Shown one piece after another: positions 1-64,000 of a stretch of 64,000 nucleotides of DNA. The stretch is taken from positions 2,356,001 through 2,420,000 of the forward strand of contig NZ_CP063849.1 in the NCBI RefSeq assembly GCF_015277775.1. The letters are read 5' to 3'. Each line of letters begins with the position of its first letter. Positions within the stretch are counted from its first letter, which is position 1. The DNA is from Paludibaculum fermentans (GTDB lineage: Bacteria; Acidobacteriota; Terriglobia; Bryobacterales; Bryobacteraceae). The position numbers and the translations under genes were made by a program. Under the pieces are notes generated by a model. The model worked only from the letters and a program-made list of their open reading frames with translations. It was not told the origin of the DNA and made no database searches.

Positions 1-1397
1 TCGAGGTCCGCGTGGGCGGCGGCCTGCTGTACGAGAAGTCGCAATCGGCCTCAGAGAGCAAGTGGCTGGCCTATGGGAGCGGTGGTTCCGCGTTGACGTT
101 CGCCTGGCGCCGCAAGGCCGAGGATCATCGGGTAACCCAGGCGCTGAGGATGCGGGGTTCCCTGACGGAGTTGTTGAGCCTGGGCGAGGACTCCACCTCG
201 GTATATGCGGAGGTGAACCTGGAGGTCGTCCAGGGCGCCGCCAGCCAGGCCCGGATCCGGGTTCCGGCCAATGTCACGGTGAATCAGGTTTTGGGCGCGA
301 CCGTGGCGGATTGGGAGGTTCAATCGAACGAAGTCCTTGTTAAATTTCTGGAGCCGGAAGAGAAATCCGCGCGGTTTGTGATTACGGGCGAGACGCGATT
401 GCCGCGCGACGGCGGCATTGATATTCCGCTGCTGGCTTTGCTGGGCGCCGAGCGGGAGACGGGCGGCGTCGCGGTGGAGGTACTGGGCGCCGGTGAGATC
501 AAAGACGCCAAGCCCCTGAACCTGGATCGCGCCGATGCGGCGGAAATGGGGGCCACGGTACAGAACCGTCAATCGCCTTCCCTGCTGGCATTCCGGTTCC
601 GGCCCGGCGCGGCCACCTCTACCAGGTCGCTCAAGGTGGAGTTGACCCGGTATGACCAACAGGCCGTGCTGACCGCGAATGTGGAAGAGGCGCGATACCG
701 GATCCTGATGAGCCTGGAGGGCAAGACCCTGATCCAGGCGCGCTATGCGGTCCGGAACAATCAACGGACGTTCCTCAAGATTACGCTGCCCGCGGGGGCG
801 GTCGTGTGGAGTTCCTCTCTCGGCGGCAGGCCGGTGCGGCCGGGCCAATCGCCAGATGGGGCACTGCTGATGCCACTGGAGCGTTCGAGAGCTGGGGATG
901 AGGCTCCGGCGTTCGCGGTGGAAATCCTGTATCTCGCACAGGGCACGGCCTGGGCGGAGCGGGGCCACGCGTCGCTGGCGTTGCCCGCCGTGGATCTGCC
1001 TGTGTCGAAGACGGGTGTCCAGGTGTTCCATCCACCGTTGGCCAAGATCAACGTGGAACCGGGTCCGTTTCGTACTGAGGCGTTCCAGGAGGCTACTTCG
1101 TCTGTGTTGAATGCCGCGTCCTACGAGCCCGCGGTGGCGGCGATGGCCCCATCGGCAGCGAACCAACTGGATCGATTGCAGACGAACGGACCGCCCTCGC
1201 AAGCGGCTACGCAGGCACTGGTGGACGACTACAAGACTCGATTGAATGCGCGGCAATCCGGAGCCGCGCTCCCCATGATGGCGGAGTTTCCCCAGGTGGG
1301 CCCGTCGCTATTCCTGGTTTCGGAATTGACGAGTGAGAACCGCGGCTCGACCATCGAGCTGACCTATCAGAAAGAAAAAGCGCGAGGTGGAAAATGA
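1..1397 (+). CDS. 5'-truncated exported protein of unknown function, paralogous to the next gene
   Basis: The frame is open to the left edge, so the true start lies outside the window; GTG at 12 is only the first internal candidate. The protein is rich in beta-strand-like segments and has no catalytic motif I recognise. Its middle (YAVRNNQRTFLKITLPAGA) and its end (ENRGSTIELTYQKEK) resemble the corresponding parts of the downstream protein (LTLRNQAQPFLRVSLPAGA; DEPTKLSFTYKTK), so the two are tandem paralogues. The stop codon overlaps the next start by 4 bp (ATGA), which implies translational coupling. Function is unknown; a surface or periplasmic structural role is a guess. Confidence 0.7.
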   Translation, partial: EVRVGGGLLYEKSQSASESKWLAYGSGGSALTFAWRRKAEDHRVTQALRMRGSLTELLSLGEDSTSVYAEVNLEVVQGAASQARIRVPANVTVNQVLGATVADWEVQSNEVLVKFLEPEEKSARFVITGETRLPRDGGIDIPLLALLGAERETGGVAVEVLGAGEIKDAKPLNLDRADAAEMGATVQNRQSPSLLAFRFRPGAATSTRSLKVELTRYDQQAVLTANVEEARYRILMSLEGKTLIQARYAVRNNQRTFLKITLPAGAVVWSSSLGGRPVRPGQSPDGALLMPLERSRAGDEAPAFAVEILYLAQGTAWAERGHASLALPAVDLPVSKTGVQVFHPPLAKINVEPGPFRTEAFQEATSSVLNAASYEPAVAAMAPSAANQLDRLQTNGPPSQAATQALVDDYKTRLNARQSGAALPMMAEFPQVGPSLFLVSELTSENRGSTIELTYQKEKARGGK

Positions 1398-3649
1398 GAT
1401 CCGTTGCTTTGCTGCTGGCTCTAATCCTGGCTGGTGCGGCCCAGGGGCAGGTGCGGCCAACGCTGCCGCCTCCGTCTGCTGGAAATGTCACGCTGACGTT
1501 GGATGAGTACAACCGGCTGCTTGAACTCGCGAATAAACCGGGCAAGAAGGTGGACGTACCGCCGCAGCCCTACTCGCTGCAAAGCGCCGATTTGCGAATT
1601 GAAGTGACTGGCGAGAAGGCCGCGGGGAAAGTGCAGTTGGAGGGCCAGGTGTTCACCAAGGGCTCAGCTACGGTGCCGCTGGTTTCCGGGATGACGGTGC
1701 TGGAGGCGCAGCAGAAGGGGAAAGAGCTCGCGCTGGTCCAGTCGGGCCGGACACACTCCGCGGTGCTGACGGGACCGGCGGAGTTCTCTATTTCGCTGGA
1801 GACAGGATTCCCGCTGGTAATTGAGCCGGGCCGCGCCTCTTTTCAGTTGCCGGCCCCGGCCGCCGGTGCGGTGAGGCTCACGTTGGTGTTGCCGGGCGAC
1901 CACACCAACGCGCATGTTTCGCCGGGCCTGGTCACGGCGCGGTCGTCCAGCAATGGGCAGACCACGATCCAGGCTACGCTGGCGCCCGGGCAAAACACGT
2001 CGGTGTGGTGGGCTTCCCGGGAAAACGTGGCGCCCGTCGCGCCGAAGGCCGTGCGCTTCCTGTCGGATGTGAAGACGCTGGTATCCGTGGGCGAGGGGCA
2101 ACTGGGACTGGCGGCGCTGATCGACATCAACGTGATCCAGGGAGATCCGGCGCAATTTGAGATCGAGATGCCGGCCGGGTATGAGCTCGCGGGCGCATCG
2201 GGCTCGACGCTGGAGTCTGGCGCCGTGGAGGGTGGCGTGCTGGTCCTGAAGGTCAGCAACCCATCGGCGCGGAGCCACCAATTCCTCGTCACGCTGGAAA
2301 AGTCGACGACCGACACGAAGGCGGAGGTCCCATTTCTCGCCCTGAAAGGCTCGCAGCGAGAGACAGGCGAGATTGTCGTGGAAGGCGAGGGGACCATCGA
2401 ACTGACGGCCAGGGAGAGCGGCGGCCTGAAGAGGATGGACCTGAAGGAAGCATCGCCGTACTTGCGCGCGCTGGCGCACTCTTCACCGCATGCGGCGTTT
2501 CGTCATCACCGGCAGCCGTCGGAGCCGCTGGGTTTGGCGCTGGAGTGGGTTCGGTTCCCGGACAAGGCCGTGATTCCCGCCGTGGTGCAGGATGCGGTGG
2601 TGACCTCGATGGTGACCTCGGAGGGGCGGTCGTTGACGGAGGTGAGATTGACGCTCCGCAATCAGGCACAGCCGTTCCTGCGGGTGTCGCTGCCGGCGGG
2701 CGCAAGTATCGTATCCGCGGATGTCGCGGGCCAGAATGTGAAGCCGGTGCAGGGGTCGGATGGGAATCGGGTGCCGTTGCTACGGCCCGGATTCCGCCCG
2801 ACTGGCAGTTACCCTGTGTCCTTCGTCTATATGGATTCGGGTGCGCCGTTTGCAAAGAAGGGCGGGGCTGAACTGTTGCTGCCGAAGATGGACGTACCGA
2901 TCGCCTTGCTGCACTGGGAAGTGTTCCTGCCGGAGCGATATAAGGTGGCGAATTTCGCGGGTGATGCCTTGCGGGCGGAGTTACTGCCGGAGGCTGAGGT
3001 CAGTCCAATGATGCCGAAACGGGTCGCAATGATCAAGGAAGAGGAACTGGTGGGGGCGGGGCGGACGCAGGCAACATTGAGTATGGATATCCCCCCAGGC
3101 ATCGTCAACTCAGTGCACAGGGCTTTGAATCTGGCCCCGGGACTTGTTGGGGGAGTTGTCCTCGATTCCACCACGGCCGTGATTCCTAATGCGCAAGTGG
3201 TTGTGACCGAGGTGGCGACCGGCCAGTCCAGGCAGGCATCCGCAAACTCGTCCGGCCAATGGAGGGCAGGCCCGTTCGCAAGCGGGCGTTTAAAGATCAC
3301 CGTGAGCGCGCAGGGATTCCAACCGCAGGTGCGGCAGATCAACTACGACGCCGAGAGGCCACAGCCGGTCAACGTGACACTGAATGTCGGCTCGGTTGCA
3401 GAGACCGTAGAGGTCACCTCCCAGGCGGAGGTGGTGCGCGATTCCAAGCGGATTGACAATGAACTCAAGAAGAAGTCCGCGGAGGTGTTGAACTCAGCGT
3501 CCGGCAATGTGGTCAATCTGCAACGCAGGGTAGCAGGGGTCCTGACTATCCCGGTGGAGGTGCCTCGTGCCGGGACTTCATTCCGGTTTGTGCGCCCGCT
3601 GGTGGTGGATGAACCGACGAAGCTGAGCTTTACCTACAAGACCAAATAG
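1394..3649 (+). CDS. exported protein with C-terminal carboxypeptidase-regulatory-like domain
   Basis: 751 residues. Residues 1-18 form a signal peptide (MRSVALLLALILAGAAQG). The long middle part is homologous to the upstream gene. At about residues 585-670 lies a carboxypeptidase-regulatory/Cna-B-like beta-sandwich (GGVVLDSTTAVIPNAQVVV, then a GRLKITVSAQGFQP-type strand), the module usually found at the N-terminus of acidobacterial TonB receptors. It is followed by a tail that resembles the end of the upstream paralogue, so the domain looks inserted before the shared C-terminus. No barrel or enzyme signature is visible. It probably acts in the periplasm or at the cell surface. The start is fixed by the ATGA overlap and the signal peptide. 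Confidence 0.75.
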   Translation: MRSVALLLALILAGAAQGQVRPTLPPPSAGNVTLTLDEYNRLLELANKPGKKVDVPPQPYSLQSADLRIEVTGEKAAGKVQLEGQVFTKGSATVPLVSGMTVLEAQQKGKELALVQSGRTHSAVLTGPAEFSISLETGFPLVIEPGRASFQLPAPAAGAVRLTLVLPGDHTNAHVSPGLVTARSSSNGQTTIQATLAPGQNTSVWWASRENVAPVAPKAVRFLSDVKTLVSVGEGQLGLAALIDINVIQGDPAQFEIEMPAGYELAGASGSTLESGAVEGGVLVLKVSNPSARSHQFLVTLEKSTTDTKAEVPFLALKGSQRETGEIVVEGEGTIELTARESGGLKRMDLKEASPYLRALAHSSPHAAFRHHRQPSEPLGLALEWVRFPDKAVIPAVVQDAVVTSMVTSEGRSLTEVRLTLRNQAQPFLRVSLPAGASIVSADVAGQNVKPVQGSDGNRVPLLRPGFRPTGSYPVSFVYMDSGAPFAKKGGAELLLPKMDVPIALLHWEVFLPERYKVANFAGDALRAELLPEAEVSPMMPKRVAMIKEEELVGAGRTQATLSMDIPPGIVNSVHRALNLAPGLVGGVVLDSTTAVIPNAQVVVTEVATGQSRQASANSSGQWRAGPFASGRLKITVSAQGFQPQVRQINYDAERPQPVNVTLNVGSVAETVEVTSQAEVVRDSKRIDNELKKKSAEVLNSASGNVVNLQRRVAGVLTIPVEVPRAGTSFRFVRPLVVDEPTKLSFTYKTK

Positions 3650-3666
3650 GGCCGCATCGACGCGGA

Positions 3667-3714
3667 AGAGCCCGGGTGAGCGCACGTGCCTCGGCACGGC
3701 TCTACCCGAGCTCT
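3667..3714. terminator. large nested inverted repeat between convergent genes
   Basis: The arms AGAGCCCGGGT (3667-3677) and ACCCGAGCTCT (3704-3714) pair with one mismatch. They enclose a second hairpin, CGTGCC-TC-GGCACG. The element lies between the plus-strand gene ending at 3649 and the minus-strand gene ending at 3733, where a bidirectional terminator is expected. There is no long T tract, so the call rests on structure and position. Confidence 0.5.
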
Positions 3715-3732
3715 GTCGTGTTGGTTGGATCA

Positions 3733-4869
3733 CTACTTCGCGACGCCTATGGGGTAGCCCTGCCAGACATACTCGAGCGCTTGCGGCAGGGTCTGCATCT
3801 TGACAGCGCGGTCCGTGTGGCCCGCATTGCGGGCAAAGACGAACTGGTAGTGGTAGCCCTTGGCGGCCAATGCTTGCGCCATCTTCTCGTTGGCCAGCAC
3901 CCAGTCGTGCTTGTTGTCGTGCATGACGTTTGGGTTGAGGAGGTCGCGATCCCCCACTTCCATCCAGAGGCGAATGGGTTTGGGCGGACTGTTGGGGATC
4001 AGACGCTCGTGGAATTCCCACGCGCCGTGTGGGATTTCTGGATTCGACGGCCACTGCTGGTTCACGTACGTGCCGGAGTACGTCAGCACGCGGTGGTACA
4101 GCTCCGGGTGATACCAGGCCATGATCAGGGCGCAGGAACCACCGGAACTGCCGCCCATTGTTGCGCGGCCGTCGGGATCCTTCGTCAGCTTCACATTGAA
4201 ACGTTTCTCTACCTGGGGGAGGACTTCCGTCTCGACGAACTCCGCGTAGAGACCGGACATGGTGTCGTACTCCAGTCCGCGCTGGCTGCCCTGCGCGTCG
4301 CCGCCGCCATTGCTGATGGAGATGGCGATCATAGCCGGGACGCGGCGCTGGGCGATCAGGTTGTCGAGAGCCGTGAAGAGCATCTTGTCGGGGCCATCAG
4401 CGCCCACGATGAAGGGTGCGGCGGTGCCCGGGACGTACTGCTTCGGAACGTAGACAGTGACGCGGCGCGAGTAGGGAGCGGGATGGCTGGTGGTGACGAT
4501 CATCTTCGCGGGATCGTTGGGATCCGCCGTGCCGAAGGTGCCGGGCTCGCGCAGGATGCCGGGATAGATCTTGCTGTCCTTCGACTCCATGACGAATTCG
4601 GAGACGGTGCCCTGCGGGACGCCCTCCTGCGCGGTCATCTCCGGCGCGGGATTGTGGGTGGGTCCGAGGATGAAGTTGCCGTCAACGTTGATGGGCGCGT
4701 TGCGGCCGTCGATCAGATCCGTGGCCGTGACATAGCCGGGTGTGTGCGGATCGCGGGTCGGTGGTGTGGGACGCGGCGGCCGGGTGGGGGCGGGCGGAGT
4801 CTGGGCCAGGCTCCAGGTGGAGCAGATCGAGAGACTCGACAGGAAGGCAATGCTGAGCAGACGAGACAT
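3733..4869 (-). CDS. secreted alpha/beta-hydrolase esterase (enterochelin esterase-like)
   Basis: 378 residues from the ATG at 4869, preceded by GAGGG six bases upstream and followed by a clear signal peptide (MSRLLSIAFLSSLSICS...LAQ). A GTG nine codons further upstream is possible but would disturb the signal peptide. The catalytic elbow is GGSSGG (Ser about residue 241), followed by a conserved HPELYHRVLTYSGTY segment, and a late GH pair (RNAGHTD) supplies the likely catalytic His. This is the arrangement of the Fes/esterase-D-like putative esterase family, which in soil bacteria includes feruloyl and acetyl esterases. The Pro-rich stretch after the signal peptide is probably a linker. The substrate cannot be told from sequence; an acylated plant polysaccharide is a reasonable guess. 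Confidence 0.8.
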   Translation of the reverse strand: MSRLLSIAFLSSLSICSTWSLAQTPPAPTRPPRPTPPTRDPHTPGYVTATDLIDGRNAPINVDGNFILGPTHNPAPEMTAQEGVPQGTVSEFVMESKDSKIYPGILREPGTFGTADPNDPAKMIVTTSHPAPYSRRVTVYVPKQYVPGTAAPFIVGADGPDKMLFTALDNLIAQRRVPAMIAISISNGGGDAQGSQRGLEYDTMSGLYAEFVETEVLPQVEKRFNVKLTKDPDGRATMGGSSGGSCALIMAWYHPELYHRVLTYSGTYVNQQWPSNPEIPHGAWEFHERLIPNSPPKPIRLWMEVGDRDLLNPNVMHDNKHDWVLANEKMAQALAAKGYHYQFVFARNAGHTDRAVKMQTLPQALEYVWQGYPIGVAK

Positions 4870-4958
4870 CGGAACCCTCACTTGATCTGGATTCACTCAA
4901 CAGCCGGACCGGTGGGTGGCACTGCTTCACCCACCGGTCCCGCTCGAACTATCACCGT

Positions 4959-6257
4959 TTAGGAGAACTTCGTCCGGCGCCACAACAGTAGGCCGCAGAC
5001 GATCAGGAACGCGATGGTCGCCACACTCAGGATGCCCATCCAAATGGGATTGGCTTCGATGGGCGCCCGCTCGGCGTTCATGCCCAGATAGATGAACATG
5101 CCCAGCGCGGCCACGCCCACTAGCGCTTCCCACCAGTGGCGTTTGGGCTCCTGCAGGGCGAGTACGTCTTCGCCGCGCATGCAGCGTTCGACTTTGCCGC
5201 GATCCATGCCATAGCGGGTGCACTCGCGTTCCATCGCGCTGTCCCAGGAGGTGTGTTCGGATTCGGGCGCCTCGGCAAAGCTGATGGCCGCCGCTCCTGC
5301 GATCATGATGAGCGAACCGACGACTACGAGGACCTGGGCCGTGGTGGACTGTCCGGCGAGTTCGCCAAACACGAGCGCGCCCCAGGCGAGGCCCCACAGC
5401 TGATTCGTATTCGAAAGCGGGATGCCGCGGCCGATTCCGATGTACTTGGCCGCGTATTGCTGGAACAGGTCGCCTAGCACCCAGCAGAAGCCGCCCAGGA
5501 AGAGCCAGAACATGACGGGCTTGGCCTTGGTCAGATCCGCTGCGACCTGGTCGTACCCGCCGCCGAAGATCAGCGCAAGCGCGAAGACCGTCCCCAATTC
5601 ACCAAAGGTAAAGACGGTGACAAAGGATAGCGGATTCATGCCGCTGATGTAGGCCTTGCGGTAGGGAATGTACATGGTGCCCCAGAGCAGGCCCGCCCCC
5701 AGGGCGGCACAGATTCCGAGGGTTGCGGCCCCTTGCGGTCCTGTGCTGGTCTGGTGGGATGTGGCCAGGGCGAGGACGCAGGCTCCGACGACGATGCCCG
5801 CGGCACCGCCTAACACCTTTAACCACTGTTTGGCGCCCGAGTTCTTTAGTTCGTTGAACAGCAGCCAACCCCAGAAGAGGCCCACGAGGCTGTTCGTATT
5901 CCACAGAGGAAATGCGATGGACAGGCCAACATTGCGGATGGCGAAAACGGTTAGCGTGTTGGCCACGGCCCACAACATGCCGGCCAGGATCGCCCAGACC
6001 ATCAGGTGCTTCTTTTCCTTGAGGTCCATCCAGATGTAGCCGGTGCCTTTGAGGAGCATGGGCACGGTCCAGCGGGCGACGAAGACTCCGGCCACCATGC
6101 CGAGCGAAATGATGAAGGGCGAGAAGCCCGCGGTCACAAGCTTGGTGGGGGCTTCCGCCGCGCCCAGCCAGGCGCCGGCACCGAAGCCGCAGGAGACGCC
6201 CAGCCAATGCAGCGTGCGGGCGGAATGCAGTACTGCGGGACCCGGTTTGTTTGCCAT
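4959..6257 (-). CDS. GRP/DMT-superfamily sugar transporter
   Basis: 432 residues with about ten hydrophobic segments. Two halves repeat the same motif, NTNSLVGLFWGWLLFNEL in the first and SNTNQLWGLAWGALVFGEL in the second, typical of the glucose/ribose porter (GRP, GlcU-like) branch of the drug/metabolite transporter superfamily. A hydrophilic stretch of about 60 residues precedes the last membrane segment. It is translationally coupled to the 33-residue membrane peptide whose stop lies 4 bases before this ATG. It likely imports a monosaccharide through the inner membrane by cation symport. The specific sugar is unknown. Confidence 0.8.
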   Translation of the reverse strand: MANKPGPAVLHSARTLHWLGVSCGFGAGAWLGAAEAPTKLVTAGFSPFIISLGMVAGVFVARWTVPMLLKGTGYIWMDLKEKKHLMVWAILAGMLWAVANTLTVFAIRNVGLSIAFPLWNTNSLVGLFWGWLLFNELKNSGAKQWLKVLGGAAGIVVGACVLALATSHQTSTGPQGAATLGICAALGAGLLWGTMYIPYRKAYISGMNPLSFVTVFTFGELGTVFALALIFGGGYDQVAADLTKAKPVMFWLFLGGFCWVLGDLFQQYAAKYIGIGRGIPLSNTNQLWGLAWGALVFGELAGQSTTAQVLVVVGSLIMIAGAAAISFAEAPESEHTSWDSAMERECTRYGMDRGKVERCMRGEDVLALQEPKRHWWEALVGVAALGMFIYLGMNAERAPIEANPIWMGILSVATIAFLIVCGLLLWRRTKFS

Positions 6258-6261
6258 CGTT

Positions 6262-6363
6262 CTACCTCACCGCCACGAGAACACTGATCCCAATCACGAG
6301 CACCGCTACCGGCAGCCAAAAATGCCCATCGGTGAGAATCGCCTTCCACACAGGCTGTTTCAA
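6262..6363 (-). CDS. 33-residue single-span membrane peptide leading the transporter gene
   Basis: Starts at a TTG with an ideal AGGAGG five bases upstream, runs 33 codons and stops 4 bases before the transporter ATG. The peptide begins MKQPVWKAILTDGHFWLPVA and continues as a hydrophobic helix (VLVIGISVLVAV) ending in Arg, so it should span the membrane once with a short cytoplasmic N-terminus. The strong ribosome site and tight spacing argue that it is translated, either as a small transporter partner or as a leader coupling translation. I recognise no named family. Confidence 0.6.
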   Translation of the reverse strand: MKQPVWKAILTDGHFWLPVAVLVIGISVLVAVR

Positions 6364-7049
6364 AGAGACCTCCTGCTATCGACAGAGATGACGCGTCATT
6401 CCGACCGCGCCGAAGCAACTTTGTCATTGTACGCCCTAGGGTGGGCTGCGCTGTGCACGCTCACGCGGGTCACCTGCCGGGCTCCGGCGGCGCCGGCCTC
6501 CAGTCGATGGATAGTGAATGGCAGGCCATCATCGAACTCGCGTGGGTGGAGGCGACAGAGGACCGAAAGAGAGCACCACCATATAGTGCTAATGCAATTA
6601 GTGAAGGAAGAATAGATCGCCCGCATTATGAATCCTTCGATTGACAGGCGCAGTCACTATCGCACGATTGATGATCGTTGTAGAATTCAACATCTCCGCC
6701 AGATATAAGCAATGTTCCGGCCCGCGGATGCCGGCCGCGAAACAGAGCGATTTCGGCAAACTTGTAACCTCAAACCCACCTCGACTCCGCACCCCCTTAG
6801 TGTTCGTATTCCACACTTACCGGTAAGAATTTACCTAGCCGGTAACAGTTGCGCCTCAAGGGATGTGTAGGACGCACAACACTCCTTTAGGATCAAAGCC
6901 CGATTGTTTGGTAGAGAAAGTGCTTGTAAACTGCGGCTACCTGGCCAAGGCGCGAGTCTGGGGATTGACGCGCCGGGGATACCCTCTGGATCAACAGATA
7001 AGACAAAAAGAGCTGATGCGGGATCCCGGCCAGTGCCAAGGAGAGGATC
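6364..7049. other. 686-bp intergenic region upstream of the molybdenum hydroxylase operon
   Basis: No convincing gene was seen on either strand; short open frames lack ribosome sites and composition. The left end holds the promoter of the transporter pair. The right half holds two TTACC/GGTAA palindromes (separate entry) and the long leader of the hydroxylase operon, ending in the ribosome site AAGGAGAGG before the ATG at 7050. The stretch 6560-6840 is visibly more AT-rich than its neighbours, as expected for a promoter region. Confidence 0.6.
6817..6845. promoter_or_regulatory. double TTACC/GGTAA operator candidate
   Basis: TTACCGGTAA (6817-6826) is a perfect 10-bp palindrome. Five bases later, TTACC-TAGCC-GGTAA (6831-6845) repeats the same arms with a 5-base spacer. 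Paired palindromes about 200 bp upstream of the hydroxylase start suggest a dimeric repressor of TetR or GntR type. No regulator gene is adjacent, so the binding protein is unknown. Confidence 0.5.
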
Positions 7050-7490
7050 ATGACGACGCTTACTATCAATGTGAATGGTGTCAATCGAACCGTCAGTGTC
7101 AGCGACCCGAGCATGCCGCTGCTCTGGGTGCTCCGCGACCTGATTGGATTGACGGGCACAAAATACGGCTGTGGGATTGAGGTTTGCGGTGCTTGCACCG
7201 TCCTCATCGACGGCCAACCTGAACACTCCTGTGTGTTCGATTCATCCTCCGCCGTCGGGAAAAAGGTGGTCACCATTGAGGGCCTATCGAGTGACACCAG
7301 TCATCCGGCCCAAAAGGCATGGATCGACCATCAGGTTCCGCAGTGCGGCTACTGCCAATCGGGCATGATCATGTCCTGCGCGGGCGCGATGGCGGCCGGT
7401 CATCGCGGTTCGGAGATCCAGGGGGAACTGCAGAACCTCTGCGTCTGCGGAACATACCAGCGCATCAAGGAAGCCGTTTCGACTCTCTAG
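7050..7490 (+). CDS. (2Fe-2S)-binding subunit of a molybdenum hydroxylase
   Basis: 146 residues, the usual length of the small subunit of xanthine-dehydrogenase-family enzymes (IorA/CoxS type). Cys 41, 46, 49 and 61 form the plant-ferredoxin-type cluster (CGIEVCGAC). Cys 99, 102, 131 and 133 form the second helical [2Fe-2S] cluster (CGYC ... CVC). It transfers electrons from the molybdenum site in the next gene product. A good ribosome site (AAGGAGAGG) precedes the ATG. It opens a four-gene operon, 16 bp ahead of the large subunit. Confidence 0.9.
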   Translation: MTTLTINVNGVNRTVSVSDPSMPLLWVLRDLIGLTGTKYGCGIEVCGACTVLIDGQPEHSCVFDSSSAVGKKVVTIEGLSSDTSHPAQKAWIDHQVPQCGYCQSGMIMSCAGAMAAGHRGSEIQGELQNLCVCGTYQRIKEAVSTL

Positions 7491-7506
7491 AGGAGAATCC
7501 CCTGTC

Positions 7507-9783
7507 ATGGCAACAACCACACCCGAAGTCCGGCCCGCATCCAAGTCCAAAGAGCAGGTCGGCCGCAGAGGATTCCTGGCTAGCGCCGCCGGCGGCTTGA
7601 CCCTCGCCTTCTTTATCCCCGAAGTCTCGCGATTGAGCGACATCGAGGCCGCCCCGCTGCCTGGCCAGGTGAATGCCTGGCTGCAAGTGGGCACGGATGG
7701 CAGCATCACCCTCACCATCGGATCCTCTGAAATGGGGCAAGGCTCGATGTCCGGCCTCGCCCAAGTCCTGGCCGAAGAACTGGTAGTTGACTACGCCAAG
7801 GTCAAAGTCGTCCAGGGCGGACCTTCCCTGGTGAACCCCGTACCCGTAGGCGCCGCGATCAACACGGTTGGCAGCAGTGTGATTCGAACCAACTTCTGGA
7901 AGATGCGGGACGCCGCGGCTTCAGCGCGGGAGACATTGGTCCAGGCCGCCATGAATGCGAAGAGCGACCAGACCCGCTCCAACTTCAGTGTCACCAGCGG
8001 TGCGGTCAAGCACGTTCCGTCCGGCGCGCTGTTCACGTATGCCCAATTGGCTGCGGCTGCCGCGCTGCTGCCGCCGGCGGCGAACGCGCCGTTGATTCCG
8101 GACAGCCAGTTCAAACTGATCGGCAAGACGGTCCCAAGGGTCGATATTCCCTCCAAGGTCAACGGCTCCGCAAGGTACGGCCTGGATGTGAGAGTGGACG
8201 GAATGGTGTATGCCGTCATCAAGCACTGTCCGACGTTCGGCGGGACTCTCGCCAGCACTCCGTCCGTGCCCTCCGGCATGCTCGCGGTGGTACCCACTAA
8301 AGTTATAGCCGGCACCGGCCGGGGGACGGAAGTGACGGACAGTGTGAATGCCGTAGCGGTAGTCGGGCCGAATACCTGGGATACCTGGCAGGCGGCCAAG
8401 CGCCTGAAGGTCACCTGGAGCCTGCCTTCCTCAGCCGCCAACCTGAACAACGCCAAGTTCCTGAGTGACGGGCAGGCCCTTCTGACCACGGCCACGCCGT
8501 TCGTGGCGGGCGGAGCAAACCCGCCCGGTACGCTTTACACCGTGGAAGGCGCTGCCAGCAGTGCCGCGGCAGCGAATGCGTCGGCGGCGAAAATCGTGGA
8601 CGCCACGTATACGCTGCCGTACGTGTCGCACGCCTGCATGGAAGTCCTCAACTGCACGGTGAACTACGTCGCTGGCGTGAGTTGTGAAGTCTGGGCGCCC
8701 ACACAGTCGGCCAAAGCGGTGTTGTCCCTGGTGATGACGATGACCGGATTGCCCGCAACGGCGGTCACCGTTCACACGATGTACCTGGGGGGCGGCCTGG
8801 GCCGGAAGGCGGAGGTCGACTTCGTCAGCCAGGCTGTGCAGGTGGCCATGCATGTGAACAAGCCGGTGAAGCTGATGTGGCCGCGAGAGGAAGACTTCAC
8901 GCGCGACCAATACAGGCCCATGGGTGTGATTCACGGCCGGGCGGGCCTGGACAGTGCAGGGAACATCCTGGGGTGGTCCTATCGCAACGTGTCGCCGTCG
9001 ATTCTCGGCCAGCGCGGCATCCCACTCGGCGCGAGCGGAGACAGCCAGGGCATCGAAGGCGCCGTCAACCTCCCCTACAATATCGGAGCCCGTGTCACGG
9101 AATGGGTATCGCACCCCTCGCCGATCCCTGTGGGCTTCTGGCGCTCAGTAGGCGCCTCGTTGAACACCTTCGCCGTGGAATGCCTGATCGATGAACTGGC
9201 AACCGCCGCAGGCCAGGATCCGTATCAGTTCCGGCGGTCGAAGTTGACGGATCCACGTTGGATCGCTGTGCTCGACGCGGCCGCGGCCCTGGGCAATTGG
9301 ACCTCGGCACCACCCGCGGGCCGGGCACGCGGAATCGCCATCGGGGCGGCGTTCAACAGCATTGTCGCGGAAGTGGTGGAGATCTCAAACGTGACCACCA
9401 CGGGTCTGCGGGTCAACCGTGTCTCGTGCGCGATTGACTGCTACATTCCCGTCAACCCCGGCTCCATCCAGGCGCAGTTGCAGGGTGGCATCGTGCACGG
9501 CTTGAACGCGGCTCTCTACGGGCAACAGACGTTTGTGAGCGGAGTGGCCCAGGCGAAGAACTTCAACAAGAGCCGTATGATCCGGCTGGGCGAGATGCCT
9601 CAGATCGGCATCACGATCATCCCTGGGCCGGCGGCATCAGACCGGACGGTCAATATCGGCGGAGCCGGCGAACTAGGCGTGCCCACCTTCGCTCCGGCGC
9701 TGGCCAACGCCTACTTCAAACTGACCGGGAAGCGGGTCCGCTCGCTGCCGCTATTCCCAGGCGCCACCATGGGTGGCCTGTAA
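7507..9783 (+). CDS. molybdopterin-binding subunit of an IorB-like aldehyde/heterocycle oxidoreductase
   Basis: 758 residues. The N-terminus carries a twin-arginine motif and hydrophobic stretch (RRGFLASAAGGLTLAFF), so the folded cofactor-loaded complex is probably exported by Tat with the small subunit as passenger. The body has xanthine-dehydrogenase molybdopterin-binding segments (GSSEMGQGSMSGLAQVLAEE, YLGGGLGRKAEVD). The C-terminal GGAGELG holds the expected catalytic Glu722. No separate FAD subunit is encoded, which fits the IorAB/aldehyde dehydrogenase group that passes electrons to a cytochrome or quinone. The substrate (isoquinoline-like heterocycle, aldehyde, nicotinate-like) cannot be read from sequence. 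Confidence 0.88.
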   Translation: MATTTPEVRPASKSKEQVGRRGFLASAAGGLTLAFFIPEVSRLSDIEAAPLPGQVNAWLQVGTDGSITLTIGSSEMGQGSMSGLAQVLAEELVVDYAKVKVVQGGPSLVNPVPVGAAINTVGSSVIRTNFWKMRDAAASARETLVQAAMNAKSDQTRSNFSVTSGAVKHVPSGALFTYAQLAAAAALLPPAANAPLIPDSQFKLIGKTVPRVDIPSKVNGSARYGLDVRVDGMVYAVIKHCPTFGGTLASTPSVPSGMLAVVPTKVIAGTGRGTEVTDSVNAVAVVGPNTWDTWQAAKRLKVTWSLPSSAANLNNAKFLSDGQALLTTATPFVAGGANPPGTLYTVEGAASSAAAANASAAKIVDATYTLPYVSHACMEVLNCTVNYVAGVSCEVWAPTQSAKAVLSLVMTMTGLPATAVTVHTMYLGGGLGRKAEVDFVSQAVQVAMHVNKPVKLMWPREEDFTRDQYRPMGVIHGRAGLDSAGNILGWSYRNVSPSILGQRGIPLGASGDSQGIEGAVNLPYNIGARVTEWVSHPSPIPVGFWRSVGASLNTFAVECLIDELATAAGQDPYQFRRSKLTDPRWIAVLDAAAALGNWTSAPPAGRARGIAIGAAFNSIVAEVVEISNVTTTGLRVNRVSCAIDCYIPVNPGSIQAQLQGGIVHGLNAALYGQQTFVSGVAQAKNFNKSRMIRLGEMPQIGITIIPGPAASDRTVNIGGAGELGVPTFAPALANAYFKLTGKRVRSLPLFPGATMGGL

Positions 9784-9788
9784 CCGCC

Positions 9789-10958
9789 ATGGACGAGATC
9801 GGCGCGATCCTTGCGGCCCGGCGCGAGTTGGGCAATCGTGATCAGGGCGCTGTTCTCGCGACAGTTGTGCACGTTCGGGGCTCCGCTTACCGGCGCCCCG
9901 GCGCGCGCATGTTGATTCTTCCCGACGGCCGTCGCATCGGCGCGATCAGCGGCGGCTGCCTGGAAGGAGATGTCGCGAAGAAGGCATGGTGGTTCACCGC
10001 GGATGGGCGTCCTTCTGTCCGCGTGTATGACACGTCGTCAGACGAGGACGCCGTTTGGGAGTTCGGCCTGGGCTGCAATGGCGAGATCCAGGTGCTGCTG
10101 GAACGGCTGAGTACGCCCGCGGTACAGGAATCCCTTGAGTTCATGGAAACCTGCCGCCAGTCCACTGGGGGCGTCACGGCAGTCGTGATTCGCAGTCAGC
10201 CATTGTCTGGGTTTTCCGTAGGCGACCGGTTGCACTGGTCCCCGGATGGGGGCATTCGCGGCGGAGTCCCGCAGCGATGGCCGGATCTGGCGGCCCATGT
10301 GGATGAAACTGTTCGTGAGCGCAGAAGCCGGCTGGTGGGGCTGGCCGGTTGCGAGGTCTTTGTCGAGTGGATTGCCCCGCCCCAGAGACTGGTGATCTTC
10401 GGCGCCGGCCACGATGCGATTCCGGTGGCCTCGTTGGCGAAACAGCTCGGCTGGGCGGTGACGGTCGTGGATGGACGCCCCGCCTATGCGACGCCGGCGC
10501 GATTCCCGCTGGCCGACCGGGTTGTCGTCATGCGACCGGAGAATCCCCTGTCCGGTGTAGCGATCGGCAAGGAGACCGCGGTCGTGATGATGACCCACAA
10601 CTACATCCAGGACGGCAGGCTGCTTCGCGAGATCCTGGCCGCACGGCCCCGATATCTCGGAATGCTGGGCCCTGCCAATCGGGCAGACCGGCTGCTCCAC
10701 GAACTCGGCATCAGCCGGGAGTCAGTCGACGTGCATGCACCGATCGGGCTCGACATCGGAGCAACGACACCGGAAGGAATCGCGTTGTCCATCATCAGTG
10801 AGATTCAGGCGGAACTGGCCGGCCGGCCCGGCATGAAGTTGCGCCATCGCCGCAGCTCGATCCACGCCCCTGCTATCGAGGCAGGCACGGCGCAAGGTCT
10901 TCCATTGCCCGATGCGGAGCGTCCGGTCTGCGAGATCGGGCAGTTGGAGCAGGCCTGA
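9789..10958 (+). CDS. XdhC/CoxI-family molybdenum cofactor insertion protein
   Basis: 389 residues. The N-terminal XdhC_CoxI domain has the conserved GSAYRRPGARM and ISGGCLEGDV motifs. The second half is a Rossmann-like domain (RLVIFGAGHDAIPVASLAKQ) typical of XdhC. In known systems XdhC binds the molybdenum cofactor, promotes its sulfuration and delivers it to the hydroxylase. The gene starts 5 bp after the large-subunit stop, and its own stop shares one base with the next ATG, so it is cotranscribed with its client enzyme. Confidence 0.88.
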   Translation: MDEIGAILAARRELGNRDQGAVLATVVHVRGSAYRRPGARMLILPDGRRIGAISGGCLEGDVAKKAWWFTADGRPSVRVYDTSSDEDAVWEFGLGCNGEIQVLLERLSTPAVQESLEFMETCRQSTGGVTAVVIRSQPLSGFSVGDRLHWSPDGGIRGGVPQRWPDLAAHVDETVRERRSRLVGLAGCEVFVEWIAPPQRLVIFGAGHDAIPVASLAKQLGWAVTVVDGRPAYATPARFPLADRVVVMRPENPLSGVAIGKETAVVMMTHNYIQDGRLLREILAARPRYLGMLGPANRADRLLHELGISRESVDVHAPIGLDIGATTPEGIALSIISEIQAELAGRPGMKLRHRRSSIHAPAIEAGTAQGLPLPDAERPVCEIGQLEQA

Positions 10959-11554
10959 TGGCTAATGTGGCCGCCATCCTGCTGGCCGCCGGGAACGCCT
11001 CCCGGATGGGCGCCCCGAAGCAACTGTTGGACTATGGCGGCCGGCCCTTGCTGCGTCATGCCGCCGAGACGGCCCTGGCGTCTGGATGCAGCAAAGTGAT
11101 CGTCGTTCTCGGCGCCAAGGCAGGAGCGGTGGCTCCCGCCCTGGATGGGCTGCCTGTCGTGACAGTCGTCAATCCCAGGTGGGATGAGGGCATGGGCACA
11201 TCGATTCAGGCAGGCCTGCGCGCAGCAGCGGCGGCGAGCGCGGAGGCGGTGATCCTCATGCTGGCCGACCAGCCGCTGATTTCAGCGGGATTCCTCGATC
11301 GACTCATAGGAATCCATACGGACGCAGGCCAGGCCATCGTCGCGGCCCGTTATGCGGGCACTGCCGGAGTACCCGCGCTCTTCGCCCGCCAGTACTTTGA
11401 CGACCTGGAGGCACTGCGTCCCGCGCAGGGATGCAAGGCGGTAATCCAGGCAAATGAGGGGAACGCCTGCCTGGTGGATTGCCCCGAGGCCGAGTTCGAC
11501 GTTGACACGCCGGACGACTACCAGCGGCTCCAGACTCTGGCAGGAGCGAAATGA
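10958..11554 (+). CDS. MocA-like molybdenum cofactor cytidylyltransferase
   Basis: 198 residues of the nucleotidyltransferase fold. The N-terminal signature LLAAGNASRMGAPKQLL binds the nucleotide, and MLADQPLIS supplies the metal-binding Asp. The MocA family converts molybdopterin-Mo to the cytosine dinucleotide form (MCD) used by IorAB/CoxL-type hydroxylases. Its position at the end of the hydroxylase operon supports MocA rather than the guanylyl-transferring MobA. It overlaps the XdhC-like gene by one base. Confidence 0.82.
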   Translation: MANVAAILLAAGNASRMGAPKQLLDYGGRPLLRHAAETALASGCSKVIVVLGAKAGAVAPALDGLPVVTVVNPRWDEGMGTSIQAGLRAAAAASAEAVILMLADQPLISAGFLDRLIGIHTDAGQAIVAARYAGTAGVPALFARQYFDDLEALRPAQGCKAVIQANEGNACLVDCPEAEFDVDTPDDYQRLQTLAGAK

Positions 11555-11596
11555 AGCGCCTGTGCAAACCGGACCGTTAGGACGGCCGGGCAGATC

Positions 11597-12412
11597 TCAG
11601 AAGAACAATGCCTCGGCCGTCTTCCCCAGCATCCAGGACTTGTCGTCACTGCTCAGGAACGGCAAGCCCTCTTGCAGCAGAGCGAGCGAGTCCGCGTAGG
11701 TGTGGCCGTCCTGGATTTGAAAGGGGCAGTCGCTGCCCCACATCAGGCGTCGCGGCCCGAAGGCGTCGAAGACCCTTCGAATGAATGGCAGGAGATCACC
11801 ATAGGGCGGCTGCCGTTGACCCAGTGCGTAGAAGGCCGATACCTTCACATGGACCTTGTCATGCTTCGCGAGCGCGCAGAGCTGCTGCACGTCGCTCTCC
11901 CGGATCTGTCCATCCACTCCGATCCGCCCCAGATGATCGATGACAACCGGCGTCTCGGGATACTGCCGGCACATCTGGTCCAGTGCGGCGAGGGCATCCG
12001 GGTTCACCAGCGCGCAGACCGCCAACTGGTCCTCGGCGGCGCACTTCCACATAGACTGCATGCCCGGAGCAGCCAGCCACGCTTCGGGTGAGGACTCGGC
12101 GTGGATGCGGAAGCCGCGTACGCCATGCCTGGCGAGTTCCTGCATGGCTGCGGCAACGTCAACGGAGCTACAGTCCACCACCCCGATTCCTGCGAAGCTG
12201 CCCGCATGGGTCCGCAGGCAGTCGAGCATGTACGAGTTGTCAAATCCGTAGAAGCTCATCTGGACGAGTACGGCGCGCGCAACCCCGTTTGGAAGGGAGT
12301 GGCGGAAATAGTCTTCAGGCGGGAAGTGAAGCGGAGAGAACTCAGAACCGGGCCAAACACGTGGGTATCGATCACAATCATCGGTCCACACGTGAACATG
12401 CGAGTCGATCAT
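11597..12412 (-). CDS. amidohydrolase-family protein (TIM-barrel lactonase/decarboxylase-like)
   Basis: 271 residues from the ATG at 12412, chosen because the canonical N-terminus MIDSHVHVW (metal-binding His5 and His7) starts there; a longer open frame upstream runs into the divergent MFS gene. Later motifs are VVIDHLGRIG and the C-terminal LMWGSDCPF with the conserved Asp. This is the amidohydrolase_2 group, which includes L-fucono-, L-rhamnono- and galactarolactone lactonases and ACMSD-like decarboxylases. Next to an organic-anion/sugar-acid-type MFS carrier, a sugar lactonase role is plausible but not shown. Confidence 0.8.
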   Translation of the reverse strand: MIDSHVHVWTDDCDRYPRVWPGSEFSPLHFPPEDYFRHSLPNGVARAVLVQMSFYGFDNSYMLDCLRTHAGSFAGIGVVDCSSVDVAAAMQELARHGVRGFRIHAESSPEAWLAAPGMQSMWKCAAEDQLAVCALVNPDALAALDQMCRQYPETPVVIDHLGRIGVDGQIRESDVQQLCALAKHDKVHVKVSAFYALGQRQPPYGDLLPFIRRVFDAFGPRRLMWGSDCPFQIQDGHTYADSLALLQEGLPFLSSDDKSWMLGKTAEALFF

Positions 12413-12461
12413 ATTGCTTCTTGGGGGAAGAGCCCTTAGTATACCCAGGTACCCCTCGCTC

Positions 12462-13721
12462 ATGCCCCCTTCCCCATTCCAATCCGCGAACGGCATTCTT
12501 GTCCTCCTCATCGTCTCTATTGCGATCAATTATGTCGATCGAGGCGCGCTTTCAGTGGCCGCGCCTTTGGTCTCCAGCGAGCTGAAGCTGACCACCTCCC
12601 AGATGGGCCTGCTGTTCTCGGCCTTCTTCTGGAGCTACGCCAGTTGCCAGGTGGTTGGTGGCTGGCTGGTCGATCGCTATCCGGTCCGCTGGGTGTACGC
12701 CGGCGGATTTCTCGTCTGGTCGCTGGCCACTGCGGCCGTTGGCCTGGTGGGCAGCCTGCCCGCCCTGCTGGCGACGCGCTTCCTGCTCGGAGCCGGTGAG
12801 AGCGTCGCCTATCCGGCTTGCTCCAAGTTCCTGGCTCGTGAATTCCCAGAAGCGCGCCGCGGCTTCGCCAATGCCGCCATTGACGCGGGTACAAAGATTG
12901 GGCCCGCGCTCAGCATTCTGATTGGCGGGCTGGTGGTGGGCCGGTTCGGATGGCGTTCCCTCTTCGTGATGGTGGGCCTGGGCAGCCTGTTGTGGCTGAT
13001 TCCCTGGTTCGCATTGACCGGCCGCGATAGCGGGATCCAACCAGACACCACTGCGCCTGGCCCCGGATGGCTGCAAATGCTGCGGAAGCGCCAGATGTGG
13101 GGCACATCGCTGGGTATGTTCTCGCTCGGCTACGCCTGGTACTTCCTCCTCTCCTGGCTGCCCAGCTACCTGGTGCGGGAGCGGGGCCTCTCCACATCCG
13201 ACATGTCCTTCCTCGGCTCCATCCCGTTCTGGGGCATGGCCATCGCCGCGCTGTTGGGCGGCTGGAGCTCCGACTCCTGGATCCGCGCGGGCGGCAACCC
13301 AAGCCGTGTGCGCCGGCTTTACATCGGAGGTGGCCTGTTGCTTTGCGGAGCGGCCTTGTTGCCGGCAGCCCTGGTCCACAACTCCACCGTCAGCGTTGCG
13401 CTGGTCACGCTCGCCTGTCTCTGCCTTGGCCTGTTCACCTCCAATGTCTGGGCCGCCACGCAGACTCTCGCCGGACCCGAGGCGGCCGGCAAATGGACCG
13501 CCATCCAGAACACCATTGGCAACCTGGGCGGCGTGGTCTCGCCGTTGGTCACAGGCTGGATCGTCGATGCCACGGGGTCGTTCCTGATCGCATTCGCTGT
13601 TGCATCCGGGATCCTGTTTGCCGGCGCCGCGCTTTATCTGGCCATGGTGACATCGGTACAGCCGGTGGCCTGGCGGGAAGCACCTCTGAGCGGGAGAGCC
13701 GCTACCGCAAGCCGGCCTTAA
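12462..13721 (+). CDS. MFS transporter, ACS (anion:cation symporter) family-like
   Basis: 419 residues from the ATG at 12462, giving a short cytoplasmic N-terminus before the first helix (ILVLLIVSIAINYVDR). About twelve membrane helices are visible, with the typical D/R motif after helix 2 (GGWLVDRYPVRWV) and the helix-4 signature RFLLGAGESVAYPA. The INYVDR motif in helix 1 and overall pattern fit the hexuronate/glucarate/galactonate ACS group. It is divergent from the amidohydrolase with only about 50 bp between starts, so they probably share a control region. Its end overlaps the convergent gene by 20 bp. Confidence 0.82.
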   Translation: MPPSPFQSANGILVLLIVSIAINYVDRGALSVAAPLVSSELKLTTSQMGLLFSAFFWSYASCQVVGGWLVDRYPVRWVYAGGFLVWSLATAAVGLVGSLPALLATRFLLGAGESVAYPACSKFLAREFPEARRGFANAAIDAGTKIGPALSILIGGLVVGRFGWRSLFVMVGLGSLLWLIPWFALTGRDSGIQPDTTAPGPGWLQMLRKRQMWGTSLGMFSLGYAWYFLLSWLPSYLVRERGLSTSDMSFLGSIPFWGMAIAALLGGWSSDSWIRAGGNPSRVRRLYIGGGLLLCGAALLPAALVHNSTVSVALVTLACLCLGLFTSNVWAATQTLAGPEAAGKWTAIQNTIGNLGGVVSPLVTGWIVDATGSFLIAFAVASGILFAGAALYLAMVTSVQPVAWREAPLSGRAATASRP

Positions 13722-15885
13722 GCAATGGCGAAGACTTGAGGACGGCCCTGCACCACAGGATCTTCTCTCGTACGTCCTGGGGCAGGTAGAAATACTGCAA
13801 CGACGCTTCGAAGCCCACCCGGGGGTCTGCCTCGCAGATAGGCAGGAACTGTTCCGCAATCCGCAGTTCGTCCTCGATCAGGGTCCGGAGACGCGCCAGG
13901 GCTCCAGCCTTCGCACGGATGTTGTGAATCTCCACCTGATTCGCAATGCTCTCGAAGTACAACTGCCCAGCCTGGTGGATTCGTTGATCAGCTTGCGCTC
14001 GTGGGCCGCCATGGCGCGCCACAGGCTCGAACGCACGGACGCCAGCGCTCCACGCCGCGGCCATGCCGCGGAATGCCTGGCTGACGGCTTCCGGACCATA
14101 GGGCTGGGTCCAACCCAGGTCGTCGAAGCTGTTCAGGATCTTCGGCCGCTGGCCGGACGGCTCCAACCAGAGCGGATGCGCCGGCCCCTGCTGCACCACA
14201 CTTGAATAAACCAGGCTGTTCGAATAGGGGTACTCGGCGAACGCACGGGAGAAGATCGCCCAGGCTTTGCGGGCGCCGTCCACGCCGGACTGCCCGTAGC
14301 GCTGCGTGGCTGCCCGCGTGAGGGCGTCCTCCACACTGGGCACGTTCTCCCCAAAGAATTCACGAGCCACCAGCCAGTTGGCACTCGGCCATGTGCCCAG
14401 GGTCCAGGAGAGCATCGCGCCCTGGACGCCGCTGCTCCGCAGGGCCGCGCACTTAGCGGCAATGAGGTCAGGCACGGGAATGAACGGCAGGAGTCCGAGC
14501 TCCCAACTGTTCCCGATTTGAACCTTGGCCATCGCGCCCATTCCGCGTTGCTTCGCCTGTGCGATGTGGCGTTCCGCCCGTGGAGACGGGCCAGGAATGG
14601 AGAGCGAGTACTCGTCGATCAGCGTTTTGCGGCCCATCCGTGTGGCTGGCGTACCACGCTCGAAATCAACCTGGAGGGTCACGTCTTTGGGCAGTGCCGC
14701 AATGGTAGCGCTTTGTGGATCGTCCTCCACAACGCCCCAGCTCCAATCCCAGGCAAGGATTCGAACCTGCGGCGCGGAGCTCCGCGCGCCCTTCCGGATC
14801 TCGTCCACCACCTCGCCGATCACGCTGGACGCGGGGCGGCGGGCACAACGCGGGCAGGCGGTCTTGCGACGGAGGGAATAACAGTTGGTCGTGTTCTCCG
14901 AGGCTGTGATGAGAATCAGGCCGGCCAGGCGAGGCGCCTTCTCCATCAACTGCTGTACCGCCTCGCGCAACCAACTGCGCACCGGTTCCGTACTCGTGCA
15001 CAAGGAGGTGAGCCCATCTCCGGGCCGCCCCAGGTCTCCGCGCAGTTCCGGATGCGTGTCGAAGAAGGAGGTCGGCATCGCTCGCGGCTCGTTGAGGTAG
15101 AGATAGACTCCCAGCCCGTGCGCGGCGCTGCGTTCGATTAACCCGTTCAGCCGCTGCAGCCGAACGGTCGCCTGCTCGCCATAACCGGGCAACAGCGAAT
15201 GCACGGTCAATTCCCGCAGCAACCCGTGCAGCCAGATCCCATTCAGCCCCTGCTGCTTCATCGATTCGAGCACGGAGTCCGGATAGTAGCCCTGGAAATC
15301 CGGGTCGCCCAGGACATCTCCGTAGACGGCGGAGTAAGGAAATCCGATACGCGGATCGAAGGCCGCACTGGCCGGTTGCGCCGGACTACCGGGCATGTCG
15401 CGCTGCAGGCTTGGGGCGAAATCGAAACGAGCGGTCGGCTCGGCGGCTCCGCGGATCCCGTAGTCCAGGCCTGTGCGTTTGTCGTGCTCGACGGCGATTC
15501 GCCGCACCGCCGGCTTCGGCCCCAGATGCCCGTTGTAGAACGCATCCTCCGCGAGAAGCGCCGTGACCTCCACTTCTGACATGTTCGCCAGGACGGTCAA
15601 CTGCTCCATGGGGACGAAGGTCCAGTTGCGCCGCAGGATCTGGAATCGCTGCCGCCGCGCATAGCGGAGGTCCGGTTCCCGGCGCGCCAACTGCATTTCC
15701 TTGGCGAGTGCGGCGACCGTCGCGACTGGGCACGACAAAGCTCTGGCGATCCGCTGGGAGGGTACGAGGTCCCAATTCCTCCAGACCAACTGGTGAGCGA
15801 GCGAGGCAAACTGCGGCAAAGGCCGGTCCGGCGTTTGCGCCAGCAGGGAGGCAGGCAGCAGGCCGACGAACTCACGCCGTCTCAT
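13702..15885 (-). CDS. Tat-exported glycosidase-like protein (copy B of a paralogous pair)
   Basis: 727 residues from the ATG at 15885, which overlaps the stop of the permease gene (ATGA); longer frames upstream lie inside that gene. The N-terminus MRRREFVGLLPASLL resembles a twin-arginine signal. Residues about 25-125 hold two similar helical repeats, each beginning RNW (RNWDLVPSQRIARAL; RNWTFVPMEQLTVLA). The central part looks like a TIM barrel: GVYLYLNEPRAMP and ITASENTTNC match ...IYLYLNEPRAMP and ITMSENHTNC of the protein at 20137-22671. A CPRC pair follows. This copy lacks the beta domain seen in copy A. Probably an exported glycosidase; family unknown, GH20/GH67-like at best. Confidence 0.6.
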   Translation of the reverse strand: MRRREFVGLLPASLLAQTPDRPLPQFASLAHQLVWRNWDLVPSQRIARALSCPVATVAALAKEMQLARREPDLRYARRQRFQILRRNWTFVPMEQLTVLANMSEVEVTALLAEDAFYNGHLGPKPAVRRIAVEHDKRTGLDYGIRGAAEPTARFDFAPSLQRDMPGSPAQPASAAFDPRIGFPYSAVYGDVLGDPDFQGYYPDSVLESMKQQGLNGIWLHGLLRELTVHSLLPGYGEQATVRLQRLNGLIERSAAHGLGVYLYLNEPRAMPTSFFDTHPELRGDLGRPGDGLTSLCTSTEPVRSWLREAVQQLMEKAPRLAGLILITASENTTNCYSLRRKTACPRCARRPASSVIGEVVDEIRKGARSSAPQVRILAWDWSWGVVEDDPQSATIAALPKDVTLQVDFERGTPATRMGRKTLIDEYSLSIPGPSPRAERHIAQAKQRGMGAMAKVQIGNSWELGLLPFIPVPDLIAAKCAALRSSGVQGAMLSWTLGTWPSANWLVAREFFGENVPSVEDALTRAATQRYGQSGVDGARKAWAIFSRAFAEYPYSNSLVYSSVVQQGPAHPLWLEPSGQRPKILNSFDDLGWTQPYGPEAVSQAFRGMAAAWSAGVRAFEPVARHGGPRAQADQRIHQAGQLYFESIANQVEIHNIRAKAGALARLRTLIEDELRIAEQFLPICEADPRVGFEASLQYFYLPQDVREKILWCRAVLKSSPLLKAGLR

Positions 15886-16874
15886 GCCGCCATCCTGTTC
15901 GACAGCCCGAGGCCCAGAATCGCCAGGCACAGCAGTCCAACCCCGATCCACAAGCGCCGCAACGCAGAGGCCGGCGCTCCCTTCCACTCGCCGGTTGCGA
16001 TCCCAAGGACGTTGGCTGTCATCACCATCGAACCCATGAGGACGGACCAGCCGAAGGATGGCCCCATGCTGCCCAACTGCCGGGTTCCTGCCCCGTAGAA
16101 AACAAAACCCAGCATCCACAACACGCCCATGGAGATTCCGAGCAGCACGTTCCGGGCGGCGCCCGTCGTGGTGAACAACGCCGCGCTCCGCTCCCGGAAA
16201 AGCTTGACGCCGGTGTAGCCGGCATTGCACAGGAAGAGGGAGATCGTCAGCAGCGACCACACAACATTCGGTGCGAAATCGGGCAAGACACCCGAGGCCA
16301 CCGCGAGATCAATGATGGGCTTCCCAAGCACCAACCCGATATTGCCGCAGGAGGAGAGAAGCCCGGAAAGGATGCACAGCATCACCCCCCACGCATACTT
16401 CGGCTTGCCTTCCACGGACTCGCGCCAACTGCCCGCCAGCGAGCAGACGGCTACGCCGCCCAGCATGACAGCCAGCGAAATCAGTGTCAGCACCAGCACA
16501 TCGGACCGTGGTGGAGATTCATTCAGGATCAACAGTGGCACCAGGGTCCCGCTGGTCGCCGCTACCCCGAGAATGACGGCAAAGCCGATGGATAAGCCCA
16601 GCGCATCGACGCCGAGCCCGAAGGTCAGTGCACCCAGCCCCCACAAGAGCCCCATGGCCATGACAAGACTGATTCGTGACTGCCCGGCCGCCTGATAGAC
16701 CTGCCACACGTTGGGTGCGGTCATGGCCACAAACAGCCACGGGCAGACGAGGTAGGCGGTGCACGCAAAGACGAGCCACCCGTTCTCCCACTTCCAGCCA
16801 CGCATCAGCTTCATGGGCGCCATGAAGCCGCCCTGGCAGAGCCCTGCTGCGAGCACGAGCAGCCAGCCGGTCAT
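15882..16874 (-). CDS. RhaT-like sugar:proton symporter
   Basis: 330 residues, about ten membrane helices. The N-terminus (GLCQGGFMAPMKLMRGWKWE) closely follows the L-rhamnose-proton symporter pattern, and the segment GLLWGLGALTFGLGVDALG is also typical. It should carry a deoxysugar or related product across the inner membrane. It overlaps both neighbours by 4 bp, so it sits inside the operon between the aminotransferase and glycosidase-like copy B. Rhamnose itself is not implied, since no rhamnose catabolic genes are nearby. Confidence 0.82.
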   Translation of the reverse strand: MTGWLLVLAAGLCQGGFMAPMKLMRGWKWENGWLVFACTAYLVCPWLFVAMTAPNVWQVYQAAGQSRISLVMAMGLLWGLGALTFGLGVDALGLSIGFAVILGVAATSGTLVPLLILNESPPRSDVLVLTLISLAVMLGGVAVCSLAGSWRESVEGKPKYAWGVMLCILSGLLSSCGNIGLVLGKPIIDLAVASGVLPDFAPNVVWSLLTISLFLCNAGYTGVKLFRERSAALFTTTGAARNVLLGISMGVLWMLGFVFYGAGTRQLGSMGPSFGWSVLMGSMVMTANVLGIATGEWKGAPASALRRLWIGVGLLCLAILGLGLSNRMAA

Positions 16875-17989
16875 CGCGCCAACACTTTCTGAAGGGCCTC
16901 CACCAGCAGTTGAAGGTCGGATTCATCGCTGTAGTAGTGAACGGACGCTCGCACGCGCCCGTCCCCGCCCCAGACCACGACGCCGTGTTCGCCCAACTGC
17001 CGCATAATCTGTTCACCCTCCGGATGCTCGAATGAGACGATGCCCGATGTGTAATCATCGCCCTCCGGCGTCAGCAGCGGCAGGCCCAGGGCCGCAAGGC
17101 GCTCGCGCAAATGGCGCGTAAGTAAGTCCGCCCGCTTCCGTTCAACAGCAAGATCCAGGCTGAGCAGCCATTTCAGTGACGCGGTGATGGCGTAAAGCGC
17201 TGCGAAGTTGGGCATGCCGGCAACGAGGCAAGCCGCGCCAGACTTCAGATCGTACGTCCCTGTCCGCACCGCAGCCATGGCATTGTCCACTGAATACCAG
17301 CCGACACCCGCCAGGGCGAACCGCTCACGAAGCAGGGGGGACATGTAAGTCACGGCCGCGCCGTGCAAGCCCAGCAGCCATTTGAAGGTGCTGGCCATCA
17401 GGAAATCGACGCCGGCCAGCGGAACAGGGCAGCGCCCCAGCGCCTGTGTCGCGTCGACGCACAACACTCCGCCCACCGCGTGGACAGCGTCTCCCAACGC
17501 TTCTGTATGGGGAAACCACGCGCCGGTCTTATAGCTCACCTGGCTGACGGTCACCAGCCGGGTCCGCCTGTCAATGGCGGCGGTAAAGTCCTCAAGCTGC
17601 AACGCGCCGCCGTGTGAGGCCACCACTTGTACATCGACGCCGCGCTCCCGCAGCGCGAGCCACGGCAAAAGGTTGGAGGGGAACTCGAGGTCCGTCGTCA
17701 CCACGCGGTCGCCCGCCTGCCACGGCAGTGACGCAGCCAGGATATTCAATGCATCCGAAGCGGTGGGGAGGAAGACGGTGTCCGTCACCGGAGCGCCCAA
17801 CAGATCCGCCGCCAATGCCCGCGCCTCCGTCTCAATTCCGAAATGCCTGAGCCGGCCAGGGGTCCCTCTTCCCTTCTCCCGCAGATACTCTGCGACGGCT
17901 TCCGTCACGCCGGGTGCCGGCAAGCCCTCCGCCGCGGTATCGAGATACCCGCCTATCACGGCACGTGGAAACAGTTCACGGCAGCTCAT
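16871..17989 (-). CDS. class V aminotransferase-fold PLP enzyme
   Basis: 372 residues. The PLP-binding Lys is in MASTFKWLLGLHG (Lys203). Asp179 in GGVLCVDATQALG should contact the pyridine nitrogen, and FLPTASDALN is the phosphate-binding region. The fold group includes cysteine desulfurases, isopenicillin N epimerase-like and kynureninase-like enzymes; no desulfurase active-site Cys loop is evident. It overlaps the permease gene by 4 bp and follows the M20 peptidase gene by 1 bp. In this operon it may transaminate or cleave the amino product released by the M20 enzyme. Confidence 0.8.
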   Translation of the reverse strand: MSCRELFPRAVIGGYLDTAAEGLPAPGVTEAVAEYLREKGRGTPGRLRHFGIETEARALAADLLGAPVTDTVFLPTASDALNILAASLPWQAGDRVVTTDLEFPSNLLPWLALRERGVDVQVVASHGGALQLEDFTAAIDRRTRLVTVSQVSYKTGAWFPHTEALGDAVHAVGGVLCVDATQALGRCPVPLAGVDFLMASTFKWLLGLHGAAVTYMSPLLRERFALAGVGWYSVDNAMAAVRTGTYDLKSGAACLVAGMPNFAALYAITASLKWLLSLDLAVERKRADLLTRHLRERLAALGLPLLTPEGDDYTSGIVSFEHPEGEQIMRQLGEHGVVVWGGDGRVRASVHYYSDESDLQLLVEALQKVLAR

Positions 17990-17990
17990 A

Positions 17991-19127
17991 TCAGAATCCG
18001 CGGATGATTTCCTTGTAGACTTTCACGGCCTGTACCACCTGATCCATGGCAACATACTCGGCCGCCGTGTGTGCCTGATCGATGGAGCCAGGACCCATGA
18101 CAATACTCGGGATGCCCGCGCGCGTGAACTTGCTCGCGTCACTCCCAAAAGGCACACCGGCAGGCTCGGCAGGCAGGCCCAGCCGCTCCAGCGCCTGTTG
18201 GGCGGTCCGCACGATATGGCTGTCCGGCGAAGTCTCCATGGGCCAATCCTCCAGCAGAGTCGTGTGCGTGATCTGCATGTCAGGGAACTGCGTGCGCAGG
18301 GTCTCCGACAGTTTTTCATACTGGCGCTGGATCGCCGGCGGCTCTTCGCCGGGCACCAGGCGGCGGTCGATCTCGACCTGGCACTGCTCCGGAACGATAT
18401 TGACCTGCGCTCCGCCGCGGATGAGGCCCACGTTGAGGGTCGGCTCACCAACCAGGGGATGCTTCACCATCCGCAGAGACGCGTCCCCTTCTTCCATCAC
18501 CACGATCAGGCGAGCCATGCGAGAGATGGCGTTGATACCCAGGTGCGGTGTGGAGCTATGCGCGGCGCGGCCGCCGATCGCTACCCGCCAACGCAGGCAA
18601 CCCTTGCTCGCCACCACCAGGCGCAATTCCGTCGGCTCCGCGACGATGGCCGCTTCCGCCGTGAAGTGCTCGCACAGGTAAGCTGCGCCCCGGTATGTTG
18701 CCTCCTCGTCCATCGTTGCCGCCAGGACGACATCAACGGAAGGAACATAACCTTCCGCGTGCAGTTCCACCAGCGCGTGCATCATGGCCGCCAGGCCACC
18801 CTTGGTGTCGCATGCGCCGCGGCCATAGACGAGGCCCTGCAGAATGGATGGCTCAAAGGGAGGCGACACCATGTTCTCCACCCCGGCCGTGTCGACATGC
18901 GCCTCCAGCATCAGCCGGCGCGAACGATCGCGGCCTGGAAGCGTTGCCAGCAGATTCGGACGCTCAGGGAAGACCTCCACCAGTTCCGCCTGAATGCCGG
19001 CGGCGGCGAAGAAATCATGAATCCAGGCCTGAATGCGGCCCTCGGGTTGGCCCGAGGCGTATGCCGGATTCACGCTGTTGATGCGGATCAACTCCTGGAG
19101 AGTAGTAATGACGGATTGTGGTCTCAT
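17991..19127 (-). CDS. M20-family zinc peptidase/deacylase (ArgE/DapE-like)
   Basis: 378 residues. Metal ligands and catalytic residues are in place: His77 and Asp79 (LEAHVDTAG), Asp107 (GRGACDTKGG) and the Glu141-Glu142 pair (MDEEATYRG). The dimerisation domain begins about residue 170 (KGCLRWRVAIGGRAAHS). The family hydrolyses N-acyl amino acids, N-acyl diaminopimelate-type compounds or small peptides in the cytoplasm. It shares one base with the Gfo/Idh gene upstream and is one base from the aminotransferase gene, so both reactions probably act on one imported compound. Confidence 0.85.
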   Translation of the reverse strand: MRPQSVITTLQELIRINSVNPAYASGQPEGRIQAWIHDFFAAAGIQAELVEVFPERPNLLATLPGRDRSRRLMLEAHVDTAGVENMVSPPFEPSILQGLVYGRGACDTKGGLAAMMHALVELHAEGYVPSVDVVLAATMDEEATYRGAAYLCEHFTAEAAIVAEPTELRLVVASKGCLRWRVAIGGRAAHSSTPHLGINAISRMARLIVVMEEGDASLRMVKHPLVGEPTLNVGLIRGGAQVNIVPEQCQVEIDRRLVPGEEPPAIQRQYEKLSETLRTQFPDMQITHTTLLEDWPMETSPDSHIVRTAQQALERLGLPAEPAGVPFGSDASKFTRAGIPSIVMGPGSIDQAHTAAEYVAMDQVVQAVKVYKEIIRGF

Positions 19128-20140
19128 TACCGGACGGGGCTCCAGCTCTGCAGTTCAACATCACGGCCCGATCGTGCGGATTCCACCAGCGCCAGGGCCG
19201 TGCGCATGGTGTTCGTCGCTTCCTGCAGCGTGATGGCCGAGATCGCCTGCCCGCTTGCGAGGCAGCGGTAGAAGTACAGCAGTTCGTTCAGCAGCGCACC
19301 ATGCGCGGCGCCATACATCCGGGTCTCATAGCCCGCATCGGGCGCTGAGTACCCCTGCTCCGACCAGACGCTCAGTCCGGCAGGCTGCATCGACAACGAC
19401 ATGCTGCCCAACTCGCCTGTGATCTGGAGTCCATCGTCCAGACCTACACCCGCGGCGTCCGGCAAGAGCCAGTTGGTCTCCACCCGGCCAATCGCACCGC
19501 TGGCGAACTCAAGGATGCCCATCACCCAGTCGGGATTCAGGGTGGAATGAATCTTGCGTTCGAAGCCACGCACGCGCACCACAGGCGACCGGTCGAGGCT
19601 CAGCAGAATGTCGATGTCGTGGACACAATTGCAGAGCGCGGGATGCGTACGCTCGTACATATGGAAGCCACCCCGCATGCGGCCGCGTTTGGCGCTCATG
19701 GCGACAATCCGGCCGATCCGCCCGGCCGCGGTTTCCTCCCGCAGCACGGCGTAACGGGGGTCGAAGCGCAGCAGGTGGCCGACCATCAGCGCACGGCCCG
19801 ACGATTGCGCCGCCTCGGTCATGGCCGCGCAGTCTTCCAACGAAGTGGCGAACGGCTTTTCGACCAGCACGTCTTTACCCGCCTGCAAGGCGGCAATGAC
19901 AGGCCCTCGGTGGCAATGCTCCGGAGTCGCGACATGGACCACGTCCACGCCGGCCGCCAGCAACTCCTCAAGGCTCCGCGCCACCATCGGAATCTGGTAC
20001 TTCGCTGCCAGCGACGACGCGCGCGCAACGTCCAGGTCGAACACCGCAGCCACGGCCACACCTGGCACCGCCTGCAGGGCGGAGAGATGGCTCTCCCCGA
20101 AAAGGCCGCAGCCCACCAGCCCCGTTCGAAATTCCTTCAT
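19127..20140 (-). CDS. Gfo/Idh/MocA-family NAD(P)-dependent oxidoreductase
   Basis: 337 residues. The Rossmann motif GLVGCGLFGESH is at the N-terminus, and the EKP motif (Glu94-Lys95-Pro96) carries the catalytic Lys. A C-terminal alpha/beta domain follows (DIDILLSL). These enzymes oxidise or reduce sugars, inositols and amino-sugar derivatives. The gene overlaps glycosidase-like copy A by 4 bp and the M20 gene by 1 bp, which places it in the same operon. Confidence 0.85.
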   Translation of the reverse strand: MKEFRTGLVGCGLFGESHLSALQAVPGVAVAAVFDLDVARASSLAAKYQIPMVARSLEELLAAGVDVVHVATPEHCHRGPVIAALQAGKDVLVEKPFATSLEDCAAMTEAAQSSGRALMVGHLLRFDPRYAVLREETAAGRIGRIVAMSAKRGRMRGGFHMYERTHPALCNCVHDIDILLSLDRSPVVRVRGFERKIHSTLNPDWVMGILEFASGAIGRVETNWLLPDAAGVGLDDGLQITGELGSMSLSMQPAGLSVWSEQGYSAPDAGYETRMYGAAHGALLNELLYFYRCLASGQAISAITLQEATNTMRTALALVESARSGRDVELQSWSPVR

Positions 20141-22671
20141 GCCTTCTCCTTCGTGGAACCGATCGGAGCGCCTCCACGCAATTCAGCCATCACCTGCTCG
20201 CAGTTCAGCACCTTCTCCAGCAGGTCGATCGGCGTGTAGTAGTAGTGATTCGAGGCTTCGTAGCCGATCAATGACTCCTCGCGCACCACCGCGTACTGCT
20301 GTAGCGCCAGCACCCGCTCGCGCTCGGCGATGGCGATCAACCGCGCCCGGATCTGCTTCTCGCGCTCCGCCGCCGCACCCGGCGCCTCGTCGCGCAGAAG
20401 GTAGAACTCCAACTGATTCGCCGTACTCTCAAAGTGCGTGTGGCAGGTGCGCGCAATTGCGAGCTCCAGGGCCGCCTCTTTGCCGGCCAGCCGGATCTTC
20501 TCCAAAATCGCCACACCATCGCCCCAGTGCTTCGCCAACTTTGCCATCAGGTCCCGCACTGTCTCAGCAGGATAGGCGCCCTTCCACGACTTGTAGGCGT
20601 CATAGGGAAACAGGATCATGCCCGGCGCCAGCCCTGTCGGCTGCAGGCGCAGCGGGTTGGCCGGCCCATGCTGCACGGGCAGTACATAGATCGCTACCCC
20701 ATACGGAAACGACTGGAACGCCTCACTGAATACCGTCCACGCGCTGACCGCTTCCTTGGCCCCCTCCACGCCGTACAACCGCGTCGCCTCGTGCATCAGG
20801 ATCTGGTCGCGCGACGGCCTCGGCTCAAACGCGTACGCCGACGACGCGCGGAGATTCGACGACGGGTATCCGCCGCAGGTCCACGACGCCATCACGCCGG
20901 TGATGCCTTCCTGGGCCAGGTTCTCGCAGTGGTCCAGCACCAGCGGCAGCACCGGAATGTACGGGACCGCCGAAATCTCCCATGTGTTGTTGAACTGCGT
21001 TTTGGCGATCGCACCCAGCCCGCGTTCCTTGGCGAGCTTCCAGTTCCGGCTCGCCCGCGGGCCCGGCCCCACCACCGACATCGAGTACTCGCCGACCTCT
21101 GTCTTCACGCCGCCGCGGAACACCGGTTGCGACCACTCGCTGATGCTGATGACACTGGTGTCCTTCGGCAGTTTTGGGATCAGGCTCTTCGCCATGGGCG
21201 TGCCCCAACCCCAGTCATAGGACATGATCTCGGCGGTCCTGCTGTGCTCGCGCACCCCGTCACGCAGGGTCTGGATGAACTCGGCGATCGTGTCGGCGCC
21301 AGTCCTCTGCGAACAACGCGGGCAGCCCGTCGCCTTCGGATCGCGGTCGCCCCATGCGCCGCCATGCGAGAAGCAGTTCGTGTGATTCTCCGACATCGTG
21401 ATCGTCAGGATTCCACCGAGTCCCGGAGCCTTCTGGAACACGTGGCCGATGCTCTCGCGCAGCCAGTCGCGCACCTCCTGGGTTGAGGTGCACATCGCAA
21501 AGACATTCTTGTCCTGCGTACCCTTCAGGCCCGGATGCTTCGCGAAGAACTCAGCGGGCATCGCGCGTGGCTCGTTCAGGTAAAGGTAGATGTTCAGGCC
21601 GTAGCGCCCGGCCCGCTCCACCAGAGCGTTCAGATTCCGGATCCGCGTCTCCCAGCCCTTGCCGAACTCGGGAAAGCGGTGGGCCGGAGCCAGCGTGTTC
21701 AAGACACCCTGGATCCAGACGCCATCGGCGCCGCCGTCCGCCGCACGGTCCAGGTACCCATCCGGCAGGCCCGCCGCATCGCCTTCCATCAGCGGATCAC
21801 CGTAAAGCGCAAAATACGAATACAGGAACCGTGGCGCCCAGATCTCCTTCGTCGAGGTCTTGCCCGCCGGCCACTGCTGCTGGCTTCGCAATGCGTACAA
21901 TCCACGGATGGCGGCGCGTTCCGTCACCGCTGTGATACGCGCTCCCTCAGCGGTGGGCTCCACGGTGAAGCTGCCGGCGCTGCCGGCTTCGGTCAGCACA
22001 ACCTCAATGCGCTTCCCACGCCCGCCCGCCTGGCCGAAACGCCGCGCCGCCGCAGCCAGCGCGGATCGCCCCTGCGGCACTTGCACCTGCCAGCCGGGCC
22101 CCGCCTCCAGCGCCGACAACTGTTCGACGAAGGCGAAGCGCGGCTGCCCCAGGCTCTTCACCCCGCCGGGCAGTGCCCGGCTGAGACTCGAGTGGATCGC
22201 CGCGGCCTTCGTCCGCTCCTGCGCACTCGGGGCCGTGTACCTCAGTTCCTCGCATGCCGGCTTGGCCAGGCCCAGCTTATGCTCGAGAAAATCGTCTTCC
22301 TTCAACGTGAACTCAAAGCGTTCCGCATCCCAGCCCAGCAACTGGATGATCTGCGCCTCCGGCAACACATGCCAGTTCTGCTTGATCACCGTGATGTAGA
22401 TCCGCCGCTGCGTATCCGCACTGACCGGCCGCTTCGCCGGCAAACCCATCTCCGAACCGAGCTGGGCCAGATCCGATGGCTGCGCTTTCACCACCTGCGC
22501 CATCCGGTCCAGGTTCACCAGGTCCCAGTTCCGCCAGACGAACTGATACAGGCGATTTGGGAAATGCGGTTCCGGCACCGCGCGGACCGGAGGCAACGCC
22601 GCGTGAGCGTTGCCTCCCCAGGGCCACAACAGTGCCGGTGGAACTGCTTTGAGGAATGTCCGCCGTTCCAT
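20137..22671 (-). CDS. Tat-exported glycosidase-like protein (copy A of a paralogous pair)
   Basis: 844 residues. The N-terminus MERRTFLKAVPPALL is a good twin-arginine signal. Residues about 35-140 hold two helical repeats like those of copy B (RNWDLVNLDRMAQVV; KQNWHVLPEAQIIQLL). Residues about 150-280 resemble the beta-alpha domain preceding the barrel in GH20 and GH67 enzymes (EGARITAVTERAAIRGLYAL). A TIM-barrel-like region with IYLYLNEPRAMP and ITMSENHTNC, then CPRC, follows. It starts 3 bp after the TonB receptor stop. Together these suggest periplasmic or outer-membrane glycan cleavage, but I cannot assign a CAZy family. Confidence 0.62.
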   Translation of the reverse strand: MERRTFLKAVPPALLWPWGGNAHAALPPVRAVPEPHFPNRLYQFVWRNWDLVNLDRMAQVVKAQPSDLAQLGSEMGLPAKRPVSADTQRRIYITVIKQNWHVLPEAQIIQLLGWDAERFEFTLKEDDFLEHKLGLAKPACEELRYTAPSAQERTKAAAIHSSLSRALPGGVKSLGQPRFAFVEQLSALEAGPGWQVQVPQGRSALAAAARRFGQAGGRGKRIEVVLTEAGSAGSFTVEPTAEGARITAVTERAAIRGLYALRSQQQWPAGKTSTKEIWAPRFLYSYFALYGDPLMEGDAAGLPDGYLDRAADGGADGVWIQGVLNTLAPAHRFPEFGKGWETRIRNLNALVERAGRYGLNIYLYLNEPRAMPAEFFAKHPGLKGTQDKNVFAMCTSTQEVRDWLRESIGHVFQKAPGLGGILTITMSENHTNCFSHGGAWGDRDPKATGCPRCSQRTGADTIAEFIQTLRDGVREHSRTAEIMSYDWGWGTPMAKSLIPKLPKDTSVISISEWSQPVFRGGVKTEVGEYSMSVVGPGPRASRNWKLAKERGLGAIAKTQFNNTWEISAVPYIPVLPLVLDHCENLAQEGITGVMASWTCGGYPSSNLRASSAYAFEPRPSRDQILMHEATRLYGVEGAKEAVSAWTVFSEAFQSFPYGVAIYVLPVQHGPANPLRLQPTGLAPGMILFPYDAYKSWKGAYPAETVRDLMAKLAKHWGDGVAILEKIRLAGKEAALELAIARTCHTHFESTANQLEFYLLRDEAPGAAAEREKQIRARLIAIAERERVLALQQYAVVREESLIGYEASNHYYYTPIDLLEKVLNCEQVMAELRGGAPIGSTKEKA

Positions 22672-22674
22672 GCT

Positions 22675-25600
22675 CTAGAACTCCGCTCGCAGACCAAACT
22701 GGAAGCGCCGCGGATTATTCTTGCCGAAGATCTTGCCGTAGTTCGGACTCACCAGCGACGTGTTCGGCGTATTCCAGTTCTGGATGTTGAACACGCTATA
22801 CGACTCGGCCCGGAAGTCGAGCCGCACCCGCTCCAGGTGGAACGACCGCGCCAGCGACACATCGTAGGACTGGGTCGGCGGGGCCGTCAGAACGTTCCTG
22901 CCCGCATTGCCGAACTGGTTCGCGGGAGGAGCCACGAAGCAGTTCGTATCAAAGTAGCGATCCATGGTCCCGTCGCTCAACCGGCCGTCGCAAATCCGAT
23001 TCGGACGAGCCTTGGTGAAGGTCGCCGCCACGTTGGGCCACGACGTCGGCATCGATAGGGAGAGCGGCAACCCGGAGCGATGCTGGATGATCGTCGACAG
23101 CTGCCAGTCGCCCAGGACCGCCGCGCCCACACCGCCCTGGGCAAAGGATTTGCCCTTGCCGAACGGCAGTTCATACACAATGCCCGTCGTGAACGCGTGC
23201 GTCTGGTCGTAGTCGGACCGGCCCCGATCCAGTTGCGTGTTGCGGGCATCCTGGTTGTCCCACCCGCCGCTGTTCGACGAGAAGAGGTCCAGGCTCTTGC
23301 TGTAGGTGTAGCTCGCCGTCAGGTCCAGGCCCTTCGACATGGTGCGGCGCACGTGCAGGTAGGCTCCGTTGTACGAGGAGTTTGCGCTGTTACCCTGCAG
23401 CAGGATGTCGCTGAAGAACGGATACGGACGGCGTGCTTCCAGTGACTTCGGATTCGCGGGGTCATACAGCGCGGCTTGATTTACGTTGTAGGGCGCCATC
23501 AGGTGGCGGCCCAGGAAGGCGTTGTAGCCCGCGCTCAGCAGCCAGCGCTCGCCCAGTTGATGCTCCACTGAGAAAGTCGCCTGGTGGACGAATGACTGCG
23601 GCGCGTAGGAATCCTGGGTCACGAACAATGTGCCCGGAGTGATCTCGCCAATCGGCGGAGCCGGGAAGATCTGCGTGTCGAGTCTTGTCGGCGTCAACAG
23701 CGAGGGGTCATTCACCACGTTCGTGTTATTCGTGAACGGCGGGCCGCCGAAACCCAGCGACGAGAACAGCTGGAAGTTCGCCATGCCCTGCGTGTAGTAG
23801 ATGCCGTAGGCGGCACGAATCGTCGTTTTAGGGGTCAGCAGGTAGGCGAGGCTGACGCGCGGTGAGAAGTTCGTCTTCTTCCAGTTCTTGAAGACGCCAC
23901 GCGGCAGGTCGCCGCTGAGCGTGCTGTAGTCCTGCTGGAAGTTCAACGGATTCTTCAGCACGAAGACCAGTTTGCCCTGATTCTGATCGAAGGCCACCAT
24001 GCGGTTGTAGCGCTCCACCGGCGGCGTCCAGTAATCCCAGCGCAGGCCGAACGTCATCGTCAGGCGGCGCGACATCTTAATCTGGTCCTGGGCGAACCAG
24101 CCATAGTAGGTCGTATTCAGGATCGGCGCAAAGCCTGTCGGATTCCCGGCCGCCGAGGCAAAGGCGCCCAGCACGAAGTCGGCGATCCCAGCTCCGCCTG
24201 CCCCACCCGGCGCTTGCCGCGTGAAGCCGCCGTCGTAGCTCAGGCTGCCGCGCGGATAGATGCCGTTGTTCTGTGGATACTGCGAAGGCTGGATGGTAAA
24301 GCCCAAGTCAATGGTGTGCCTTCCGGTGAAGAACGAGATATTCTCATTCACGCCGAGCCGGGTTGTCGCCCGGTTCAGATTGAAGATCGCCGTGCCCGGT
24401 ACGCTCACTCCGGTCACGCCCACATTGGGCAACCCGAAGAAGGCCGAATTGCGGCTGATGTTCTTCAGGCCCAACTCGCTGCCGGCGATGTCCTGCGTTG
24501 TCGGTACCGCACCGTAATTCGTCTCTGAGCGAAAGAACCCGACACGCAATTGGTTCACGATCCGTCCGCCGATCGGCTGCGTGTACTCCACCGAAGCGGT
24601 CTGCCCCTTCAGTGGCTGTGCGAAGCCCGCGAACGTCGAAAGCCCGTAGGAGTAGGCGCCCACGTTGTCCCAGAAGTACTTGAAGAACAGCCGTCCGCTG
24701 GTGCCCAGCGACTGGTCGACTCTCGTCAGATACTGTGTATCGTCATTGCGCTGCGATCCGAATACCGAAAGATTCGGTTGCCCGAACGCCACTGCGCCCA
24801 GATTCGGCAGCGGAACATATTTCTTGTAGCCCTGCGCGAACGGGCTCAGCAGACTGGCCGGAATTCGATTCCCGGCAAACGCCCTGCGGGTGTTGTTGGT
24901 GGTGTCCACGTCGAATGGATTGTAGATGGTTTGCGGGTATTGCGAAAAGTCGCCCGCCCATTGAGCTTCCGTGGGGACGATCGCCTGTTGATTGCTGCCC
25001 GAGCGCTGGCGTGTCACCTGGGCGGAAAAGAAGAAGAACGTCCGGTTCTTGCCGTTGTAAAGCCCCGGGATCACCACTGGGCCGCCAAGCGTCGCGCCAG
25101 CCTGGTTGTACACCAGCGGCGGTACGGCCAGGGCTCCGTTGGTGCGGGCATTCGTTACCTTGTTCTGCAGGAACCAGAACAGCGAGCCGTGCAACTCGTT
25201 CGTCCCGGCTTTGGAACTCGTATACACCACGGAAGGAGAACCGCCGAACTGCGCTGAGTCGTAGCCGCGCACAATGCGGTAGCTCTGCAGCGCCTCGACA
25301 GACGGCTGGTACAACGCACCTCCGTAAATCGGATCCCGTACGTCGAAGCCGTCTTCCACGAAACCCGTGAACTCCGGCGGACCACCTGAGATGTTTGCGC
25401 TGATCGGCTTGAATACGGCGCCGCCGGTCTGCGACTGGCCAAAGACCACGCTGCCGATGTTGCCGCCCAGAATGGGCGATACGCCCGGCGACAGGATCAG
25501 CGTCGAGATGTAGCTGCGGCCCAGCGCCGGCAGTTCCACCAGTTGCTTTGAAGCCACGGTCACCGCCAGCGACGCGTTCTCTGTCTGCAACAACGGCGTA

Positions 25601-25980
25601 GTGGCAGCTACGGCAATGCTCTGCTGCGAATTGCCGATCTGGAGCTGGAAGTCGGCGCGCAGGTCCAACTGCTGCGTCAACTGCTGGGCGGAGCGTGTGG
25701 AGACCTGAAACCCCGAGCGCTCCACTGAGATGTCATAAATACCGGCGGGGATTCCGGTGAAGGTGTATTGCCCCTGGGTGTTCGTCTCTTGCGTTCGGGT
25801 GAAACCCGTCTGCGTTTCCCTGATTGTGACTTGTGCCCCAGGTACCGCCGCGCCGGAGGCATCTGTGACGAATCCATTCAGCGAACTGGTGATGACCTGC
25901 GCGGTAGCCAGGACTGAGAGGAGAGTGACCAGCAGAAACAGCTGGGTTCGTTTGAGGAGAAGCTTTGGAAGGTGTTGCAC
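22675..25980 (-). CDS. TonB-dependent outer-membrane receptor, Oar-like with carboxypeptidase-regulatory domain
   Basis: 1101 residues from a GTG with AGGAG eight bases upstream. A signal peptide is followed by a carboxypeptidase-regulatory-like domain (NGFVTDASGAAVPGAQVTI), then a plug domain (VELPALGRSYISTLILSPG) and a long beta-barrel. The last residues (RRFQFGLRAEF) end in Phe, as expected for BAM-dependent barrels. This architecture is typical of the expanded acidobacterial receptor family. As first gene of the seven-gene operon it probably imports the substrate handled by the downstream enzymes. No SusD-like gene accompanies it, as is usual in this phylum. Confidence 0.92.
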   Translation of the reverse strand: MQHLPKLLLKRTQLFLLVTLLSVLATAQVITSSLNGFVTDASGAAVPGAQVTIRETQTGFTRTQETNTQGQYTFTGIPAGIYDISVERSGFQVSTRSAQQLTQQLDLRADFQLQIGNSQQSIAVAATTPLLQTENASLAVTVASKQLVELPALGRSYISTLILSPGVSPILGGNIGSVVFGQSQTGGAVFKPISANISGGPPEFTGFVEDGFDVRDPIYGGALYQPSVEALQSYRIVRGYDSAQFGGSPSVVYTSSKAGTNELHGSLFWFLQNKVTNARTNGALAVPPLVYNQAGATLGGPVVIPGLYNGKNRTFFFFSAQVTRQRSGSNQQAIVPTEAQWAGDFSQYPQTIYNPFDVDTTNNTRRAFAGNRIPASLLSPFAQGYKKYVPLPNLGAVAFGQPNLSVFGSQRNDDTQYLTRVDQSLGTSGRLFFKYFWDNVGAYSYGLSTFAGFAQPLKGQTASVEYTQPIGGRIVNQLRVGFFRSETNYGAVPTTQDIAGSELGLKNISRNSAFFGLPNVGVTGVSVPGTAIFNLNRATTRLGVNENISFFTGRHTIDLGFTIQPSQYPQNNGIYPRGSLSYDGGFTRQAPGGAGGAGIADFVLGAFASAAGNPTGFAPILNTTYYGWFAQDQIKMSRRLTMTFGLRWDYWTPPVERYNRMVAFDQNQGKLVFVLKNPLNFQQDYSTLSGDLPRGVFKNWKKTNFSPRVSLAYLLTPKTTIRAAYGIYYTQGMANFQLFSSLGFGGPPFTNNTNVVNDPSLLTPTRLDTQIFPAPPIGEITPGTLFVTQDSYAPQSFVHQATFSVEHQLGERWLLSAGYNAFLGRHLMAPYNVNQAALYDPANPKSLEARRPYPFFSDILLQGNSANSSYNGAYLHVRRTMSKGLDLTASYTYSKSLDLFSSNSGGWDNQDARNTQLDRGRSDYDQTHAFTTGIVYELPFGKGKSFAQGGVGAAVLGDWQLSTIIQHRSGLPLSLSMPTSWPNVAATFTKARPNRICDGRLSDGTMDRYFDTNCFVAPPANQFGNAGRNVLTAPPTQSYDVSLARSFHLERVRLDFRAESYSVFNIQNWNTPNTSLVSPNYGKIFGKNNPRRFQFGLRAEF

Positions 25981-26054
25981 GGTGAGACTCCTGAATCCAC
26001 GTGCCGGAAGGCCGACATCTCAGTCGAGTATGGATTTAACCCTTCTGTCAGTCC

Positions 26055-26083
26055 ATTAGAATATTCCGACAGCTCGTTCTAAT
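26055..26083. promoter_or_regulatory. candidate LysR-type operator between the regulator and the receptor operon
   Basis: ATTAGAA (26055-26061) and TTCTAAT (26077-26083) are perfect inverted 7-bp arms with a 15-bp spacer, 18 bp upstream of the LysR start and about 75 bp upstream of the divergent TonB receptor start. LysR regulators bind partially symmetric T-N11-A-type sites in such divergent regions, so this is the best candidate autoregulatory and activation site here. Confidence 0.5.
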
Positions 26084-26100
26084 TGTGATACAGATATTCA

Positions 26101-27060
26101 ATGGATCTGCGGCAGATGGAAATGCTCGTGCACCTGCTGGAAGCCGGCAGTTATGTGGCCGCCGGAGAGCGCCTCCATGTCGCCCATTCCGCCGTGCATC
26201 GCCAGATCCGGCTCCTCGAGGAGGAACTGGGCCAGCGCCTGGTCTACCGCGACGGCGGAGCTATCCACCCCACCGCGGCCGGCAAGGACGTTGTCGAGGT
26301 CGCGCGCCGCGTCCTGAAGGACATCAGCAATCTCTCCCACCGCCTCGCGGGCGAGAAGGCCCTGCGCACCGGCCATATCCTTCTGGGCACCGGAACAACA
26401 ATGTTTCTCTACTTCCTGCCCAAAGTGCTTTCGATTTTCCGGGAGCAGTTTCCCCTGGTCAATGTCCAGATCCTCACCGGCTCGGCAACGGAAATCCTGG
26501 CGGGTATCCGCGAATCCACCATCGACCTCGGCATTGTCTTCTCCGACGTGCCGGACGAGCCCGCCACCGGCGGCGTTCAGTTTGAACCTCTCTACACGGA
26601 GGAGTTCGTCCTCATCGTCCCGCCCGGACATCCTCTCGAGTCGGTGCGCGCGCCAGGTGTGGCCCAACTGAATGGAATCCCGCTCATCTCGCTGTCCCGC
26701 ACCAGCCGCATCCGCCACATGATCGAGACCCGGCTCGAGGCCGCTCGCGTCTCCATGCGGGTGGTCATGGAGTTGGAGAACGAAGAGGCCATTGAGAAGA
26801 TGGTGGGCATCGGAGTCGGCACGGGCTTCATCAGCCGGCGGCGCGCCGAAGTCGGCGGGCTGCGCTATCTCCGGCTGAAGGATCTCAAGCTGCTCGCCTA
26901 CACCTGCGCGGCCTACTCCACCCGAATCCCCATCGGTCCAGCAGCCCAGGCTTTCCTCGCCATGTGCCTGGAGCAGGCCCGGTTGCCCATGCCGCAGGCG
27001 GCTCCCGCCTTGAGGTCGACCAAACCGGCCCGTACCCGGACGCGGCCTGCCGCCAGATAA
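26101..27060 (+). CDS. LysR-family transcriptional regulator
   Basis: 319 residues. The N-terminal winged helix is clear (MDLRQMEMLVHLLEAGSY, then LHVAHSAVHRQIRLLEEELG). The remainder follows the LysR substrate-binding domain, with GHILLGTGTTMFLYFLP opening the first lobe. The C-terminus carries a basic Thr/Arg/Pro-rich tail. It is transcribed away from the seven-gene TonB operon and is the obvious candidate regulator of it, with the inducer probably a breakdown product of the imported compound. Confidence 0.9.
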   Translation: MDLRQMEMLVHLLEAGSYVAAGERLHVAHSAVHRQIRLLEEELGQRLVYRDGGAIHPTAAGKDVVEVARRVLKDISNLSHRLAGEKALRTGHILLGTGTTMFLYFLPKVLSIFREQFPLVNVQILTGSATEILAGIRESTIDLGIVFSDVPDEPATGGVQFEPLYTEEFVLIVPPGHPLESVRAPGVAQLNGIPLISLSRTSRIRHMIETRLEAARVSMRVVMELENEEAIEKMVGIGVGTGFISRRRAEVGGLRYLRLKDLKLLAYTCAAYSTRIPIGPAAQAFLAMCLEQARLPMPQAAPALRSTKPARTRTRPAAR

Positions 27061-27135
27061 CTTGTTGAAATATTTCCGGGCGTCCGGAACAACCAGGGGG
27101 TGGCGACCGTACAGGGAAGCAGGAGCCGACACATC

Positions 27136-28095
27136 ATGCTTCGCAGAACAGTTCTTTCCCTGATCCTGGCCGCCGGCTGGGCCTTCGCCAGTGACCCATC
27201 CCTGCTCAAACTCGTCCCCAGCGACTCCAAAATGGTCGCCGGACTCGATTGCGAGCGGGCCAAAGGCTCCGCCCTCGGACAACGCATCCTCTCGCAAATG
27301 AAAGACGAAGACCAGGGCTTTCAGAAGTTTGTCGAGGCGACCGGCTTCGATCCCCGGCGCGATCTCCGCGAAATTGTCATGTCCTCTGACGGCACTTCGA
27401 AAGGGGAGCGGGCCCTGGTGGTCGTCAGCGGGACCTTCGACCAATCGAAAATCAACAGCTTCTTGCGCTCGGAAGGTGCCGTCCAGGCCATCTACGGCGG
27501 CGTGGAAGTCTGGAACAACCCCAAGAAAGGCGACGACGGCTCGGTCGCCATCATCAATCGGTCGCTGGCCCTGTTCGGCAAGGACGCTTCGGTGAAGGCC
27601 GCCATCGATCGCCGCAACTCCGGCGGCGCGGTGCTCACCTCCGACCTTCAGAAGAAAGTTGACGAGTGGTCGGTCAACGACGCCTGGTTCGTCTCCACCG
27701 CTGGCTTCACTCAAATGGGTGTAAACTCCGACGGGAAGAACAAGGTCATGCCGGCGGGCATCCCGGTTGAAGCCATCCAGGCGGCCAGCGCGGGCGTACG
27801 TTTCGGTGCTGATCTCCAGGTCTCGGCGGAAGCCCTCACCCGGTCAGACAAGGACGCTCAGGCACTCGTGGACGTCTTCCGCTTCGTGGCCTCAATGGTC
27901 CGCCTCAACTCCGACAAGCCCAATGCGGACGAGCTGATCAAGATCCTGGACACGATGCAGTTGAGCACTTCGGGCGCCACCATGAAGTTCTCCCTCACCA
28001 TCCCCGAAGACCAGTTCGACAAGTTCTTCCAGCACAAAAACCAGGGTGTGCGAATGAAGGCTGTGCGCAACAATCGCAGCGGCAATGCGCTGTAA
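27136..28095 (+). CDS. exported protein of unknown function
   Basis: 319 residues from the ATG at 27136, chosen for the signal peptide (MLRRTVLSLILAAGWAFAS); AGGAG lies 11 bases upstream, a long spacing. An in-frame ATG-less extension upstream gives no signal peptide. The mature part begins LLKLVPSDSKMVAGLDCERA and has a regular alpha/beta pattern, but no active-site motif I know. Proteins with this opening occur in acidobacteria as hypothetical proteins. It ends at a strong terminator and appears monocistronic, 75 bp after the LysR gene. Confidence 0.7.
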   Translation: MLRRTVLSLILAAGWAFASDPSLLKLVPSDSKMVAGLDCERAKGSALGQRILSQMKDEDQGFQKFVEATGFDPRRDLREIVMSSDGTSKGERALVVVSGTFDQSKINSFLRSEGAVQAIYGGVEVWNNPKKGDDGSVAIINRSLALFGKDASVKAAIDRRNSGGAVLTSDLQKKVDEWSVNDAWFVSTAGFTQMGVNSDGKNKVMPAGIPVEAIQAASAGVRFGADLQVSAEALTRSDKDAQALVDVFRFVASMVRLNSDKPNADELIKILDTMQLSTSGATMKFSLTIPEDQFDKFFQHKNQGVRMKAVRNNRSGNAL

Positions 28096-28123
28096 TTGGA
28101 CGGAAACTTACTCCTGACGAAGC

Positions 28124-28161
28124 AATCCGGGCCGCACGTTGACTGGCGTGCGGCCCGGATT
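28124..28161. terminator. strong hairpin terminator between convergent genes
   Basis: The 15-base arms AATCCGGGCCGCACG (28124-28138) and CGTGCGGCCCGGATT (28147-28161) are perfectly complementary around an 8-base loop. TTTTC runs across the 3' end of the stem on the plus strand. It serves the plus-strand gene ending at 28095 and possibly the minus-strand gene ending at 28187. Confidence 0.85.
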
Positions 28162-28186
28162 TTCTATGTCTGGCCCAATGTCCGGT

Positions 28187-29116
28187 TTATACCGGAACGC
28201 GGAAGTATTCAATCGTATACGTCAGGCCTTCGTCCAGCCCGACTTGCGGCTGCCAGCCCAGCACCTGGTTGGCCTTGGTGATATCCGGACGCCGCCGCTG
28301 GGGGTCGTCCTGCGGCAACGGCTCGAAAACAAGCTGCGACGTGGCGCCGGTAAGGACTCTAATCCGCTCAGCGAACTCCAGCACTGTCAGTTCTACCGGG
28401 TTGCCTAAATTGACAGGCAGCCGCTCGGAAGAATGAGCCAGCCGCAGCAGGCCGTCCACCAGGTCGCTCACATAGCAGAAGCTGCGCGTCTGAGCTCCGG
28501 TCCCGAACACGGTCATCGGCGCATTGCGTAGCGCCTGGTCGATGAAAGCGGGCACGATGCGGCCATCGTTCAAGTGCATGCGCGGCCCGTAGGTATTGAA
28601 GATGCGGGCAATTGTAGTACGAACGCCATGCGTTCTGTGATACGCCATGGTCACGGCTTCCGCAAACCGTTTGCTCTCGTCGTAACACGATCGGGGGCCA
28701 ATCGGATTGACGTTGCCCCAGTAGGTCTCCTTCTGCGGATGCTCCAGTGGGTCACCGTAGCACTCCGAGGTGGATGTCAGTAGAAATCCGGCATCCTTTT
28801 CCAACGCGAGCTCAAGCAGATTCCGCGTCCCCTCCGAGCCAACTCGCAGGGTTTCCACGGGATGGTCCAGGTAATCCTTAGGGCTAGCCGGAGACGCGAG
28901 GTTTAGGACGTAGTCCAGTGGCCCATCCACGTGGATCGGCTGGATTACATCATGATGAATAAACTGGAAACGGGGTCGGCTTTTCAGATGAGCGATGTTG
29001 CGCTCCGCCCCGGTGATGAAATTGTCTACGGCGCAAACTTCGTGGCCTTCAGCGATCAATCGATCGCACAAATGGGAACCGACAAATCCGGCAGCTCCCG
29101 CTACGAGATAACGCAA
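28187..29116 (-). CDS. UDP-glucuronate decarboxylase-like extended SDR
   Basis: 309 residues. The NAD-binding motif GAAGFVGSH lies near the N-terminus. The active site has Ser117-Glu118 ([10 protein letters not shown]) and Tyr145-x3-Lys149 (YDESK). The [10 protein letters not shown] and [10 protein letters not shown] segments match the UXS group, which converts UDP-glucuronate to UDP-xylose for polysaccharide synthesis. Other sugar-nucleotide epimerases share the fold, but the SEVYGDP-like block followed by [16 protein letters not shown] is characteristic of UXS. It is divergent from the Fe-S oxidoreductase with about 100 bp between starts. Confidence 0.85.
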
Positions 29117-29215
29117 TGGACCTCCAATACCCAGGCTAATAGTCTACGACGAGCGGTTCAGCCTTGCCAATCGGGGTTTAGACCCATGCGCCGGGTGCGC
29201 TACGATGATGGGTCA

Positions 29216-31060
29216 ATGGTGGAGAAAATTCTATTCTTCGTGGTGGCGGCTGGATCGCTATTTGCATTCTGGGGGCGGTTCGGCACCGTATACCAGACGA
29301 TCCTTCGATCCAAGCACGACGCGGACTTCCAGCTGGCCCCTGTCGGCAAGCGCATCTGGGACTTCTTCTGGGAGGTCCTGTGCCAAGCTAAAGTCATCAA
29401 AGAACGGCCTTTACCAGGCCTGGCCCATGCCTTTGTCTTTTGGGGTTTCTGCGCCTTCGGCCTGGTCACGCTGAATCATCTTGCAATGGGGGCGGGATTG
29501 CACCTGATGGGGCGCGACAACCCCATTTTTCTCCCCGCGGTTCTCTTTTCGATCCTCGTCACCCTCTCAATGTTGGGCTTGGCTATTCGCCGTTTTATCG
29601 TTCGACCTAAGTGGTTAGGATCTAAGGTCTCCTGGGAGTCGGGACTGATCGCCTTGCTGATCATCACCCTGATGCTCACCTTCCTGGCGGATTACCTGCT
29701 GCGGCCCGAGGAGGGCTCTTCGCTCGATCGCCTCCTCTGGTGGTCGCACACCCTGGCCCTGCTCATCTTCCTGCCCCTGTTGCCGCACACCAAGCACCTC
29801 CACCTGCTGCTGAGCCCGGTCACGATCTTCCTTTCCAGGGGCGGTTTCAGCCGGGTGCCGCCACTGGAAGGAGACGAGGACTTTGGCCTCGACACCGGCA
29901 AGGACGTCACCCAATTGCTCGCCCTGCAGGCTTTCTCGTGCGTGGAATGCGGCCGCTGCCAGGAGCATTGCCCGGCAAGCAATACCGGCAAGCTCCTCAA
30001 TCCAAAGGAAATTGCCCTAGGGCTCCGCGGCTATCTGAAGGAAAACGGAGCGGCCAGCGAACAGCCGTTGCTCGGCGTCCACCTTCAGGAAGAAGCCATT
30101 TTCCAGTGCACCACCTGCGGAGCTTGCGAGTACCAGTGCCCCGTCGGGATCGAGCACCTGCCCCTGATCATCGGTCTCCGCCGTGGCGCCGTGAACACCG
30201 GGAAATGGGAAGACGAATACGGCGGACAGCTCTTTCTCAAACTCGAGCGCAACGGCAATCCTCTCGGCATGGCCGCGCTGGAGCGCGATCGCTTCATTCA
30301 ACGCAGCGAACTGCCCATTTTTGATGGCACCCAGGAATACTGCCTCTGGCTCGGCTGCATGGGCTCGTACGACCCCAAGGGCCGAGAGATCGTGCTCTCC
30401 CTGGTCCGCATTCTCAAACACTTAGGCGTCACCTACGGCGTCCTCAAGAAGGAGAAGTGCACGGGGGACTCCGCCCGCCGCCTCGGCAACGACCTGGCGT
30501 TCCAACAACTGGCGGAGTTCAACATCGGCCAGATGAAAGCCGCCAAGGTCACCAAACTCCTCTCCATCTGCCCGCACTGCGTGCGAACCATTCGCGAAGA
30601 CTGGAGAGAGTTCGGAGTCGAATTCGAAATCGAGCACCACTCCGTCTTTCTGGCCCGGCACCAGTCGAAACTCCCCACCGCCGCCGGCTCGGAGAAGATC
30701 GTCTACCACGACCCCTGCTACCTGGGCCGCTACCAGGACGTCTACGATGAACCGCGCGAAGTCGTGAAGGCCTCCGGCACGCTCCTCGAAGCGGACAAAT
30801 CGAAAGAGCGGAGCTTCTGCTGCGGCGCAGGTGGCGGCCTGGTTTTCCTGGGCGAAGAAAAGGGCGACCGCGTCAGCCACGAACGCACCAACCAACTCCT
30901 CGCCACCGGAGCCGATGTGGTGGCCGCCGCCTGCCCATTCTGCAACACCATGTTCCGCGACGCCCTCTCCGCCATCAAGCCGCAAGGCGGTCCGCAGCTT
31001 CTCGATATCGCTCAGATCGCAGCAGCCAGGCTACCGTCGGAGATCCCGAATCCGCAGTAA
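29216..31060 (+). CDS. membrane Fe-S oxidoreductase, HdrD/EtfD (ETF:menaquinone oxidoreductase)-like
   Basis: 614 residues from the ATG at 29216, chosen because the first membrane helix (ILFFVVAAGSLFAFWG) begins there; a longer frame runs into the divergent gene. Residues 1-200 form a NarI-like membrane domain. Two 4Fe-4S motifs follow (from Cys242, CVECGRCQEHCP; from Cys298, CTTCGACEYQCP). Two cysteine-rich CCG domains close the protein (CPHC, YHDPCYLGRYQD, SFCCGAGGG). This order matches the EMO/EtfD group that passes electrons from electron-transfer flavoprotein, for example during fatty-acid beta-oxidation, to menaquinone. No ETF genes are adjacent, so the partner is inferred. Confidence 0.82.
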   Translation: MVEKILFFVVAAGSLFAFWGRFGTVYQTILRSKHDADFQLAPVGKRIWDFFWEVLCQAKVIKERPLPGLAHAFVFWGFCAFGLVTLNHLAMGAGLHLMGRDNPIFLPAVLFSILVTLSMLGLAIRRFIVRPKWLGSKVSWESGLIALLIITLMLTFLADYLLRPEEGSSLDRLLWWSHTLALLIFLPLLPHTKHLHLLLSPVTIFLSRGGFSRVPPLEGDEDFGLDTGKDVTQLLALQAFSCVECGRCQEHCPASNTGKLLNPKEIALGLRGYLKENGAASEQPLLGVHLQEEAIFQCTTCGACEYQCPVGIEHLPLIIGLRRGAVNTGKWEDEYGGQLFLKLERNGNPLGMAALERDRFIQRSELPIFDGTQEYCLWLGCMGSYDPKGREIVLSLVRILKHLGVTYGVLKKEKCTGDSARRLGNDLAFQQLAEFNIGQMKAAKVTKLLSICPHCVRTIREDWREFGVEFEIEHHSVFLARHQSKLPTAAGSEKIVYHDPCYLGRYQDVYDEPREVVKASGTLLEADKSKERSFCCGAGGGLVFLGEEKGDRVSHERTNQLLATGADVVAAACPFCNTMFRDALSAIKPQGGPQLLDIAQIAAARLPSEIPNPQ

Positions 31061-31137
31061 CTCCGGCTTGGTCCGGCAGCGGGCCAGACGAACGCGGAAT
31101 GGCGCGCAGGAAAACTGGGGAGATTGGCTTCGTAATG

Positions 31138-31167
31138 TTGCCTGAGGACCAAACTGTCCGCTATAGT
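31138..31167 (+). promoter_or_regulatory. sigma-70-type promoter of tRNA-Lys
   Basis: TTGCCT (31138-31143) and TATAGT (31162-31167) are separated by 18 bp. The expected start point is 12-16 bp before the mature tRNA 5' end. Both hexamers are close to consensus. Confidence 0.6.
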
Positions 31168-31187
31168 AGAAAGTGCCGCAGCGTTGT

Positions 31188-31263
<76 letters not shown>

Positions 31264-31282
31264 TCCTCATTTCCATTCTCTT

Positions 31283-31299
31283 CCGGCCGATCCGGCCGG
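31283..31299 (+). terminator. short GC hairpin after the tRNA
   Basis: CCGGCCG (31283-31289) and CGGCCGG (31293-31299) pair perfectly around ATC, 20 bp downstream of the tRNA. There is no T tract, so termination is likely but not certain. Confidence 0.4.
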
Positions 31300-31318
31300 G
31301 CGATCTACTCCTAACAGT

Positions 31319-32251
31319 TCACTCCGTGGCCACCACGTCGATCACCACTTTACCCCTCCCTCGTCTCGGCACCGCATTCATATACGCCTCAGGCGCCAGG
31401 GTCCAGGGCACCACCGTGTCGACCACCGTCCTGAGCGAACCGGATCTCAGCATCTCACCCACCAAATACAGCTGCTTCTGGTCTGGCACCACGATAAAGA
31501 ACGCGTCCTTCACGCGGCCGTCACTGGTGGCCTCCTCACTGGCCGCGATCGTCACCATTCGGCCATTCGGCTTCAGGACACTCCAAGATCGCCGCAGCGT
31601 CTCACCGCCGACCCCATCGAACACGACATCCATGTCGCGCACTTGCTCTTCAAACGGCCCCTTCGTGTAGTCGATCACTTCATCGGCCCCCAGCCCAGCG
31701 ACAAACTCGAGATTCCGGGCCGACGCGGTAGCAATCACATGCGCACCCCGGAACCTGGCCAGTTGCACGGCAAAGAGCCCGACCGCGCCCGCCGCCCCCT
31801 GCACCAGCACCCGCTCGCCCGGCTGCAGTTTTGCCCGGTCGAACAGGCCCTGCCACGCCGTTAAAGCTCCAATCGGAACTGAGGCCGCCTCCTCATGGGT
31901 CAGGTTCGGCGGTTTTGGGGCAATGGAAGCAAAGGGCGCGAGGCAGCACTCCGCCGTCGAACCCTCGGAAAACCAGTCATTCATGCCGTACACTGCCCGC
32001 CCGACCTCCAGCAGGCCGACGCCTTGCCCAACCGCCTCAACCACTCCTGAGAACTCGTGGCCGGGTATGGCGCCTTCGCGCACACCTCCATCCTTCCTGT
32101 GGGACGTCGGATACCACGCGAGTTCTGTCGGCGTAACCCCAGCCGCGCTTACACGGATCAACACTTCTCCCGGGCCAGGTGTGGGCTGAACTGCCTCCCG
32201 CTCGGCCAGTCTCGTGCCACCGGAGTTGGGAACTATCTGGATTGTCTTCAT
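31319..32251 (-). CDS. NADP-dependent MDR-family oxidoreductase (quinone oxidoreductase-like)
   Basis: 310 residues from the ATG at 32251 (MKTIQIVPNSGGTRLAERE), which matches the family N-terminus; the longer frame adds an unrelated basic stretch. The GroES-like part has GEVLIRVSAAGVTPTELAW and PGHEFSGVVEAVG. The Rossmann motif VQGAAGAVGLFAVQLAR shows AxxGxxG, as in zinc-independent quinone oxidoreductases; the zinc-binding Cys/His set of true alcohol dehydrogenases is absent. It likely reduces quinones or enones with NADPH in the cytoplasm. Confidence 0.85.
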   Translation of the reverse strand: MKTIQIVPNSGGTRLAEREAVQPTPGPGEVLIRVSAAGVTPTELAWYPTSHRKDGGVREGAIPGHEFSGVVEAVGQGVGLLEVGRAVYGMNDWFSEGSTAECCLAPFASIAPKPPNLTHEEAASVPIGALTAWQGLFDRAKLQPGERVLVQGAAGAVGLFAVQLARFRGAHVIATASARNLEFVAGLGADEVIDYTKGPFEEQVRDMDVVFDGVGGETLRRSWSVLKPNGRMVTIAASEEATSDGRVKDAFFIVVPDQKQLYLVGEMLRSGSLRTVVDTVVPWTLAPEAYMNAVPRRGRGKVVIDVVATE

Positions 32252-32464
32252 GGTTTTCCTCGATCGTGGAAGGTGAGAGGCGGCCTGAGCCCTATCCTGG
32301 CGCCTCTGCCACCTGATCAACTATGACTCGCGCGACGGCGGATGTCGCCCCGACAAAGTGGATCAACCCCATACCCCATCACCAATGGCAGGGACTACCA
32401 CTTTTGGGTGAGCAGACCGATGAGCGCACCTGCAGGGAGACGACGCATCCAGTTGGCGATATGA

Positions 32465-33281
32465 TCTGAATGGTCCAAGCCAGGATGGCTCACCTGGGCT
32501 ACTCCCTCACCGGAACGCTCGACCATCCCGCCGCGGCCGGAGTCAACCACCGAGGGAATGTCCCTCTCTCGCCGCCTCACGGATGGGGAGCACTACTTCC
32601 TCTCCAACCGCCTGGATCGCGGGCAAACGATCAGTGCGTCCTTCCGCGTCAGCGGCAAACGGCCCGAACTCTGGCACGCCGAGGATGGGCGCGTCGAGCC
32701 CGTCTTTTACCGGATCGAAAACGGACGCACCACCGTGCCACTGCAGTTCGACGCCGGTCTTCACCGTTCCAGCACGACCTGAGACGACACTCGTCACTCT
32801 CGACGGAGCCTGGGAACTCCGGTGCGCACCCAACCCCGGCGCGCCTGGGACGACAACACTCGATCACCTCGCCTCCTGGTCAGACAATGCTGATCCGGGC
32901 GTCAAGTACTTCTCGGGCACCGCTGCCTATCAGAAGTCCTTCGAAGCCCCAGCCGGCTCGCTGACGAAGGGCCGGCAGCTCACCCTCGACCTGGGTGACG
33001 TCCGCGAACTGGCTGAGACCTCGGTCAACGGACATCCGCTCGGCATCGTGTGGCGTCCTCCCTACCGGGTCGACATCACCGGCGCCGTGAAACCCGGTCC
33101 TAACACCTTTGAAATAAAGGTGACCAACCTGTGGGTAAACCACCTCATCGGCGACCAGCAGCCGGGCGCGGCCAGGATCTCGTTCACCGTTCCGCCCACT
33201 TACAAACCCGATGCGCCGCTGCCGCCGTCGGGCCTGCTGGGGCCCGTGGTCATTCAGCAGTCGGTGGCCGGCAAGCCGTAA
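32465..33281 (+). pseudogene. frameshifted, N-terminally truncated glycoside hydrolase remnant (GH106-like C-terminus)
   Basis: One frame reads SRRLTDGEHYFLSNRLDRG...PLQFDAG and ends at a stop near 32780. The next frame takes over from about 32765 with SSTPVFTVPARPETTLVTLD and runs to 33281. Joined, they match the C-terminal part of large bacterial glycosidases annotated as GH106/alpha-L-rhamnosidase-like, including the GH2-type sugar-binding block (DLGDVRELAETSVNGHPLG, VTNLWVNHLIGD). The catalytic N-terminal part is missing, and a one-base slip near 32760-32775 breaks the rest. Decay is therefore both by deletion and frameshift. A sequencing error could explain the frameshift but not the missing start. 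Confidence 0.7.
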
Positions 33282-33312
33282 GAACCAGGCGGCGCAGGCG
33301 CAGGATCGGACA

Positions 33313-33723
33313 TCAATGGATCTCCCCCTCCGGGGCCGCACTCGCGAGGTCGTAGACGGTGCGCGCCGCCTCCACGCGCTCGATATTAGCCTCGGCCCAG
33401 CAGCAGATACCCTCCACCAGGCCGCCCAACGACCGGCCCAGGTCCGTCAGCGAGTACTCCACCCGTGGCGGCACACTCGCATAGATCCGCCTGGTCACCA
33501 GTCCGTCGCGCTCCAAACCGCGCAAGGTGTTCGTCAGAACCTTCTGGGAGATGCCATCCACGGCCCGCCGCAGCTGGGCGAACCGCAGGGTCCCGTCCGA
33601 CAGCCGCCGCAGGATCAGCACCGACCACTTATCGGCGATGCGGTCCAGCACCTGCCGCGTCGGACACTGGCTGTTGAACACATTCCATGGATACCTGGTT
33701 TCCAAAAGGATACTATCACTCAT
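33313..33723 (-). CDS. HxlR-family winged-helix regulator
   Basis: 136 residues from the ATG at 33723 (MSDSILLETRYPWN); an earlier in-frame ATG at 33747 would place the inverted repeat 33733-33755 inside the gene. The HxlR core is clear: CPTRQVLDRIADKWSVLILRRL, then FAQLRRAVDGISQKVLTNTLR and the wing ERDGLVTRRIY. Cys20 before the first helix corresponds to the redox-sensing Cys of YodB/HypR. It is divergent from the NmrA-type reductase and probably represses it, responding to electrophiles or quinones. Confidence 0.85.
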   Translation of the reverse strand: MSDSILLETRYPWNVFNSQCPTRQVLDRIADKWSVLILRRLSDGTLRFAQLRRAVDGISQKVLTNTLRGLERDGLVTRRIYASVPPRVEYSLTDLGRSLGGLVEGICCWAEANIERVEAARTVYDLASAAPEGEIH

Positions 33724-33732
33724 AAAGGTGCC

Positions 33733-33755
33733 TACTTGCGTTTTCATTCCAAGTA
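33733..33755. promoter_or_regulatory. HxlR operator candidate
   Basis: TACTTG (33733-33738) and CAAGTA (33750-33755) are perfect inverted arms with an 11-bp spacer, between the divergent HxlR (start 33723) and NmrA-type (start 33780) genes. TACT...AGTA arms recall known YodB-type operators, though the spacing there is shorter. Confidence 0.55.
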
Positions 33756-33779
33756 TCCAGAATAAACACAGAGGACACA

Positions 33780-34625
33780 ATGTCGAACTCAATTCTGATC
33801 ACCGGAGCCAGCGGCGTCCTGGGCCGCGCCATCGTGAGTGCGTTTGTGGAAGCGGGCGTCACAGTCCGGCAGGGCGTTCGAAATCTGAATAGCGCCAAAG
33901 CCGGAGTCCCGGCTGTCCGCTGGGACTATGCCGACCCTTCGACCATCGCCCCCGCTCTGGACGGTATCGACGCTCTGCTGCTGATGGCGCCCCCACTCGA
34001 CGCCGAGGCCGTTGCCAAGCTCACCCCCGCCATCGTGGCCGCCAAATCTGCCGGCCTGTCGCATATCCTCCTCATCTCCGCCTTCGGCGCGAACTACAAC
34101 GAGCAGGCGCCGCTCCGTGTGATCGAGCATTTGGTCATCGGCTCGGGCATTCCCTACACGATCCTGCGGCCGAACTTCTTTATGGAGAACTTCTCTGAAG
34201 GCTTCCTCGCCGGCAGCATCAAGGCGCAGAACGGGATCTTCCTCGCGGCGGGAGACGGCAAAACCAGCTTCATCTCCATCGATGACATAGCAGCCGTCGC
34301 GCTGGCGGCCTTCCAGAAACCGCTCACTGGTGTGGAGCTCGACCTGACGGGACCGGAGTCGCTCGATCATACCGAAGCCGCCGGATTCATCAGTGAAGCC
34401 GCCGGACGTCCCGTCGCCTACCATGCCCTGACGGAAGAGCAGATGGCGGCAGGCGCTCGAGCCGCCGGCCTCCCGGAATCGACCATCGCCTACATGGCTG
34501 TGCTGTACAGCATCGTGCGGGGCGGCTTCGCGGCGGGAATCACTCCAGTGGTCGGCGAAGTGACCGGCCGCCCCCCGCTCACCTTCGCCGAATTTGCACG
34601 GCGCAACGCAGCAGCCTGGCGCTGA
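33780..34625 (+). CDS. NmrA/QorB-like NAD(P)-binding reductase
   Basis: 281 residues. The dinucleotide motif ILITGASGVLGRAIV opens the protein. DGIDALLLMAPP and ISAFGANYNEQAP replace the usual YxxxK site, and the family's FFMENF segment is present. This is the atypical SDR (NmrA-like) group, which contains NADPH quinone reductases such as QorB and redox-sensing regulators. A GAGG lies 5 bases upstream of the ATG. Divergence from an HxlR gene supports a quinone or electrophile detoxification role. Confidence 0.82.
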   Translation: MSNSILITGASGVLGRAIVSAFVEAGVTVRQGVRNLNSAKAGVPAVRWDYADPSTIAPALDGIDALLLMAPPLDAEAVAKLTPAIVAAKSAGLSHILLISAFGANYNEQAPLRVIEHLVIGSGIPYTILRPNFFMENFSEGFLAGSIKAQNGIFLAAGDGKTSFISIDDIAAVALAAFQKPLTGVELDLTGPESLDHTEAAGFISEAAGRPVAYHALTEEQMAAGARAAGLPESTIAYMAVLYSIVRGGFAAGITPVVGEVTGRPPLTFAEFARRNAAAWR

Positions 34626-34704
34626 TCTGACGCTGTGATGCGCGTGTCCCTAACGCCCCGGAAGGCTGGAAAAGGTGGCCATTCGCGTGCTCTCCAGATT
34701 ACCG

Positions 34705-34760
34705 GCACCAGGGAATCGTTCAGGCAGCGGCGCAGCCGTCTCAACGATGGACCCTGGTGC
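34705..34760. repeat. long imperfect stem-loop before the cupin gene
   Basis: GCACCAGGG-A-ATCGTT (34705-34720) pairs with AACGAT-GGA-CCCTGGTGC (34743-34760): 15 base pairs with one asymmetric bulge. The 22-base loop contains a further CGGC/GCCG stem. It lies between the reductase stop (34625) and the cupin start. There is no T tract. It may be a terminator, a leader structure or an mRNA-processing site. Confidence 0.5.
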
Positions 34761-34798
34761 ATGGCACGTCGCAATCGAGCGGCAACGAGGACAGGAAA

Positions 34799-35200
34799 TT
34801 GACAACCACTATGAATGAATACGTCGGTCCCCTGGAAAACACCACGCTGGGCAACACCACTTTTCGCACGGTGCTCTTCACTGGCCAGCACGCACAATTG
34901 GTCGTGATGTGCCTGAAGCCCGATGAGGACATCGGCGACGAGGTCCATCCCAACGTCGATCAGTTCTTTCGAATCGAGCAGGGGAACGCCCGATTCGTCT
35001 TCAACGGGACAGAGGTACGGCTGGTCAGCGCGGGCGATGCCGTCATGGTCCCGGCAGGCACCTTTCACAACGTGATCAACACCTCCAGCAGCCTGGAGTT
35101 GAAGCTCTACACCATCTATTCGCCGCCGAACCACAAGGCGGGCACGGTGCATCGGACCAAGGCTGAGGCGGGTGTCGCCGAGACACTGCAACACCAGTAA
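34799..35200 (+). CDS. cupin-domain protein
   Basis: 133 residues from a TTG at 34799, preceded by GAGG eight bases upstream; the ATG at 34811 (MNEYVGPLE) has no ribosome site and is the alternative. The cupin metal motif reads GDEVHPNVDQFFRIEQG and the second motif PAGTFHNVIN. His, Gln/Glu and His ligands are present, though the first motif has Asp-Gln where many cupins have His-x-Glu. These small single-domain cupins bind a metal and act as isomerases, dioxygenases or sensors; the role here is unknown. Confidence 0.75.
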   Translation: MTTTMNEYVGPLENTTLGNTTFRTVLFTGQHAQLVVMCLKPDEDIGDEVHPNVDQFFRIEQGNARFVFNGTEVRLVSAGDAVMVPAGTFHNVINTSSSLELKLYTIYSPPNHKAGTVHRTKAEAGVAETLQHQ

Positions 35201-35229
35201 TTGAGGACTCCTCCCCCGCTCAAGAGTAA

Positions 35230-35243
35230 GGGCAGAAATGCCC
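35230..35243. terminator. small hairpin between convergent genes
   Basis: GGGCA-GAAA-TGCCC is a perfect 5-bp stem with a GNRA tetraloop, between the cupin stop (35200) and the penicillin-binding protein stop (35247). It is short and has no T tract. Confidence 0.35.
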
Positions 35244-35246
35244 CCG

Positions 35247-37595
35247 CTAGGGCGCCTGTGGGTTCAATTCCGACAGAGGTTGAGCCGGGGCGGTCGCCAC
35301 TTGATCCGCCTCCGGCTCGCCGGTGCTCAGGTAATCGCTAATCCTCTGCTCCATTTCGCCGGGGAATCTCGGCGCGGGCCCCGCGAGCTTTTCACGGTAT
35401 ACGCCAAGCAGGATCTCCTGCGCTACAGGCAGCGCCACCCGGCCCCCGGTCTCCGCCCGCCCCATCGACCGGTTGTCATCAAAACCGATCCGCACAGCCA
35501 CGGTGATTCCGTCAACGCCATATGTGGACCCCACAAACAGCGCGTCCCGAAACTCATTGGTCGTTCCAGTCTTACCCATCACGGCGAATGGCAAACCGTA
35601 AGAGTCCAGCGCATGAGCCGTGCCGGTCGGCATCCTGACGGCGCTGCGCAACCCCTCCTGAATGAGCGAGAGCGCCCGGCCGTCAATGCCGGCGGAGTGA
35701 GGCCCGCGCCCCGGCTCCGGCATCTCCTCACCGGAATCCAGGACGATCTTCCGGATCATCCGTGGCTGGCTCACCACGCCAGACGCGATCGCGCGGTATG
35801 CGTTCGAAAGCTCCCGCAGGTTCACTTCCGAGGCGCCCAGCGCCGTTGTCACATAGGACCGCAGCGGGGTCCGAATGCCCAGTTTCTGGGAGGTATCCAG
35901 GATGCTATTCATTCCAATCTGGCCGGCAATCCAGATCGCCACTGTGTTTCTGGATTCTGCCAGCGCCAGGCGAAGTGGAATCATCCCCTTGAACTGGCCG
36001 TCGTAGTTACTGATCCGCTTGGGTTCCTGTCCTTCGCCATTCGGGACACTGATGGGCTCGTCCGGCACCATGGTGTCGAGATCGAATCGCCCGCTCCGGA
36101 AGGCTGCGAGATAAACCAGGGGCTTCATCGCCGACCCCGGCTGCCTCAGCGATTGGGTCACCCGATTGAAGTCGCTGTAGGCGCTGCGGCGCCCCTTGTA
36201 GAACTGCCGGCCCCCGGTCTCGGCCAGGATGGCGCCATCGCTGTTTCTCAGCACGATCACTGAGCCCTGAATCAGGCCGCTGGCTGCGGGATGCCGCTTC
36301 TCATATTGCAGAAGCCCATGCTCCAGGGCTTCGTTCGAGATCTCCTGAATGCGTGTGTCCACCGTTGTATAGACCTGCACGCGCCCCTGCTGCAGGTCGT
36401 TCTCGTCGAGATCCGCTCGCAGCAGCTTGAGTTCATCCAGGACACTCCCGACCACCGCGGAAACCACCATACTCTTCGGTTTTGCCTGCACCACCGTCAC
36501 AATCGGCTTCTGCCGTGCCCGCCGTGCCCGGTCGGGCGTGAGCAACGCCCGGGCCTCCATCAGCCCCAGGATCTGGTCCCGGCGGTAGCGGACCCTCTCG
36601 GTTTGGCTCGAATCGGGTGCATAGGTGCGAGCCGATTTGGTCGTCCCCGCCAGCAGTGCCGCCTTGTCCGCGTCCTCTATCGTGAACGTGCTCATCGGCC
36701 GGCCAAAATAGTATTCCGCCGCCCTCGCGAAGCCGTACTGGCCGTGGCCCATGTACACCAGGCTCGCGTACCGGGCCAGGATCTCTTCCTTGGCCCTCCG
36801 CTTCGAGCCGAATCGCGCTTCCATCGCCCGCTCGATCCACAACGAGAGCCGGATCTCCTCCAGCTTCCGGAACATCATGTTCACCATACGCGCCCCGATG
36901 ACGGCGGATAGGGCCCGAGCCGGCAACTGCCGATGACGCAGTTGATCGCTGTTCTCCTCGGCGGTCATCTTTTGGAGGAAATAGCCGCGCACCACCTGCT
37001 GCGTAATGGTGGAGCCACCCTGGGGGAAGATCGCCGCACTGTTGGCTGAGTTGCGCCAGCCCAACTTCGTCAGCCGCCCCAGCAGCGTGCGGACCCGCAG
37101 CTTCCACACCACGCGGGCAAAGGCCGTGTAATCGATTCCGCTGTGCGTGAAGAAGTTCTTGTCCTCCGCGGCCACCAGCGCGCCGCGCACAATCGGCGGA
37201 ATCCCCTCGTACGGCGTGAGTTGCCGGTACTGTGACGCCATCTCCATTAGGGGGTGTCCGTTCGCGTCATAGATCCGGCCGATCGAAGGCAACTCAAACC
37301 GGCTGAAGGCCTCGAAGTCCGGCAGGTCATCCTGATCGAACCGCACGTGATAAGTCAAAGCCAGGACAAGTGTTGCCGCTACGGCGCCCACCCCGCCCAG
37401 GACAAGGACTGCGCCGCGGCGCCAGCCGGACTCCGGCAGCCGGGCGCCACGAATCCTTGCGGCCAGCCTGGCGCATCCGGCCTGGAACCAGTGGAACCAT
37501 GCCCTGCCCCGCAATGCCATGGTCCTGCTGGCAACAACTCCGGGCGCCACGCTGGCACTGCCTTCATCGCCACGCAGTCTCAGCTTGATCAGCAC
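35247..37595 (-). CDS. class A penicillin-binding protein (PBP1a-type transglycosylase/transpeptidase)
   Basis: 782 residues. A cytoplasmic basic N-terminus is followed by one membrane anchor near residues 62-82 (AVLVLGGVGAVAATLVLALTY). The glycosyltransferase domain has ALVAAEDKNFFTHSGID with the catalytic Glu, then QGGSTITQQVVRGYFLQ. The transpeptidase domain carries Ser488-x-x-Lys491 (GSAMKP), an SRN motif (ESRNT) and Lys675-Thr-Gly (MGKTGTTNEF). It polymerises and crosslinks peptidoglycan at the outer face of the inner membrane. The stretch from membrane anchor to barrel is of normal length, and the C-terminus has a short Ala/Pro tail. Confidence 0.93.
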   Translation of the reverse strand: MLIKLRLRGDEGSASVAPGVVASRTMALRGRAWFHWFQAGCARLAARIRGARLPESGWRRGAVLVLGGVGAVAATLVLALTYHVRFDQDDLPDFEAFSRFELPSIGRIYDANGHPLMEMASQYRQLTPYEGIPPIVRGALVAAEDKNFFTHSGIDYTAFARVVWKLRVRTLLGRLTKLGWRNSANSAAIFPQGGSTITQQVVRGYFLQKMTAEENSDQLRHRQLPARALSAVIGARMVNMMFRKLEEIRLSLWIERAMEARFGSKRRAKEEILARYASLVYMGHGQYGFARAAEYYFGRPMSTFTIEDADKAALLAGTTKSARTYAPDSSQTERVRYRRDQILGLMEARALLTPDRARRARQKPIVTVVQAKPKSMVVSAVVGSVLDELKLLRADLDENDLQQGRVQVYTTVDTRIQEISNEALEHGLLQYEKRHPAASGLIQGSVIVLRNSDGAILAETGGRQFYKGRRSAYSDFNRVTQSLRQPGSAMKPLVYLAAFRSGRFDLDTMVPDEPISVPNGEGQEPKRISNYDGQFKGMIPLRLALAESRNTVAIWIAGQIGMNSILDTSQKLGIRTPLRSYVTTALGASEVNLRELSNAYRAIASGVVSQPRMIRKIVLDSGEEMPEPGRGPHSAGIDGRALSLIQEGLRSAVRMPTGTAHALDSYGLPFAVMGKTGTTNEFRDALFVGSTYGVDGITVAVRIGFDDNRSMGRAETGGRVALPVAQEILLGVYREKLAGPAPRFPGEMEQRISDYLSTGEPEADQVATAPAQPLSELNPQAP

Positions 37596-37712
37596 GGGTC
37601 GCAGCCTGGGCGAAGGCTGGGGGCCGCCGCCACGGGAGTGAGATCCGAATCCACCCCGGCAATCCCCTGGGCTCTCTCTGTAACCGCTTCATGAGTCAGC
37701 ATGCTGTCATCC

Positions 37713-38525
37713 TCAACGCGCCGCTGGCGGCTCCTGATCAGTCGGTATGCCCGCGAGCCAGCGATAAAACGCATTGGCCCGATTGATGGATGACGACGGA
37801 TGCCCCGCCGCCAGCCGGTTCGCATTTCGTCCGGTGCGCAGCAGGGCATAGTATCGCCACACGCCGGCCGGTTCGCGATCCAGAAAATACACCGCCTGCA
37901 TCTCACCGGGCTGGAAGATCGTCACCAGGAAGCGCCGGATGCTGGTGGAGTTCTCGATTTCGAACACCAGTCTTCCGTTCGAGACCTCCAGAATTCGCAT
38001 TCGATACACGGCCGCACCTGACAGATTGTCCACCTGCTCAAAGTAGTGAACGCTCCCCTGCGTCATCTCCTCGGGCAGGAAATCCTGGCGGGGGTGATCC
38101 GTGCCCAGGTCCCGCATCGCGCGGGCGCTGGCGATCAGGGTTCGCCACTTTCCATGGGTTGCCGACCAGTAGCGGATCCCGGCCAGTCCTGATACCGCAC
38201 CCAGCCGGCGCAACAATCCATCCACACCCTCACTCGAGCGGAAGCGGGCCGCCGTGGCGATCAGCGACGAGAATCCCGTGCCGGTCCAGCCGGTGCAGGG
38301 TGGAGGCTTCCACTCCGCGCCTCCCTCGCTGCTGGTCCAGAGCCGCACCGTGGGCATCTGGTCCACCTCGGAATAGGCAGGCTCGGCACCCTGCCCGCAG
38401 GGTGGCACCGGGTCTGACTCAGCGCGGCAGTCCGCTCTGCCGCACAGTACCGCGAGCAGTATGAACAATTGGATTTGCCGGCGAAAGCACCAGGCGATCC
38501 AGCGCCCGCGGGGATCCGATTTCAT
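37713..38525 (-). CDS. exported DUF6675-like protein
   Basis: 270 residues with an N-terminal basic region and hydrophobic signal (IQLFILLAVLCGRADC). Conserved-looking blocks are CTGWTGTGFSSLIATAARF, LGAVSGLAGIRYWSATHGKW, YFEQVDNLSGAAVYRMRI and SSSINRANAFYRWLAGIPT. These recall a domain of unknown function (DUF6675) found in proteobacterial and acidobacterial exported proteins; the match is from memory. There is no catalytic motif. It is upstream of nothing obvious and is probably transcribed alone or with the penicillin-binding protein gene 118 bp downstream. Confidence 0.65.
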   Translation of the reverse strand: MKSDPRGRWIAWCFRRQIQLFILLAVLCGRADCRAESDPVPPCGQGAEPAYSEVDQMPTVRLWTSSEGGAEWKPPPCTGWTGTGFSSLIATAARFRSSEGVDGLLRRLGAVSGLAGIRYWSATHGKWRTLIASARAMRDLGTDHPRQDFLPEEMTQGSVHYFEQVDNLSGAAVYRMRILEVSNGRLVFEIENSTSIRRFLVTIFQPGEMQAVYFLDREPAGVWRYYALLRTGRNANRLAAGHPSSSINRANAFYRWLAGIPTDQEPPAAR

Positions 38526-38734
38526 GGAAGTCTCGCTGCCCTTTTCAGTCTGGCGCCCACGGAGGCCGCTGACGCCCGAATGGCATCACTCAGCTCGGAC
38601 GTTTCGGTGCTGGAAGAGTCCTCGGTGGAGCTGCGGTGCCTCGAGCTCCACATGCCGGGGTCGCTGCGGCCCGGCACGTGGAGCCTGTTGGTGGAGCGGT
38701 CCCTGCGGCGGTGGTGCAATCGCTCAGTGTGGAG

Positions 38735-39028
38735 CTACCGCCAATGACCTTCCACGAGAACCCAACCGTCCCTCTGATGTTTCCACTTGTGTGCTTGCCA
38801 ACGGGCATTCGGCCGCGGACGCTGTTCCCACCTGCCCGGCGACCAGTCATAGCCATGCCCGTCCCAGCGTTGGTAGCCCGAGATCCACACGAAGTTCCGT
38901 CCGGGTGACGAGGTCCGATGCTCTACTCGTGCCCGGGGTGGCGCGATTCGGATGGAAATGTCCGCGGCGGCGGCGCTAAAAGCCAGCGCGCCGGCGAAAA
39001 ACAAAGCGGTCAGTCGCTTGAACTGCAT
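38735..39028 (-). CDS. small exported YXWGXW-repeat protein
   Basis: 97 residues: a signal peptide (MQFKRLTALFFAGALAFSAAA) and then a Trp/Tyr/Gly/Arg-rich part with repeated W-x2-G-x-W-like spacing (VWISGYQRWDGHGYDWSPG, ARWQAHKWKHQRDGWV). This is the YXWGXW pattern common in small periplasmic proteins of soil bacteria. Function is unknown. Confidence 0.75.
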   Translation of the reverse strand: MQFKRLTALFFAGALAFSAAAADISIRIAPPRARVEHRTSSPGRNFVWISGYQRWDGHGYDWSPGRWEQRPRPNARWQAHKWKHQRDGWVLVEGHWR

Positions 39029-39165
39029 TACTCGTTCTCCAGTTGTCCTGTCAGGCTTCCACTCGCTGCGGCGGCGGTTCGGTTTGCAGCTTCCAACCGG
39101 TTCGCTGGCGGGTCAGCGAACCGGGAACATCGGGGTGCGGTCATCTCCGCCGCCGCTCGTTCAAT

Positions 39166-39546
39166 CTAGCTCCAATACGGCGTTGCGTCGTAGTACTTGT
39201 ACACGCCGGCGCCCCAGCTGCGATCCGCCATATTCGGCCAGTGATCCTGGTCGAATCCCGGGGCAAGCTCGAGCTTCTTCTTGTCCGCGTTCATGATGAA
39301 CCGCTTCTCCACCGTGTCGACCTTCAGGGCATTCCATGGGATCGCAAACAGCTTGTCTCCCATACCCAGGAACCCGCCGAACGAGAGCACGGCGTAAGCG
39401 ACCCTGCCGTTCTCCAGGTCGATCATGAGGTGTTCGATCTTTCCGAGATCCTCATTCTGGTGGTTGACCACCTTGTCGCCGACGAGCGTATCCGCCGCAA
39501 GCACGCGCATCTTGCCGATCGCTAGTTCTTCATTTGTTTGAAGCAT
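39166..39546 (-). CDS. PRC-barrel domain protein
   Basis: 126 residues. The PRC-barrel core is MRVLAADTLVGDKVVNHQNE, then EHLMIDLENGRVAYAVLSFG and KLFAIPWNALKV. PRC-barrel proteins of this short type are often linked to stress or photosynthetic reaction-centre-like assembly; the biochemical role is not known. An AGGA lies about 7 bases before the ATG. It has no signal peptide, unlike the two preceding genes. Confidence 0.85.
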   Translation of the reverse strand: MLQTNEELAIGKMRVLAADTLVGDKVVNHQNEDLGKIEHLMIDLENGRVAYAVLSFGGFLGMGDKLFAIPWNALKVDTVEKRFIMNADKKKLELAPGFDQDHWPNMADRSWGAGVYKYYDATPYWS

Positions 39547-40323
39547 GTTTTGTTCCTATTTGCAGGTTGGAAACCGTTCAGCTTCGAAGCCACTCCCCTG
39601 GCCGAATGTCCAGTCGTGCGCGGACCGAAATCCTCGCCAGCCTTGCCATGCGGCCCGGTGATCGGCCGGCCCAGAACTTCTCGATTCCCTCAGGCTTCTA
39701 CGGGCAGTTTGGGGGCCGTTGCACCATCCGCTCGATTGCGGCCAACCGGCGGGCTGCTTCCGCTCGCCGGCCAGCCGCGCCAGTAGGCCGCTCCGCTTCC
39801 GGCTCCACCGCGACCGATTGGTCTGGGGCCGTCCCCTCAATTCGCCCCCCATCACCCAGCCCGCGGCCCCCCCCGCACCTGCTCGCATCGTCCTCACTAC
39901 ACAGGTGGGCAGCAGCTCCGGTATCGGGACACTCCACCCAAACGCACTGCGCTCCGCAACCGGCCGCCGGGGCAGATCCACCCAAAAAGGCTTTTCGGCG
40001 CCGCCTGCCTGCAATCAGGCACAAAGAGTCAGGCTGCACCCGGCGCAGCGTCGGTCCACACGACGGCAGAATGGAAAGACACGCCGGCACCGCGACGCCG
40101 GAACGTCACATGACCATTCACGGTCGGCTGGGACTGGAGCCGAAGCGGAACCAGGGCATCCAGGCCCTAATTCGCCGCGAAGCGAACCGCGACCGGCAAA
40201 GCGTCCCGCAACGTCCTCCGGGCCGCCAACCCCCGCCATGCTATAAAGTCAACGATAACGTCGGCAGCAAGAGCCGACGGGCTGGTCCAGTGGGACCACG
40301 TATCAACAACAGCGAGGCAAACA
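39547..40323. other. 777-bp intergenic region upstream of the fucosidase gene
   Basis: Several open frames cross it on both strands but none has a ribosome site, a recognisable motif or a normal amino-acid mix; they are Arg/Ser/Pro-rich GC artefacts. It contains a copy of a CGCGACCG-type motif at 40184-40203, a TATAAA box (40242-40247) and two hairpins close to the fucosidase start (separate entry). Confidence 0.5.
40259..40298 (+). promoter_or_regulatory. two hairpins in the fucosidase leader
   Basis: CGTCGGC-AGCAAGA-GCCGACG (40259-40279) and TGGTCC-AGTG-GGACCA (40283-40298) are perfect stems in tandem, between a TATAAA element at 40242 and the ATG at 40324. They may be leader RNA structures or DNA operators. 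Confidence 0.45.
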
Positions 40324-42123
40324 ATGACCCGGCGAGAATATCTGTTGGCTGGAGCGTCCCTGCTCCCCGCGGCACAGGCCGCCGGGCAGCAACGCAGCGT
40401 GGACGGGACCTCCCTTCAAATGTGGGGCGAGTCATCCGCCAAAGACGCCTCGCCGCGCGGCCAATGGCTGAAGGACTCCCGCTTCGCCATGTTTATCCAT
40501 TGGGGGCTCTACTCGGAGCTCGCCGGCCACTGGGACGGCAAAGCCTACTACGGCATCAGCGAATGGATCATGAACCGGGCAAAGATCCCTGCCGCCGAGT
40601 ACGAGAAAGTGGCGCGGCGCTTCAATCCCACCGGGTTCGACGCACGGGAATGGGTCCGCACCGCCAAAGCGGCCGGCATGCGCCACATCATGATCACCTC
40701 GAAGCATCATGACGGCTTCGCCATGTTCAAATCTGCGGCAAGCTCCTACAACATTGCCGCGGCTTCGCCCTTCCGCCGCGACCCGCTCAAGGAACTCTCT
40801 GAAGCATGCCGCGCGGAAGGCTTGCGCCTCGGCTTCTACTACTCGCAAAGCCAGGACTGGCACGAGAAAGACGCCGTCGGCAACCGCTGGGACTTCCCCG
40901 CCCCCGGCAATTTCCAGAACTATCTGGCCGGCAAGGCGATCCCCCAGATCAAGGAACTTCTCGACAACTACGGGCCTCTCGCCGGCATCTGGTTCGATAC
41001 ACCCGGGCCCATCACGCCGCAGCAGTCGAAGGAACTGGTCGACCTCGTCCACACCGCGCAGCCGCAGTGCCTGGTGAACAGCCGCATCGGCAATGGCCTG
41101 GGCGACTACGACACGCTCGGCGACATGGAGATTCCCCGGGCGCCCCGCGCCGGCCTCTGGGAGACCGTCGACACGCACAACGACTCCTGGGGCTACTCGT
41201 CAGACGATCTGAACTTCAAAACAGCGCGCGAGATTGCCCAGCGTCTGGTGAAGGTCGTCAGCCGCGGCGGGGTCTACATGCTGAACATCGGGCCCGACGG
41301 CAAAGGCCGCATGCCCCCGCAATCCCTGCGAATGCTGAAGCAGGTGGGCGCCTGGGTGCAGGCCAACGAGGCGGCCATCCACGGGGCCGACCCCACACCG
41401 CTAGGCGCCCTCGCCTGGGGGGAGTGCACCAGGCGCGGGAGCACTCTCTACCTCCACGTCTTCGATTGGCCCGAAAGCGGGACGTTGGTCGTGCCCGGGC
41501 TGAAGTCCAAACTGACGCGGGCGAAGTTACCCAACGGCACAAACCTTGCAGCCAAACAGATCCCCGAAGGCTGGGTGCTCCACTTGCCGGATAGGCGGCC
41601 GGGCGGCCTGATCCCGGTCATAACGCTCGAGACCGAAGGCGCCATGGTGGCGAACCGCGATCTCTTCGTCCTGGGTGGCCATGACAATGAGTTGGACAGC
41701 GGCGGAGCCACCCTCACGGGCTGCAAACCGGCCAAAGTGCAATGGATGGAGAAGTTCGGAGACTGGAAACACGCCGAGTGCGCCACGGAATGGACCGGCG
41801 CCGGCAGCATGGCCTCTTGGACATTTCAAACGGTGGAGCCCGCCGAATTCTATGCGGATGTCGACTACACCCTGCCCGCCGAGGACGATTGCAGTGAATG
41901 GCGGCTGACACTTGACGGCAAGTCCGTCACCTTCCCGCTGATCGACACCGGAGAGCGTCCCAGGCGCACTGCCTTCGGCGGAGCACTGCCCCGCTTCCGC
42001 ACCTACCGCATCGGCCTGATCCAGTTGGAGAAACCGGGGCCGCATCAGCTCGAACTGGGCCCCACCGGCAAAGAGGGGCAAGCCGCCAGGATCGCGGGCA
42101 TCACCCTGCGGCCGGCAAGCTAG
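40324..42123 (+). CDS. alpha-L-fucosidase, GH29
   Basis: 599 residues. The N-terminus MTRREYLLAGASLLPAAQA is a twin-arginine-like signal. GH29 motifs follow in order: RFAMFIHWGLYSELAGHW, MRHIMITSKHHDGFAMF, GFYYSQSQDW and GIWFDTPG, whose Asp225 is the expected nucleophile. A beta-sandwich C-terminal domain occupies about residues 430-599. It removes alpha-L-fucosyl groups from glycans outside the cytoplasm. GH29 acts by retention. The ribosome site is GCGAGG, 7 bases before the ATG. Confidence 0.93.
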   Translation: MTRREYLLAGASLLPAAQAAGQQRSVDGTSLQMWGESSAKDASPRGQWLKDSRFAMFIHWGLYSELAGHWDGKAYYGISEWIMNRAKIPAAEYEKVARRFNPTGFDAREWVRTAKAAGMRHIMITSKHHDGFAMFKSAASSYNIAAASPFRRDPLKELSEACRAEGLRLGFYYSQSQDWHEKDAVGNRWDFPAPGNFQNYLAGKAIPQIKELLDNYGPLAGIWFDTPGPITPQQSKELVDLVHTAQPQCLVNSRIGNGLGDYDTLGDMEIPRAPRAGLWETVDTHNDSWGYSSDDLNFKTAREIAQRLVKVVSRGGVYMLNIGPDGKGRMPPQSLRMLKQVGAWVQANEAAIHGADPTPLGALAWGECTRRGSTLYLHVFDWPESGTLVVPGLKSKLTRAKLPNGTNLAAKQIPEGWVLHLPDRRPGGLIPVITLETEGAMVANRDLFVLGGHDNELDSGGATLTGCKPAKVQWMEKFGDWKHAECATEWTGAGSMASWTFQTVEPAEFYADVDYTLPAEDDCSEWRLTLDGKSVTFPLIDTGERPRRTAFGGALPRFRTYRIGLIQLEKPGPHQLELGPTGKEGQAARIAGITLRPAS

Positions 42124-42142
42124 CCCGGTGCCCGGCCCTCAT

Positions 42143-45100
42143 TCAGCACGCATCAGGCACGGGAACAAGAGGCGAAACCCGCAGCATCCGGGCGAAACCC
42201 AGATCGGCGCCCACCGGATCCGGCGCCGGATTTACGTCCTGGACCCCGCCGAAACACTCCACGGCCAGCACCGTCAAGGGCGCATCCTCGGGCAACCCGA
42301 CCCGTCGCAGCATCTGCCGGACGGTGCCGATCTCCACTTCGCCCTCGCCAAACAGCACAGCCGCATTGCCCTCCGGCCCCGCGTTAAACAGCGCGGCCGG
42401 CGGCGGCAGTGTCAGGTGCGTCAGGAGCAGATTTCGCCACGCCTTTCCATCCGTCTGCCGGACCCGCGCATAGAGCACGGCCCACAGTTGGGTCCGCGGG
42501 ACCTGTGGACGGACATTCCGCCCCTTGTACACCGGCGTCGCAAACGAAGCGCGGACTCGCACGGCCCGCTCCGTTCGCGCAGCCTGGCAGGCCAGGGGAG
42601 GCGCGGGGTGCTGAACCCCGGCCACGCGCAGTGCCGGCCCGTGGCGTCCCTGCGCGGTGCACCAGCGGGCCTCAGTATGCCCCAGGCGGATCTCATACGT
42701 GTACATGCCAAACAACTCGGGCGAGGACGAGCCGAGCCCTTCCGGCAGCGGCACAATCCAATGCCGCCCGTCGGGCGTGTTCTGGGCCAGTCCGCCCATC
42801 GCGTTCAGACCGTTGTTGTCTCGCGGCTGGCCAGGCACGATCAACCGCATCCACTCCGGATCCAGCGGCAGGGGGGTCTCGACCGTCTCCGGAAAAACCT
42901 CGAGAGTCAGCATTGGATCGGGGGCGTCGGCCAGGATTCGTACGAAGTAGGCGTCATCCGGATCGTTCGGCGCCTCCTCGAACTCGACCCATAGCGATCG
43001 GACCCGCTGGTTCGTTGAGGAGTAATCATCCGCCGGCACATACTCGGACAAGGCGATTCCGGCCGACACCAGCTTGGGAACCTGGACAGGCTGAGTTGTC
43101 ACCGGCAGCAGCAGTTCCGGCAGAATCTCGGGCGCGGGCGCGGGTGCCCCGCCCTGGAAGGCAGCCTCGATCCGGTACTCAAACCGGAGTTCGGCCGGGA
43201 ACTCGCCGGCCGCCGGCTTCGGATCGAAGGCGTCGAAGAAGAAAATGTCAGTGAACTGGCGCTGCGCGGCCCGGGGGCCCGTCGCGACCCCTGTCCTGGC
43301 CTGCTGCGCCAGCGAGCGCGGCAGCACCACCTGGCCCGCGAGCCGCTCCACGTCAGCTCGATTGGGCTGCTTGACGATCCGCCTTACCTCGAAGCGGCCG
43401 TTGGCCAGTCCATCCCACGTCCAGTCGCGGGCGACTGTGAACTTGACGGCGTTCACCCACCGGCCAACCGCGTCGGCGTTCGAAGCGAAAGTAATCGCCG
43501 AGGCCTCGGAGCCGAGGGTGTGCTGCAGTTCCGAGGACGCTGAGAAGATCGTCCGGTGGCCGGGACGCCCGGTGATCGTGACTCGCGAATGATTCAGCCC
43601 CAGCTCCTGCGCCATGCGCTCCAGGGGATTCGCCACCGTGCCGTCGGCCGGGGGCGGCTGGAAAAAGAATCCTCGCAGCGGCAGGTCGAGCGCGGAGAAG
43701 AGAGGCTGTTCAGCGACTGCCTCGGCTCGCAGTTCAATCGTGATCGGAAGGCCCACGCGGGCGGCTTCCGGTTCAAAATAGTCCGCATCGTCACGGCCGA
43801 TCGCGGTGAGTGTCAAACGAATGGCCCGGGCCGTCGGAATAGCCAGCGGGCCATTGTCCGGTTGCAGCTCAGCGAACGCAGCCAGCGTCGCGTGATCCTC
43901 TGCCTTGACTGGGATCGCGATCTCGTCGGCATCGAAGGGCCGCCGGGTGCTGTACAACGGCAGCCACTGGGCCTCGTCACCGGCCAACGCCCGGACCTCG
44001 ACAAGGATGCCTACCTGGAGTACATCCGGATCCGGCACGCCGAACTCGCGCTCCGGCGCAGTCCCGAAGTCGTTCTTGAGGTCAGCAAACGTGGCGTCGC
44101 CCGTGAAGAGCGCCTCGGGATAACCCAGCCGCGGCTTCGCAATCTGAATCGACGGAGAGTCTTTGGACGGCCTGGCCAACACGTGAATCTGGCCCGGACG
44201 GCGTCGCCGCCGAAATGCAATCGAGGTGATGGAATCCGCCGGGAGCGCCACAACATCCTCGGCCACCGGGCCACCCCGCGTCAGGTCGGCCAGCCTGACT
44301 CTGAATTCGTAGGTCGCCCCATAGCGTAGCGGCACTGCCTTGTCCGCCACCGGCACGAACACTTTGTCACGGCCCAGCTTATGCGCCTGCGCGGCCGGGT
44401 CATCGAGCAGGGGGTGCTGGTGCAGTTCGACCAGGTCCTGGTCTGTGAGTGCCAGTGAACTGCCGCGCCACGTCGCGAAGTAAGGAGGCATCCAGTACTG
44501 CCCGGCCAACGCCGGGGAGATCTGGACCGGCGCCACCTCAACCACCGCGTCTCCGGCAAACGGTCCAATCCTCTCTGCGCCCACCGTCAGGTCGCCCACG
44601 CTGGCGATCTGCTGCAGCGAGTTCCAGGCGTCGTCGCCGCGCCGCCGCACATCCACCCGGTAACCCGCTGTGCCCATCGGCGCGGTGAACGCCGGGTTCA
44701 CCTGGCGGTTCAGCCATTCGGCCACCTGCTCGTCATCCCACGCCAGCCGGATCGCATCCCCGCCGTCATCTGTCTGCGCACAGTGCACCATGCGCGAAAA
44801 GCCTGCGCTGTAGCGCTCCGCTTCGCGATAGACGTCGTCCGCCGGATCGGCGCCATCCACGGGAAAGAGCACCGCGGCATACAGTGTACGATTCTCGTTG
44901 AGGGCCGGCAGCCGCGCGGCGTAGACAGACCGGAACCCCGCGGCGGCGCCGAAGTAATCGCTGCTTGCATCCAGGTCGATGTAGAGCCACCCACCCTTGG
45001 CGAGGCGCGCCGGGTCTGGCACAGTCACCGTAGCCTGGCCAATGAAACCGCACGCCTCTGCCAGCGCCGGCTGCTTCAGGACCATGGCCACAATCCGGCC

Positions 45101-45589
45101 CCACGTCACGCTATCGTCGAGCTCGATGGGCAGCGCGGGCTGGCTTCCCTGCGCCTCGTGGAGGGCGCAATCGAAGTCATCCGCACTCGCCATGAACCGC
45201 GACATCTCCCTGTTGCCGGTGAGTGCCCGATAGCTGTCGGTGACCGGCTTTCGAAACGATGGCGCCGCTGCTCCAACGGCCACCGGACGCGGGACAATGC
45301 GGAACTCCCCTCTGAGCGCAGCCAGCAGAGCCGCCTTGTTCAGAGGCTCGGGTTCCAGCACCAGGGGACCCACCGGCTCTGCGTCGGCCGCCTGCGGCAG
45401 ACTGTCCGGATGGTCGATCAACTGCGCCGTGAAGACGAGATTGGCTGCCGCGAAAGCCGGTTGGCCGGCCGCGAGCGCTTCATTCGGATCCCCTTTCGGC
45501 AGGCACAGGAAGCGTACCCGGACGGTCCCATCGCTCCAGCGTTGCGGAAAGGTCAGCAGGCTCAGGCGGGCAGGGGTAGGTGCTGGCAT
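42143..45589 (-). CDS. very large protein of unknown function, partner of the next gene
   Basis: 1148 residues, no signal peptide or membrane helix, Ala/Pro/Asp-rich and predicted mostly beta. I do not recognise a family. Visible landmarks: ARLSLLTFPQRWSDGTVRVR at the start; a segment resembling a fibronectin-III strand (LRYGATYEFRVRLADLTRGG, about residue 430); and near the C-terminus GMYTYEIRLGHTEARWCTAQ and VLYARVRQTDGKAW. It starts 13 bp downstream of the 1478-residue gene and is clearly cotranscribed with it. Both have normal composition for this genome. The role is unknown; a cytoplasmic or non-classically exported complex is an inference. Confidence 0.6.
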   Translation of the reverse strand: MPAPTPARLSLLTFPQRWSDGTVRVRFLCLPKGDPNEALAAGQPAFAAANLVFTAQLIDHPDSLPQAADAEPVGPLVLEPEPLNKAALLAALRGEFRIVPRPVAVGAAAPSFRKPVTDSYRALTGNREMSRFMASADDFDCALHEAQGSQPALPIELDDSVTWGRIVAMVLKQPALAEACGFIGQATVTVPDPARLAKGGWLYIDLDASSDYFGAAAGFRSVYAARLPALNENRTLYAAVLFPVDGADPADDVYREAERYSAGFSRMVHCAQTDDGGDAIRLAWDDEQVAEWLNRQVNPAFTAPMGTAGYRVDVRRRGDDAWNSLQQIASVGDLTVGAERIGPFAGDAVVEVAPVQISPALAGQYWMPPYFATWRGSSLALTDQDLVELHQHPLLDDPAAQAHKLGRDKVFVPVADKAVPLRYGATYEFRVRLADLTRGGPVAEDVVALPADSITSIAFRRRRRPGQIHVLARPSKDSPSIQIAKPRLGYPEALFTGDATFADLKNDFGTAPEREFGVPDPDVLQVGILVEVRALAGDEAQWLPLYSTRRPFDADEIAIPVKAEDHATLAAFAELQPDNGPLAIPTARAIRLTLTAIGRDDADYFEPEAARVGLPITIELRAEAVAEQPLFSALDLPLRGFFFQPPPADGTVANPLERMAQELGLNHSRVTITGRPGHRTIFSASSELQHTLGSEASAITFASNADAVGRWVNAVKFTVARDWTWDGLANGRFEVRRIVKQPNRADVERLAGQVVLPRSLAQQARTGVATGPRAAQRQFTDIFFFDAFDPKPAAGEFPAELRFEYRIEAAFQGGAPAPAPEILPELLLPVTTQPVQVPKLVSAGIALSEYVPADDYSSTNQRVRSLWVEFEEAPNDPDDAYFVRILADAPDPMLTLEVFPETVETPLPLDPEWMRLIVPGQPRDNNGLNAMGGLAQNTPDGRHWIVPLPEGLGSSSPELFGMYTYEIRLGHTEARWCTAQGRHGPALRVAGVQHPAPPLACQAARTERAVRVRASFATPVYKGRNVRPQVPRTQLWAVLYARVRQTDGKAWRNLLLTHLTLPPPAALFNAGPEGNAAVLFGEGEVEIGTVRQMLRRVGLPEDAPLTVLAVECFGGVQDVNPAPDPVGADLGFARMLRVSPLVPVPDAC

Positions 45590-45602
45590 GGGGAGTGGCT
45601 CC

Positions 45603-48600
45603 TCAGATAGCGGCGGTCAACGCCAGGGCTCCACCGCCAAGCGGCAGCGCGGCGAGCCTCAGTGGAATGTTCTGCTCGAATTGCGTTCGAATGTCGACGT
45701 CTTCTTCGATCAGCCAGGCGACCTGGACTGTAGCCACCACGCGGATGTCGGCGAAGATCGTGACGTTCTCGAAATCCGCCCGCAGGATCCGGGCCATGGC
45801 CTGCACGGCGAACGAGAAGCCGATCAGTCCGCCCAACAGCTTGGCGCGAGCCTCAAGCCCCAGCAGGACGCCCGGCTGCAGCGTCTCCGGGATCAGCGTA
45901 TAGCCGTAAACGATGGTGACCTCCACCTCTAGCAAATTCTTGATGAGGTCCCCGCCCAGCGACGTGGTCATGCCCAGGCCGAGTTCAATCGTCGGGCTGC
46001 CGTCTTCCTTGATTTCCAAAGCGAAGCGGAACATGCCACCGGCATAAACCAGGGGTGGAATAACGCCTTGCTGGATGTCTCCCTGGAACTCGGCCAGCAG
46101 TCGCCCGCGGGTCGATCCGCTCAGGGCCGCCTCCAGTTGGCCAGTCACATGGAATTCGCCATAGAACTTGCCCACGCCGATGTCGATACGCTCGTTGGGC
46201 CCCTCGCCCAGCCGGAACTTCAGGCTGAGCACCACAATGAACGACGGGCTTGGCCCTGAACCTGCCGTGACGTCCACATCGAAATCCAGTCCGAGGTTCA
46301 CAAACTGCTTCAGCGCGTTGACGATCTCCCGCAGCGCATCCAGTGCCGGGCCGAAGTCGAGCGACGGCTTCTGCAGCTTGCCCAGTTCTCCGCTGATGGC
46401 GCTGTAGTTCGTCTTGATGACGAAGATCTTGCCGAAAGGATCGATCTCAATATTGATGTCGTTGGGCGTGACGCCGATCTCCCAGGGCTTTCCCTCCAGC
46501 GCGGAATCGATGATGCCGCTGAGTTTCGGGGCATCCGGAAACAGCCGCTGGATCGCCCACTCTCCGCCCTTGGCCAGGTCCGGCAGCGGAGCCGTCAGGT
46601 CAAAGCCGGCGTTGGACATCCGCCAGTCGTTCACGCCGGAAATGTCGAAAGCGGCGGCCTGCGCCGCACGCAGGGAGTAGACACTGCGCGGGAAGACGCC
46701 CGTCGCCTGCGCCAAAGACATCGGGTCCGCGACGGCCGGCGCCGCGGTCCGCAGAACGCCAGGCTCCAGCGGATTCACTGAGGGCACCGGGAACAACACA
46801 CGGCTGGTGGGCGTCGTCATCAACAGGCCATACTCAGTCGCCGGACGGCTTCGATTCGCATCCGCCGGATCACGGAAAGTGTACGGCTGGCCGGTCAGCC
46901 GGATCACGGGAATGCCGCGCCTCGGATCAACGGCCGATGCTTCCCCCGCACTGCTCACGCCCACCGCGCTCCACTGGCCCGCCCTTGGCAGTTTCGGCGA
47001 GCCGTAGGCAGCCACCACGAATCCGGGCGCCGCTCCGTTGTCTTTCGGTGCCACTCCGGCGAAGAGCCCGGAGACCTGCATGTCGAGAGTCCCACCCACC
47101 CGGATTCCGATATCCGCCGGGCCGCCGAGGACACCCTTCACTGCGGCAAACAGCAAAGCCATCCGATTGGCCGTCGGAGCGGCCAGCGGCCCCGTCGGCA
47201 GCACTTGGATGTAGCCGGCCTGGTTGTAAACCGGCACACGGCCGGCCTGCCCGCCCGCCGTCACGTTCTCCAGTTCGGCATCGCAATCGTAAAGCACTTC
47301 CTGCCAGACGGAGCCATCCGGAAGCGTCAGCAGCGGCGTGCCGGGAAGGCGGATCCGCCGGATCTTCCGGTACGCAATCACCACGCCCTTCTCGAACTTG
47401 GCCGGGCTCTCGAACAGTCCGTCGTCAACGGCCACCCAGCCGCTGTCGAAACGCAAAACGCGCCCCGAGTTGCGCCGCTCCATCACAATGCTGCGCACCA
47501 GGTGCGCCTCGCAGGGCGCCAGGATGGTTCTGGCCTGGATCACCTCCAGTGAGGTCCGGCCGATCATCACATCAAAGCGCGCTTGCGTAATCCCGACAGG
47601 CGCGTCCCTGCGCCAGTCGCTGAACGTGCTCAGCCCATAGCCCGAGAGATCCGCCTGGTGCAGCGGAAGGAAATCATGGAGCTCGTCCATCTGCAGGTTG
47701 ATGCCCGGATCGTCCACGACACTGGCCAGGCCGGCCGCGTTGGGACGCAGGTTCTGCATCTGGCGCAGCGACCCCGCCATCGTCCGGGCCGGATCCGGCG
47801 GCACCGGCGGATCAGCCGGCCTGAGCCTGCTGGACTTCAGCCGCAACTGGCGCGCCGAAGCCATCTCCGGTCCGAACTCCACCGCGTGCAGCGAGGCCTC
47901 CGTCGCAGTGCTCAGGAACTGCAGCACCTCCAGCGAATCGAATCGCGCGAACGCGCGCAGCCCAAACGGCAGCGAGAACATCACTCCACAGCGTTCACGG
48001 TCCCGCGCCGACTGCACCCACTCCCGGGCGACGACACCCGGCAGCACGGGAACCAGCTTGACGCTCTTCGATCCAGCCAGTGTTCGTGCCCCGTTCGTCT
48101 TCGACGCCAGTTCCACGGGCCCGGCTTGCACCGGCTCCCATAGCACCTGTGGCTGCATCAGCAATCGCATCCCGCTCAGTTGCAGGTTCAGTTGATTGCC
48201 GCGAATCGTAGGCTCAAGACGCCCCAGCGATTCCATCGCCACACCGAGATGATCTTCGTTGCTCGATAGATCCAGCAGGCTCAGCGACTCTCGATGGGTC
48301 CCCAAATGCCCGTCGAAGAGCTCCCGCAGAGTGGCGTCTTCATCCGCCGGAACCACCCCGGGCTCGGGAAAGAGGACTCGGCGCTCCAACCGGCTCTCGA
48401 TGCTAGGCGTGGCCGCGGCCTGCCAGGTGAGCGTGGTGGAAAGCGCCGCCTGCTGGGCCTGCCCGGCATCCGGCGGGTTCCAGTTCGTAGCGTATGGATC
48501 CGGCAGGCTGGGCTGGGCCAGCACCACATCGAACGAATAGATAGCCGTGCCGTCGGGCACTTTGGCGGCCCCGTCGTAGGCGCCCAGCAGCACCAGCCGG

Positions 48601-50039
48601 GAGGGCTGCCTGACCGTCAGATATAGGTTTTCCAGCGCCAACCCCTCGGCCGTGGTTCCAGGATCCCGGTTGGCCACGGCAGCGAGGAACAATCCGTTTG
48701 CCCGCGCCAGAATTGCGAAATTCTCCAGCCGGCTCTCCAAACTGAACGGACTGCCTGTTGCCCGCAGCGGCAGGTCCCAGCGGTTCGTGATCGTGCCGCC
48801 TTCGTGAACCACAACCATGTCTCCACGCTCGCGTTCGCTCTGATACAGGACCCGGGTGATCGGCTCCGGCCCGAACACCACCCGGCTGAGCGCCGGGTTC
48901 CAGAGCTCCAACTCCATCCGGCCCGTCCCTTCAGCCCGTCGTCCCTCCATCAGGATGCAATCGGCGCAGGCCGTCATCACGGCGTCCTGCGAACGCAGCG
49001 ATCCGCCCGTTAGCCCCGCGGGGTGAAAGGCGAGTCGTCCGGCCAGCACAATCTGGACAGCTCCGCCATCAGCCGCTTCACCCAGGTTGGCCGGTGCGCC
49101 CGCATCCAGGGGCAGCGACCACACAGCCAACGTCGCATCGCAGCTGCCCGCAAGCTGCACGGCCGTCGACAGGTTGCCTTCGATCGTCCACGGCAGGCTC
49201 GCGGGGCCGAATGGAAATCGGACAGAAACACCATCGCTGGTGGGTGCGCCTCCCCCTTCGTTGAACACGAGCGCTGATCCGAAACCCTCTACCCCAATCG
49301 CGCCGGAAGCCGTTGGCCGGCCGTCCGAACGGACCTCCAGTGTCTGTGGCAGCGTGATCGAAGCCCCGCTTACATCGGACCCGCCGGCCTCGCCGGCTGG
49401 TGGCGGCTCGGGCTCAACGCTCAGCACCCACTGCGCGTTCGGGTTGACCAGGATCCTGCCGGCAATGGACGCCGCCGCGGCGGTAGTGGTGAAGGTGCCG
49501 CCGGCAATGCGCAGGCCGGCCATGCCCGCCGCGCCGGCGACCAGGAACCGGGCCCGAATCCAAACCGTTCCAGCCGGGATGGCAAATGCCTCGCCCCCGG
49601 GCTGCGGCGCCGTCGCAGAGGGCAGCAGCAGCAGGACCTCAGGCGTGGGATTGCCGTTGGGCTGCCGGACATGTACCGCCTGGAAGGCGGCGCTTTGAAA
49701 GATGAGGAATCGCGACAGATGCCCTGCCCTGTCAGCGAATGGCCCGAAGACGCGCGACGGGCGCATCGCATCGGACGAAGGCGTCAGCTCATTGTTCTGC
49801 AGGAAACGGGCGCGCACTCCGTCCGCCACAAACTGCGCGGCAAGCGCGGCACCTGCCGTAAGCGCAGCCGCAATCGCGGGATCCATCGACGAATCCACAG
49901 GCACCGGAATCCCGGGATTCTGCTGGATCAGGACCGCCGCCAGGAATCGGCGCAGCTCAGCCAGGTCCGCTGGCTCGGTGCCGGCAACCGGCTGCAGGGC
50001 AGCGGTGAGAGCGATCAATTGGTCCGTAACCGGGTTCAT
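45603..50039 (-). CDS. giant protein of unknown function (1478 residues)
   Basis: Start ATG at 50039 is supported by AAGGAG seven bases upstream (spacer TTCGCC) and by the clean N-terminus MNPVTDQLIALTAALQPVAG; the frame stays open upstream without a ribosome site. There is no signal peptide. Residues about 1-110 are helical. The long middle is Gly/Ala/Pro-rich beta. The last 250 residues alternate polar and hydrophobic residues (RIDIGVGKFYGEFHVTGQLE, IELGLGMTTSLGGDL, VTIVYGYTLIPETL), as in beta-barrels or beta-helices. I recognise no domain. It forms a two-gene unit with the 1148-residue gene downstream, and nothing else nearby suggests its job. Confidence 0.6.
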   Translation of the reverse strand: MNPVTDQLIALTAALQPVAGTEPADLAELRRFLAAVLIQQNPGIPVPVDSSMDPAIAAALTAGAALAAQFVADGVRARFLQNNELTPSSDAMRPSRVFGPFADRAGHLSRFLIFQSAAFQAVHVRQPNGNPTPEVLLLLPSATAPQPGGEAFAIPAGTVWIRARFLVAGAAGMAGLRIAGGTFTTTAAAASIAGRILVNPNAQWVLSVEPEPPPAGEAGGSDVSGASITLPQTLEVRSDGRPTASGAIGVEGFGSALVFNEGGGAPTSDGVSVRFPFGPASLPWTIEGNLSTAVQLAGSCDATLAVWSLPLDAGAPANLGEAADGGAVQIVLAGRLAFHPAGLTGGSLRSQDAVMTACADCILMEGRRAEGTGRMELELWNPALSRVVFGPEPITRVLYQSERERGDMVVVHEGGTITNRWDLPLRATGSPFSLESRLENFAILARANGLFLAAVANRDPGTTAEGLALENLYLTVRQPSRLVLLGAYDGAAKVPDGTAIYSFDVVLAQPSLPDPYATNWNPPDAGQAQQAALSTTLTWQAAATPSIESRLERRVLFPEPGVVPADEDATLRELFDGHLGTHRESLSLLDLSSNEDHLGVAMESLGRLEPTIRGNQLNLQLSGMRLLMQPQVLWEPVQAGPVELASKTNGARTLAGSKSVKLVPVLPGVVAREWVQSARDRERCGVMFSLPFGLRAFARFDSLEVLQFLSTATEASLHAVEFGPEMASARQLRLKSSRLRPADPPVPPDPARTMAGSLRQMQNLRPNAAGLASVVDDPGINLQMDELHDFLPLHQADLSGYGLSTFSDWRRDAPVGITQARFDVMIGRTSLEVIQARTILAPCEAHLVRSIVMERRNSGRVLRFDSGWVAVDDGLFESPAKFEKGVVIAYRKIRRIRLPGTPLLTLPDGSVWQEVLYDCDAELENVTAGGQAGRVPVYNQAGYIQVLPTGPLAAPTANRMALLFAAVKGVLGGPADIGIRVGGTLDMQVSGLFAGVAPKDNGAAPGFVVAAYGSPKLPRAGQWSAVGVSSAGEASAVDPRRGIPVIRLTGQPYTFRDPADANRSRPATEYGLLMTTPTSRVLFPVPSVNPLEPGVLRTAAPAVADPMSLAQATGVFPRSVYSLRAAQAAAFDISGVNDWRMSNAGFDLTAPLPDLAKGGEWAIQRLFPDAPKLSGIIDSALEGKPWEIGVTPNDINIEIDPFGKIFVIKTNYSAISGELGKLQKPSLDFGPALDALREIVNALKQFVNLGLDFDVDVTAGSGPSPSFIVVLSLKFRLGEGPNERIDIGVGKFYGEFHVTGQLEAALSGSTRGRLLAEFQGDIQQGVIPPLVYAGGMFRFALEIKEDGSPTIELGLGMTTSLGGDLIKNLLEVEVTIVYGYTLIPETLQPGVLLGLEARAKLLGGLIGFSFAVQAMARILRADFENVTIFADIRVVATVQVAWLIEEDVDIRTQFEQNIPLRLAALPLGGGALALTAAI

Positions 50040-50762
50040 GGCGAACTCCTTGTTTGAAGCGCAGACCAGTTGTGCAAGAACGGTTGGTTGACTGATTCGG
50101 CGACTGGACGATACGACGGCGGTCCCAGGGCTCCAACTGTAACAGCATCCGGCCGGACTTTCGCAAGGAATTCCAGTAAACTCGCGGCAATTTATGCCAA
50201 CCGGCCGCTCATCGCAAAGCCAGTTCAGGCAGGCTGAATCCAAGCGCGCAGGCGAATACCCGGAGAATCATGGGCCGAAATCGCCCAACCTCGGCCGCCT
50301 CCGGCTGGCCGCCAAGGCAAACCAAACCGCAACGAACCCCGACCGCAAGGGAGTGGTCCCCGCCGCGTTGCGAACCGCGACTGAATTGAGCCGCGACCGT
50401 CAGGGTTTGTGAAATAATCCCTCTTCGCGAAAACGGGCAAAAATGCAAGCGAGAATGGCATCGCCAGAGGCCCTGGGAGCGATCGCAGCGGGTCGCCTAA
50501 TGGTTTGAGTACCCCCCTGCGGGGGCTCTGGTTGCGCGTATTCGATTTTTTCACAGTCCCGTCAGGGAGCGGAGGAGCCACCGAAAGACCCCACCCAGTG
50601 CAGCAACGCCACCCTCTGCCCGCGAGTCCTCAGCCGGCACATGCCGCGCCCGTCCGCTCAATCCGGAATCGGCCTTGGCCAAATCATGAACCCCATGCTC
50701 AACCAGGCTTGAGCTGGGCCTCGCGTCCGTCTGCGCAGCCGCGAGGCCTCCAATCACCCAAC
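50040..50762. other. 723-bp intergenic region with short repeats
   Basis: No supported gene. It holds the promoter of the giant gene (reading left) and three variants of a motif built around CGACCG(C/T)(A/C)AGGG(AGTGG), at 50337-50356, 50388-50411 and 50557-50572. A GC hairpin CCCCC-CTGC-GGGGG sits near 50513-50526. Similar motif content at 40184-40203 suggests a dispersed genomic repeat family. Confidence 0.5.
50337..50572. repeat. cluster of CGACCG-CAAGGGAG-type motifs
   Basis: CCCCGACCGCAAGGGAGTGG (50337-50356), GCCGCGACCGTCAGGG (50390-50405) and TCCCGTCAGGGAGCGG (50557-50572) share a common core with variations. They lie in noncoding sequence only. Confidence 0.45.
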
Positions 50763-51656
50763 CTACCCGGGCCCGTGACCCTCGAGAAACGGCCCGACCC
50801 GGGCCCGGATCTCGTGCAGATGGGTAAACAGGCTCACATGCGCACCGCCCTCCAGGGCTAGCAATTCCGCCCGCGGCAGCCTGCCCGCCAGCGATCGCGA
50901 ATCCGCAAACGGCACCACCTCGTCCGCCGTACCGTGTACCAACAGCACCGGCTGGCCGATCTGCTCCACGGGGTACTCAAACGGCCGGCGCGACTGCACG
51001 ATGTCGTTCTGCGTGCCCGGCAGCCGCTGCGCCAGATGCTCCATCGTGCTCAACTGCAGCTCCGTGAGCAGAGGACCCGCCACCGGATCGGCCAGCGTTC
51101 GGCGGCACAGCTCGGGATCCAGGATCGCGCGCCGCGCCGATTCCTCCGGGCGCTGGGCCGCCTTCTCACGCAATCTGGCCGTCAACCACGGCAGGCGCGC
51201 CATCCACTTCAGCAGGTGGAATCGCAGTGGCAGTTTCACACGCAGCTGCGCAGTGCACGCCGAAACGAGCACCAGTCCCCGGCAGCGCCTTCCATGCCGC
51301 AGCGCAAACTGCAGCGCGCATTGCCCACCCCCGGAGATCGCAAGCACCGCAGCATGCCGGAGCCCCAGGGCGTCCAGCAGCGCCGCGCACAGATCCGCCT
51401 GCTGTTCCGGAGCGGCCGCCTCACCCAACGGCGTCCCTAGATAACCGGGCCTGGACACGGCCACAACTTGGAAGCCGACGCCCGCCAAGGCTGCTCGCGC
51501 CAGCATCGCGCTCTGGTCGTAACCGCCCATCGCTCCGTGCAGGGCCAGGACAACCGGACCCTCGCCCCACACGGCACACTCCGCCACTCCGAGCGCTGTC
51601 TCAATCAGCACCGGCTGAGGCTTCGCGCCAAGGCCCCGCCCGGCTGTCGCACTCAT
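50763..51656 (-). CDS. alpha/beta-hydrolase
   Basis: 297 residues from the ATG at 51656, which overlaps the DUF2087 gene stop (ATGA); the longer frame upstream lies inside that gene. The oxyanion region is VVLALHGAMGGYDQS. The nucleophile elbow is AISGGGQ, with Ala in place of the usual first Gly of GxSxG. LLVHGTADEVVPF supplies the catalytic Asp, and EGGAHVSLF the likely His. Probably an esterase or lipase-like hydrolase of small substrates. It is in a two-gene operon with a DUF2087 protein. Confidence 0.82.
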   Translation of the reverse strand: MSATAGRGLGAKPQPVLIETALGVAECAVWGEGPVVLALHGAMGGYDQSAMLARAALAGVGFQVVAVSRPGYLGTPLGEAAAPEQQADLCAALLDALGLRHAAVLAISGGGQCALQFALRHGRRCRGLVLVSACTAQLRVKLPLRFHLLKWMARLPWLTARLREKAAQRPEESARRAILDPELCRRTLADPVAGPLLTELQLSTMEHLAQRLPGTQNDIVQSRRPFEYPVEQIGQPVLLVHGTADEVVPFADSRSLAGRLPRAELLALEGGAHVSLFTHLHEIRARVGPFLEGHGPG

Positions 51657-52216
51657 TGCGCCCTCCCGCCGGCTGCCTCTTGGCGCGCCGCGAGATGGCG
51701 GATCAGCGCAACCGCCGTGACGGGCGGCTGCCGCTCGACCCTGCGGTACTGGCGTCCGTCCGCCGTCCGGCTCACCAGCGACCGGTCGCACAGTTCACGC
51801 CGCAGCAACGCGTGGTCGCCGAACAGATGGCCGGCCCGCAGTTGCCCGCTGAGCTGCGCCTCACTGAGATCCTGTTTCACCGGCAGCCGGGACCAGAAGA
51901 CCCACAGGCACAGCTCGCGCAGGCTCTCCTTGGCGGGCCACTGTTCCAGCCGGCCGCGCGCGTCGAAGTACGCGGCCAGCCGCTTCACCAGAACGTAATC
52001 AACCGGAGGCGCGGCGGGCTGTGCCTCGCGCAACAGATTCTCGGCGGCGGCCTGCGCGCGCAGGCTCTGAAAATTCCGATGCCCGGCGGAACGCGCCAGC
52101 ATATTCAACAGTTCGAGGTGACTGGGTGTGTGATCGCACTGCACAAGCTGGTCGCGCAACGCGCGCGCCAAAGCAGAAAGATCATTCGTGGAAAAGGGAA
52201 TGGAAACCCTGGACAT
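51653..52216 (-). CDS. DUF2087-domain protein
   Basis: 187 residues. The C-terminal half has the DUF2087 pattern (LAAYFDARGRLEQWPAKESL, LCLWVFWSRL, RELCDRSLVSRTADGRQYRR). The N-terminal half is helical (LLNMLARSAGHRNFQSLRAQ). DUF2087 is often found fused to or beside transcription regulators; its function is undetermined. It overlaps the hydrolase gene by 4 bp. Confidence 0.75.
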   Translation of the reverse strand: MSRVSIPFSTNDLSALARALRDQLVQCDHTPSHLELLNMLARSAGHRNFQSLRAQAAAENLLREAQPAAPPVDYVLVKRLAAYFDARGRLEQWPAKESLRELCLWVFWSRLPVKQDLSEAQLSGQLRAGHLFGDHALLRRELCDRSLVSRTADGRQYRRVERQPPVTAVALIRHLAARQEAAGGRAQ

Positions 52217-52730
52217 CGCTTATCCTTCTTCGAATTCGCACTGGAATTGGAAACCCGCAGGCTGCGGAGCCCGAGGTCTTGCGCCGGTCCGGATTGGACT
52301 GTCGGGGGTCGCTGTCTTCCGACTCGGCACAGGATAAGGTGTCGGTCGATACTGGGAACCTGGCAGGTTTAGCTCCCCTCGCGGGGCCGCGACGCCTTGG
52401 TGAACTGCCGACCGTTTTTCATTCTAATAGAAGCTCTCTTTATCTGCAATAGGCGGCGCTAGTTTGTCAGCAGCCCTCGGCAGCCTGTCTCCTGTTTCCC
52501 GGGCGCCATCCCCGCAACAGCCTGATCCGGGCAGCGTCAGCCGTAGGTCCGGGCAGCGTCAGCCGTAGGTCCGGGCAGCGTCAGCCGTAGGTCCGGGCAG
52601 CGTCAGCCGTATCCCTGGAGCAGCAACCGCACAATTCGGCTCCGGCGCCTCGCCTTCAAACACAGGCCAAGGAATGCGCTACACTGCCTGACACGTCGGC
52701 TGGGCAGCTGTTCAACCGTCAGAGGAGCCC
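52217..52730. other. 514-bp intergenic region with a tandem repeat
   Basis: No supported gene. The left part is the promoter region of the DUF2087 operon, including an AT-rich stretch near 52420-52445. The right part holds four 22-bp repeats (separate entry) and then the leader of the plus-strand gene, with AGAGGAG just before the ATG at 52731. Confidence 0.5.
52526..52611. repeat. 22-bp tandem repeat, 3.9 copies
   Basis: The unit TCCGGGCAGCGTCAGCCGTA plus GG occurs at 52526-52547, 52548-52569, 52570-52591 and, without the last GG, at 52592-52611. The copies are identical. There are no spacers, so this is not a CRISPR. Confidence 0.9.
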
Positions 52731-53642
52731 ATGTTCATCCAGAACTTCATGAACCGGCCGCATGGTTTTGCCAGCCTCCACTGCGTCTACCCCAACGCGG
52801 ATCCCGTCGCGCGGTTGGACCAGTTGCACTCTGTCAATCTCGCGGGCGGCGGCAATTTCACCGAAATCCGGGGAGAAAACAAGGTCTCCTTCTGTCAAAT
52901 CCTGCCATGCGCCATGGTGAATCCGCTCCCCTCCGATCTCTCGCCCATCGTCTCCTACACCAACGACATCGGGCTCTGGGTGATGAGGATCACGCACAAC
53001 CGGCCCGGCCCGTCGGCTGTACCGGCTTACTACCTCCCCTGGCGCAAGGATCACATGATGCGCATGAAACTGAAGCCCAGCCCGAACCATCCGAAGCAGG
53101 AGCTCGGAATTACCCTGGATCCGGATCTCTTCGTGACGGCCGCGCTGCAGGGCTGCACGGTAATCGTCTCCGGCGAGCCCGCCCAACCGCTCGTCTACCA
53201 CTTGAACGCGGCTTCGGTGAGGGGAGCAGGCGGCGAAACTTTTGCAGGCGACGACGCGGATTTTGCAGTGGCCGCCCAGGCCAAGATCGGCCACATGCAG
53301 AACCTGTTCGGGCAGGCGCAGGCGCAACAACCGAAGGAAGGACCCGTGGTCGGCGGGATTCGCCAGCCACCGGTGAATGTCGTCACGCAGGGAGCGCACG
53401 TCACGGACTACATGCGTGGAATTCAGCCGGGGCCGCACGCAGCCTTGCGGAACTACTACAGCCGGCTCCTGGGCGTTCGCAATCCGTCCGTCGAGCAGTA
53501 TGGGACCGTCTTCGGCATCCGCACCCTGGGCACCTGGAAGTTCTACCGGCAGACCCGGAACCGCGTGGGCTACCGGCCAGCCGATGGCGCCCCCTATGTC
53601 TACACCTGGATGGATCCCGTCTGCAGCCGATTCTGGCCGTAG
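52731..53642 (+). CDS. unknown protein with a CNF/BLF1-like Cys-His arrangement
   Basis: 303 residues without a signal peptide, preceded by AGAGGAG. Residues 138-160 read AALQGCTVIVSG... and then VYHLNA: Cys142 and His157 are 15 residues apart, and each lies in a beta-strand-like context. CNF1-type and BLF1-type glutamine deamidases use a Cys after (L)xGC and a His 12-15 residues later, so a papain-like deamidase or transglutaminase fold is possible. The C-terminal 70 residues contain TVFGIRTLGTWKFYRQTRNR. No secretion system or immunity gene is beside it. The call rests on one short motif and needs structural support. Confidence 0.5.
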   Translation: MFIQNFMNRPHGFASLHCVYPNADPVARLDQLHSVNLAGGGNFTEIRGENKVSFCQILPCAMVNPLPSDLSPIVSYTNDIGLWVMRITHNRPGPSAVPAYYLPWRKDHMMRMKLKPSPNHPKQELGITLDPDLFVTAALQGCTVIVSGEPAQPLVYHLNAASVRGAGGETFAGDDADFAVAAQAKIGHMQNLFGQAQAQQPKEGPVVGGIRQPPVNVVTQGAHVTDYMRGIQPGPHAALRNYYSRLLGVRNPSVEQYGTVFGIRTLGTWKFYRQTRNRVGYRPADGAPYVYTWMDPVCSRFWP

Positions 53643-54172
53643 AACGCACCATACCGTTTGAAGCAGCTGAGAGCGCTCCCGATCCGTCACCCCAGGCGGA
53701 ACTTGAACGCTCGTTTCAACTCGGCCCGTCGTTCCCGTCCAGTCCTCGACCCCGGCAATCGACCCCCTTGCAGACGCCGCAGCCCGCCGGACCACCGGGC
53801 AAATCCAGTTCCGCATCCCTCAAATGGGGGTGATCGCGACCCGGAGAAAAGGGTACCTGATCGTGCCCCTAATTCGTGATGACGCGCCCCAATCCCTTCC
53901 GCACAATGGAGCGTAAGAGGGACACTGGCAAACCCGGCGGAGTACCCGCCCGGGACCTGGGCAAATCCCACTGCGAGCCGACTCGGCCAGGAGCGCCCTT
54001 TTCGGCTTTCGAAAAGTAGGAATTCACCGGCGAACACGCACCAAACACGGCCTCCGTTGAAGCGGCGGCCGGTTCACAAGCCTGCTTTGGACCCGCATCC
54101 GCCGGAGGGCAGCGGGCCGGCCGCTTGTTGTTCGGCAAGGAGACGAAGCCTTTGCACACGGAGGGAAACTCG
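53643..54172. other. 530-bp intergenic region upstream of the RND efflux operon
   Basis: No supported gene. An inverted repeat CTTTTCG-GCTTT-CGAAAAG (53998-54016) lies about 160 bp before the efflux operon and is a candidate operator. GGAGGG precedes the adaptor ATG at 54173. No local repressor gene was seen. Confidence 0.5.
53998..54016. promoter_or_regulatory. inverted-repeat operator candidate of the efflux operon
   Basis: CTTTTCG (53998-54004) and CGAAAAG (54010-54016) are perfect 7-bp arms with a 5-bp spacer. RND operons are commonly controlled by TetR or MarR repressors binding such sites. Confidence 0.35.
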
Positions 54173-55444
54173 ATGTCTAGGACCATAACCTGGGCTGCCG
54201 CCATCTTACTGGTGCTCCTGACGGCAGGTTGCACCAGCAATTCCAACGCAGCCAGATCGACGCCCCCCCTGACGGTGCAGACCGTCCAGGTGCAGCAGCG
54301 CGACGTACCAATCTATGGCGAGTGGCTGGGCACACTCGAAGGGATGGTGAACGCGGACATCAAGGCGCAAGTCTCCGGCTACATCGAGCAGCAGGGATAC
54401 AGCGAAGGTTCGGTGGTCACCAAGGGACAACTGCTCTTCCAGATCGACCCCCGGCCGTTTCAGGCTGTGGTCGATCAGGCTCGCGCCCAACTTGCCCAGG
54501 CCAACGGCCGCCTCTCTCAAGCCAGGGCCCACCTTCTGGAAGCCGAGGCGCAGGTTGGCGTTGCGGAAGCAAACCAGGGCCGGTCCCGTCTCGACGTCGA
54601 ACGCTACACGCCGCTCGCCAAACAACAGGCCATCACACAGCAGGACCTCGATAATGCCATCCAGAACAATCTGGCCGCCAAGGCGCAAGTGCAGGCCGCC
54701 AAGGCCCAGGTAGAGACGGCGAAATCTCAGATTGAATCCGCTGAAGCCGAAGTGCAGGCCGCCCATGCTGCTGAGGAGACGGCCCGCCTCAACCTGGGCT
54801 TTACCCACCTTACTTCCCCCATCGACGGTGTGGCCGGCGCGGCGCTCCAACAGGTCGGCTCCCTGGTCAGCCCGGCCGCGGGCACCATCACCACCGTCTC
54901 GACGCTCAACCCGATCAAATGCTACTTCACCGTCAGCGAACAGGAGTATCTCGACTTCCACAGGCGCTACGACACGCCCGAGCGCCTGGCCGAGGAGCGC
55001 CGTAACCTCGAATTGCAGTTGATCCTGTCAGACGGGACAGTCTTCGAAAACCGCGGCCGCTTCTACTTCGCCGATCGCGAAGTGAATGTGCGCACCGGAG
55101 CCATCCGCATCGCCGGCCTCTTCGACAACCCGAACAACACCCTCAGGCCCGGCCAGTACGCCAAGATCCGCTTCTCGGCGAGGTCCGTGACGGGAGCCCT
55201 CCTCGTACCCCAGCGCGCCGTGTCGGAACTGCAGGGCGGCTATCAGGTCGCCGTAGTCGGGGCGCATAACAAGGTGCAGATCCGCCCGGTCAAGGTGGCC
55301 GACCGCGTCGGCGCCGATTGGATCATCAGCGAAGGGGTGCAACCCGGAGAACAGGTTGTTGTCGAAGGGCTGCAAAGGCTGCGCAATGACACCGTCGTCG
55401 ACCCCAAGCCCTACGTACCCGCGCGTCGCGGCGAGGCCAAGTAG
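54173..55444 (+). CDS. RND efflux periplasmic adaptor (membrane fusion protein)
   Basis: 423 residues from the ATG at 54173 with GGAGG upstream. The N-terminus is a lipoprotein signal ending in the lipobox LTAGC. The lipoyl-like halves (DIKAQVSGYIEQQGYSEGSV and NLGFTHLTSPIDGVAGAAL) flank a coiled-coil hairpin of about residues 100-190 rich in Ala/Gln/Glu. A beta-barrel and membrane-proximal domain follow. It links the inner-membrane pump to the outer-membrane channel. It is 6 bp upstream of the permease gene. Confidence 0.93.
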   Translation: MSRTITWAAAILLVLLTAGCTSNSNAARSTPPLTVQTVQVQQRDVPIYGEWLGTLEGMVNADIKAQVSGYIEQQGYSEGSVVTKGQLLFQIDPRPFQAVVDQARAQLAQANGRLSQARAHLLEAEAQVGVAEANQGRSRLDVERYTPLAKQQAITQQDLDNAIQNNLAAKAQVQAAKAQVETAKSQIESAEAEVQAAHAAEETARLNLGFTHLTSPIDGVAGAALQQVGSLVSPAAGTITTVSTLNPIKCYFTVSEQEYLDFHRRYDTPERLAEERRNLELQLILSDGTVFENRGRFYFADREVNVRTGAIRIAGLFDNPNNTLRPGQYAKIRFSARSVTGALLVPQRAVSELQGGYQVAVVGAHNKVQIRPVKVADRVGADWIISEGVQPGEQVVVEGLQRLRNDTVVDPKPYVPARRGEAK

Positions 55445-55450
55445 GCGCTT

Positions 55451-58400
55451 ATGTCAAACTTCTTCATCGACCGGCCCATCGTGGCCATGGTGATCGCCCT
55501 CCTCACGGTGATTGTGGGCGTCGTCGTGATCTTCAGCCTGCCCGTCGCCCAGTTCCCCGCCATCGCACCGCCAGAGATCCAGATCTCCGCCGTGTATGTC
55601 GGCGCCGACGCCCAAACCGTGGAACAGGCCGTCGCCACCCCCATCGAACAACAGATGAGCGGTGTGGACAACATGAACTACATGTACTCGGTCAATGCCA
55701 CCGCCAACGGGCAGATGCGCATGGTGGTCAACTTCGATATCAAGACCGATCCCAATACCGACCTCATCCTCGCCCAGAGCCGCGAAACACAGGCCGCCTC
55801 GCAACTGCCGCAGGAAGTGACCAACTACGGCGTCACGGTGCAGAAGTCGGTCACCGCGCCGCTGATGCTGCTCTCGCTCTACTCCCCAAAGGGCTCGCGC
55901 GACGAACGCTTCCTGGCCAACTACGCTTATATCAACCTCAACGATCCCCTCACCCGCGTCCCCGGCATCGGCAGCGTCCAGGTGTTCGGCGCGGGACAAT
56001 ACGCCATGCGGCTCTGGGTAAGACCCGACCGCCTGTCAAAACTCGGCATCACCGTACCCGAAATCGTCTCCACCATCCAGTCGCAGAACACCGTGAATCC
56101 CGCCGGCCAGGTCGGCAGCGAGCCGATTCCCCAGGGCCAGGAGTACACTTACTCGGTCCGCGCCCAGGGCCGCCTGACCTCGCCGGAAGAGTTCGGGAAC
56201 ATGGTCTTGCGCGCTACTCCGGATGGCGCGGTAGTGCGCGTCCGCGACGTGGCGCGCGTCGAGTTGGGAGCCCAGGACTACAGCGTCGCCGGGCGGCTCA
56301 ACGGCCAGCCCAGCGCCGTCATCGCCGTGTACCAGCTACCCGGCTCCAACGCCGTCGACGCGGCGAAAGGTGTCCGCAAGCTCATCGAGGAAGCCAAACG
56401 CCGCTTCCCCCAGGATGTGGAATGCATCGTCTCCCTCGACACCACCCGCGCCGTCTCTGAGGGCATCAAGGAAATCGTCGAGACCCTGCTGATCGCCATC
56501 GCGCTGGTGATCCTCGTCGTCTACCTGTTCCTGCAGGGCTGGCGGGCGACCCTCATCCCCCTGCTCGCCGTACCCGTCTCCCTGGTCGGCACCTTCGTCT
56601 TCTTCCCCCTGTTCGGGTTCTCCATCAACACCCTTTCTATGTTTGCAATGGTGCTCGCCATCGGCCTCGTGGTCGACGACGCCATTGTCGTGGTCGAGTC
56701 CGTCGAACGCTACATCGAGGAAGGACTCTCGCCCCGCGACGCGGCCCGCAAGGCCATGGCGGAAATCACCGGCCCGGTCATCGGCATCGCCCTGGTGCTC
56801 TCCGTGGTCTTCATCCCCACCGCCTTCATCCCTGGCATCACCGGCCGCCTCTATCAGCAGTTCGCCGTCACCATTGCCATCTCCGTGGTTCTCTCGGCCT
56901 TCAATGCGCTCACCCTCAGCCCGGCCCTGGCCGCGCTGCTGCTGAAACCGAGGACCCACGGCAACGGCGGTCCCGGAGCCTCCTTCTTCGCCTGGTTCAA
57001 CCGCGTTTTCGGCGAGGCGACGGAACGCTACGTGCGCGGTTCCGGCACGCTCATCCGCAAGAGCGCCTTCTCCATGCTCCTGCTGGGCGGCTTCGCCGTC
57101 GCCGGCGGTCTCCTGGGCAGCAGCCTGCCCACCAGCTTTGTGCCCGACGAAGACCAGGGCTACCTCTTCCTGAACATCCAGCTCCCCAACGCCGCGTCCC
57201 TGCAGCGCACCAACGCCCTTACCCGCAAAGTCGAGAAGATCATCGCCGCAACCCCGGGCGTCGAGTCCACCACCACCGTCGTCGGCTTCAGCCTGCTCAG
57301 CTTCGCCCGCACCAGCTACAGCGGGTTCGCCTGGATCACCCTCAAGGAATGGGGCAGCCGCCAGGAGCGCGCGCAGCAGATGCAGTCCATCAAGCAGCAT
57401 CTGAATCGCGAACTCGGCAAACTCCCTGAAGGCGTGGCCTTCAGCTTCTCACCCCCGGCCATTCCCGGCGTCGGCACCGCCGGCGGCTTCACCTTCCTGC
57501 TGGAGGACCGCTCCGGCCAGGATGTCGCCTATCTCGCCTCCAACCTCAACAAGTTCATGACCGCCGCCCGCAAACGCCCCGAGATCGCCAACCTCACCAC
57601 CACCTTCCTGCCCAGCGTGCCCCAGCAGTTCGTCGTGGTCGACCGCGACAAGGCGATCAAACAGGGCGTCCCCTTGACCGACGTCTACCGCACCATCCAG
57701 ACCTTCATGGGCGGCCTCTTCGTCAACTACTTCAACCGCTTCGGCCGGCAGTGGCAGGTCTACGTCGAAGCCGAAGGCGAATACCGCACCCGCCCCGAAA
57801 ACGTCGGCCAATTCTACGTCCGGAACACCAGCGGCGAGACAGTGCCCCTCTCCGCCCTCACCCACTTCGAATCCCGCACCGGACCCGAATTCACCGTCCG
57901 CTTCAACGAATACCGCGCCGCCCAGCTCAACGGCGCCTCCGCCCCCGGCTACAGCTCCACCCAGGCCATGAAGGCGCTGGAAGAGACCTTCGCCGAAACA
58001 ATGCCCCCCGAAATGGGCTTCGACTACTCCGGCATGTCCTACCAGGAGAAACGCGCCTCCGAAGGCATCTCGCCCTCCGCCATCTTCGCGTTCTCCCTCC
58101 TGTTCGTCTTCCTGATCCTCTCGGCGCTCTACGAGAGCTGGTCGCTGCCCTTCAGCGTCCTGCTCACGACCCCCGTCGCCGTCTTCGGAGCCTTCGCCGT
58201 CCTCTGGGCGCGCCGCGCCATCTCGGGCCTCTACCTGCCGCCGTTCCTCGTACAGATCGAGAACGACGTCTACTCCCAGATCGGCCTGGTCATGCTGATC
58301 GGCCTCGCCGCGAAGAACGCCATCCTCATCGTGGAGTTCGCCAACGAGGAACTCGCCAAGGGACGGCCGCTGGTCGACGCCGCGTTGGAAGGAGCCAGGC

Positions 58401-58621
58401 TGCGCCTGCGGCCCATTCTCATGACCTCGTTCGCGTTCATCCTCGGCAGCGTCCCGCTCTGGACAGCCTCCGGAGCCGGCTCCGTCGCCCGCCAGATCAT
58501 GGGCACTACCGTCATCGGCGGCATGCTGGCGGCCAGCCTCCTCGGCATCTTCCTCGTACCCGCTTGCTACGTCGTCGTGAAGAGGCTCGCCGGGGCGGAA
58601 CGAAAGGCAGGTGCCGCATGA
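55451..58621 (+). CDS. RND efflux permease, HAE1 (AcrB/MexB) type
   Basis: 1056 residues, the normal length. The N-terminus FFIDRPIVAMVIALLTVIVG and the helix-4 motif GLVVDDAIVVVESVERY, which carries the paired Asp of the proton relay, are classic. PLLAVPVSLVGTFVFFPLFG and the C-terminal GLAAKNAILIVEFANEELAK are also present. It exports hydrophobic compounds by proton antiport as a trimer. Its last 4 bp overlap the outer-membrane factor gene (ATGA). Confidence 0.95.
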   Translation: MSNFFIDRPIVAMVIALLTVIVGVVVIFSLPVAQFPAIAPPEIQISAVYVGADAQTVEQAVATPIEQQMSGVDNMNYMYSVNATANGQMRMVVNFDIKTDPNTDLILAQSRETQAASQLPQEVTNYGVTVQKSVTAPLMLLSLYSPKGSRDERFLANYAYINLNDPLTRVPGIGSVQVFGAGQYAMRLWVRPDRLSKLGITVPEIVSTIQSQNTVNPAGQVGSEPIPQGQEYTYSVRAQGRLTSPEEFGNMVLRATPDGAVVRVRDVARVELGAQDYSVAGRLNGQPSAVIAVYQLPGSNAVDAAKGVRKLIEEAKRRFPQDVECIVSLDTTRAVSEGIKEIVETLLIAIALVILVVYLFLQGWRATLIPLLAVPVSLVGTFVFFPLFGFSINTLSMFAMVLAIGLVVDDAIVVVESVERYIEEGLSPRDAARKAMAEITGPVIGIALVLSVVFIPTAFIPGITGRLYQQFAVTIAISVVLSAFNALTLSPALAALLLKPRTHGNGGPGASFFAWFNRVFGEATERYVRGSGTLIRKSAFSMLLLGGFAVAGGLLGSSLPTSFVPDEDQGYLFLNIQLPNAASLQRTNALTRKVEKIIAATPGVESTTTVVGFSLLSFARTSYSGFAWITLKEWGSRQERAQQMQSIKQHLNRELGKLPEGVAFSFSPPAIPGVGTAGGFTFLLEDRSGQDVAYLASNLNKFMTAARKRPEIANLTTTFLPSVPQQFVVVDRDKAIKQGVPLTDVYRTIQTFMGGLFVNYFNRFGRQWQVYVEAEGEYRTRPENVGQFYVRNTSGETVPLSALTHFESRTGPEFTVRFNEYRAAQLNGASAPGYSSTQAMKALEETFAETMPPEMGFDYSGMSYQEKRASEGISPSAIFAFSLLFVFLILSALYESWSLPFSVLLTTPVAVFGAFAVLWARRAISGLYLPPFLVQIENDVYSQIGLVMLIGLAAKNAILIVEFANEELAKGRPLVDAALEGARLRLRPILMTSFAFILGSVPLWTASGAGSVARQIMGTTVIGGMLAASLLGIFLVPACYVVVKRLAGAERKAGAA

Positions 58622-60027
58622 AGCGGGCACTGACCCCCTTGCTCCTGCTGGGCCTCGCCGGCTGCGCGCTCGGGCCGGACTACAAGCGCCCCGACGTCTC
58701 CGTACCCAGGGGCTACCGCGTGCCCGACCCGCAGCCTCCGCCCAGCGACGCGGCGTCTCTCGCCGACACGCCCTGGTTCGAGGTGTTTCAGGACGAGCAA
58801 CTCCAGCGCCTCATCCGCGAAGCTCTGGTGAACAACTACGACCTGCGCGACGCCATGACTCGTGTGGACGCGGCCCGCGCGGTCGTCGGCATCACCCGCT
58901 CCAATCAGTTCCCCAACGCGGGCGCCTCCGGATCCGTTAACTTCAACCGCCTCTCGCGAACCGGCGCCACCAACATCCCCTCCACCGTCCTGCCCGACCA
59001 GAACCGGACCTACGGCTCGGCCGCGCTCAACCTCCTCTCCTTCGAGGTCGACCTCTGGGGCAAGTGGCGGCGCGCCTCCGAGGCCGCCCGTGCCGAACTG
59101 CTCGGCGCGGAAGAGAATCGCAAAACCGTAGCCACCGTTCTGGTCAGCGACTTGGCCACCGCCTACCTCACCCTCTGCGAACTCGACTACGCCCTCGAGA
59201 TCTCTCAACGCACCCTCAGGACGAGAGAAGCGTCTCTCGAACTCGTCAAAACCCGCCAGGGTGGCGGCGTGGCCACCATGCTCGACCTCCGCCAGGCCGA
59301 ACAACTCGTCGAAACCGCGGCCCAGTCCATCCCGGTCCTCCAGCAGCAGATCGAACAGACGGAAAACCGGATCAGCCTGTTGGTCGCGAAGAACCCCAAT
59401 ACCGTCGTGCGCGGACGCGGCTTCAATCAACAGACCCTCCCGCCCGAGGTGCCCGCCGGCCTCCCCTCCTCCCTGATGGAGCGCAGGCCCGACATCCGTG
59501 CAGCCGAGCAACTCCTCGTCAGCGCCAACGCCCGCATCGGCGTCGCCAAAGCCGCCTACTTCCCGCAGCTCACCCTCACCGGCTTCCTGGGCGGCCAGAG
59601 CACCCAACTCACCAGCCTGTTCAGCGGACCCGGCACCGCCTGGAGCCTCGTCCCCCAGCTCAGCCAGCCCATCTTCACCGCCGGCCGCCTGAAGGGCAAC
59701 GTGAAACTCGCTGAGGCGCAGCGCCAGGGCGCCCTCATCCACTACGAGAAGACCATCCAGGTCGCCTTCACCGAAGTCTCCGATGCGCTCATCGCCCATC
59801 GCCGCATGCGCGAGAGCCGCGAGCGCCAGCAGGCCCTCGTGAACGCCCTCCAGGACCGCACCCGCCTCGCCTACGTCCGCTACCGCGGCGGCGTCGACAC
59901 CCAATTGAACGCCCTCGACGCCGACCGCGACCTCTTCCAGGCCGAACTGGCCCTGGCCAGCATCCGGCTGGGCGAAATGCTCACCGTCGTCGACCTCTAC
60001 AAAGCCCTGGGCGGCGGCTGGAAGTAG
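58618..60027 (+). CDS. outer-membrane efflux channel lipoprotein (TolC/OprM/NodT family)
   Basis: 469 residues from the ATG at 58618, which overlaps the permease stop; longer frames upstream are inside the permease gene. The signal ends in a lipobox (LLGLAGCALGPDYKRP). Two long helical repeats (EALVNNYDLRDAMTRVDAAR and ELLVSANARIGVAKAAYFPQ-like pattern) are the TolC hairpins, and ERRPDIRAAEQ is the NodT/OprM signature. It completes the tripartite pump. Confidence 0.93.
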   Translation: MKRALTPLLLLGLAGCALGPDYKRPDVSVPRGYRVPDPQPPPSDAASLADTPWFEVFQDEQLQRLIREALVNNYDLRDAMTRVDAARAVVGITRSNQFPNAGASGSVNFNRLSRTGATNIPSTVLPDQNRTYGSAALNLLSFEVDLWGKWRRASEAARAELLGAEENRKTVATVLVSDLATAYLTLCELDYALEISQRTLRTREASLELVKTRQGGGVATMLDLRQAEQLVETAAQSIPVLQQQIEQTENRISLLVAKNPNTVVRGRGFNQQTLPPEVPAGLPSSLMERRPDIRAAEQLLVSANARIGVAKAAYFPQLTLTGFLGGQSTQLTSLFSGPGTAWSLVPQLSQPIFTAGRLKGNVKLAEAQRQGALIHYEKTIQVAFTEVSDALIAHRRMRESRERQQALVNALQDRTRLAYVRYRGGVDTQLNALDADRDLFQAELALASIRLGEMLTVVDLYKALGGGWK

Positions 60028-60151
60028 CCCGAGGCGGCATGCCCGTCCCCCCCATCCGGGGTACCCTCCAACCCCGCTGGTTGGTTATCCCAAAACTGCA
60101 GCATCCCGTGATGGATTCCATCTCGCCTTGCCGCACAATCCTAACCAGATA

Positions 60152-60190
60152 GCCCACCACGTCTGGGGCAGTTCTTCACACCTGGTGGGC
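60152..60190 (+). promoter_or_regulatory. inverted repeat in the cytochrome P460 leader
   Basis: GCCCACCA (60152-60159) and TGGTGGGC (60183-60190) are perfect 8-bp arms with a 23-bp spacer, 26 bp upstream of the ATG at 60216. It could be an operator or a leader hairpin. Confidence 0.4.
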
Positions 60191-60215
60191 ACACGTTCCG
60201 CATAGGAGATCCGGC

Positions 60216-60770
60216 ATGAAACGCAAAAGCCTTCAATTCAGCCTGTTTCTGGGGCTCTTTCTCTCTGGTTTACTGACACTCGCACTGTGGGCCCAGGACA
60301 AGTACACCGTCAAAGTACCCGGCGGACTCGCCTTCTCTGAGTTCCGCGGCTACGAAGCCTGGCCGGCCATCTCCATCAGCCGCAACGAAAAAGCGGTGGC
60401 CGTCATCCTCGGCAATCCCGCCATGATCAAGGCCTACCAGGACGGCTTCCCCGCCAACGGCAAACCGGTGCCGGACGGAGCCAGAATGGCCAAGATCCAT
60501 TGGGAACCGAAGAAGAACGAGTTCTTCCCCGACGCGACCGTCCCGGGCAAACTGCAGAACGTCGATTTCATGGTGAAAGACAGCAAACGCTTCGCCGACA
60601 GCGGCGGCTGGGGCTATGCCGTGTTCGACTACGACTCCGCCTCCAATACCTTCAAACCCGGCACCAAAGCGGGCTCCCCGCCGCAGGGCAACGACGCCAA
60701 ATGCGGTTTCACCTGCCACACCAGCGCGAAGTCGCGGGACTACGTCTTCACCGACTACGGCCGCCGGTAA
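60216..60770 (+). CDS. cytochrome P460-family c-type cytochrome
   Basis: 184 residues. The signal peptide is MKRKSLQFSLFLGLFLSGLL... to ALWAQ. The heme motif CGFTCH (Cys163-x2... Cys167-His168) is unusual in having three residues between the cysteines, CxxxCH; the family more often shows CxxCH. The GWGYAVFDYDSASNTFKPG block before it is typical of P460-family proteins. These are periplasmic cytochromes acting on hydroxylamine or nitric oxide in nitrifiers, but in other bacteria the role is unclear. A good AGGAG precedes the ATG. Confidence 0.75.
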   Translation: MKRKSLQFSLFLGLFLSGLLTLALWAQDKYTVKVPGGLAFSEFRGYEAWPAISISRNEKAVAVILGNPAMIKAYQDGFPANGKPVPDGARMAKIHWEPKKNEFFPDATVPGKLQNVDFMVKDSKRFADSGGWGYAVFDYDSASNTFKPGTKAGSPPQGNDAKCGFTCHTSAKSRDYVFTDYGRR

Positions 60771-60774
60771 CAGT

Positions 60775-60815
60775 CTGTGGCGGAAGTCCCGCTAGCCGCG
60801 CGACTTCCGCCACAG
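60775..60815 (+). terminator. hairpin terminator after cytochrome P460
   Basis: CTGTGGCGGAAGTC (60775-60788) and GACTTCCGCCACAG (60802-60815) are perfect 14-bp arms around a 13-base loop, beginning 5 bp after the stop. There is no T tract. Confidence 0.6.
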
Positions 60816-60995
60816 GCTGGTAAGCCATCGCCGGCCGCCCCCGGAAGTATCCTTGAATCCACCCGTCATTCCTCCGAATCTCGAAGCCAATCCTCACCGG
60901 CGATAAGATAAAAACGTCGGCCCTGGACATTCAGCAGCCGGACCGGCGCCAGCATCGCGGCGTTCGCCCCAATCGAGCAAAAGGAGAATACGAGG

Positions 60996-61496
60996 ATGAA
61001 GCCCAAAAACACGATCTGCCTCTGGTACGACAAGGACGCGAAAGAGGCGGCGGACTTCTACGCCGCCACCTTCCCCGATAGTCACGTATCCGCGGTTCAC
61101 ACGGCCCCCAGCGACTTCCCGGGTGGCAAACAAGGCGATGTACTGACAGTGGAATTCACCGTTCTCGGCATTCCCTGCCTCGGCCTCAACGGCGGCCCGG
61201 CCTTCAAACAATCCGAGGCCTTCTCGTTCCAGGTCGCGACCGACGATCAGGAGGAGACGGACCGTTACTGGAACGCCATCGTCGGCAATGGCGGCGCGGA
61301 AAGCGCCTGCGGCTGGTGTAAGGACCGCTGGGGCCTCTCCTGGCAGATCACCCCGCGCGCGCTCACCGACGCCATGTCGGCGGGTGGCGAGGAAGCCCGG
61401 CTCGCCTTCGAGGCCATGATGACCATGAAGAAGATCGATATCGCCGTCATCGAGGCAGCGCGGCTGACGCGTACCCGCCACGTGACCCCCCGGTAA
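60996..61496 (+). CDS. VOC-family protein (PhnB-like)
   Basis: 166 residues. The PhnB/VOC pattern is clear: ICLWYDKDAKEAADFYAATF, then LTVEFTVLGIPCLGLNGGP and KDRWGLSWQITPRALTDAM. These small vicinal-oxygen-chelate-fold proteins are mostly of unknown function; the PhnB subgroup does not depend on the phosphonate operon. AGGAG lies about 8 bases before the ATG. Confidence 0.87.
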   Translation: MKPKNTICLWYDKDAKEAADFYAATFPDSHVSAVHTAPSDFPGGKQGDVLTVEFTVLGIPCLGLNGGPAFKQSEAFSFQVATDDQEETDRYWNAIVGNGGAESACGWCKDRWGLSWQITPRALTDAMSAGGEEARLAFEAMMTMKKIDIAVIEAARLTRTRHVTPR

Positions 61497-61556
61497 TAAG
61501 CCCCAGGCAATAATGCAGGACCCCGGCGGGGCCGTCTGCCGCCCCGCCCCGTCCTT

Positions 61557-62438
61557 CTATTTCCGTTTCAGAAACCCAAGGTCCTCCATCCAGGCCCGCA
61601 GCAACTCCGGCCACCGCGCCTCCGGCATGCCCTCGAACTCCACCGTACGCCCGGTCATCCCCACCCCATGACCGCCGCGCCGGAACACATGCAGCTCCGC
61701 ATCCACCTTCGCCTTCTGCAGCGCCAGGTAATACTCGCCCGAAGCCGCCGACAGCCGGTCGTCGTTATTCACAAAGAGAAACGTCGGCGGAATCTCTTTG
61801 CCTGTCAGCGTGGCCGCGGAAATGCCGCCCGGATACGCCAGCACCGCGAAATCAGGCCGGCTGCTCACCCGCTCCACCGCATCAGCCGACTCAGGCTTAC
61901 CTGCGTCGAACCGGTTCTCCGCCAGCGCCGCCAGGTGCCCGCCGGCCGAAAAGCCCATCACCCCCACACGCCCCGCATCCACACGCCACTCCTGCGCCCG
62001 GCTCCTCACCACGCGCAGCGCGCGCTGCACATCGGCCAGCGACTCGACCTCCGCCTTGTAAGTAGACCCTTCCGCGTTCGCCAGCCGGCTCTTCAGTACG
62101 AACGCCGCCACCCCCATCTCATTCAGCTTGTTCGCGACAAACTCGCCCTCCAGGTCCACCACCAGATACCGGTGCCCGCCGCCCGGACACACCACAAAAG
62201 CCGCCCCCGTCGCCTTCTCCGCCGGAGGCAGGTACACCGTGATGCTGGGCCGGTGGATGTCCGTCACGCGATGAAACCGGTCCGGCGTCCCGCCCTCGAT
62301 CCACCGCTCCGCCCCCGTCTTCCCTTCCGATCCCGGAGCGCCCTCCGGCCATAGGAGCACCGACGGTCCCTTCATCGGATACGGCGCATCCGAGGCGAAA
62401 CACAGCATCGCCACGGCGAGGCTACAACAGAGTTTCAT
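61557..62438 (-). CDS. exported alpha/beta-hydrolase (acetyl-xylan esterase/BD-FAE-like)
   Basis: 293 residues from the ATG at 62438, giving the signal peptide MKLCCSLAVAMLCFAS; an ATG three codons earlier (62447) is an alternative. Oxyanion segment FVVCPGGGHRYL, nucleophile elbow GFSAGGHLA, late Asp in VNNDDRLSAA and His in RRGGHGVG form the catalytic set. The group includes carbohydrate deacetylases of hemicellulose degraders. It is next to a TonB receptor but on the opposite strand. Confidence 0.85.
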   Translation of the reverse strand: MKLCCSLAVAMLCFASDAPYPMKGPSVLLWPEGAPGSEGKTGAERWIEGGTPDRFHRVTDIHRPSITVYLPPAEKATGAAFVVCPGGGHRYLVVDLEGEFVANKLNEMGVAAFVLKSRLANAEGSTYKAEVESLADVQRALRVVRSRAQEWRVDAGRVGVMGFSAGGHLAALAENRFDAGKPESADAVERVSSRPDFAVLAYPGGISAATLTGKEIPPTFLFVNNDDRLSAASGEYYLALQKAKVDAELHVFRRGGHGVGMTGRTVEFEGMPEARWPELLRAWMEDLGFLKRK

Positions 62439-62610
62439 GCTGTCCATTGTAGGAGATCGATCTCCGCATCGAACCGGCCGATCCGTCGTGGCGCCCGCAT
62501 GCGTCATCGGCCCACCGAAACTCCACCCCGCCCACTCACAATCTCTCCGCAATCAGACAAAAAGACCCCTAATAGGCAAACACTACCTCCTTCGCATTAT
62601 TGTAAAAACG

Positions 62611-62646
62611 CCCCCTTGGCTGTTACCGTAGCAACGTCCAAGGGGG
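62611..62646 (+). promoter_or_regulatory. leader hairpin covering the Shine-Dalgarno of the TonB receptor
   Basis: CCCCCTTGG (62611-62619) and CCAAGGGGG (62638-62646) are perfect 9-bp arms with an 18-base loop. The right arm contains AAGGGGG, the only ribosome-site candidate for the GTG at 62655 (8-base spacing), so folding would hide it. The loop holds a further GTT/AAC pair. Confidence 0.6.
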
Positions 62647-62654
62647 TCCACTTT

Positions 62655-64000
62655 GTGAAACGCTTTCTCATGGGAGGACTGCTTCTCCTCCATGCCTTTG
62701 CCCAGGATCCGTCCGCCGCCGTCGAGGGCAGCATCCTCGACCGCACCGGCGGCGCCATCCCCGGCGCCCGCGTCGCCATCCGCAATCTCGGCAACGGCTT
62801 CACCCAGTCTCTCGACTCAACACCCGCCGGAGCCTTCACCTTCCCCGTCCTGCCCATCGGCCAGTACGAACTCACCGTCGAGAAAAACGGCTTCGCCCCC
62901 TACAAGACACCCACCCTCCAACTGAACGTCAACCAGACCCTGCGCCTGAACATCCTGCTCGACGTCGCCATGGCCCACGAGACCCTCCAGATCGAGGCCG
63001 ACAGCACCCTCGTCCAGACCGGCTCCAGCGTGCTCGGCTCCGTCGTCACCCATCGCGAAGTCAGCGACCTCCCCCTCAACGGCCGCAACTTCTCCCAACT
63101 CGGCCTCCTCCAGCTCGGCGTCGTCCCCATGACCACCGGCCTCACGGAACAGGGCGGCTCCCGCCGCTCCGGCCACGCCTATATCGTCAACGGCCAGCGC
63201 CCCGAATCCAACAACTACCTCCTAGATGGTTCCCGCGCCGTCAATCGCATCGATGGCGGCTTCGCCCTCAAGCCCCCCATCGATGCAATTGAGGAGTTTA
63301 AGATCCTAACCCACACGGCCCCCGCCGAATATGGCGGAGCCAGCGGCGGCAACACCAGCGTCGTCACCCGCTCCGGCACCAACGCTCTCCACGGCTCGGC
63401 CTACGCCTTCCTCCGCAACGACCACCTCGACACCCGCAACTTCTTCGTCGCCGAAACCGAACCCCTCAAGCAGAATCAGTTCGGAGCCACCGCCGGCGGC
63501 CCCCTCGTCCGCAACCGCGCCTTCTTCTTCGGCTACTACGAAGGCTTCCGCAACCGCCAGGGCATCACCCGCGGCTCCACCGTCCCCACCACTCAGCAGC
63601 GCGCCGGCGACTTCTCCCATGCCCTGTCTTCGTTAATCGACCCCACCACCGGCCAGCCCTTCCCCGGCGGCCTCATCCCCGCCTCCTCCATCAGCCCGCT
63701 CGCCCAATCGCTCCTCAAATACTACCCGGCTGGCAACTCGTCGCCTTCCTTCTTCTCCTCCACCCAGCCCCTCGCCAACGACACCAATCAGAGCGGCCTC
63801 AAACTCGACTTCCTCCTCAGCAACGCCGACACCCTCTCCGCCCGCTACGCCCTCTCCAGCGGCCTCGCCCAGAACCCCTTCTCCATCCTCGGAGCCGACC
63901 TGCCCGGCTTCCGCGTCGAAGACGAACTCCGCACCCAGCTCTTCAGCCTCACCGAAACCCACATCGCCGGAGCCTTCGTCAACACCTTCCGCGGCTCCTT
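62655..64000 (+). CDS. TonB-dependent receptor with carboxypeptidase-regulatory domain, 3'-truncated by the window
   Basis: Starts at a GTG at 62655 and stays open to the right edge (over 448 codons). It begins MKRFLMGGLLLLHAFAQ (signal), then VEGSILDRTGGAIPGARVAI and a PIGQYELTVEKNGF strand of the carboxypeptidase-regulatory-like domain. The plug has VSDLPLNGRNFSQLGLLQLG. The beginning of the barrel includes GGPLVRNRAFFFGYYEGFRN, a hallmark of acidobacterial Oar-like receptors. It should import a large substrate through the outer membrane. The region is strongly biased to C at third codon positions, more so than the receptor at 22675-25980. Confidence 0.88.
   Translation, partial: MKRFLMGGLLLLHAFAQDPSAAVEGSILDRTGGAIPGARVAIRNLGNGFTQSLDSTPAGAFTFPVLPIGQYELTVEKNGFAPYKTPTLQLNVNQTLRLNILLDVAMAHETLQIEADSTLVQTGSSVLGSVVTHREVSDLPLNGRNFSQLGLLQLGVVPMTTGLTEQGGSRRSGHAYIVNGQRPESNNYLLDGSRAVNRIDGGFALKPPIDAIEEFKILTHTAPAEYGGASGGNTSVVTRSGTNALHGSAYAFLRNDHLDTRNFFVAETEPLKQNQFGATAGGPLVRNRAFFFGYYEGFRNRQGITRGSTVPTTQQRAGDFSHALSSLIDPTTGQPFPGGLIPASSISPLAQSLLKYYPAGNSSPSFFSSTQPLANDTNQSGLKLDFLLSNADTLSARYALSSGLAQNPFSILGADLPGFRVEDELRTQLFSLTETHIAGAFVNTFRGS

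Follow-up and report, generated by a model that had tools for sequence, protein, structure and literature searches.

Genes A and B of the window (the whole 64,000-nucleotide stretch of Paludibaculum fermentans DNA that was analysed) lie side by side, are conserved and inherited together, and show purifying selection. The pair travels together and evolves in lockstep, indicating that its products probably work as one joint machine. As a tentative reading, quite possible though far from secure, we propose that A and B form an obligate complex encoded by a horizontally spreading two-gene accessory unit, in which B would be a beta-rich scaffold bearing fibronectin type III (FN3) sequence and the tail of A would bind a hydrophobic ligand. 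What is new here is the pair of protein families, not a proven mechanism.

Layout, distribution and inheritance of the gene pair

Both minus-strand frames were open exactly as the first-pass annotation had stated, 13 bp apart and encoding 1478 and 1148 residues. The features of the pair were as follows:

45603-50039, minus strand: gene A, ATG start, 1478 aa, with a conserved core at residues ~560-1120 and an amphipathic beta C-terminus (open reading frame, relatives and alignments)
42143-45589, minus strand: gene B, ATG start, 1148 aa, conserved over its whole length and containing the FN3-like region (open reading frame, relatives and alignments)
45590-45602, minus strand: gap of 13 bp from the A stop to the B start
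50046-50051, minus strand: AAGGAG, Shine-Dalgarno-like, upstream of A (read from the sequence)
45599-45604, minus strand: GAGGAG, Shine-Dalgarno-like, upstream of B and overlapping the A stop codon (read from the sequence)
47325-47702, minus strand: A residues 780-905, containing the best conserved block of A (801-900; conservation profile)

The normal codon composition and good starts noted earlier were borne out: GC3 was 0.784 and 0.785 for the two genes, inside the 0.77-0.88 spanned by five other window genes, and a Shine-Dalgarno-like motif preceded each ATG. In eight pairwise comparisons pN was 0.13-0.33 against a pS of 0.66-0.86. Since diverged relatives of both frames were under purifying selection, neither frame is a chance opening.

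Nine intact pairs were recovered, all with the order A-B; three more pairs were cut or broken, and three others survived as remnants. The gap between the genes in the intact pairs ran from -28 to +36 bp (starts called mechanically), indicating that A and B are probably read as a single transcript. Hosts were Acidobacteriota, and plasmids of Chloroflexota and Alphaproteobacteria carried the pair as well. The pair was rare: among 396 Acidobacteriota genomes, that of P. fermentans included, five had B and the identical five had A, a count that leaves out the unconfirmed G116 hit; B was found in 0 of 60 relatives. The conserved adjacency suspected earlier for an undescribed pair was thus seen both as exact co-occurrence in the Acidobacteriota sample and as invariant order. 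The phyla proposed at that stage were right for Acidobacteriota; for Myxococcota and Actinomycetota one genome-contig scan with A alone, which detects close relatives only, returned no true relative, and the pair occurred in Chloroflexota and Alphaproteobacteria instead. Three candidate relatives were set aside as chance matches: L003 (~40 residues of a Paenibacillaceae MAG protein, E=0.006), the open reading frame at 741-1850 of L019 (E=9e-4) and G116, which reached E=1.1e-4 but where the profile yielded no candidate.

The A and B distance matrices were correlated at r=0.978, with none of 20000 permutations as high, although linked inheritance without contact would also yield such a correlation. 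The A and B trees shared four identical sister pairs, each with a support of 100/100. As these sister pairs cross families and phyla, the pair has been transferred horizontally as a unit. Flanking repeats sought as insertion marks gave short, chance-like matches only.

Sequence families and regions of the two proteins

No Pfam or NCBIfam family was matched by A or B at E<=1, no Pfam domain was present in seven members of A (at E<=0.1) or seven of B, and single-sequence searches of the PDB gave no chain at E<=1. PHROGs returned a single match for A, to a family of unknown function (E=0.21), and PADLOC no family at E<=0.1 for four proteins, two of each kind. Capsid, sheath and tail families in Pfam, NCBIfam and PHROGs matched neither protein. 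Phage kin of A or B were absent from 50,697 phage records by tblastn, and viral contigs scanned four times, with A1, A2, a Chlorohelix B and P0002 as queries, yielded no relative either. The lack of a recognisable domain reported in the first-pass annotation therefore held: none of these five libraries offered a convincing match, and no characterised family was hit by both proteins. No kinship between A and B was detected by hhalign, and self-comparisons of each gave only the trivial self-match among the matches listed. DUF6603 (PF20248) proteins, which we took to be candidate kin for their large size and hydrophobic beta-rich sequence, were rejected after 0 matches in the window's own whole genome at E<=1. 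AlphaFold on single sequences gave a mean pLDDT of 31 for B alone and 33 for A residues 1100-1478 alone, too low for either model to be usable. The six accessions of the plasmid pairs went unmentioned in the open-licence papers searched; they may be described elsewhere.

One region of B and the end of A stood out:

44186-44758, minus strand: FN3-like region of B, residues 278-468, with strand C and strands F/G separated by a long insert (sub-profile A5 against the PDB)
45606-46592, minus strand: the last ~330 aa of A, with an amphipathic beta pattern (the window protein scored z=5.5 relative to shuffled sequences)

Six of the nine chains listed for the B sub-profile were FN3 or FN3-containing by name: FN3con matched best, at a weak E=0.009, followed by titin (0.28), myomesin-1 (0.54) and FNDC3A (2.4), with two collinear stretches each for FN3con and titin. 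The fibronectin-like strands previously ascribed to B were accordingly found at one place, and weakly.

The last 330 residues of A had a beta-type moment of z 4.7-6.5 in 9/9 homologues, and an alpha-type moment of -3.4 to 1.3. The maximum beta-type value was 2.5 among 76 other long open reading frames from the same loci and the window, a mechanical pick of at least 400 aa plus 15 window frames (one of 378 aa), some of which may not be genes. When the best 330-residue stretch was scored, A homologues reached 5.0-6.2, the E. coli groove proteins TamB, YhdP, AsmA and YdbH 4.3-8.8, the barrels FhuA, TamA, OmpF, LptD and BamA -0.2 to 3.2, and seven other E. coli proteins no more than 1.3, on a home-made statistic that was calibrated on few proteins and to which other amphipathic beta folds may also respond strongly. 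The five B homologues scored, out of ten, reached 2.8-3.6, overlapping the barrels, and the last 330 residues of two more E. coli proteins gave -1.2 and -2.1. The identity of the A tail to seven distant relatives was only 12-20%, showing that the amphipathic pattern is retained despite sequence drift. Against Pfam, the tails of nine members produced one weak, unrelated match in one member (E=0.035). The amphipathic beta-rich end described earlier thus gained quantitative support.

By hydropathy alone, neither family had a signal-peptide-like start, with maxima over the first 40 windows of 1.48 (A homologues) and 1.32 (B homologues). This agrees with the earlier call of no signal peptide; A nonetheless has hydrophobic stretches. 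The usual cut for a membrane helix is ~1.6. The top 19-residue means of nine A homologues, 1.65-2.30 and near the C-terminus in 8/9, exceed it, so the A tail may contain a membrane helix; those of B homologues were 1.19-1.53.

Neighbouring genes and weighing of explanations

In an all-against-all comparison no further gene was common to more than two loci and no window neighbour recurred, in line with the earlier remark that helper genes were missing. A catalase-type gene lay within 2 kb in 3 of the 12 loci with readable flanks, an association noticed post hoc that involves two unrelated enzyme families: the Chlorohelix plasmid had KatG 0.5 kb upstream of A and divergent from it, and a long catalase lay 1.8 kb after B in Tistrella and 0.3 kb away from the G584 remnant. 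Two loci had sortilin/BNR-type proteins nearby and three had metallopeptidases; both were judged common neighbours and rejected as partners. RelBE and HipA occurred close to one locus, HigBA-like genes close to a different one, and some loci had transposases and toxin-antitoxin genes in the vicinity.

In the explanation we tentatively prefer, A and B would be two subunits of one obligate complex. B would be a long scaffold that includes one or more FN3-type domains and, presumably, beta-rich sequence outside the FN3-like region as well. The end of A would fold as an amphipathic beta sheet, and its hydrophobic face may bind a lipid, the surface of a membrane or some other hydrophobic ligand; both proteins, given their starts, are predicted to be cytosolic. 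The size of the proteins, the FN3-like domain, the whole-length conservation of B and the strictly paired intact loci would also suit a structural role, in which the two proteins build a large particle or layer, inside the cell or at its surface, and the A tail is an oligomerisation interface instead of a lipid-binding one. We consider this unlikely, as signal-like starts were absent by hydropathy, no export or surface gene family was common to more than two loci and no capsid, sheath or tail family matched; the assembly or surface component suggested in the first-pass annotation gained no direct support from these results or from the structure searches.

The sporadic horizontal spread with decayed remnants, the amphipathic, hydrophobic and fast-drifting A tail, and the RelBE, HipA and HigBA-like neighbours fit a two-part effector or pore-former against other cells, with the amphipathic part of A inserting into a membrane. 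Toxin families gave no match, however, no immunity-like third gene was common between loci and secretion genes were not seen beside annotated pairs, making such a role rather improbable. Slightly more doubtful still is an extension of the lipid-binding idea, a mobile carrier of lipid or hydrophobic cargo whose amphipathic groove would be convergent with that of AsmA/VPS13-type bridge proteins; an FN3-type subunit would be its scaffold, and catalases would sometimes travel with it in an oxidative-stress package. The catalase-type neighbours could also point to a stress module in which the pair acts with these enzymes against hydrogen peroxide, for example by protecting or repairing oxidised lipid; the other 9 of the 12 loci, window included, showed no relative of them in the all-against-all comparison, and 3 of 12 is a post hoc count, so we regard this module as improbable to a marked degree. 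Least credible was an anti-phage or anti-plasmid defence unit: the patchy horizontal distribution, plasmid carriage and nearby transposases and toxin-antitoxin genes would be expected of one, but neither PADLOC models nor Pfam domains were matched by the proteins searched.

Comparison with known systems

A conserved coding pair of nearly 8 kb that hops between phyla and lacks convincing matches in the searched protein, phage, defence and structure libraries amounts to a protein machine invisible to current annotation. If the A tail binds lipid, bacteria would have in it an independent way of handling hydrophobic cargo.

The four A and B proteins compared with known anti-phage systems had no PADLOC model at E<=0.1, and phage tails and contractile injection structures shared no PHROGs or Pfam tail family, nor phage kin, with the pair. 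With the FN3 proteins FN3con, titin, myomesin and FNDC3A, residues 278-468 of B contained stretches aligning, in the expected order, with strand C and with strands F/G (two alignments); B differs in the long insert within the domain and in its unmatched remainder, and the likeness falls below the Pfam reporting level. Outer-membrane beta barrels differ from A, which lacks a signal-like start by hydropathy and scored z 5.0-6.2 against -0.2 to 3.2 in five barrels. The AsmA-type groove proteins of the E. coli K-12 envelope (TamB, YhdP, YdbH and AsmA) have an N-terminal membrane anchor that is missing in A (19-residue hydropathy never above 1.48 in 9 homologues, with mechanically called starts), and they have no counterpart of B. 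The amphipathic signature of A is limited to its C-terminal part, and neither hhalign of the tail profile against TamB and YhdP nor Pfam found sequence kinship. By the home-made moment statistic, the A tail scores in the range of these groove proteins, with a strong amphipathic beta signature over hundreds of residues.

The A-B gene pair in the window

Genes A and B lie next to each other with a spacing of 13 bp:

45603-50039, minus strand: gene A, ATG start, open reading frame of 1478 aa
42143-45589, minus strand: gene B, ATG start, open reading frame of 1148 aa

The first-pass annotation had claimed two minus-strand frames of 1478 and 1148 residues, 13 bp apart, and both were confirmed at these coordinates. 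A Shine-Dalgarno-like sequence was read upstream of A and B alike, and GC3 was 0.78 in both genes and 0.77-0.88 in five other window genes. The surroundings included an alpha-L-fucosidase gene, an alpha/beta hydrolase, a DUF2087 protein and a PRC-barrel protein, and an RND-type pump was also read nearby among the window ORFs; the window neighbours (30-62 kb) had no relatives at the other A-B loci. A tandem repeat with a 22-base unit was observed at 52526-52611, about 2.5 kb past the 5' end of gene A, with three overlapping exact 42-base copies at a spacing of 22.

No match to A or B was found in Pfam or NCBIfam at E<=1, or among PDB chains in a single-sequence search. The sole PHROGs match of A (E=0.21) was to a family of unknown function, four proteins (two each of A and B) had no PADLOC match, and a Pfam scan of all seven members of the first alignment of each protein added nothing. 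The whole-length profile of A had no PDB match and that of B matched only an FN3 design (E=0.83 and 2.1). The earlier description of both proteins as lacking a recognisable family holds for Pfam, NCBIfam, PDB, PHROGs and PADLOC. AlphaFold run with no alignment gave pLDDT of 31 for B and 33 for A 1100-1478, and these models support no conclusion.

Distribution and joint inheritance

When 72,556 plasmid records were searched by tblastn, three contained A and four contained B. Both genes were present on Microvirga terrae pR24_1, Candidatus Chlorohelix allophototropha plasmid unnamed2 and Tistrella mobilis pTM1, and Microvirga sp. VF16 pMVF16-3 carried the last third of B only. Neither gene was present in phage records. 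A scan of genome contigs with A alone, sensitive to close relatives only, gave one match, by chance, so it is only through plasmids that the pair is recorded here beyond Acidobacteriota. The Acidobacteriota sample comprised 396 genomes, counting that of the window, with matches to A in 6 and to B in 5; the sixth A match (genome G116) was dropped, as the profile yielded no candidate there, and A and B then occurred in the identical five genomes. B was detected in 1 of 61 genomes around the window's (itself and 60 relatives), its own alone, in 6 of 119 in the order of genome G135, in 1 of 11 in the order of G350, in 2 of 162 in the order of G407 (the same two of 193 in its class), and in 1 of 38 in the class of G389, namely G389 itself.

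Table. The 15 loci with the pair, whole or in part
Intact (n=9): window, L014, L015, L017, L019, L020, L039, L040, L041
Cut or broken (n=3): L016, with the frame of A lost short of its end; L018, A reaching the contig end and B split into two ORFs; L042, likewise
Remnants (n=3): L022, L043, L044

In all nine intact pairs A comes first and B follows on the same strand, the spacing being -28 to +36 bp (starts called mechanically). This is the conserved adjacency that the first-pass annotation had predicted. The A tree (9 rows) and the B tree (10 rows) shared four sister pairs, each with 100/100 support: window and G528, G407 and G531, G350 and G527, and the Chlorohelix plasmid and G135. Genomes G135, G527, G528 and G531 belong to one family, yet fall into four clades, each next to a member of a different family or phylum. 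The correlation between the distance matrices of A and B was 0.978, a value that 0 of 20000 permutations reached. As judged from these sequence comparisons, the pair moves as one unit. The assemblies of G527, G528 and G531 are fragmented and 4-7% contaminated, with the pair on 9.5-28 kb contigs, so mis-binning could explain some of their clade placements; firmer placements are those of G135 (1% contamination), of the window genome (2 contigs) and of the complete plasmids. Comparison inside each of the four sister pairs gave pN of 0.13-0.33 and pS of 0.66-0.86, indicating purifying selection on the pair, and the remnants show that it is also lost. We conclude that the A-B protein pair is real, conserved and mobile; we found no description of it.

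Neighbouring genes at related loci

Flanks were readable at 12 loci; L018 and L039 (next to none) and L040 (1.3 kb, one side only) were left out. A catalase-type gene lay less than 2 kb from the pair or remnant at three of the 12:

L015:11970-14144 (Chlorohelix plasmid): KatG, 0.5 kb from A, divergent
L016:23137-25257 (Tistrella pTM1): long catalase, 1.8 kb after B
L044:12518-14941 (G584): long catalase, 0.3 kb from the remnant

KatG and the long catalases are two unrelated enzyme families, and relatives of either were absent at the other nine readable loci, the window included. The pattern was noticed post hoc and is thus a lead only. Other neighbour genes were common to at most two loci: mutually related sortilin/BNR-repeat proteins (L014:23169-26297, L042:1-2910), NRPS-type gene parts (L016, L017), an aminotransferase (L045, L046) and one further gene (L016, L045). 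In G135 a partial non-ribosomal peptide synthetase (L017:1-1590) and a thioesterase (6026-6808) lay upstream of the pair, and in Tistrella pTM1 an NRPS gene lay 5.7 kb after B. A HigBA-like toxin-antitoxin (Gp49 and HTH_37; L041:2480-3276) was seen near the pair in G528, and the Tistrella pair was flanked by RelBE and HipA. About 7 kb upstream of A-B, the Chlorohelix plasmid encoded two further large proteins (824 and 1063 aa; L015:1844-7457) with no Pfam match at E<=0.001.

Anatomy of the proteins and a tentative mechanism

B was conserved along its entire length, with a mean column identity of 47% (10 rows). Residues 278-468, taken alone against PDB, matched FN3con (E=0.009), titin (0.28) and myomesin-1 (0.54); six of the nine chains listed were FN3 or FN3-containing by name and three were not, and the two printed FN3 alignments had two stretches in correct order, strand C (weak) and then F/G. 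Residues 836-1060, which include the best conserved block, matched nothing. An invariant cysteine at or near the extreme C-terminus followed an SPL..V motif in 10 of 10 B proteins (residue 1148 in the window's).

A had a conserved core peaking at residues 801-900. Its C-terminal part was 65% identical to the nearest member and 12-20% to seven distant ones, and had no PDB match. The last 330 residues were scored against shuffles by their mean beta-type hydrophobic moment, a home-made measure calibrated on few proteins; z was 4.7-6.5 in all nine homologues (alpha-type, -3.4 to 1.3), and the top beta-type value among 76 further long ORFs from these loci and the window was 2.5. For the best 330-residue stretch, A homologues gave 5.0-6.2; B homologues, of which five out of ten were scored, gave 2.8-3.6. 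Escherichia coli K-12 yardsticks gave 8.8 (TamB), 6.7 (YhdP), 5.0 (AsmA) and 4.3 (YdbH), and barrels 3.2 (BamA), 3.0 (LptD), 2.7 (FhuA), 2.0 (TamA) and -0.2 (OmpF); seven other K-12 proteins had z <=1.3, an eighth (part of TynA) being excluded for a wrong reading frame, and two more controls, scored over their last 330 residues, had -1.2 and -2.1. The tail of A keeps its amphipathic property while the sequence drifts, the behaviour expected of a hydrophobic face. Hydrophobicity along A was likewise greatest in the tail, with a hydropathy peak (19-residue mean 1.65-2.30) near the C-terminus in eight of nine, so a membrane helix is possible there.

We infer, with somewhat more doubt than confidence, a mechanism in which A and B would form an obligate complex and the tail of A would bind a hydrophobic ligand. 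YhdP, TamB and YdbH have been suggested to form hydrophobic channels for phospholipid, according to PMC11226057. Profile comparison did not support kinship of the tail with TamB or YhdP, nor did hydropathy support an N-terminal anchor in A as in AsmA-type proteins; the tail is therefore not a member of the YhdP/TamB/YdbH group. By analogy with these proteins, it may nevertheless work as a groove.
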